Of a stretch of DNA of 29,256 nucleotides, positions 1 to 29,256 are shown piece after piece; the stretch's first letter is position 1; each line of letters begins with the position of its first letter. The DNA is from Ruminococcus sp. (lineage in GTDB: Bacteria; Bacillota; Clostridia; Oscillospirales; Ruminococcaceae): NCBI GenBank assembly GCA_003446315.1, contig DMBA01000064.1, forward strand, positions 274 through 29,529. Reading direction: 5' to 3'. The translations under genes were made by a program, and so were the position numbers. The notes under the pieces are model-generated. The model saw only the letters and a list, made by a program, of their open reading frames with translations. It did no database searches and was not told where the DNA came from.

Positions 1-2451
1 GCCGCCGAAGCCGCCGCCGCCGCCACCGCCGACTTGTAAGCCGTTCGGACTCTTGGCGATGTTTTCTTCAAATTTGTCTGCCGTGAAGAAATAGCGCGGG
101 TCTGCTTTCACATGGCTGCGGATCAGGGTCGCCCATCCGTTGACTGTCGCTTCCGGATCCTGATACAGCTTGACAATCTGCTTGACATAAGTATTATACC
201 GCTGCTTATATTCCGAAACTGCAAGCAGCTTCGTCAGCATCGGTCTGCGGCTTTCATCCGCCTGATACATACCGGTCGTAATATCAGATGTTGCTGCTGC
301 ACCGTAATCCATAAAGTTGCCGATCGAAAGATTGTAGTCCCAGCCGACATAATAGCTCTTGCCGTTGTTATACTGCACATAATAATTATGCGCCATCATG
401 CCGTTATAGCTGTCATAATTGCACATGACCGCATTGACTGCAAAGCCCTTCAAAAAGCTGTCTACGTCAATGACATCTTCGACGAATTTGTAATTCTGCG
501 GTGTGACCTGATTGATTGCTGTTACGATATCCTGAATGTGCGTCAAATTATCATCTGTGCCGAATTTGACTTCGAAATTGTTCAGCGCCATATCAGATGC
601 AAATGTGCAGTCATAGCTCATGCCGACATCTGCTGCTTTATACAAAACGGCATCGTCATTGGTTGCAAGACGCTCGCCCAGAGTCGTTCCGGGCTGCTCT
701 GCCAGAAAATAAAAACTATAAAGCTGACCGTTCAGATACATGTCTGTATAGGCGCAGATCGGCGCATATGCGTCCAGATCATACATTGCATTGTAGCAGA
801 GAATATCACGCATGCAGGAAGGATCCGAATACATATTGTTCATGCAGAATTCCGTCAAGCCGTGATAATTCTGATACTTGTCATACTTATCCATCTTGAT
901 GCGGAAGCTGTATTTATCATGTCCTGCATCGCCTGCCTGATACACAAACTGATTGGAGCTGTGTCCCTTTGTGCGAATGCCGACATTCTCATACGTTTCA
1001 CCGTCAATCACGATGTCACAGGCATAATACGCTTCATCCTGCGAGTGCGCAATGAAATCGCGCCATGTCGCATCCGGCATCTTTACTTCGACCTTGTGCA
1101 CTCTGCTCTGATCGAAGAAATCGCTGTAAAGCAGGTCTGCCGTATCGGTATTGTTCACGCCTTCGTAATTCGCCGTTGCAGAGGCTGCAAATCCGGTCTG
1201 ACCGTTCTTTTCGACCTGAATGCCGCCTGCCCATAATCCGTAATTTACTCCGGTTTGCAGATCCGGTGCTGAGATCAGGGCATAACGATATTTTTTCAGC
1301 GTGTTCATATCAAATACTGCATGTTTTCCTGTGTCTGTCAGCGTCAGCGGATTGTTCTTGCTCCATTCCTTGACGAATGCCGCCTGTATGGAGGGTTGGG
1401 CGGTTGCGCCGAGGTTTTCACATGCATTATCCGTTGCCGTTGCAAGCAGGGTCGTGCCGTCCAGCGTGATCGCGCCGCCTGCTTTCAGTCCGCGGTCACC
1501 GCATGCCTGTACGGTTCCGCCGAGCAGATTCATTTCTGTTTCTGATTGCAGTGCGTCTTTGCCGGATTTGATTTGGACTGTACCGCCGGTGACATCGAGA
1601 TTGCCTTTGGTGGATTTGATGCCGTCGCCTTCGGTGTCGATCAACACGATGCCGTCTTTGACGGTCACCGATGTTTTGCCGCGTACTGCGTCTGCATTTT
1701 CTGTCTTGACATCCAGTGTGCCGCCGTTGATCTTCAGATCATTGTTGCAGTGAATGCCGTATTCGGTTCCGGCTGTGATCGTGAGCTTGCCGCTTCCTTT
1801 CACAGTCAGGTCATCCTTCGCATGCAGAACCGCATAAACCGGTTCCTGTTCTTCCGGGGGTGCTTGCTTGCCGTCAGAAAGGGTATTTTCTTTCCCTTCC
1901 ATCAGGTTCACAGAGGTGTTCTCTGCATTTTCCACCATAATACACGGTGCTTCGGAATTGACCATATTGACACCGTTCAGGAACAGCTTGACGGTTGCGC
2001 TATCCAGCGTTTCATCCGGAATATTCACCAGAATCTGTCCGCCTGTGATGCTGCCGTCAATATAATATTCGCCGGAAGTGGAAATGGTCGCAGTTTTGCC
2101 GCTGACAGCAATATTGCCGCCTTCATAGGTAATGCCGTTTTGATTGAGATGGATATACACCGGCTCTGCGGGTACTTCCGGAATTGCGGATACCGCCCGC
2201 TTGAGCAGTGTCAGATCTCTTGCGTCAATTTTTCCGTCGGAATTCAGATCAGCACCCGATCTGGAAACGGTATTGGAGCCTGTTGTCAGCCATGTGACCA
2301 GCTCCTGAACATCGGTTTTGTTCACGCTTCCGTCGTTGTTGACATCGCCGGCAGCCGCTGCGGATACGGGCATTTGCAGTCCGCAGACCGTCAGAAATGC
2401 TGCTGCAAAGATTCCTGCGGAACGAATCTGTCTTTTTCGATTGCTTTGCAT
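1..2451 (-). CDS. Dockerin / beta-helical carbohydrate-binding / CotH kinase protein (3' end outside window)
   Basis: This secreted protein begins at 2451 behind a good AGGGGAG ribosome binding site and runs off the window, so 817 codons are visible. Residues 1-34 look like a signal peptide. Residues 35-88 form a two-repeat dockerin: Ca-binding loops start at D36 and D68, with D47 and D79 closing them. Residues about 97-340 are rich in short Gly/Thr/Asp strands (GGTVQIKSG type), like the Cthe_2159-type beta-helical carbohydrate-binding domain. Residues about 445-805 match the CotH family, including a GIRTKGHSS segment and a GWDYNLSIG segment resembling the family's WD-x-D motif. The visible end is a Gly-only linker (VGGGGGGFGG), so another domain may follow. 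CotH proteins are atypical protein kinases in spore coats and some bacterial effectors; dockerin-CotH fusions are known in R. flavefaciens. It starts 27 nt after the esterase gene and should be co-transcribed with it. The kinase substrate is unknown. Confidence 0.88.
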   Translation of the reverse strand, partial: MQSNRKRQIRSAGIFAAAFLTVCGLQMPVSAAAAGDVNNDGSVNKTDVQELVTWLTTGSNTVSRSGADLNSDGKIDARDLTLLKRAVSAIPEVPAEPVYIHLNQNGITYEGGNIAVSGKTATISTSGEYYIDGSITGGQILVNIPDETLDSATVKLFLNGVNMVNSEAPCIMVENAENTSVNLMEGKENTLSDGKQAPPEEQEPVYAVLHAKDDLTVKGSGKLTITAGTEYGIHCNNDLKINGGTLDVKTENADAVRGKTSVTVKDGIVLIDTEGDGIKSTKGNLDVTGGTVQIKSGKDALQSETEMNLLGGTVQACGDRGLKAGGAITLDGTTLLATATDNACENLGATAQPSIQAAFVKEWSKNNPLTLTDTGKHAVFDMNTLKKYRYALISAPDLQTGVNYGLWAGGIQVEKNGQTGFAASATANYEGVNNTDTADLLYSDFFDQSRVHKVEVKMPDATWRDFIAHSQDEAYYACDIVIDGETYENVGIRTKGHSSNQFVYQAGDAGHDKYSFRIKMDKYDKYQNYHGLTEFCMNNMYSDPSCMRDILCYNAMYDLDAYAPICAYTDMYLNGQLYSFYFLAEQPGTTLGERLATNDDAVLYKAADVGMSYDCTFASDMALNNFEVKFGTDDNLTHIQDIVTAINQVTPQNYKFVEDVIDVDSFLKGFAVNAVMCNYDSYNGMMAHNYYVQYNNGKSYYVGWDYNLSIGNFMDYGAAATSDITTGMYQADESRRPMLTKLLAVSEYKQRYNTYVKQIVKLYQDPEATVNGWATLIRSHVKADPRYFFTADKFEENIAKSPNGLQVGGGGGGGFGG

Positions 2452-2477
2452 AATAATCTCCCCTGTTTCTGTATTGT

Positions 2478-4751
2478 TCAATACAGCCAATTCGAGGCGA
2501 ACGTGTCTGCAAACGGATCCTTATTCTGAGGCAGTGCAAATACAGAGGTCTGGAGAACAGAGAGGTCTGTTTTGGACGGGATGCCGTATACCATCTGATC
2601 GAAATACTGCACCATGTATTTGACATCTTCTTCGATGACTGCATGACCTTGCAGATGCACATTGATCGCAATGTGATCGCTCAGATCCATATAATCAAAG
2701 ACATGCTTTGCACCGAGATATGCCATCCACTGAGAAGGTGCATTGACCCAGTTTTCATTCTGGCAGGAGCAGATCATGAACAGATAACGGTTCGGATCAC
2801 AGCACAGCGATGCAAGCATATGCTGATCGACCGGGAACTGGTCTTCCGAACGGAATTCCATGAAGCGGCCGTTAAACCAGCCCTGCTCGCCGCTTGCCTG
2901 AAGACTGCCCAGCGGTTCATTGGAATCATAGGTATAACGGGAAGAACCGCCCTTGCTGGAGAAGTCATAGGTCTTGCCCTCGGACTTGTAACGATACAGC
3001 GCCAATCCGCCCGCACCGGAGCAGGAAGGTGCACACATCTTGATCCGTCTTTCAAAAGCACCGCAGACCGCAGTCGCCTTGCCGTATCTCGAAACGCCCG
3101 TTACAATAGAACTGTCCGGGTTGATGTTCAGCTCCTTTGCAGCACCTGCATAGAGTGCATCCAGGATCTTGCTGATGCCCCATGACCATGCAAGCAGGTC
3201 ACCGGTCTGTTCTTCCCACGATCTGCCGTAAGGATAAAGATCATAGAATGCGCCGACATGCTGGTTGTTATCAGCAGCCGTTCCCGGTGCCGAGAATACA
3301 CCGTCACAATCATAGGTGATGACCGCATATCCATTCTGTGTTGCCGTGCCTTCCGAAATGGATTTGTGCATGCCCAGAATGACAGGCGCTCCGCCCTCAT
3401 GCCGCACGCTGCCCGGCAGGCTGATGACAGTATTAAAGGATGCTGTCTTGCCGGTGCTCTTGCGCTTCACCGTGATCTTCATCGAGTTGCCTTTGATCGA
3501 ATAACTGACTTCATCATCTGAGCCGTCACGCCAGACACCGTACATATAATATTCATACATACAGCGGATCTCTGCCTGCCGTCTCCACCAGTCTTCCTGA
3601 CTCTTGACCTGACTGCCGTCCGCAAAAATAAACGGATCCGGAATTGCTTTGTTCGCTTGCAATTGGCTGACCGGTTTGAAATCATAGGAACGCGGATATT
3701 CCGTCGGCCCGGTGATCTCCGGCCCGTCATATTCGCCCTTTTCAAACCGTTTGACTTTGCCGGTCAGATATTCAGACATCATCCCGGCATCCAATGCATT
3801 GACAGCGCCGCTTTCATTCACGTCGCCGTAAGTTTTGAAGGATTTGGACGTATCTTCTGCACGAATGCCCTGTTTCAGCATCGTCAGATCTTTGGCTGTC
3901 ACTGCATCGTCACCATCCAGATCGCCGATTACGGGGCCATCCGGAATGATGATCGGTTCAGGAACGGAAGGCGTTTCGCCGTTCAGATACGGCGTCAGTA
4001 TTTCAGCCCAGTATCTGCCCATTTTCTCATAACCCTTTTCATTCGGATGGACAGAATCGCCCAAATCTGTTGATGCGTCGATCGTGCTGTGGATATCAGC
4101 AAAAATCACGTTTTTGCCCTTACCTGCATATTCATTTGCAACCTTTTTCACTATCTCGTTATAAGACGCGATGTTCGCATTGCTGCTGCCCCATCCTGTG
4201 TCGCCCATATCCGGAATCGTTGTAAAGAAAATTGCACCGTTTGCGGGCATATTTGCCAGCAAATAATCCAGCAGCGTGTGCAGCCGTTCCTCCGAGCCGT
4301 CCAGATACCCGAAGGTCACATCGTTGGTACCAATCTGGAGCAAAATGATATCCGGCGAATAGGTTCTGATGTAATCGCCGCCCTGCATTGTCTCCAGAAT
4401 GCCATGCAAACCGCCGAACCAGCCGCCTGACTGATCCATGATCGCATATCCGCTGTATCCGGCATGATTGTCGTCATAAGTTACGGTTTTGCCCTGATAA
4501 GTGAAGGATGCGCTGTCGCTTCCTTCCGGGCCGACAAAATCTACATTTGTAAAGCCTTTCTGATCCAGAAAATAATCGAGATATTTTCTGTATCCGCCGT
4601 CATCGCCCATACCGAATGTGATGGAATCTCCAAGCGGCATGATCTTGACAGCACCGTTTGCTGCCGCAGCAGTACCGGAACCGGTGGGCAGCATCGTCGC
4701 AAACAGCATCATCGCTGCTGCAACGGATGTGATTCTTTGTTTTAGTTTCAT
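2478..4751 (-). CDS. Cellulosomal CE3 esterase - dockerin - CE15 glucuronoyl esterase
   Basis: A 757-residue secreted, bifunctional xylan esterase. Residues 1-31 are a signal peptide. Residues 35-257 are an SGNH hydrolase of the CE3 acetylxylan esterase type: GDSIT (nucleophile S43), GTND at 141-144, and D232-x-x-H235 as the catalytic acid/base pair. A Pro-rich linker leads to an internal dockerin at 276-334, with loops beginning at D277 and D310. Residues about 352-725 are a CE15 domain with the nucleophile in GVSRYGK (S554) and probable catalytic histidine H703 in LQGH. The first domain would remove acetyl groups from xylan. The second would cut ester bonds between lignin alcohols and 4-O-methylglucuronate. 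The dockerin would anchor both to a scaffoldin cohesin. From memory this order matches R. flavefaciens CesA. The start is supported by AGAGG six bases upstream. It is the first gene of an operon with the dockerin-CotH gene. Confidence 0.9.
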   Translation of the reverse strand: MKLKQRITSVAAAMMLFATMLPTGSGTAAAANGAVKIMPLGDSITFGMGDDGGYRKYLDYFLDQKGFTNVDFVGPEGSDSASFTYQGKTVTYDDNHAGYSGYAIMDQSGGWFGGLHGILETMQGGDYIRTYSPDIILLQIGTNDVTFGYLDGSEERLHTLLDYLLANMPANGAIFFTTIPDMGDTGWGSSNANIASYNEIVKKVANEYAGKGKNVIFADIHSTIDASTDLGDSVHPNEKGYEKMGRYWAEILTPYLNGETPSVPEPIIIPDGPVIGDLDGDDAVTAKDLTMLKQGIRAEDTSKSFKTYGDVNESGAVNALDAGMMSEYLTGKVKRFEKGEYDGPEITGPTEYPRSYDFKPVSQLQANKAIPDPFIFADGSQVKSQEDWWRRQAEIRCMYEYYMYGVWRDGSDDEVSYSIKGNSMKITVKRKSTGKTASFNTVISLPGSVRHEGGAPVILGMHKSISEGTATQNGYAVITYDCDGVFSAPGTAADNNQHVGAFYDLYPYGRSWEEQTGDLLAWSWGISKILDALYAGAAKELNINPDSSIVTGVSRYGKATAVCGAFERRIKMCAPSCSGAGGLALYRYKSEGKTYDFSSKGGSSRYTYDSNEPLGSLQASGEQGWFNGRFMEFRSEDQFPVDQHMLASLCCDPNRYLFMICSCQNENWVNAPSQWMAYLGAKHVFDYMDLSDHIAINVHLQGHAVIEEDVKYMVQYFDQMVYGIPSKTDLSVLQTSVFALPQNKDPFADTFASNWLY

Positions 4752-5061
4752 TTCTAACCTCTCACATATTTATTTTTGTTTTTTGTATGTGCGCGGGATT
4801 CTATCTTATTACCCCAATTTCTATTTCCCCCGTGAAATGAAACAAATTGCTCAGAACCGTTTTCAAATCCCCGTTATCAGCCCCCGTTTTTTCGTATTTA
4901 CGCGATTTGCAATCTATCCATTTCTGATATCCGCCGCAAAGGGGAAAACCGCTTTGCCTGCTGCAATGCGGTGCGGCGCACATGAACTGTATGAACTGCT
5001 GAATCACGCATATCTCCGGCGGCAATCCTGAGAATGCCGCTTTGAAGCATATTTTCTGCAT
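4752..5061. other. Long intergenic stretch upstream of the esterase operon, no gene recognised
   Basis: About 310 bases separate the small-RNA terminator from the esterase start. Open frames cross it on both strands, but none has a ribosome binding site or a recognisable protein family. On the minus strand the 5' half can form a GC-rich structure: CCGCCG near 5025 pairs with CGGCGG near 4935, with a GCAAAG/CTTTGC hairpin inside. It could be a structured leader of the esterase mRNA. I found no convincing sigma-A promoter for the operon and no known riboswitch consensus. Confidence 0.4.
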
Positions 5062-5094
5062 AAAAAATGCCGCACAATTCTGCTGTGCGGCATT
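5062..5094 (-). terminator. Intrinsic terminator of the candidate small RNA
   Basis: An 11-bp perfect stem (5066-5076 with 5084-5094, arm TGCCGCACA plus AA) encloses a 7-nt loop. On the minus strand it is followed directly by a run of six T (5067-5062). The plus strand lacks a T-run, so it acts on minus-strand transcripts. Confidence 0.85.
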
Positions 5095-5230
5095 CCGGTT
5101 GGACATACTGACCCATCCTATGTTATCAAAAACAGAAACACCGCAGAATGATTACAACGTGCGTTTCCCCTAAAACAAGAAATCGGTCATGCTTCCCGTG
5201 TATTTTATACTATCAGGATATTTTTTATGC
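5062..5230 (-). ncRNA. Candidate small non-coding RNA, about 169 nt, class unknown
   Basis: The interval is bounded by a perfect sigma-A promoter upstream and a perfect intrinsic terminator downstream, which is the layout of an independent short transcript. The only ATG-initiated frame near the 5' end is 20 codons, begins just ahead of the predicted start site and has no ribosome binding site. Another frame from about 5116 reads through the terminator. The RNA can fold: TGACC (5189-5185) pairs with GGTCA (5113-5109), enclosing an arm formed by GAAAC (5167-5163) and GTTTC (5139-5135), while ATCCT near the 5' end can alternatively pair with AGGAT near 5115. I do not recognise it as 6S, SRP, tmRNA, RNase P or a known riboswitch. 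It could also be a terminated leader of the downstream esterase operon. Confidence 0.6.
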
Positions 5231-5236
5231 ATTTTT

Positions 5237-5265
5237 ATTATAGCACAGCGAACTGCGTTTGTCAA
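5237..5265 (-). promoter_or_regulatory. Perfect consensus sigma-A promoter
   Basis: TTGACA (5265-5260) and TATAAT (5242-5237) are separated by exactly 17 bases, matching the consensus at all twelve positions. The predicted start site is near 5230. No coding sequence follows before the terminator at 5094, so it most likely drives the small RNA. Confidence 0.88.
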
Positions 5266-5396
5266 GTGCGTTTTTGGAGTTTTCTTGCGTTTTCATCTCT
5301 TTTTGCACAAATTGATGTGTATCATGCTTAACATCTGGAAAAACTGTAGATAAAAAACTGTTAATAATATAAATTATTTTTCTGCATGCGCTGCGT

Positions 5397-6128
5397 TCAA
5401 TCTGCATCCGTCGGGGGTGCTGTAAAGGAATCCGTCGGGAACGAAAGCCGGCTGAATACTTCGCACGGCGAATCATTCCCGCACTGGCAGGTCTTCTCCG
5501 GCACTGTATACGGATACGCCGGCACCGTGACCGTGACCGGGCGCGTCAGCTCCACCACTGAGAAGATCCCCAGCGTCATCACGACCGTTCTGCGCGGCAT
5601 CGGCGGCTGCATTTCTTCAGCCGGCATCTGCTGCGGAAATGCCGGCGGCATCATGCAAATGCGAGTCTCCAGTGCGATCGGATCCACACACTGACAGCTC
5701 GCTGTCGGCAGATTGACCAGCTCGCAGCATGCATTCGTATCCCCGATGTGCGCACCGCTGCTGAAAAAGGTCTTCGTGTTCGATTCGCTGCCGTATAAGA
5801 TCACGCGCTTGGATGCCTGTGCACAGCCGCGCATCGGTGTCGGCGGTTCGCATCCGCCCGTATAACAAAGCAGCTCCACCCCAAAGGTATATGTGATGTC
5901 AACGGAGTAATACCCGCGATTGAACGGGATCGGCTCCACGGTCAGACAAATGTTGTCGATCGACACGCAGCGCGTCCGGACAGATGTAAACTGCGGCGGA
6001 AGTGCCCCGCCGCCTTCCAGTTGTACCTGTAAATTCGTGATGCAGTCCTTGTCACTACAGCTATCAAATACACGGTCGAGCTTCACCGGAACCGCATTGA
6101 TGCTGTCAGCGTTCGGTAATTCGTTCAT
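5397..6128 (-). CDS. Cys-rich conserved hypothetical protein, possibly spore-associated
   Basis: A soluble 243-residue protein with no signal peptide or membrane segment. The start at 6128 is chosen because AAGGAGG lies about 8 bases upstream; the frame is open 29 codons further but without a ribosome binding site. It has 15 cysteines, including C24 and C29 in FDSCSDKDC, a CC pair and a CQC twice. The N-terminal part carries blocks (NAVPVKLDRVFDSC, FNRGYYSVDITY, KRVILYGSE) that resemble a family of unknown function seen in spore-forming Clostridia. The C-terminal half is Pro/Met-rich, then Thr/Val-rich. It lies 111 bp downstream of spoVAE on the same strand, so expression in the developing spore is plausible. 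The spore link rests on position and remembered similarity, not on a known activity. A Cys-rich, cross-linkable coat or exosporium component is one possibility. Confidence 0.8.
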   Translation of the reverse strand: MNELPNADSINAVPVKLDRVFDSCSDKDCITNLQVQLEGGGALPPQFTSVRTRCVSIDNICLTVEPIPFNRGYYSVDITYTFGVELLCYTGGCEPPTPMRGCAQASKRVILYGSESNTKTFFSSGAHIGDTNACCELVNLPTASCQCVDPIALETRICMMPPAFPQQMPAEEMQPPMPRRTVVMTLGIFSVVELTRPVTVTVPAYPYTVPEKTCQCGNDSPCEVFSRLSFPTDSFTAPPTDAD

Positions 6129-6239
6129 ATGAATTCCTCCTTGGTTGCAGATTCGAGTTCCGTGCCGCAGGATCCTGCGCTGCGCCGGATTGCTCATTGC
6201 AGTATATGCAATCAAACCGGAATTCGTGTACGTTTTTTG

Positions 6240-6596
6240 TCAGGTGCGATCCTTCGCACGAAAGAATACCGCTGCCAATAACCCGAAGATCATGGCTGCC
6301 GTGATGCCGCCCGCCGCAGAGGTCAGACCGCCTGTCAGAATGCCCAGCGCACCATGCTCTGCGATCTCCTTCCGGATGCCCTTTGCAAGCAGATTGCCGA
6401 ATCCGGAAAGCGGTACGGATGCACCGGCTCCTGCGATCTCTGTCAGCTTCGGATATAGCCCGACTGCACCCAGAATCACACCTGCCGTCACATATCCGAC
6501 CAGAATCCGCGCCGGTGTCAGCTTCGTAAAATCAATCAGGAGCTGCCCGATCGCACACAGCAATCCGCCGACCAGAAATGCAAGCAAATACTGCAT
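6240..6596 (-). CDS. spoVAE: Stage V sporulation protein AE (SpoVAE)
   Basis: A 118-residue membrane protein with about four hydrophobic segments and the family's conserved stretches: FLVGGLLCAIGQLLID at the start, ILGAVGLYPKLTEIAGAGA in the middle and a TGGLTSAAGGITAA segment near the end. The length is normal for the SpoVAE (SpoVAEb) family. SpoVA proteins form the inner-membrane channel that moves Ca-dipicolinic acid into the forespore and releases it during germination. The gene begins 13 bp after the spoVAD stop behind AGGAGG, so the two are translated from one mRNA. Confidence 0.93.
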   Translation of the reverse strand: MQYLLAFLVGGLLCAIGQLLIDFTKLTPARILVGYVTAGVILGAVGLYPKLTEIAGAGASVPLSGFGNLLAKGIRKEIAEHGALGILTGGLTSAAGGITAAMIFGLLAAVFFRAKDRT

Positions 6597-6609
6597 ATTC
6601 TTCCTCCTT

Positions 6610-7614
6610 TCACTCCGCAGCGATATGCACCAGATGACAGATTGCCGGTATGCTCTCCCCCTGCTGACTGCTCATCGGTGACAACAATGCACCGGTTGCC
6701 GCATACAGCACCCGCCGCATCTCCCCGCTTTTCAGTTTCGGCAGAAAATATCCGCACATGATGCTCGCAGAACAGCCGCATCCCGATCCGCCCGCATGCG
6801 TATCCTGCGCTTTTCCGTCAAACATCATGACACCGCAATCCCGATGCATTTGCCGGATATCATATCCGCTTTGCTCCATAAGCTGCACCAGCAGTTTGCT
6901 CCCCACGATCCCCAGATCACCTGTAATGATCGCATCGTAATCCGACGGGCGGGTGTGCGTCGCCGATAAATACCGCACGATCGTATCCGCTGCCGCAGGT
7001 GCCATCGCAGCACCCATATTGCTCGCATCGGTGATGCCTGCATCCCGGATCCTGCCGGCACAGATCCCTTTGATATACGGCGGTGCATCCGTCGGTGTCA
7101 GAAGCGCTGCGCCTGCTGCCGTACATGTCCACTGTGCATTCGGGGTGCGCTGTCCGCCATATGCAAGCGGGAACCGGAATTGCCGTTCCGCACTCGAAAA
7201 ATGTGAGGATGTCAATACTGCACAGCGCGGCAGTCCCTGTCCGCCGACTGCCATCGCCGCAAGCATCAAGCCTTCTGCAAAAGTCGCGCAGGCACTGAAT
7301 ATTCCCATATACGGAATATCCAGATGCCGCAGCGCAAATGTGGAACCGGTGCACTGATTGATCAGATCACCGGCAAAGATCATGCTGATCTCCGGCGCAG
7401 TGTATCCCGATTTTTGCAGCAGCAAATGCAGTGTTTTGCGCTGCAATTCGCTCTCTGCCTGCTCCCATGTGCGCTGTCCCAGATGCCCGTCCGGTATCGT
7501 GCGGTCAAAACAGGAACCCATCGGGCCTTCCCGTTCCTTTTTCCCCGCCGTGCTGCTCCATGCTGCTATGCTCGGCGGATTTTGCAGTGTAATCAAATTC
7601 GCACATTCTGTCAT
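6610..7614 (-). CDS. spoVAD: Stage V sporulation protein AD (SpoVAD)
   Basis: A 334-residue thiolase-fold protein, the expected length for SpoVAD. In B. subtilis it is the dipicolinic-acid-binding, outer-face component of the SpoVA channel. Recognisable segments include the N-terminal LQNPPSIAAWSSTAGKKE, DRTIPD (37-42), a GDLINQ block (82-87), SACATFAEGL at 107-116 and a Gly-rich HAGGSGCGCSA near the C-terminus. The frame is open to 7725, but the start at 7614 is preferred because AAAGGAG lies 9 bases upstream and family alignment begins there. A sigma-G-like promoter sits at 7641-7669. The usual upstream partner spoVAC is not adjacent: a divergent lipoprotein gene is there instead, so spoVAC must be elsewhere or absent. 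Confidence 0.95.
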   Translation of the reverse strand: MTECANLITLQNPPSIAAWSSTAGKKEREGPMGSCFDRTIPDGHLGQRTWEQAESELQRKTLHLLLQKSGYTAPEISMIFAGDLINQCTGSTFALRHLDIPYMGIFSACATFAEGLMLAAMAVGGQGLPRCAVLTSSHFSSAERQFRFPLAYGGQRTPNAQWTCTAAGAALLTPTDAPPYIKGICAGRIRDAGITDASNMGAAMAPAAADTIVRYLSATHTRPSDYDAIITGDLGIVGSKLLVQLMEQSGYDIRQMHRDCGVMMFDGKAQDTHAGGSGCGCSASIMCGYFLPKLKSGEMRRVLYAATGALLSPMSSQQGESIPAICHLVHIAAE

Positions 7615-7640
7615 CGTTTTCTGCTCCTTTCTTCTGTCCG

Positions 7641-7669
7641 TATTTTGCTTCGTTTTTTTCGCTTTATGC
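7641..7669 (-). promoter_or_regulatory. Candidate sigma-G (forespore) promoter for spoVAD
   Basis: On the minus strand GCATA (7669-7665) fits the sigma-G -35 pattern gHATr. CAAAATA (7647-7641) matches the -10 pattern CATnnTA apart from one base, and the spacer is 17. The predicted start near 7634 gives a 20-nt leader that includes the ribosome binding site. Forespore expression of spoVA is established in B. subtilis; here it is inferred. Confidence 0.6.
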
Positions 7670-7739
7670 ATCACAAACCAAAGCCGCGCCTTTGCAGACG
7701 CATGCAGATTCCTGTGTGAGATCACTCTTGTTTGCCCAC

Positions 7740-7768
7740 TTGCAATTCCTGCAATTGTATGCTAAAAT
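7740..7768 (+). promoter_or_regulatory. Sigma-A promoter of the lipoprotein gene
   Basis: TTGCAA (7740-7745), a 17-base spacer and TAAAAT (7763-7768), with TGC immediately before the -10 giving an extended -10 element. The start site would be near 7775, leaving a short leader with AAGGAG before the ATG at 7801. Confidence 0.7.
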
Positions 7769-7800
7769 AAAACAGAACATTCAGTAAAAAGGAGAATTCT

Positions 7801-8571
7801 ATGAAAATCAGTATCAAAAAAGCGCTGCTCCTGTCAACCGTAATCTGCACCGCAGTGACTGCAACCGGCTGCATCGGCATCTTCGGCGGAAACCACCGTG
7901 CAACCGTCAAAAATGCGATCAGCACCGTGCAGGAACAGTTCGGAATAACGTGCAAACTCAAATCGAAAAAAACGACCGGCGGTGCTGCATGCAATATCAC
8001 CGTTACATGCAGGGAAACAGGCGATCAGGAAATCAGTATTTTTCAATTTGATAAAAAGCATCCCGTGAAGACGGATTATATGTTCGTCCGATATGGAAAT
8101 GACGCTTATACTGCGATCAGGAAAGCTGCCGAAAAAGCCGAAACGGACTGCAAAGTGCTCGTGAACGACCTTGCCGTGAATCATTATCCGGATGTGGAAT
8201 ATGACGCTTCATCTGACCTTGCGGCATATCTTGCCGACAATGACTTTACGATAAAAGTCATGATTCCGGAAAAACTTGACAAGGACGAACTGATCGCGGA
8301 ATACAAAAAACTTGCGCTTTCCCTCAAGGACAGCGGGATCAACTGCAAAACACTTTCTCTCTCGTGTGCCGATTCAAAGGCGGATTATGATGCGCTGATC
8401 CCGCCTGACCATATACCGCACAAAAGAGAAGAGGATGTCCCGCCATCGGAGGGAACATTCAGCACATCTATATACAGCATGTACCGTTCCCTTTATGACT
8501 ACTGTGCCGATCCTGATAATATCAAGGATGTTCTCATCCAGATAGACGGCGAGGTTGTGAAAAAAGTATAA
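7801..8571 (+). CDS. Putative lipoprotein of unknown function
   Basis: A 256-residue exported protein. Residues 1-23 are a lipoprotein signal peptide with a positively charged start (KISIKK), and the lipobox TATGC gives the lipidated cysteine C24. The mature part is mixed alpha/beta and charged, with no recognisable catalytic motif. It would sit on the outer face of the cytoplasmic membrane. It has its own promoter and AAGGAG ribosome binding site, is divergent from spoVAD, and ends at a hairpin shared with the convergent VWA gene. It appears monocistronic. Confidence 0.82.
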   Translation: MKISIKKALLLSTVICTAVTATGCIGIFGGNHRATVKNAISTVQEQFGITCKLKSKKTTGGAACNITVTCRETGDQEISIFQFDKKHPVKTDYMFVRYGNDAYTAIRKAAEKAETDCKVLVNDLAVNHYPDVEYDASSDLAAYLADNDFTIKVMIPEKLDKDELIAEYKKLALSLKDSGINCKTLSLSCADSKADYDALIPPDHIPHKREEDVPPSEGTFSTSIYSMYRSLYDYCADPDNIKDVLIQIDGEVVKKV

Positions 8572-8579
8572 AAGCCGAA

Positions 8580-8614
8580 AAGGACAGATACCGCTCAATG
8601 AAGTATCTGTCCTT
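8580..8614. terminator. Hairpin between convergent genes, probable bidirectional terminator
   Basis: A perfect 12-bp stem (8580-8591 with 8603-8614, arm AAGGACAGATAC) encloses an 11-nt loop between the convergent genes ending at 8571 and 8653. On the minus strand it is followed by TTTTCGGCTTTTA, a usable U-rich tail; the plus-strand tail is poor. Confidence 0.65.
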
Positions 8615-8652
8615 CGTATGTTGATATAGCCTTTGCGCGGGGCAAAGCATCT

Positions 8653-10239
8653 TTATGAGATACGCGATTCTTTCACAAGATCCACGAATTCTGTTTTATA
8701 AACATCATCCTGCAAGTCGCAGCCTGACAGCAGATCCAGAACCGTTTGCTTTGTTGCATTGCCTTTGTAGCTGCTGTCCCGCAGCAGCATGCCGAATTCT
8801 GCGACTGCCGCTGCAAAACGCATATCATTGCTCATTTCTGCTGCATATGCATCTTCCGTGACCGGATATGCAAGCAGATTGCTCTCATTTTCATCCGGCT
8901 TTTTATAGCGCACGGATACAGTCAGATATTCCCCGTTTTCGCTGCCCTGTGCCGCTTCATCGCTGTATTTCAGATCCGCAGAATCAAACGTCATTGTACT
9001 TGCATTGTCTGCGATTTCATAAAGCGCCGTCACGGTATGACCTGCGCCGATCTCGCCTGCATCTTTGGTATCATCCGCAAAGTCTTCTGCCGAAAGTGCG
9101 CGGTTTTCATAGCCGATCAGCCGGTATCCCTTGATATATGCCGGATTGAATTCCACCTGAATTTTGACATCTTTTGCAACCGTAATGAACGTGCCGCCCA
9201 TCTCCTCGACAAGCACCTTTTTCGCTTCATTGACGCTGTCAATATAGGCATAACTGCCGTTGCCGTTATCTGCAAGCGTTTCCATTTTGTTATCCTTGAT
9301 GTTGCCGGTTCCGAAGCCCAGCACAGAGAGCAGAACACCGCCTTCACGCTTTTCTTCCACCAGCCGCTTCAGCTCGTCTTCGCTCGATACACCCACATTC
9401 AGATCACCGTCTGTTGCAAGAATGATGCGGTTGTTGCCGCCTTCAATAAAGTTTCGTTCTGCGATCTCATATGCGGTGTTGATGCCCGCTGCACCTGCCG
9501 TTGAACCGCCGGCATGCAGCGAATTGATCGCATCAAGGATGTCATCTTTCATGCCGCCGTTCGCGCCTTCCAGCACAACGGCATCTCCGTCTGCATAGGT
9601 TACGATCGAGATCCGGTCTTTCTGATCGAGCGTTTCCGTCAGAATGGAGAACGATTTCTGCACCAGCGGCAGCTTGTCCACTTCATACATCGAACCGCTG
9701 ACATCAATCAAAAAGACCAGATTCATCGGTTTGCGCTGCGAAAGATCAATGTCCTTTGCGTGCAGCCCCACGCGCATCAGCTTGGTATCAGCATTCCACG
9801 GGCAGTCTGCAAGCTGGGTCGTCACGGAAAACGGCTCATCTGCATTCGGCTGCGGATAATCATAATGGAAATAATTCAGCATTTCTTCGATCCGGACTGC
9901 ACCTGCCGGTACATCCTGATGCGCCTGAATCATTCTGCGCACATTGGAATAAGATGCAGTGTCCACATCAATGGAAAATGTGGAAAGCGGATCTGACACT
10001 GTGCTCTTGAAACTGTTTTCTGTGATCGCATTGTATTCTTCGGTGTTGAACTCCGGCTGCTCCTCGTCTTCAGCATAGTATTCTGCTTCTGATGAGCATT
10101 CTTCCGCAGCATCGTTCGCAATGATTCCGTTTATGTTATCATTCATCGTTTGCATCATATCTCCGCCGCAGCCGGTCGTCAGCATGGCAGATGCAAGCAG
10201 CACGGAAAAGATCGGGATCAGTTTTCGGTTCGTTTTCAT
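8653..10239 (-). CDS. VWA-domain lipoprotein (YfbK-like)
   Basis: A 528-residue membrane-anchored protein. The signal peptide ends in LTTGC, making C24 the lipidated residue. An acidic linker (40-70) leads to the N-terminal domain that precedes VWA in this family (about 78-165, with FSIDVDTASYSNVRR). The von Willebrand A domain begins about residue 172 with an intact MIDAS motif DVSGS (179-183), a later Thr in GGSTAG and ATDGD. The C-terminal part matches the DUF3520 tail region. VWA domains with a complete MIDAS bind a divalent metal and mediate protein-protein contacts; the partner is unknown. The start at 10239 is chosen because AAAGGAG is 8 bases upstream; a GTG nine bases earlier is too close to that site. 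It has its own strong promoter with a hairpin in the leader. Confidence 0.9.
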   Translation of the reverse strand: MKTNRKLIPIFSVLLASAMLTTGCGGDMMQTMNDNINGIIANDAAEECSSEAEYYAEDEEQPEFNTEEYNAITENSFKSTVSDPLSTFSIDVDTASYSNVRRMIQAHQDVPAGAVRIEEMLNYFHYDYPQPNADEPFSVTTQLADCPWNADTKLMRVGLHAKDIDLSQRKPMNLVFLIDVSGSMYEVDKLPLVQKSFSILTETLDQKDRISIVTYADGDAVVLEGANGGMKDDILDAINSLHAGGSTAGAAGINTAYEIAERNFIEGGNNRIILATDGDLNVGVSSEDELKRLVEEKREGGVLLSVLGFGTGNIKDNKMETLADNGNGSYAYIDSVNEAKKVLVEEMGGTFITVAKDVKIQVEFNPAYIKGYRLIGYENRALSAEDFADDTKDAGEIGAGHTVTALYEIADNASTMTFDSADLKYSDEAAQGSENGEYLTVSVRYKKPDENESNLLAYPVTEDAYAAEMSNDMRFAAAVAEFGMLLRDSSYKGNATKQTVLDLLSGCDLQDDVYKTEFVDLVKESRIS

Positions 10240-10279
10240 ATCAAACACTCCTTTTTTTACATAGATTTTGAAAATTGTT

Positions 10280-10311
10280 CGGACAGGCAGCCTGACGTTT
10301 CATCCTGTCCG
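10280..10311 (-). promoter_or_regulatory. Leader hairpin of the VWA lipoprotein mRNA
   Basis: CGGACAGG (10280-10287) pairs with CCTGTCCG (10304-10311), extendable by three weaker pairs, around a 16-nt loop. It lies between the predicted start site (about 10315) and the ribosome binding site, and has no T-run. It would cap the 5' end of the mRNA, perhaps protecting it or modulating translation. Confidence 0.5.
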
Positions 10312-10321
10312 GATTGTCTAA

Positions 10322-10350
10322 ATTATAACACTGATCCGGTCTGATTGCAA
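10322..10350 (-). promoter_or_regulatory. Sigma-A promoter of the VWA lipoprotein gene
   Basis: TTGCAA (10350-10345), a 17-base spacer and a perfect TATAAT (10327-10322). The predicted start near 10315 gives a leader of about 76 nt. Confidence 0.8.
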
Positions 10351-10393
10351 CAACAAGCCCTTTACAGTCACATGAGAATTTTATGACAAATAT

Positions 10394-10441
10394 TTACAAT
10401 TCGTAATCATTCGCCCAAATATAACTAATTGTTTGTAATTA
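10394..10441. promoter_or_regulatory. Two AT-rich inverted repeats, possible operators
   Basis: TTAC-AATTC-GTAA lies at 10394-10406 and TAATT-GTTTGT-AATTA at 10426-10441. Both sit between the two divergent promoters, 54-101 bases upstream of the flavoprotein -35. They share a GTAAT(C/T)ATT core. Such dyads often bind small dimeric regulators, but no regulator gene is adjacent. Confidence 0.35.
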
Positions 10442-10494
10442 TTTTCTCGGCAGAGGGCACAAACCGACTGCTGTTTTTTCGTATAAATTACCTC

Positions 10495-10523
10495 TTGCTT
10501 TTTCTGCTTTGACATGATATGAT
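10495..10523 (+). promoter_or_regulatory. Sigma-A promoter of the flavoprotein gene
   Basis: TTGCTT (10495-10500), a 17-base spacer and TATGAT (10518-10523), with TGA directly before the -10 (extended -10). A TTGACA at 10509-10514 overlaps the spacer but has no good -10 partner. Confidence 0.65.
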
Positions 10524-10615
10524 GAAAACGGTATGGATGCGGAATCACAAGGTACAACATCACAAAAGATACCATTTTTCGTACTTTTCAGCAGATCAGA
10601 AAGGAGTTTTTTCTT

Positions 10616-11248
10616 ATGTCTCATCATGTTTTGCTTCTGAACGGCAGTCCCCATGCAAACGGCTGTACTGCGGCGGCACTCGCCGAATTACAGCGCACAC
10701 TGGAAGCAGAGGGGCTGACTACAGAGCTTTGTCAGATCGGCAATCAAGCTATTCGCGGCTGTGTCTCCTGCAACCGATGTCAGGAGCTGGGCAAATGTGT
10801 GTTTGCAAATGATCCGGTCAACGAACTCGCACAGAAATTCGAAGCAGCCGACGGTCTGGTGGTCGGCAGCCCTGTTTATTACGGTTCGCCGAACGGCACA
10901 CTGCTTTCCTGTCTCGACCGGCTGTTCTACAGCACAAATTTCTCAAAGCATATGAAAGTCGGTGCGGCTGTTGTGAGCTGCCGCAGAGGCGGAAACACCG
11001 CTTCTTTCGATGTGCTGAACAAGTATTTCTCCATCAGCAGCATGCCCATTGCCACTGCAACCTATTGGAATCAGGTGCACGGCTTCACGGCTGAGGATGT
11101 CCTGAAAGATCTGGAAGGACTCCAGACCATGCGGAATCTCGGACGCAATATGGCATTTCTGATCCGCGCGATTGCCGATGCAAAAGAAAAATACGGTCTG
11201 CCGGAATCTGAGCGCGGACTGTTCACCAGTTTCCCCGACGGAAAATAA
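10616..11248 (+). CDS. Flavodoxin-fold NAD(P)H-dependent FMN reductase, possible iron-sulfur flavoprotein
   Basis: A 210-residue cytoplasmic protein of the flavodoxin-like FMN reductase family. The N-terminal strand and phosphate loop read LLNGSPHANGCT (residues 8-18), the usual FMN phosphate site. GSPVYYGSPNG (84-94) is the second flavin loop. Cysteines C49, C52, C55 and C61 form CX2CX2CX5C, the compact motif that binds a [4Fe-4S] cluster in the archaeal iron-sulfur flavoprotein Isf. A simple reductase lacking the cluster is the alternative. It is preceded by AGAAAGGAG and its own promoter, followed by a strong terminator, and so is monocistronic. The substrate is unknown. Confidence 0.87.
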   Translation: MSHHVLLLNGSPHANGCTAAALAELQRTLEAEGLTTELCQIGNQAIRGCVSCNRCQELGKCVFANDPVNELAQKFEAADGLVVGSPVYYGSPNGTLLSCLDRLFYSTNFSKHMKVGAAVVSCRRGGNTASFDVLNKYFSISSMPIATATYWNQVHGFTAEDVLKDLEGLQTMRNLGRNMAFLIRAIADAKEKYGLPESERGLFTSFPDGK

Positions 11249-11276
11249 TCGCAGAGATCCATACGCCATACAAAAT

Positions 11277-11319
11277 ATGCGCCCGAAAGCGATCACACTT
11301 TCAGGCGCATTCTTTTTTG
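11277..11319 (+). terminator. Intrinsic terminator of the flavoprotein gene
   Basis: ATGCGCC/GGCGCAT plus GAAAG/CTTTC form a 13-base arm with one mismatch (11277-11289 with 11298-11310), followed by TTCTTTTTT. It ends just before the 3' end of the convergent permease gene. Confidence 0.88.
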
Positions 11320-11325
11320 TGCGGT

Positions 11326-13731
11326 TTATTCGATTCCGCGGATCTGTTCAACCAGCGGTTCTTTTTGCATCTGCTTCAGCGGAAGCAATGAGGTGATGAG
11401 CGCGGCAGCATATGCCACGGCAGACGCTGCAAGCACCTTGATGATCGGCGTGAGATAAGAAACCTGCTGTTTTGCGTTATCTTCGGTCAAAGTCATTCCG
11501 GCACTGAGCTGATTTGTTCCCCAGATCAGCAGCGAGCAGATTGCAATGGCACAAACCGCGCTGAACAGGACAAATTGCAGACATTCGATCGCGCTCATGA
11601 AATAGAGCTGTCCCGGTGTCATGCCGACGCACTGCATGGCTGCAAACTCCCGTTTGCGGTTGAGAATGCCGGTGGAAACGATATTGACCAGATTGACAAT
11701 GGCGATCAGCGCCAGCATCAGATTGATAAAGCCTGCTCCGATCCGGATCGCAGAGAAGATCGTGCGGATATTCTTGCGTGTGCCGTACATATTCCAGGCT
11801 GCATCATTGAAGAGCGGATCATCTTCAAATCCGTCTCCCCAATCCGGAACAAAGCGATCTCTGTTGTTCATCAAATAACGGAAAGCTGTGTTGTAAAGGG
11901 AATCTTCTTTCAGATTACATGTGACCATTTTGTAAAAAAAGAGATCTCCGGTTTTCCGGCAGTCACCGGCATCCCACTGATCCATTGTCATGAACAGACG
12001 GATCTGGTTTTTTTCCGATTCGTAAGCCCATTCCTGATTTCCGCATTTATTCTCCAGTGTGACTCGTTCCGCCACATTATATTCGACTTCTTCCGAAACA
12101 TATTTGAAATACACTTCTTCCGTATTATCGCTGTCATCGAACTTCCTGTTCTTATAATAGCGACAGGAATTGTCTTCCTTTTTTTCCTTTTCCATCTTCT
12201 GTTCCTGTTTTTCATATTCTTCTTTGGAAACAGAATATGTGCACATAATGTTTGCTTTGAACGATGCTGCACCGGCAGGAACCAGATTTTCCGGCGTATT
12301 CACAAGGATTCCGCCGCCGGATGCTGCCAGCTCCTCATAGGTCATCGGTGCATGATCCTCGAAAAGACGTTCATATTCGGACGGACTGAGATAATAGATA
12401 CTCACACGACTCCCATCCTGATCGTTTGCAGTACCTTCCAACATTTCCATGTAACCGAAATTCTTAAAATATCCGGTATCTTCCAGTTCTTTCAGCGGTT
12501 CCAGATAATCCAGCGGATCCTGATACAAAGAATAATATGTTTTGCCGGATTTGTCAACATACGTTTCTCCGCCGTGCAGCGAAAGGATAAAGTCATACTG
12601 TTCCGGGCCGAATTCATCATACACGAACATCTCATTTGCGATCGTATCTGCAAATCTTGTGATGACAGAGGAGAGCGATGCAAAAAGCGACAGGGAAACA
12701 GTCATGGAGAGCACGGTGATGACAAAACGCTTTTTCTGACGGCGTGCATTCCGGGATGCGAGCTTGCCCGTCCAGCCGAAAATCAGACCGAGCAGTGTAT
12801 GCTTTTTCACCTTTTTGACCGTGTTGACACGCGCCGTAATCACCTCGACCGGCGACTTCCGGATCACGCGCATGCCGGTGCCGTATGCGGAAAACATCAC
12901 CCATGCAAACCCGAACACGGCAGAAATCAGGATCATCAGCGGACTGACATGAAACTGAACGAGTTCATCTGCTTTTTTGGCAGTGAAAAAGATCTCTGCC
13001 ACACCGGTGGAAAGCACCGCACGATAGGCAATATATCCAAGCAGGATGCCCAGACCCGCGCCCAGCGGCACACCGACGGAACAAAGCATAAAGCCTTCCA
13101 TTGTCATGATCCGCACGATCTGCTGCGGCGTTGCACCGATGGACTGCATCACGCCGAACTGCCGTTCCCGTTCTTTCGAGGAAACTTCAAATGCCGTGTC
13201 GATAATCAGACGCAGCGCTGCCGCAAAGAATAAGATAAAAATGAAGAATAAGGAAAAATACTGCGCAGACCGGAATTTGGCATCCAGTGTCAGACCGTCA
13301 TCCATCAGCAAGGAATCATTCATGGAAAGCTGCTGCGGCTCAATATCAAGCGCTTTGCAAAGATCCAGAATATAATCCCCGTAAAATTGAATATCTTCCC
13401 GATACGTTGTATCGCCCAGATATTCATCGAACATCACATATGCATCAAAACGCTTCTGATCCTTTTTTCCGGGCAGTTCTTCCATCCGGATCGAGCTGAC
13501 TTCCGGGCGGCGTTTGAGCTTCTCGCACTGTCCTGCCGAAAGCTCACTGACAATCGCATGATACGGCGTTGCATCATAGTGGATCGCACGAATCACCGTC
13601 TGAAATGTGTGATATCCGGTGAACAGCATCGACATTAAGCCGACAGCGATCACAATGCTGCAAATCAGCAGGATCGAATGCCGTTTCTGCGAGAAGATAT
13701 AGCGTTTTGCAAGTGTCGCTTCAAATCTCAT
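11326..13731 (-). CDS. FtsX-type ABC transporter permease
   Basis: An 801-residue membrane protein with two FtsX-like modules. TM1 is at 18-40, followed by an extracytoplasmic region to about 155. TM2-TM4 (157-177, 212-237, 262-284) surround the ERQFGVMQSIGATPQQI coupling segment (189-205). TM5 is at 336-357. A second extracytoplasmic domain of about 300 residues follows, containing a very charged Glu/Lys stretch. The last three TMs carry the matching REFAAMQCVGMTPGQL coupling segment. Type VII (MacB/FtsX-like) systems use ATP to drive shape changes that move periplasmic or extracellular substrates, lipids or peptides, or signal to enzymes. The substrate is unknown. The start lies 12 bp past the ATPase stop, so the pair is translationally linked. 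Confidence 0.9.
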   Translation of the reverse strand: MRFEATLAKRYIFSQKRHSILLICSIVIAVGLMSMLFTGYHTFQTVIRAIHYDATPYHAIVSELSAGQCEKLKRRPEVSSIRMEELPGKKDQKRFDAYVMFDEYLGDTTYREDIQFYGDYILDLCKALDIEPQQLSMNDSLLMDDGLTLDAKFRSAQYFSLFFIFILFFAAALRLIIDTAFEVSSKERERQFGVMQSIGATPQQIVRIMTMEGFMLCSVGVPLGAGLGILLGYIAYRAVLSTGVAEIFFTAKKADELVQFHVSPLMILISAVFGFAWVMFSAYGTGMRVIRKSPVEVITARVNTVKKVKKHTLLGLIFGWTGKLASRNARRQKKRFVITVLSMTVSLSLFASLSSVITRFADTIANEMFVYDEFGPEQYDFILSLHGGETYVDKSGKTYYSLYQDPLDYLEPLKELEDTGYFKNFGYMEMLEGTANDQDGSRVSIYYLSPSEYERLFEDHAPMTYEELAASGGGILVNTPENLVPAGAASFKANIMCTYSVSKEEYEKQEQKMEKEKKEDNSCRYYKNRKFDDSDNTEEVYFKYVSEEVEYNVAERVTLENKCGNQEWAYESEKNQIRLFMTMDQWDAGDCRKTGDLFFYKMVTCNLKEDSLYNTAFRYLMNNRDRFVPDWGDGFEDDPLFNDAAWNMYGTRKNIRTIFSAIRIGAGFINLMLALIAIVNLVNIVSTGILNRKREFAAMQCVGMTPGQLYFMSAIECLQFVLFSAVCAIAICSLLIWGTNQLSAGMTLTEDNAKQQVSYLTPIIKVLAASAVAYAAALITSLLPLKQMQKEPLVEQIRGIE

Positions 13732-13742
13732 TGCGGATCACC

Positions 13743-14426
13743 TCACATTCCGGTCATTTCATCATGAACGAGCTTTCCGTCTGAAATGGTCAGAATGCGG
13801 TCACATTGCAGCGCAATATTTTCATCATGCGTGATGATGACCATTGTCTGATGAAATTCACGATTGGATTTCCGCAGCAGCGCAATGATCTCCGCAGAGT
13901 TTTTGCTGTCCAGATTACCGGTCGGCTCATCCGCAAGCAGCACTGCCGGCGATGTGAACAAGGCGCGTCCGATGGATACACGCTGCTGCTGACCGCCGGA
14001 AAGCTGCGACGGCAGATGATGCCGGCGGTCGCGCAGAGAAAGCAGATCCAGCATGTCATCCAGTGCCTTCGAATCCGTTTTTCTGCCGTCCATCATCATC
14101 GGCAATGTGATGTTTTCTTCCGCATTCAGAACAGGGATCAGGTTATAAAACTGATAGATCAAACCAACCTGCCGCCGCCGGAAGATCGCCAGCTTTTTAT
14201 TGCTCTGTGCATAGACATCCTGCCCGTCCAGCCAGATCTTGCCGGATGTCGGGCGATCCACTCCGCCCAGAATATGCAGCAGCGTCGATTTGCCCGATCC
14301 GGACGGCCCGATCACGGCTGCCATTTGTCCCCGCGGGACGGAAAAACTCACATCATCCAGCGCCTTGACCGCTGTTTCTCCCTTGCCATATGTTTTGCAT
14401 AAATGCTCAATCGTCAGAAATTCCAT
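13743..14426 (-). CDS. ABC transporter ATP-binding protein (MacB/LolD type)
   Basis: A 227-residue ATPase with every expected motif: Walker A GPSGSGKS (40-47), Q-loop in LIYQFYNLIPVLN, signature LSGGQQQR followed by VSIGRAL, Walker B VLLADEPTGNLDS and the switch His in IITHDE. It powers the FtsX-type permease encoded immediately downstream. The start has AAGGAGG upstream. In Firmicutes such pairs often adjoin a two-component system that senses antimicrobial peptides; none is visible here, and the divergent neighbour is a lipoprotein. Confidence 0.96.
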   Translation of the reverse strand: MEFLTIEHLCKTYGKGETAVKALDDVSFSVPRGQMAAVIGPSGSGKSTLLHILGGVDRPTSGKIWLDGQDVYAQSNKKLAIFRRRQVGLIYQFYNLIPVLNAEENITLPMMMDGRKTDSKALDDMLDLLSLRDRRHHLPSQLSGGQQQRVSIGRALFTSPAVLLADEPTGNLDSKNSAEIIALLRKSNREFHQTMVIITHDENIALQCDRILTISDGKLVHDEMTGM

Positions 14427-14458
14427 CAGAATCCCTCCTTGCTTTGTTTTCTGTATCT

Positions 14459-14489
14459 ATTATAACACACTTTTATCACAATCGCGTGA
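14459..14489 (-). promoter_or_regulatory. Extended -10 promoter of the ABC operon with an overlapping dyad
   Basis: TATAAT (14464-14459) is preceded by TGT, giving an extended -10, but the -35 region is poor (ACGCGA). The inverted repeat TCAC-AATCGC-GTGA (14476-14489) covers that -35 region. A weak -35 under a dyad suggests control by a DNA-binding activator or repressor. Confidence 0.55.
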
Positions 14490-14527
14490 CTCTAAAATTA
14501 CAAATCCGTCACTTTTTCCGTTTTTGA

Positions 14528-14544
14528 AAGATTTCTGAAATCTT
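14528..14544. repeat. Small perfect inverted repeat in the divergent control region
   Basis: AAGATTT-CTG-AAATCTT, 7-bp arms around 3 bases, lies 9 bases upstream of the -35 of the lipoprotein promoter. It may be an operator; there is no T-run to make it a terminator. Confidence 0.4.
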
Positions 14545-14553
14545 CTGCTGCGC

Positions 14554-14582
14554 TTGACAGATGCGCGTTTTCGTGATATACT
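14554..14582 (+). promoter_or_regulatory. Strong sigma-A promoter of the lipoprotein-gtrA pair
   Basis: TTGACA (14554-14559), a 17-base spacer and TATACT (14577-14582), with TGA before the -10. The start site would be near 14590, about 40 nt ahead of the ATG. Confidence 0.82.
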
Positions 14583-14630
14583 ATATTCTGTAGTGTTATT
14601 CTGAAACACAGGAAAGAAAGGATACAAGAT

Positions 14631-15635
14631 ATGAAAAAGAATTATATTGCCGCACTTGCTGCGTTCATGATGGCAGCCGTCTGCATGACCGGCTGCGGTG
14701 AGTCGATTCCGGATGCAGAGGATGGCACAAAGGAAACACCCGTGCTCTCTCTGGACGATACCGACGGAAAAGACGAAGTCCTGACAATGGATGACGGCTC
14801 CACCGTCATTGCAACGGATGACGGCTCCTTCATCTCCGAAGAGGACGGCGGTCTGGTCTGGAATTATCTGGCAGGTACCTGCACCGTCAAATTCCCGATC
14901 GAATGGAAAGATCGTTTTGTTGTCCGCGGTACGTCCGTCTACAGCAAAAAATGCTATGAAAAGAAGGAAAACTCCGGCGAACTGTTCACCATCGTGTTCA
15001 GCAGGGATATCAATATGCTGCAAGGCCCGAAGCCGGCAGTCGTGTTCGGTGTCATCCATGATATGTATGCCGTCATCACAACGCCGGAGAACCCGAACTA
15101 TGATGCCGCGGATGCCGAGATCGCAACCGAATATGCTGACCTCTCTGCAAAGCTCAGCGATGTCTTCCAGAATGCAGTCTGCGGCGATACACCGAACTTC
15201 AAGCCGATCAATCTCACCAATTATGTGCCGGCTGCCGAAAGTGCAGCAAGCGTTCTGCCCGGCACATGGAAGCTCGCATCCCTCACCGATGACGCTGCTT
15301 TTTCTCCGTATGTCGTCTTCCGCGCATCTGACAGCACCTTTGGCTATAAATACGGCGAAAATGATCTGAAACTCGGCGCATATTATGCCAATAAAAATGC
15401 GGAAACATATGAGTGGAATACTGATAACTGGGGCGATGCCGGTCTGATCTTCAGCGAGGGCAAAGTCTATCGCGTCACATATTATGAGACTGCACCGCGT
15501 ACACTGGATTTCGAAGTCGTCTATTCTCCGGATGCCGAAACCGATTCTCTGATCGGAAACAAGTTCAATTATGACAGCGAAGAACAAGGCATCCGTCAGA
15601 CAGAAGCCGACCCGACAGAAGCAGCGCTGAGCTGA
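14631..15635 (+). CDS. Putative lipoprotein of unknown function
   Basis: A 334-residue exported protein. The signal peptide ends with CMTGC, giving the lipidated C22. An acidic linker (about 25-70) resembles the spacer that holds lipoproteins away from the membrane. Two globular parts follow: about 75-185 and about 205-325, the second opening with LPGTWKLASLTDD, reminiscent of small lipocalin-like beta domains in Ruminococcus lipoproteins, though I cannot assign a family. It is driven by a strong promoter, has AAAGGA upstream, and is followed 17 bp later by a GtrA-family gene. It is divergent from an ABC exporter, so it may sense or bind the same ligand, but that is only positional inference. 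Confidence 0.83.
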   Translation: MKKNYIAALAAFMMAAVCMTGCGESIPDAEDGTKETPVLSLDDTDGKDEVLTMDDGSTVIATDDGSFISEEDGGLVWNYLAGTCTVKFPIEWKDRFVVRGTSVYSKKCYEKKENSGELFTIVFSRDINMLQGPKPAVVFGVIHDMYAVITTPENPNYDAADAEIATEYADLSAKLSDVFQNAVCGDTPNFKPINLTNYVPAAESAASVLPGTWKLASLTDDAAFSPYVVFRASDSTFGYKYGENDLKLGAYYANKNAETYEWNTDNWGDAGLIFSEGKVYRVTYYETAPRTLDFEVVYSPDAETDSLIGNKFNYDSEEQGIRQTEADPTEAALS

Positions 15636-15652
15636 ATACAGGGGGAATCATT

Positions 15653-16165
15653 ATGCTGGAAGCATTGTTGCAGTTTGTTTTGAAGCTCCTGCCGAAACCG
15701 CTGAAAAAACTCTGGGATAAATATGAAAGCGTCTGGCGCTACTGCTACTACGGCGCATGGACGACTGTCATTTCCATTATCACGAAGCTGCTTGGAAAAT
15801 GGCTGTTCGGATTGGCTGGCATCTCGCTGAGTGAATCCCCTGTCCCGAACGGCATCAACACCACAATTTCATGGATCATCAGCGCTACATTCGCATTCAT
15901 CGTGAATAAAAAGTATGTATTCCACAGCAATACAACGGAGAAAAGCGATCTGACCCATGAGATCCTCACCTTTTACGGTGCCCGCTTCGCCACATTTTTC
16001 CTGGAGCTGGGTCTGATGGAGCTGCCGGTGCTGTTCCAGTGGGGCGATACCGGTTATATCATCATGACCATCGCCTCTCAGTTCATCATCCTTGCACTCA
16101 ATTATGTATTCAGCAAGCTGGTGGTGTTCAAAAAAGGCGCGGCACAGTCCGGGCAGACAACCTGA
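15653..16165 (+). CDS. GtrA family membrane protein
   Basis: A 170-residue protein with about four transmembrane segments after an amphipathic N-terminus. It has GtrA/DPMS-family features: YCYYGAWTTVIS opening the first helix, WIISATFAFIVNKKYVF in the second and NYVFSKLVVFKK at the end. Family members are thought to help move polyprenyl-linked sugars across the membrane for cell-surface glycosylation. No glycosyltransferase of the GtrB type is adjacent, so its partner must be elsewhere. It is preceded by AGGGGGA and probably co-transcribed with the lipoprotein. Confidence 0.88.
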   Translation: MLEALLQFVLKLLPKPLKKLWDKYESVWRYCYYGAWTTVISIITKLLGKWLFGLAGISLSESPVPNGINTTISWIISATFAFIVNKKYVFHSNTTEKSDLTHEILTFYGARFATFFLELGLMELPVLFQWGDTGYIIMTIASQFIILALNYVFSKLVVFKKGAAQSGQTT

Positions 16166-16185
16166 CCGATCATCACAAATGACAA

Positions 16186-16218
16186 GAGGGAAGAAATCCA
16201 GAAACGGTTTCTTCCCTC
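16186..16218 (+). terminator. Hairpin after gtrA, probable terminator
   Basis: GAGGGAAGAAA (16186-16196) pairs perfectly with TTTCTTCCCTC (16208-16218), extended by two pairs past a bulged T, around AGAAAC. The stem is strong but the following sequence is not T-rich until about 15 bases later, so termination may be partial. Confidence 0.5.
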
Positions 16219-16297
16219 ATTCCATGAGATACGTTTTTCTATATGCTGCATTTTTTGCATGCGATCTGCATATCTATCTGAGAAAGGAGTGAATCGC

Positions 16298-17974
16298 ATG
16301 AAGCAGATCCCCTTCCGATTCTTTGCGTGGCTTGGACATTGCGGATTCGCCGTCTGGAGATTATTCCTGCGCGGGATCCTGCTGCTGCTGACCGCTGTGC
16401 TGCGGCTGCTCGGCGATTTGCTTCGCCTGTTCGGGTCGCTGCTCAAAGAGATCGGTGCGCAGATCCGTGATTTTGTGCAGAGCCGTACCGAAACGGCTGC
16501 TGCTGTCCGCACCGAAATGCAGGATCCGGATACCGGAAAAGCCAAAAGCATCTTTCGTTCGGCGGGCTTGCTGCTGCTCAGTCAAAACGGCGTTTTACGC
16601 ACTTTGATCCGGTTTGCCGTGCCGGTCACCTGCTGCATGCTGCTCTGGACAGTCATTCAGCGGGGTGTCAATCAGAATTATGCCGTCGCAGTGACTGTCA
16701 ACGGCAAAACACTCGGCATGATCGCCAATGAGCAGGATTATCTGAATGCACAGGAAACCGTTTACCGCCGCCTCTCTTATACGGAAGAAGATACGCAGTT
16801 TTCGTTCAGCCGCACACTGGAGCTTCAGGCTTGCCCGGAGCATACTGTGCTGCTGACATCGGGCGAATTGGCTGACGAGATCCTGCGCAATGCCAATATC
16901 GAACTGACCGACGGCTACGGCGTTTATGTCAACGATGCGTTTCAAGGGGCTGTGGATGATCCGCACCTGATCGAAGCTGCCCTGACCAGACAGCTCAGCG
17001 CCGTCAGCAATGCCCTGAAAGGCACGGCAGAAGAAGTTTATTTTGCGGATAAAGTCACCTATGAAAAAGGATCGTTTCTTGCTGAAAATATCATAGATGC
17101 GAATGATCTTGCCAATCGGCTGACGCATACGGAGCATTCCGTCCGCACCTATACTGCCGGTGAATGCGATTCTGTTTATACTGTTGCAGAACGGTTTTCC
17201 GTCACGCCGGATGAGATCCGGAAGCTGAATCCAAAGCTCACAGAGGATGCCATTCCAAACGGCTTCCGTACAAAAGTGCCGATCGTGCAGCGCTTTTTGC
17301 CGATCGTCTACACGAAGAAAGTCAACACCGTTTCATTTATTGATTACGATACCAAAGAGATCGAAACATCTGAGCTGCGGGAAGGCGAAACGGATGTGCT
17401 CAAACCCGGTGTGAAGGGTGAGAAAGAACAAAAAGTGCTCGTCACATATACAGACGGCATGGAGACCAGCCGCAAGATCCTCTCATCCAGACTGGTACAG
17501 CGCCCTGTGACCGAAGAAATCGGGATCGGGACATATGCCGCCGCGCCATACAGCAAAGATACGATCATCGACGGAAGCGGAAAATTTGCATGGCCCGTAG
17601 ACGGCGGCTGGATCTCTGCGCCGTTCGGCGGAGAAAACGGTCACTGGGGCATCGACATCGCTGCGGCAGCATATACGGATATTTATGCGGCTGAAAGCGG
17701 AAAAGTCCGCATTGCCGGCTGGAATGACAGCTATGGTTTTTATGTGGTCATCGACCACGGCGACGGCTATGAAACGCTCTATGCCCACTGCATCGAACTG
17801 CTGGTGCATCCGGAAGAAGAAGTCCGGCGCGGGCAGCTCATCGCACTGGTCGGTACGACCGGCAATTCCACCGGCTTCCATACGCATTTTGAAGTGCGGC
17901 ACAATGGTCTGCACGAAGACCCGAAGCTCTTTCTCCGTGTCAATACAAATGACGAAGAATCGGACAATTCCTGA
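16298..17974 (+). CDS. M23 peptidoglycan endopeptidase with LysM and G5 domains
   Basis: A 558-residue membrane-anchored cell-wall hydrolase. The start at 16298 is chosen because AAAGGAG lies just upstream; the open frame extends 13 codons further without a site. Residues 20-50 form Leu-rich amphipathic helices, and a transmembrane segment lies at about 103-121. Residues 125-280 hold a pair of VTVNGKTLG-type segments. A LysM domain at 282-329 (YTVAERFSVTPDEIRKLNP) binds glycan. A G5 domain follows at about 340-411. The M23 peptidase at 427-546 has all zinc and catalytic residues: H449 and D453 in HWGID, H497 in LYAH and H528-T-H530. It should cut peptide cross-links in the wall. The architecture resembles YabE/SpoIIQ-like or general M23 proteins of Clostridia; the exact role is not shown. 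Confidence 0.92.
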   Translation: MKQIPFRFFAWLGHCGFAVWRLFLRGILLLLTAVLRLLGDLLRLFGSLLKEIGAQIRDFVQSRTETAAAVRTEMQDPDTGKAKSIFRSAGLLLLSQNGVLRTLIRFAVPVTCCMLLWTVIQRGVNQNYAVAVTVNGKTLGMIANEQDYLNAQETVYRRLSYTEEDTQFSFSRTLELQACPEHTVLLTSGELADEILRNANIELTDGYGVYVNDAFQGAVDDPHLIEAALTRQLSAVSNALKGTAEEVYFADKVTYEKGSFLAENIIDANDLANRLTHTEHSVRTYTAGECDSVYTVAERFSVTPDEIRKLNPKLTEDAIPNGFRTKVPIVQRFLPIVYTKKVNTVSFIDYDTKEIETSELREGETDVLKPGVKGEKEQKVLVTYTDGMETSRKILSSRLVQRPVTEEIGIGTYAAAPYSKDTIIDGSGKFAWPVDGGWISAPFGGENGHWGIDIAAAAYTDIYAAESGKVRIAGWNDSYGFYVVIDHGDGYETLYAHCIELLVHPEEEVRRGQLIALVGTTGNSTGFHTHFEVRHNGLHEDPKLFLRVNTNDEESDNS

Positions 17975-17991
17975 AAGAACTGTCCGATTCT
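17956..17991. terminator. Hairpin at the stop of the M23 gene, between convergent genes
   Basis: AGAATCGGACA (17956-17966) pairs with TGTCCGATTCT (17981-17991), 11 bp. The left arm lies in the last codons of the M23 gene. The tails (TGTTTGC on plus, TCGTCATTTG on minus) are only weakly T-rich. Confidence 0.55.
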
Positions 17992-18023
17992 GTTTGCAGT
18001 ATGAAGCAGGCGCTTGTGCGATG

Positions 18024-18701
18024 TCACGATTCCTGTCCGTCATCCGGTGCATCCGTTTTCGGCGCAGGCTTGAGCCGTGACCAAAGCAAAATAATCAGTT
18101 GTGCCGGAATCCCGATCAAAAACAGTTTCCAGATGCGGTACTGATAAAAGGTCAGGAACAGCGCACCCAGCACAGACCAAACCAAAAATGAAATGATGAC
18201 AAAATTCCATCTGCGATTGAACCAGATCGAATTAAACACCAGACAGACCACCGCTGTGATCGGCGCGGCGTAGATGAACAGGAAGGATGTATATTCAAGC
18301 TGCGGTACGACCGTATCCAGAACGACAAAGATCAGCGAGGCGATCAGCCAGACCAAGACGGCTGCCATGCCCGCAATAATCAAATGGTTTGACTTTTTTA
18401 ACCGTGCGATGATCTGTTCCGATTCCGGGTCAGGTTCCGGCTTCACATCTGCCTGCTGTTTTGCAGCAGCTTCCTTTTCCGCCCGCACTTCCGGTGTCAG
18501 CATCAGGTCGTCGATCGTTGTCCCGTAATAATCTGCAAGCTGCTTCATCACAGCAAGATCCGGAAGCGATTCCCCGCGCTCCCATTTTGACACCGCTTTA
18601 TCGGAATAATGCAGTTGTTCCGCAAGCTGAAGCTGCGTCAGATGATGTGATTTGCGCAATTCGGCAAGATTTGCAGCAACAATTCGTTTCCAGTCTTCCA
18701 T
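18024..18701 (-). CDS. XRE-family regulator with C-terminal transmembrane domain
   Basis: A 225-residue protein. Residues 9-64 are a Cro/C1-type helix-turn-helix (LTQLQLAEQL, then KAVSKWERGESLPDL). A charged linker (70-100) precedes four hydrophobic segments at about 106-128, 137-160, 166-186 and 190-208. The regulator is therefore tethered to the membrane and could read membrane state. Similar HTH-plus-TM proteins are common in Firmicutes, with mostly unknown targets. The start at 18701 follows AAAGGGGG; an upstream ATG at 18770 lies ahead of the promoter and is rejected. It is divergent from the degV operon and convergent with the M23 gene. The degV promoter carries a dyad it might bind. 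Confidence 0.9.
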   Translation of the reverse strand: MEDWKRIVAANLAELRKSHHLTQLQLAEQLHYSDKAVSKWERGESLPDLAVMKQLADYYGTTIDDLMLTPEVRAEKEAAAKQQADVKPEPDPESEQIIARLKKSNHLIIAGMAAVLVWLIASLIFVVLDTVVPQLEYTSFLFIYAAPITAVVCLVFNSIWFNRRWNFVIISFLVWSVLGALFLTFYQYRIWKLFLIGIPAQLIILLWSRLKPAPKTDAPDDGQES

Positions 18702-18741
18702 GAAACAGCCCCCTTTCTGCTTGTCTGCAAATATTTCCTCT

Positions 18742-18770
18742 ATTATACCACATTTCTGAAAATAATGCAA
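18742..18770 (-). promoter_or_regulatory. Sigma-A promoter of the XRE regulator gene
   Basis: TTGCAT (18770-18765), a 17-base spacer and a perfect TATAAT (18747-18742), with TGG before the -10. The predicted start is near 18735. Confidence 0.78.
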
Positions 18771-18786
18771 TAGCTATAAAAAATTC

Positions 18787-18817
18787 ACTCTCCTATCAGT
18801 AGAGAGGGCATTTTTTT
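18787..18817 (+). terminator. Terminator-like hairpin with no gene in front of it
   Basis: CTCTC plus TA pairs with TA plus GAGAG (one bulged C) around a 4-nt loop, and a run of seven T begins four bases after the stem (18811-18817). The nearest plus-strand gene ends more than 800 bases upstream. It could stop antisense read-through into the degV operon, or end a short RNA. Confidence 0.35.
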
Positions 18818-18866
18818 GCTCTACTGCGGATTCTCCGTGCCGTTTCCGGAAAATCTCGTGAAATAT

Positions 18867-18896
18867 CGTGACAAATCACGGAAAATGCGGTACAAT
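18867..18896 (+). promoter_or_regulatory. Promoter of the degV-MFS-alkD operon with a palindrome over the -35
   Basis: GTGACA (18869-18874), a 16-base spacer and TACAAT (18891-18896), each one base off consensus. The palindrome CGTGA-CAAA-TCACG (18867-18880) overlaps the -35, and a further CGTGA lies 9 bases upstream. A protein bound there would block RNA polymerase. The divergent XRE gene is the nearest candidate regulator. Confidence 0.6.
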
Positions 18897-18950
18897 ATAA
18901 GCAGTGCAGATCCATGCACTGATTTCAAAAGAAAGCGAGTGTTACAGAAT

Positions 18951-19823
18951 ATGAACAAGAATGAAACATATGCACTGATTACAGACAGTGCTGCCGATTT
19001 ATCCGATCATCTGCTGCAAGCAATGGGTGTGATCTCCATTCCGCTGAATGTCTTCATGAAAGACAGCCCTGCGCAGCCGTGTACGCTCCGCGGCGCTGCA
19101 TTTTATGATGCACTGAAATCCGGACAGGTCGCATGCACATCCGCCGCAAACCTCTCTGTATTTCGTGAAACATTTAGCAAAATTCTTGAGGACGGCAAGG
19201 ACATCCTTTATATCTCCTTCTCATCTCCTTTGAGCTGCATGTGTGCGACTGCCCGCATCGCCGCTGAGGAGCTGCATCAGGAATATCCGACAAGACGCAT
19301 TGTCATCGTGGATTCGCTCTCTGCATCATTGGGACAGGGACTTCTGGTCTATCACTGTGCCGAGCAGAAGGAGCGCGGAATGTCACTGGATGAGCTTGCT
19401 GCATATGCTGAAGTAACCCGACTGAAAGTCATGCACTGGTTTACGGTCGATGACCTCATGTTCCTGAAGCGCGGCGGCAGAGTCGGCGTAATGTCAGCAT
19501 TTGCAGGTGCATTACTGGGCATCAAACCGGTACTGCATGTCAATAATGAAGGCAAGCTCGCTGCGGTGCAGAAGATCCGCGGCAGAAAAAATGCTGTTCT
19601 GGAGCTTGGCAAGCATTATGCCGAAGAATGCACCGATAAGGAATCGACCGTGTTCATTGCGCAGGCAAACGCGCTGGATGCAGCCGAGATGCTGAAATCC
19701 GCATTGCTGCACGAACACGGTGCAAAGCATGTCATCATCGGTGAGATCGGGCCGGTGATCGGTGCGCATGCGGGGCCGGGCGCAGTTGCCCTCTTTTATC
19801 TCGGCACATCGCGGGAAGCCTGA
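18951..19823 (+). CDS. DegV family fatty-acid-binding protein
   Basis: A 290-residue cytoplasmic protein, the normal DegV length. The start at 18951 aligns with the family start (ALITDSAADL); the open frame extends 45 codons upstream across the promoter and is rejected there. Family marks are TDSAADL (11-17), ISFSSPLS (about 88-95), VDSLSASLGQGLLV and the RGGRVG segment. DegV proteins bind a long-chain fatty acid; Firmicutes FakB members hand the fatty acid to the FakA kinase for phospholipid synthesis. No fakA is present here. It is the first gene of an operon with an MFS transporter (25-bp gap) and an AlkD-like gene. Its ribosome binding site (GAAAGCGAG) is weak. Confidence 0.92.
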   Translation: MNKNETYALITDSAADLSDHLLQAMGVISIPLNVFMKDSPAQPCTLRGAAFYDALKSGQVACTSAANLSVFRETFSKILEDGKDILYISFSSPLSCMCATARIAAEELHQEYPTRRIVIVDSLSASLGQGLLVYHCAEQKERGMSLDELAAYAEVTRLKVMHWFTVDDLMFLKRGGRVGVMSAFAGALLGIKPVLHVNNEGKLAAVQKIRGRKNAVLELGKHYAEECTDKESTVFIAQANALDAAEMLKSALLHEHGAKHVIIGEIGPVIGAHAGPGAVALFYLGTSREA

Positions 19824-19847
19824 TCTCTGCGAAGGAAGGAGCCTGTT

Positions 19848-21011
19848 TTGATTTCACTGCTGCTTGTTGTCATCTACGTTTCCTTTATCAGTCTTGGATT
19901 ACCGGATTCCCTTCTGGGTGCCGCGTGGCCAACGATGCAGCCACAGCTTGCAGTTCCGATCTCATATGCCGGCTTCATTTCCATGATTATCTCATGCGGA
20001 ACTGTCATTTCCAGCCTGTTTTCTGACCGTTTGCTGCGCCGTTTCGGTACCGGAATGGTGGTTTCCGGCAGCGTACTCCTGACGGCAGTTGCACTATATG
20101 GCTTTTCGGTATCGTCAGCTTTTTGGATGCTCTGTGTCTGTGCGATCCCCTATGGACTGGGTGCGGGAGCCGTTGATGCAGCACTGAATCATTATGTTGC
20201 GCTGCACTATGCATCCAGACATATGAGCTGGCTGCACTGCTTCTGGGGTGTCGGCTGCGCGGTCAGCCCTTATATCATGGGCTTTTATCTGACCCGAAAC
20301 GCCGATTGGCAGGGCGGATATCGGGCGATCTCCGTATTGCAGATCATCCTGACGGCAGTATTATTTCTGTCACTCCCCCTGTGGAAACGAACCGCAGATA
20401 CCGAACAGACAGCATCGGAACAACCGGCACAGAAACAAGGCATCCTGCATGTAAACGGCGCGGTGCAGGCGCTCGGTACATTTTTCTGTTATTGCGCACT
20501 GGAATCAACCGCCGGACTCTGGGCAAGCAGCTTTTTGGTCAAAGAACGCGCAGTTGATCCGCATACCGCCGCAAAATTCGCATCGCTGTTTTACATCGGC
20601 ATCACCTTCGGACGGTTTCTCTGCGGCTTTGTTACAGACCGTCTGGGTGACCGCAAAATGATACGGCTTGGATTATGCGGAATCGCCGGCGGGATCCTGC
20701 TTGTTCTGCTGCCGCTGCCGCAAATCTTTACCCTTTCCGGCTTGATCCTGATCGGATTTGGCTGTGCACCGATTTATCCCTGTCAGATTCATGCAACACC
20801 GGATCTGTTCGGGAAACAGCACGCACAGCGCATGATCGGGCTGCAAATGGCGTGTGCCTATACCGGAACGACGCTGATGCCGCCGCTGTTCGGATTTGTT
20901 GCAGACCGTGCCGGACTTGGCGTATTCCCGATTTTTCTCGCACTGTTTCTGATCCTGATGGCACTGCTCACCGAGCAGCTTTATCAAAAACAACAGACTT
21001 CCACGATATGA
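19848..21011 (+). CDS. MFS transporter (fucose-permease-like fold)
   Basis: A 387-residue major facilitator with about twelve transmembrane segments split by a hydrophilic loop at about 185-205. The N-terminal SLGLPDSLLGAAWPTM and the GLGAGAVDAALNHYVALHY block are typical of the fucose/glucose permease-like MFS branch. The A-motif equivalent between TM2 and TM3 is SDRLLRRFG, and a second copy GFVTDRLGDRKM occurs in the C-terminal half. The start codon is TTG at 19848, fixed by AAGGAG seven bases upstream. The substrate cannot be told from sequence. Confidence 0.9.
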   Translation: MISLLLVVIYVSFISLGLPDSLLGAAWPTMQPQLAVPISYAGFISMIISCGTVISSLFSDRLLRRFGTGMVVSGSVLLTAVALYGFSVSSAFWMLCVCAIPYGLGAGAVDAALNHYVALHYASRHMSWLHCFWGVGCAVSPYIMGFYLTRNADWQGGYRAISVLQIILTAVLFLSLPLWKRTADTEQTASEQPAQKQGILHVNGAVQALGTFFCYCALESTAGLWASSFLVKERAVDPHTAAKFASLFYIGITFGRFLCGFVTDRLGDRKMIRLGLCGIAGGILLVLLPLPQIFTLSGLILIGFGCAPIYPCQIHATPDLFGKQHAQRMIGLQMACAYTGTTLMPPLFGFVADRAGLGVFPIFLALFLILMALLTEQLYQKQQTSTI

Positions 21012-21020
21012 GGAATCCAC

Positions 21021-21710
21021 ATGATAACTGATATTACAGCACAAATCAAAGCAAATGCGGATGAAAAGAATGCTGAATTTGTCAGCAGACTGCTGCCGCA
21101 GATCCCACCGGAAACCATTCTTGGCTGCCGGACACCGGCTTTGCGCTCGCTTGCGAAGACGCTGCCGCCGGAAGCACCGGAAGTCCGGGCATTTCTGGAT
21201 ACACTTCCGCATACATATTTTGATGAAAACCAGCTTCATGCATTTATCATCAGCCGGATCCGTAATTGTTCTGCATGTATCGCAGCCGTGGAAACATTTT
21301 TGCCGTATATTGACAACTGGGCGACCTGCGATCAGCTTTCACCGACTGTATTCCGGAAAGAGGCAGCGTCACTGCTCCCGCATATTGAAAAATGGCTGCA
21401 ATCTGCACATCCATATACGGTTCGGTTTGCGATCGGCATGCTGATGCAGCATTTTCTGGATGCACGGTTTTCCCCGCAATATCCTGCAAAAATCGCAGCA
21501 ATTGAAACGGATGCATACTATATCAATATGGAATCTGCGTGGTATTTTGCGACTGCGCTTGCCAAACAGCCGGATGCAATACTCCCCTATTTTACAGAAA
21601 AGCGTCTTCCGGACTGGGTCTGGCGAAAAGCGATCCAGAAATGCATCGAAAGCCGCCGCATTCCGGATGAAACCAAGCAGCTTCTGCGCAAACTGCGCAA
21701 TCAAAAATAA
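21021..21710 (+). CDS. DNA alkylation repair protein (AlkD-like HEAT repeat)
   Basis: A 229-residue all-helical protein of the DNA alkylation repair (AlkC/AlkD) superfamily. It has helical repeats throughout, the WATCDQ segment at about 99-104 that matches the family's W-x-x-x-D region, and later MESAWYFATALAKQP and DWVWRKAIQKCIESRR blocks typical of the family. B. cereus AlkD excises positively charged alkyl bases such as 7-methylguanine and 3-methyladenine; the substrate of this paralogue is inferred. It starts 10 bp after the MFS stop with AGGA upstream, and ends at a terminator, so it is the last gene of the degV operon. Confidence 0.9.
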   Translation: MITDITAQIKANADEKNAEFVSRLLPQIPPETILGCRTPALRSLAKTLPPEAPEVRAFLDTLPHTYFDENQLHAFIISRIRNCSACIAAVETFLPYIDNWATCDQLSPTVFRKEAASLLPHIEKWLQSAHPYTVRFAIGMLMQHFLDARFSPQYPAKIAAIETDAYYINMESAWYFATALAKQPDAILPYFTEKRLPDWVWRKAIQKCIESRRIPDETKQLLRKLRNQK

Positions 21711-21722
21711 ACAATTGCAAGA

Positions 21723-21750
21723 CCCGCCGGATCCTTCCGACGGGTTTTCT
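21723..21750 (+). terminator. Intrinsic terminator of the degV-MFS-alkD operon
   Basis: CCCG and CGGA pair with TCCG and CGGG, with one C-A mismatch, around a 4-nt loop (21723-21744), followed by TTTTCT. Confidence 0.82.
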
Positions 21751-21767
21751 GTATCTATCAAACAAAC

Positions 21768-21812
21768 GAAAAAAACGGCTGTGCACCCCAAATGGGATAC
21801 ACAAGCCGTTTT
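21768..21812 (-). terminator. Intrinsic terminator of the ribosomal cluster
   Basis: AAAACGGCT (21772-21780) pairs with AGCCGTTTT (21804-21812). GTG/CAC and CCC/GGG extend the stem inward. On the minus strand the stem is followed by a long T-run (about 21774-21768). It lies 26 bp after the rplQ stop. Confidence 0.9.
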
Positions 21813-21837
21813 ACATCATGATACGTTATCCACGATA

Positions 21838-22200
21838 TCAGACCAGCGAAATAATCGCCATCTCTGCTGCATCACCGCGGCGCGGACCGATTTTCACAGT
21901 CTTTGTATAACCGCCGTTACGCTCAGCGTACTTCGGTGCGATTTCGTCAAAGAGCTTCTTTGCGACGCTCTCCTTGGTAACATATGCGAATACCTGACGC
22001 TTCAGATGCAAATCTGCAGCGGTATCGTTACCGGAAATCCCCTTTGCAATGGTGATCATCTTCTCTGCCATCGAACGAACTTCCTTCGCTCTGGTGACGG
22101 TGGTTTCGATCTGGCCGTTCTCAAGCAGATAGGTCACCATGCCGCGAAGCATAGCCTTTCTGTGATCCGTGGCTCTGCCGAGCTTTCTGGAACCCGCCAT
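21838..22200 (-). CDS. rplQ: 50S ribosomal protein L17
   Basis: A 120-residue L17, normal length, with the conserved N-terminus [21 protein letters not shown] and the [19 protein letters not shown] segment before the C-terminal [22 protein letters not shown]17 lies near the exit tunnel of the large subunit. It is the last gene of the cluster, preceded by AAAGGAG and 58 bp downstream of rpoA, and is followed by the cluster terminator. Confidence 0.98.
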
Positions 22201-22258
22201 TGTGTTTCACTCCTTTGTAAATCCAACCGGCATCGGGAGATCGAGCCGGATTCGGGAA

Positions 22259-23215
22259 TTAGTCATTGTCGTCGGAATTCAGATCAAAGCCCAGAGACTG
22301 GAGCTTTTCCTTGACTTCGTCGAACGATTTTCTGCCGAGGTTTCTGACCTTCATCATTTCATCCTCAGACCGGCTGATCAGATCCGCCACAGTGTTAATA
22401 CCTGCACGTTTCAGGCAATTGAACGAGCGAACCGACAGATCAAGCTCTTCAATGGTAGTTTCGAGCTTCTTCTCCTGACCGCCGTCGGTGGTATCCTGCA
22501 AAACAGGCTCCGAAACCTTCTCATCAGAGAGGTTGACGAACAACTGGAGATACTCCGTGAGCAGACTTGCAGCCTGAGAAAGCGCATCATTTGCGCCCAC
22601 AGTGCCGTCTGTCCAGACTTCCATTGTCAGCTTATCGTAATCTGTGACCTGACCGAGTCGAGTATCCTCGACCTTGAAATTCACCTTCAAAACCGGTGTA
22701 TAAATACTGTCAACCGTAATCACATCAAGCGGCAGATTCTGTCTGCTCTGCTTATTGCGTTCTGCGGAGACATAGCCTCTGCCCTTATCCAACATGATCT
22801 GCATTTCGAGCTTTCCGCCCTTGCCGATCGTCGCAATATGCGGGAACGGCGGCAAAATCTCGACTTCGGAATCCGTGCGGATATCAGCAGCAGTGACCTC
22901 ACATTCACCCTGGGCGTCAATATAGATTGTTTTCGGACCGTCGCCATGCAGCTTTGCGGTCAGACCCTTGATTGCAAGGATGATTTCTGTCACATCCTCC
23001 TTGACACCGGGGATGGTTGAGAGCTCATGATGAACACCATCAATTTTGACGGCATAGACTGCCACACCGGGCAGCGAGGAGAGCAGAATCCTTCTGAGAC
23101 TGTTACCGATCGTGATGCCGTACCCACGCGGCAGCGGACGGATTTCAAATTTACCGTATTTTCCGTCACCGTGGAGTTCTTTCGTCTCAATTTCCGGCTT
23201 TTCCATTTTCAGCAT
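22259..23215 (-). CDS. rpoA: RNA polymerase alpha subunit
   Basis: A 318-residue alpha subunit. The N-terminal domain (about 1-235) dimerises and carries [20 protein letters not shown] and the [15 protein letters not shown] loop. A linker leads to the C-terminal domain (about 250-312), a helix-hairpin-helix fold with LIRS-like [21 protein letters not shown] that contacts UP elements and activators. The start at 23215 is chosen for AGGAGG six bases upstream; seven further codons upstream are open but overlap that site. It sits in the standard place between rpsD and rplQ. Confidence 0.98.
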
Positions 23216-23274
23216 AAATACCCTCCTGTTGTGCAATCAGTTGTGGTATGGCTGTAGGTAAAAACCCAAAGCCA

Positions 23275-23292
23275 CTCAGGATTATCCCTGAG
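23275..23292 (-). promoter_or_regulatory. Hairpin between rpsD and rpoA
   Basis: CTCAGG/CCTGAG, six perfect pairs around 6 nt, begins just after the rpsD stop, and on the minus strand is followed by TGGCTTTGGGTTTTT. It could be a weak attenuator or a 3'-end stabiliser that sets the ratio of rpsD to rpoA mRNA. The gap (78 bp) is the widest within the cluster. Confidence 0.35.
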
Positions 23293-23293
23293 A

Positions 23294-23893
23294 TTACTTG
23301 GAGTACAACTCAACGATGAGGTGCGTTTGTGCTTCGTACTCGATATCGTCTGCAGAAGGCATCCGAACAACTGTTGCAGAGAAGTCATCCTTCTTCGCTT
23401 CCAGCCAAAGCGGAACAACTCTGTCAGCGGTTGCCTCAACAGTTGCCTTGAACTTTTCGGAAGTCTTATCCTTCTCGCGCAGTGCGATGACATCGCCGAC
23501 CTTCACACGGTAGGAAGGAATGTTGACCTTCTGACCGTTGACGGTGTAATGAGCATGTGCAACAAGCTGTCTTGCCTCACGTCTGGTCAGAGCCAGACCC
23601 ATACGGAAGACAACGTTATCCAATCTGGATTCGAGGCAGGTGATGAGGTTATCACCGGTCTTGCCTTCCATCTTGGAAGCAATCTCGAAATAGTGATAGA
23701 ACTGCTTTTCGAGCATGCCATAGATAAACTTCAGCTTCTGCTTTTCCTTGAGCTGAAGACCGTATTCAGAGATCTTCTTACGGTTATTTGCATTCTTGAA
23801 GCGGATCGACTCTTTCTTGGAAACGCCCATAACAGCGGGGCTGATTCCGAGTGTTCTGCACTTCTTCAGAATCGGTTCTTTCTGTACTGCCAT
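23294..23893 (-). CDS. rpsD: 30S ribosomal protein S4
   Basis: A 199-residue S4. The zinc-ribbon cysteines of the C-plus form are missing (a single Cys, in KKCRTLG), so it is a C-minus S4. KKISEYGLQLKEKQKLKFIYG is the family core, and the S4 RNA-binding domain follows (LESRLDNVVFRMGLALTRREARQLVAH). S4 is a primary 16S binder that nucleates the 5' domain of the small subunit. In E. coli S4 represses the alpha operon; here rpsD lies inside the cluster, so feedback is possible but no binding pseudoknot was identified. Confidence 0.98.
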   Translation of the reverse strand: MAVQKEPILKKCRTLGISPAVMGVSKKESIRFKNANNRKKISEYGLQLKEKQKLKFIYGMLEKQFYHYFEIASKMEGKTGDNLITCLESRLDNVVFRMGLALTRREARQLVAHAHYTVNGQKVNIPSYRVKVGDVIALREKDKTSEKFKATVEATADRVVPLWLEAKKDDFSATVVRMPSADDIEYEAQTHLIVELYSK

Positions 23894-23913
23894 CTTCGTT
23901 CACCTCCACTTAA

Positions 23914-24315
23914 TTATACGCGTCTTCTCTTCGGAGGACGGCAGCCGTTGTGCGGGATCGGGGTTACATCCTTAATCATGCGAACCTCAAGACCGACGGT
24001 CTGGAGTGCACGGATTGCAGCCTCTCTGCCGGAACCCGGACCGTTGACATAAACTTCAACAGTCTTGAGACCGTGCTCCATTGCAGCGCGGGCAGCGGTT
24101 TCTGCAGCGCTCTGAGCAGCAAACGGGGTAGATTTCTTAGAACCGCGGAAGCCCAGCTCACCGGCGGATGCCCAAGAAATTGCATTGCCCTGCGTATCAG
24201 TGATGGTCACGATGGTGTTATTGAACGTGGACTGAATATGCACCGCGCCGTTTTCGATGTTCTTACGCTCTCTGCGGCGTCTGATCGTGGTTACCTTTTT
24301 CTTCTGCTGTGCCAA
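23914..24315 (-). CDS. rpsK: 30S ribosomal protein S11
   Basis: A 133-residue S11 with the basic N-terminal tail ([19 protein letters not shown]), the [15 protein letters not shown] core and the C-terminal [18 protein letters not shown] that contacts 16S RNA near the platform and mRNA exit. Length and order are standard. AGGAGG precedes the start. Confidence 0.98.
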
Positions 24316-24329
24316 GATACAGTCCCTCC

Positions 24330-24698
24330 TTACTTCTTCTTGTTAGCAATGGTCTTTGCCGGACCCTTGCGTGTTCTTGCATTGGTCTTCGTGCGCTGTC
24401 CTCTGACAGGCAGACCCTTACGGTGACGAACACCGCGGTAGCAGCCAATGTCAACGAGACGCTTAATATCCATTGCAATCTGGCGGCGCTTATCGCCCTC
24501 CACGATGCAATGCTCGTCAATATACGCACGAAGCGCTGCGACATCAGTTTCGGTAAGATCCTTGACTCTGGTATCCGGATTGATGCCGGTTTCCTTCAGA
24601 ATCTTGGACGCCGTCGTACGACCGATACCGAAGATATACGTGAGACCGATTTCAACACGCTTGTTTTTCGGAAGGTCAACACCAGCGATTCTAGCCAT
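24330..24698 (-). CDS. rpsM: 30S ribosomal protein S13
   Basis: A 122-residue S13, from [28 protein letters not shown] N-terminus through the helix-two-turn-helix part ([10 protein letters not shown]) to the basic C-terminal tail [13 protein letters not shown] that reaches the P-site tRNA. The [23 protein letters not shown] block is diagnostic. It lies 14 bp before rpsK. Confidence 0.98.
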
Positions 24699-24732
24699 AT
24701 TCCTTATTACACCTCCAAATGGTCAGGGGTTA

Positions 24733-24879
<147 letters not shown>

Positions 24880-25098
24880 TTATTTTGAACGCCAGGTGAT
24901 TCTGCCCTTTGTCAGATCGTAGGGCGACATCTCGACTGTAACGTGGTCACCTGGGACGATGCGGATATAGTTCGTTCTCAGCTTGCCGGATATATGTGCA
25001 AGGATCACATGACCGTTACTCAGTTCCACCTTGAACATTGCATTCGGCAGGGCATCAATGACCACGCCTTCTACTTCAATTACATCCTGTTTCGACAT
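24880..25098 (-). CDS. infA: Translation initiation factor IF-1
   Basis: A 72-residue OB-fold protein that occupies the A site of the 30S subunit during initiation. It matches the family nearly throughout: [20 protein letters not shown] at the start, [12 protein letters not shown] in the middle and [22 protein letters not shown] at the end. Its first 23 bases overlap the end of the KOW-domain gene, and its AAGGAGG lies within that gene. Confidence 0.98.
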
Positions 25099-25396
25099 CG
25101 TCGATGACCTCCTTGCGGATTTGATTAAATTTGGATTGCGGACGGTTCACAGTTTCATTCAGCGGATTCAGGATCTTGCGGATTGCCTTATCCGTCAGAC
25201 CGCTGAGCGGAATCGTCTGCGCGGTTGCCTGAACATGCAGCGGATTCTTTCGTTTCGGGTTCTGCATCAGCCGATGCTTTCCGTCAACGAGGAGAAGATC
25301 TGCACCTTCAAGTGCGGTTACGAGAAAATATCTGCCGGATTCTCTGCCTGCTTTACAGAGCACGATGCGACCCGGCTCGCAGATAAACTTCTGCAT
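25076..25396 (-). CDS. KOW-domain RNA-binding protein (L14e-like)
   Basis: A 106-residue basic protein between map and infA. Residues about 8-45 form a KOW motif ([20 protein letters not shown]) as in the eukaryotic/archaeal L14e and L27e proteins. Small KOW proteins are found at this spot in many Clostridia and are annotated as RNA-binding. The C-terminal half is basic and probably extended. It starts 6 bp after the map stop and overlaps infA by 23 bp, so translation of the three is coupled. The exact function is unknown; a ribosome-associated role is the natural guess. Confidence 0.88.
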
Positions 25397-25402
25397 CTTT
25401 CG

Positions 25403-26149
25403 TCACCGTTTGGTCATAATCACAGGACCGTTTGCCGTGATGAGGATCATGTGTTCAAAATGTGCCGACCAGCATCCGCTGTCTGTCACGACAGTCCACT
25501 TATTCGGCATGGTATGAACGCCGTCACCACGCAGATTTATCATCGGTTCGATGCAGATGGTCATGCCTTCCACCAGACGCATGCCGTGTCCGGCTCTGCC
25601 GTGGTTTGGCACTTCCGGATCCTCGTGCACTTCTTTGCCGATTCCGTGGCCGCAGTAATTCTGTACGATACCGTAGCCGCGTTCTCTGCAATAGCTCTCA
25701 ACGGTGTGGGAAACATCGCCCAGCCGCGCACCGACCTGGGCGGCATCAATGGCAGCATAGAGGCTTGCATTTGTATCCTCAAGCAGCTTCTTGATTTCCG
25801 GAGCGACCTGTCCGACGGGGAAGGTAAAGCAAGTATCGCTGTTCCATCCTTTATATCGGGCACCCAGATCAACGCTGACAATATCGCCCTCATTGAGCAC
25901 TCTGTTACCGGGGATTCCGTGAATGACCTCTTCATTCACCGATACACACGCGCTTCCGGGGAAGCCATAGAGTCCGAGAAAATTCGGGATTCCGCCGTGT
26001 GTTGTGATTTCATGATGAACAATTTTATCAATGTCTTTTGTAGTCATGCCGGGGCGGAGTTTCTGCTCAACGACATTGAGTGCGTTGGCAGCGATCTTGC
26101 CCGCTTCCAGCATTTTTTCGATATCCGACTTGCTTTTGATTGAAACCAT
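25403..26149 (-). CDS. map: Type I methionine aminopeptidase
   Basis: A 248-residue enzyme that removes the initiator Met from nascent proteins. The pita-bread fold carries the five metal ligands: Asp in VSVDLGARYKGWNSD (two Asp), His in CGHGIGKEVHEDP, Glu in TICIEPM and Glu in SAHFEHM. The start at 26149 is preferred because GAGG lies 7 bases upstream; an ATG two codons earlier is too close to that site. The gene follows adk after 9 bp. The SEC-type N-terminal zinc finger is absent, so it is the short type Ia form. Confidence 0.97.
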   Translation of the reverse strand: MVSIKSKSDIEKMLEAGKIAANALNVVEQKLRPGMTTKDIDKIVHHEITTHGGIPNFLGLYGFPGSACVSVNEEVIHGIPGNRVLNEGDIVSVDLGARYKGWNSDTCFTFPVGQVAPEIKKLLEDTNASLYAAIDAAQVGARLGDVSHTVESYCRERGYGIVQNYCGHGIGKEVHEDPEVPNHGRAGHGMRLVEGMTICIEPMINLRGDGVHTMPNKWTVVTDSGCWSAHFEHMILITANGPVIMTKR

Positions 26150-26158
26150 TGGCATGCC

Positions 26159-26797
26159 TCAGCCTTCAATTCCAAGCGCATCGAAAACGAGCTTTGTGGT
26201 ATCGGCAACTTCTTCCTGACCTTCAACGGTCACGAGCTTGCCGGTATTTGCGTAATAATCCTTCAGCGGAGCAGTTTTCTCCTGATAGACCTGCAATCTG
26301 GAGAGAACAGTCTCCGGCGCATCATCTGCACGCTGCACAGCCTTGCCGCCGCAAGCATCGCAGATGCCCTCCACCTTTGTCGGCTTATACTCGACATGGT
26401 AAGAAGCGCCGCAGGATTCGCAGACCCGTCTGCCGGACATTCTTGCGATGATTCTCTCATCCGCAACATGAATTTCCAGAACGCGGTCAATTGTGACACC
26501 CATGCTGTCGAGCGCTTCTGCCTGCGCGACAGTACGGGGGAAGCCATCGAGAATGTAGCCGTTCTTCGCATCCGGCTCAGCGATGCGGTCTTTCAGGATA
26601 CCGATAACAATATCGTCCGAGACCAGTGCACCGCTGTCCATTGCAGCTTTCGCCTTCAAGCCAAGCTCCGTGCCGTTCTTGACGGCTTCACGAAGCATAT
26701 TGCCGGTCGAAATCTGCGGAATGCCGAGCTTTGCGGAGATTGCTTCAGCCTGTGTACCTTTGCCGGCACCGGGCGCACCCAAAAGAATGAGATTCAT
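26159..26797 (-). CDS. adk: Adenylate kinase (zinc-LID type)
   Basis: A 212-residue enzyme catalysing ATP + AMP to 2 ADP. The P-loop reads GAPGAGKGTQ (7-16), the AMP site includes STGNMLREA, and GFPRT is intact (about 84-88). The LID has four cysteines (CESC and CDAC), the zinc-binding set usual in Gram-positive adenylate kinases. Its position between secY and map is the standard Firmicutes arrangement. Confidence 0.98.
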   Translation of the reverse strand: MNLILLGAPGAGKGTQAEAISAKLGIPQISTGNMLREAVKNGTELGLKAKAAMDSGALVSDDIVIGILKDRIAEPDAKNGYILDGFPRTVAQAEALDSMGVTIDRVLEIHVADERIIARMSGRRVCESCGASYHVEYKPTKVEGICDACGGKAVQRADDAPETVLSRLQVYQEKTAPLKDYYANTGKLVTVEGQEEVADTTKLVFDALGIEG

Positions 26798-26826
26798 AGT
26801 TCAGCAGCCTCCTTATTGTATTGTCA

Positions 26827-28170
26827 TTAACCGAGGAAGCCCTTATGATGACGCATCATCAACTGGGATTCCAGTGTGCGGACTGTTTCGATCGCAACGC
26901 TGACAACGATCAGGATCGAAGTACCACCCATAGAAGAAACATCAATCTTGGTGATATTCAGGAAGATGATCGGGAAGACAGCGACAACGCCGAGGAAAAC
27001 CGCACCGACGAGAGAGATCTTAGAAAGCACTCTCTGAATGTAATCAGAGGTAGGCTTACCGGGACGGATGCCCGGGATACCGCCGTTGGACTGACGAAGG
27101 TTATTCGCCATTTCAATCGGATTATACTGAATTGCTACATAGAAGTAGTTGAACAGGATAATCAGAATGAAGTAAACGACAGCATAGGAATAACTTCTGG
27201 TACTGAAGAAGTTGACAAAACCTGCATAGAACTTTTCGCCTGCGGAAGCATCCGTAAGATCCTTCAGCGGCTCCTTGAAGATGGTGAACATCGACGGGAG
27301 CGACATAAAGCTCATTGCAAAGATGATCGGCATAACACCGGACATACAGATCTTGATCGGAATGTGGGTGCTCTGACCGCCATACTGTTTTCTGCCGACA
27401 ACGCGCTTTGCGTACTGGACAGGAATGCGGCGTTCGGACTCGTTCATAAAGACGATACCGACAACCATCGCAACGAAGATCAGGAGATAAATGACAACCT
27501 TGATAAAGTTCTCATTTGCGCCTTCCTTTGTGCTGATGAGGCTGATGAGCTGACCGATATCGACCGGGATTCTGGCAACGATACCGGCAAAAAGGATCAT
27601 AGAAACGCCGTTTCCGATGCCCTTTTCATTGATGCGGTTACCCATCCAGATGACGAGCGTAGAGCCTGCCATAAAGGAGAAGATAATCACGAACATTGCA
27701 AACCAGCCTTCTGCACCGCCCTGATATTTCACAGCGGAGATGCCGTCGGAAGTCATATTCTTCAGTGTCAGGTAATACGCAACTGCCATAAACGCAGAAA
27801 GACCAAGCGCAACAAATGAAGTAATCATATTGAGCTTTTTTCTTCCGTCTTCGCCTTCCTGCTGGAGACGTTCCAGCGGAGGGAGCGCATAAGTCAGCAG
27901 TTGGATAATGATGCTGGCGTTAATGAAAGGTGTAACACCAAGCGAGAACATCGTTGCTTTGGAAAGCGCGCCGCCGGAGAGGATGTTGAGGTATTCAAGG
28001 AAGTTTCCGTTGCTTGCCTTTTCTTCCATCCATGCGGTAACGATGCTTGTATCAAGGAACGGAACCGTGATAACGGAACCGAGCCGGAAGATCAAGATGA
28101 TGAACAGTGTGAACAAAATCTTCTTGCGGATCTCGGGGATTCCCCAAGCAGTCTTCAGCGTTTTGAACAC
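26827..28170 (-). CDS. secY: Preprotein translocase subunit SecY
   Basis: A 447-residue, ten-helix channel protein. It begins MFKTLKTAWGIPEIRKKILF and has the plug-region FLEYLNILSGGALSKATMFSLGV, the cytoplasmic loop ESERRIPVQYAKRVVGRKQYGGQSTHIPIK and the C-terminal EIANNLRQ-like region (EMANNLRQSNGGIPGIRPGKPT). Secreted proteins in the window, including the dockerin enzymes and lipoproteins, should use this channel with SecA. The start is one base from the rplO stop, so the two are coupled. Confidence 0.98.
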   Translation of the reverse strand: MFKTLKTAWGIPEIRKKILFTLFIILIFRLGSVITVPFLDTSIVTAWMEEKASNGNFLEYLNILSGGALSKATMFSLGVTPFINASIIIQLLTYALPPLERLQQEGEDGRKKLNMITSFVALGLSAFMAVAYYLTLKNMTSDGISAVKYQGGAEGWFAMFVIIFSFMAGSTLVIWMGNRINEKGIGNGVSMILFAGIVARIPVDIGQLISLISTKEGANENFIKVVIYLLIFVAMVVGIVFMNESERRIPVQYAKRVVGRKQYGGQSTHIPIKICMSGVMPIIFAMSFMSLPSMFTIFKEPLKDLTDASAGEKFYAGFVNFFSTRSYSYAVVYFILIILFNYFYVAIQYNPIEMANNLRQSNGGIPGIRPGKPTSDYIQRVLSKISLVGAVFLGVVAVFPIIFLNITKIDVSSMGGTSILIVVSVAIETVRTLESQLMMRHHKGFLG

Positions 28171-28171
28171 A

Positions 28172-28615
28172 TTACATCACCTCAGCCTTCCCGCCTGCCT
28201 TTTCAATTTTTTCTGCTGCGGAAGCAGAGAATTTAGCAGCCTGAACAGTCAGTTTGACATTCAGGTCGCCGTTGCCGAGAATCTTCACGCCGCCGTTTTC
28301 CAGCTTTGTGACGAGACCGGAAGCGATGAGAAGTTCTTCGTTGACGACTGTGCCTTCAACGAATCTGCTCAGATCGCCGACATTGACGGTTGCATAACGT
28401 GTTGCAAACTTATTGTGGAAGCCGCGCTTCGGGATACGTCTTGCAAGGGGCATCTGACCGCCTTCAAAACCGATACGAACGCCGCCGCCGGAACGCGCAT
28501 TCTGACCCTTATGACCCTTACCGGCAGTCTTGCCGTTTCCGGAGCCGTGGCCTCTGCCGACGCGCTTAACCGGGCGGTTGGAATCCGCAGCCGGTGTTAA
28601 TTCATGAAGCTTCAA
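28172..28615 (-). CDS. rplO: 50S ribosomal protein L15
   Basis: A 147-residue L15 with the Gly/Arg/Lys-rich N-terminal extension ([22 protein letters not shown]) that threads into 23S RNA, followed by the KRGFHNKF segment and a C-terminal globular domain. Length and position before secY are standard. Confidence 0.98.
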
Positions 28616-28636
28616 TGTTTCGCACCTCCCTGCCGA

Positions 28637-28813
28637 TTAAGCTTCCGTCACCTTAATGAGGTGGATGATTTTATTGATCTTGCCCTGTGTCGCCGCATTA
28701 TCCGGCTGCTCGGTGGCATCGCCGATCTTGCGGAGACCCAAAGAATGAGCAGTTGCGATCTGATCCTGCTTTCTGCCGATCAGCGACTTCACAAGCTCGA
28801 TTTTCTTAGCCAT
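28637..28813 (-). CDS. rpmD: 50S ribosomal protein L30
   Basis: A 58-residue protein: [18 protein letters not shown], then [12 protein letters not shown], ending HLIKVTEA. It has the typical L30 length and the conserved LGLRK turn. It lies between rpsE and rplO as usual; AGGAGTGAG precedes the start. Confidence 0.97.
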
Positions 28814-28835
28814 TTGAGCTCACTCCTAATCTCGA

Positions 28836-29256
28836 TTATTTGCCGAAGATCTCAGCAGTGGTCTTGCCGCGCTTTGCTGCAACCGACTTTGCATCGGTGC
28901 ACTCGCAAAGGCCTGCGATGGTAGCGCGAACGACGTTGCACGGGTTATTGGAACGCTGGCTCTTTGTACGGATATCCTGAATACCAGCCATTTCGATGAC
29001 CGCACGAACCGGGCCGCCGGCGATCACACCGGTACCGGGTGCTGCGGGCATCATGAGCACGCGGCCTGCGCCGAACTTGCCGATGACCTCGTGCGGAATG
29101 GTAGTACCGCGCAGGTTAATACGAACAAGATTCTTCTTTGCATCCTCAATGCCCTTACGGATTGCATCCGGAACTTCGCCGGACTTACCCAGACCGAAAC
29201 CGACAATGCCGTTTCCGTCGCCGACAACTACGAGTGCCGAGAACTTCATGATACGG
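28836..29256 (-). CDS. rpsE: 30S ribosomal protein S5 (5' end outside window)
   Basis: The 140 visible C-terminal codons include [20 protein letters not shown] and the [17 protein letters not shown] segment of the S5 second domain. S5 normally has about 20-25 further N-terminal residues, and the frame stays open to the window edge (R-I before the internal Met), so the true start lies beyond 29256. S5 helps keep decoding accurate. It is the first visible gene of the cluster. Confidence 0.97.

Follow-up and report, generated by a model that had tools for sequence, protein, structure and literature searches.

The RNA leader encoded on the minus strand at positions 5063 to 5230 of the window (the whole 29,256-nucleotide stretch of Ruminococcus sp. 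DNA that was analysed) is probably, at roughly a 75% chance, a cis-acting transcription attenuator that controls a cellulosomal esterase gene and belongs to a class of such leaders. In this genus, the class most likely fronts CE15, GDSL, and Cthe_2159/CotH dockerin genes. The assignment draws on features read from sequence, namely promoter, terminator, shared architecture, gene context, covariation in a stem (P1), and recurrent complementarity between an upstream strand and the terminator. We infer from these the working of the switch in the cell, a fibre-related signal, and the direction of action.

The terminated leader in the window

The leader is located between a gene of 272 aa and a modular esterase gene. 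The region has the following features, in the order in which the minus strand is read:

5397..6215, minus strand: upstream gene, 272 aa, no Pfam match
5237..5265, minus strand: sigma-A promoter TTGACA-17-TATAAT with TGn before the -10 (extended -10), scoring 12/12
5063..5230, minus strand: terminated leader RNA of about 165 nt (start inferred from the promoter), from sequence, fold, and covariance-model match
5066..5094, with T run to 5063, minus strand: intrinsic terminator hairpin, from sequence and fold
4758..4763, minus strand: ribosome-binding site GAGAGG, from sequence
2478..4751, minus strand: GDSL + dockerin + glucuronyl esterase gene, 757 aa, the presumed target, from Pfam

A previous sequence-only reading had described a 12/12 sigma-A promoter, a terminator with an 11-bp stem, about 169 nt of folding RNA between them, and no credible ORF, and all four descriptions held up. 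The promoter (minus strand, 5265-5237) is the only minus-strand site scoring at least 9/12 between 5237 and the esterase start at 4751. A promoter scan over 5 kb found seven sites of at least 9/12 compared to a shuffle mean of 5.5 (sd 2.0), so only the perfect 12/12 promoter stands out. The terminator (5094-5063) consists of AATGCCGCACA, a 7-nt loop, and TGTGCGGCATT, followed by the T run, and its stem has 11 bp. The automated terminator scan did not list this hairpin, although the RNA fold shows it; G-U pairing into the T run is the suspected reason.

The 172-nt RNA has a folding energy of -53.9 kcal/mol (z -4.56). For the 138-nt stretch ending where the terminator stem begins, z falls to -1.74 and 13 of 200 shuffles are equally good, indicating that much of the folding excess comes from the terminator. 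Two ORFs (101 and 72 aa) run out through the leader terminator, and tblastn of both in the fetched loci of relatives gave a best E value of 0.24. A coding reading of the leader was dropped because neither terminator-crossing ORF had relatives in these loci.

The neighbouring genes had been described as a spore-type gene and a cellulosomal operon. The adjoining 272-aa gene has no Pfam match, and a spore-type gene, SpoVAD, is present one gene further; the gene downstream, at 4751-2478, is by Pfam GDSL + dockerin + glucuronyl esterase. Using the window SpoVAD, 56 loci were collected, mostly from Ruminococcus or Oscillospiraceae, and the genomes of 19 of the 56 were searched with the region. DNA-level relatives of the 272-aa gene were found in all of these (19/19 related genomes searched). 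In the three genomes where relatives of both the leader and the 272-aa gene were located (G006, G016, and G018), they were on different contigs, which indicates that the leader RNA does not travel with its upstream neighbour.

The leader family and the genes behind it

Conservation in relatives, which had been proposed as a check on the RNA, was found in a sample of 30 genomes of one genus (Ruminococcus-like gut bacteria). BLAST in these genomes and alignment gave nine sequences including the window. They share a promoter type, an invariant core GGGGAAACGCRC...GCGGUGUUUC (also given as GGGGAAACGC...GCGGUGUUUC), and a terminator that starts with GCCGC. A covariance model built from the nine scored strongly (E <1e-5) once per genome in 16 of the 30, eight of which had supplied training sequences. 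The model match to the window leader covers 5061-5196 (E 3e-23). G018 has a second, weaker copy (E 8e-5), and in G015 and G001 there are divergent, weakly scoring copies, identified from their promoter, GGGG element, and terminator. The full set comprised 34 leaders, with duplicates (G015, G001) counted once and G018_X added by hand; as extracted, G021_A and G005_A start about 25 nt too early and G015_C starts too late (wrong -10), and all three were counted.

Searches were extended to 396 genomes of the family. A strict core pattern was found in two of them, both of this genus, and in no viral contig; the pattern is too strict for divergent leaders and did not pick up those of G002 and G004, both within the 396-genome sample. 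The covariance model R2, used with strict filters, matched four of the 396 genomes at E 1e-4 or better. Two of these were G018 and G006, and the two matches outside the genus were read as a coding region and a lone terminator. R2 thus gave nothing credible outside the genus among the 396; its sensitivity was low, and a negative from a scan that also missed G002 and G004 carries little weight. Inspection by eye of five genes from genomes not in the genus sample, four of CE15 type (L228-L231) and one of GDSL type (L239), showed no such leader.

For all 17 model matches below E 1e-4 in the 30 genomes, the next same-strand gene is a dockerin gene, assigned by Pfam, by the dockerin motif read in translation, or by a match to the window esterase. 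The downstream genes encode a CE15-like glucuronyl esterase, a GDSL esterase, or a Cthe_2159/CotH protein, all with dockerin. Pfam analysis of four examples and the window gave the architectures glucuronyl esterase + dockerin, GDSL + dockerin + glucuronyl esterase, GDSL + dockerin, and dockerin + Cthe_2159 + CotH.

The sequence-only reading had been titled as an orphan, independent small RNA, and the 17/17 association with dockerin genes does not support that view. A related explanation, a trans-acting sRNA gene that keeps its place next to dockerin genes while its targets are other messages, is rather improbable. The strong promoter and terminator of its own, the likely stability of the free RNA, and the conserved core would all suit such a gene, and a free 5'-UTR far exceeding its mRNA is reported in C. 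cellulolyticum (PMC5815224). It is opposed by the same 17 of 17 matches in front of dockerin genes, by the finding that paralogous dockerin genes at separate loci have their own leader, and by the lack of any other minus-strand promoter of at least 9/12 for the esterase. For the second proposal of the sequence-only reading, that of a terminated leader in control of the esterase gene, support comes from the dockerin context (17/17), P1 covariation, and antiterminator complementarity. Termination at this leader may well yield a free RNA of about 165 nt. It had also been asked whether the RNA is part of a known leader or mRNA; it does appear to be part of a leader, although not one identifiable as known.

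Relatives of the window esterase occur in 29 of the 30 genomes at E 1e-20 or better, and its CE15 part occurs in 17. A terminated leader precedes every one of the 16 readable CE15-dockerin genes (18 including the window; the CE15 genes of G007 and G011, at contig edges, are outside the 16). The same is true for 12 of the 13 closest GDSL-dockerin genes, and the leaderless thirteenth, in G023, comes after CE15 and CotH genes. Among the CotH/Cthe_2159-dockerin genes found, six are directly behind a leader and 14 directly behind CE15. Eleven other readable paralogues include seven with a fourth, distinct type of terminated leader and four without (L270, L271, L275, and L278). Thirteen stretches were considered for these paralogues (L272 was too short and L273 had no gene start found), and paralogues G025:C37 and G030:C223, at contig edges, are outside the count.

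Some variation was observed around these genes. In three leaderless paralogues (L270, L271, and L278), a TTGACA promoter and, close to the start codon, a G-rich element are retained but no terminated hairpin part is present, as if the attenuator had been lost or not gained. The fourth-type leaders (L274, L276, L277, L279, L280, L281, and L284) have an AGGG element and a GCCGU terminator. In the window (2478-4751) and in G026, a single gene combines the GDSL, dockerin, and glucuronyl esterase modules. Other genomes, for example G018, carry them as separate genes at different loci, and each of these genes has a leader of its own (loci compared with the window: L152, L143, and L208).

The G018 genome has 129 dockerin matches, and a leader was found before only three of 52 readable dockerin genes (CE15, GDSL, and CotH/Cthe_2159). 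For this count, 57 dockerin matches were entered, of which 56 were within stretches, four were edge-cut, and 52 were readable; seven genes were flagged, and four of them were judged chance patterns by eye. R2 applied to 402 kb (the window and the G018 stretches) gave the window and two of the three G018 leaders below 1e-4, and it missed the GDSL-type leader of G018. The leaders most likely mark a small sub-regulon of CE15, GDSL, and CotH/Cthe_2159 dockerin genes, as their gene context suggests.

Leader architecture and predicted antitermination

The leaders share an architecture in which a closing stem, P1, frames a GGGG-bearing hairpin. In the window, its parts and two elements downstream of it are:

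5180..5192, minus strand: P1, 5' strand, from fold and covariation
5167..5175, minus strand: UUUUAGGGG element, its GGGG invariant in the nine sequences of alignments A1/A3
5158..5167, minus strand: P2, 5' strand (GAAACGCACG), from alignment and fold
5135..5146, minus strand: P2, 3' strand (CTGCGGTGTTTC), the proposed antiterminator strand, best partner of the terminator 5' arm
5103..5118, minus strand: P1, 3' strand, from fold and covariation
5083..5098, minus strand: antiterminator target, pre-terminator plus terminator 5' arm (CCGGAATGCCGCACAG), duplex -18.0 kcal/mol
4795..4839, minus strand: second G-rich element and small hairpin between terminator and gene, by eye beside other leaders

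Six of seven P1 pairs changed on both sides among the 17 sequences of alignment A4, which was fitted to structure and leans towards P1. In the sequence-only alignment of nine sequences, the covariation score of 0.122 was reached by six of 500 shuffles, and it dropped to 0.046 or less once the partners were slid. Two of five measures were unremarkable in this alignment (both-side changes, 30/500; further pair types, 208/500). MAFFT mis-registers P1 in three of the nine rows of A3 (window, L080, and L092), so the sequence-only test is conservative.

P2 is nearly invariant in the first-found sequences and quite different in the GDSL-type leaders; in these, inspection by eye shows the GGGG element bordered by CAGG/CCUG and CGCC/GGCG pairs. 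Across leader types, the GGGG element recurs, little else is fixed, and there is no Rfam riboswitch match. With so few fixed bases, a protein or RNA partner at GGGG fits at least as well as a small-molecule aptamer. It is doubtful that the leaders are a new riboswitch class sensing an esterase-freed product via P1/GGGG/P2, in which the second G-rich element, close to the ribosome-binding site, would add another point of control. If they were, the ligand could be, for example, a glucuronoxylan or lignin-carbohydrate fragment, and one cellulosome sub-regulon would be governed by direct RNA sensing of plant-fibre composition.

In the attenuator that we propose, the strong sigma-A promoter would start leader transcription, and the nascent RNA would fold a P1-P2 domain with the GGGG element. 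P2 would hold the antiterminator strand, allowing the terminator hairpin to form, and RNA polymerase would stop after about 165 nt and release a short RNA. When P2 is unformed or opened by a signal, its 3' strand would pair with the terminator 5' arm, the terminator would not form, and the esterase gene would be transcribed. In the window and relatives, an intrinsic terminator is located between promoter and gene, as in known attenuators, and mutually exclusive antiterminator pairing is present as a sequence prediction only. The proposed scheme resembles terminator/antiterminator riboswitches and attenuators in that an upstream strand pairs either within its own domain or with the terminator 5' arm; it differs in that no known aptamer or leader-peptide class in Rfam matches the present leader.

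Antiterminator complementarity was assessed by seeking the best upstream-RNA partner of the terminator 5' arm in each leader. The window duplex (-18.0 kcal/mol) was equalled by four of 100 shuffles, and with a shorter target the duplex energy was -16.8 kcal/mol (z -2.3). In 28 leaders (six of the 34 were omitted because the finder did not locate the terminator), the mean energy was -17.1 kcal/mol and the mean z -2.44, with 17 of 28 below -2. As control, 57 terminators at gene ends in G018 were treated in the same way; their mean z was -0.05, and three of 57 fell below -2 (Mann-Whitney 3e-10 for leaders vs gene-end terminators, inflated because the leaders are related and the significance thus overstated). 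The best partner lies 18-59 nt after GGGG in 27 of 28 leaders; the remaining one has an extra upstream GGGG and fits from the second. Judged by folds, and not base by base in every leader, this partner corresponds to the 3' strand of P2; G026 is the one exception, its partner being the 3' strand of P1.

When all 34 leaders were included (the G012_A target being set by hand), the mean z was -2.1 and 17 were below -2; four leaders (G030_A, G006_A, G012_A, and G015_C) had no excess complementarity (z -0.5 to +0.2). In a 34-leader swap, the terminator arm paired with its own leader on average 2.5 kcal/mol better than with other leaders; among near relatives, the strands of other leaders often pair as well as the own strand, and the swap says little there. 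Seven fourth-type leaders had not been used in forming the idea, and their corresponding strand also pairs (z -1.1 to -3.7, with targets anchored on a motif read by eye). Pairing is weak in three of these seven, where 12 of 100 shuffles do as well.

Compared with the upstream fold by itself, forcing the antiterminator changed the energy by -11.9 to +11.7 kcal/mol, with +1.6 for the window. The antiterminator was present in the nascent minimum-energy fold of 10 of the 34 leaders (none of its 16 pairs in the window), and the terminator won in all 34 folds when it was present as a whole. These modelled energetics fit a switch decided during transcription, without proving one. A fixed damper, in which a strong promoter and a leaky constitutive terminator set a low, unregulated level and P1-P2 only protects the RNA, seems unlikely. 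The terminator does win in 34/34 full-length folds, and no signal or partner is known; against it stand the repeated finding that one upstream strand is complementary to terminator arms whose sequences differ, and the conserved P1-P2 domain and GGGG element.

Known RNA families and published leaders

Comparison with Rfam gave no family for the window at gathering score and only chance-level matches at E up to 10, in agreement with the earlier statement that the RNA matches no recognised class. The leader family is absent from Rfam 15. That the leader belongs to a familiar group (6S RNA, a CsrA-controlled leader, or a BglG/LicT-type antiterminator) is very improbable. The rod-like fold, similar length, and own promoter resemble 6S RNA, the GGA motifs are reminiscent of sites for CsrA, and sugar genes often use BglG-type antitermination. 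However, 6S RNA (RF00013) had no match in the window and is located separately, at other places, in 28 of the 30 genomes (22 over the family cut-off), whereas the present RNA is tied to dockerin genes. CsrA (PF02599) and CAT_RBD (PF03123, BglG/LicT-type antiterminator protein) were matched in 0/30 genomes of the genus, in which control profiles matched. ANTAR-controlled leaders are characterised by tandem hairpins with defined hexaloops.

The closest published case is the xyl-doc 5'-UTR of Clostridium papyrosolvens, which is reported to block transcription of dockerin genes, with the block seen in a reporter and relieved by corn stover (PMC5815224). In C. cellulolyticum, free 5'-UTR RNA is reported to be far more abundant than the RNA of the downstream genes (PMC5815224). 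The xyl-doc 5'-UTR is likened here by description, not by sequence: the published leader is long and structured, has termination-type hairpins and a proposed alternative fold, and precedes dockerin genes, and the present leaders are likewise structured, terminated leaders before dockerin genes. The xyl-doc leader is found in other bacteria and in a hemicellulase cluster behind a two-component system, whereas the present leaders are tied to CE15, GDSL, and CotH/Cthe_2159 dockerin genes. By analogy, the present leader would work like the xyl-doc 5'-UTR. Among the papers listed by literature searches, none concerned the present leaders.

How gut cellulosome bacteria choose among their many dockerin proteins (129 matches in one relative) is poorly known. 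The leader class would provide a directly testable RNA switch for a small dockerin sub-regulon. Alongside the clostridial xyl-doc leader, it would also be a second case, defined by sequence, and this hints that attenuation may recur in the control of cellulosome composition. More generally, an apparent orphan sRNA gene can be a rapidly evolving leader outside Rfam coverage.

The region between terminator and gene was compared across leaders. A conserved short peptide was considered here by eye and dropped, as some frames were alike and starts and frames disagreed. An SD-like AGGAGG-type motif is present between terminator and gene in 20 of 33 leaders. SD-like AAGGAGG is commonly upstream of the second G-rich element and starts no consistent ORF. 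The second G-rich element itself, often C/U-AGGGGG-A followed by a small hairpin, recurs in relatives between terminator and start codon.
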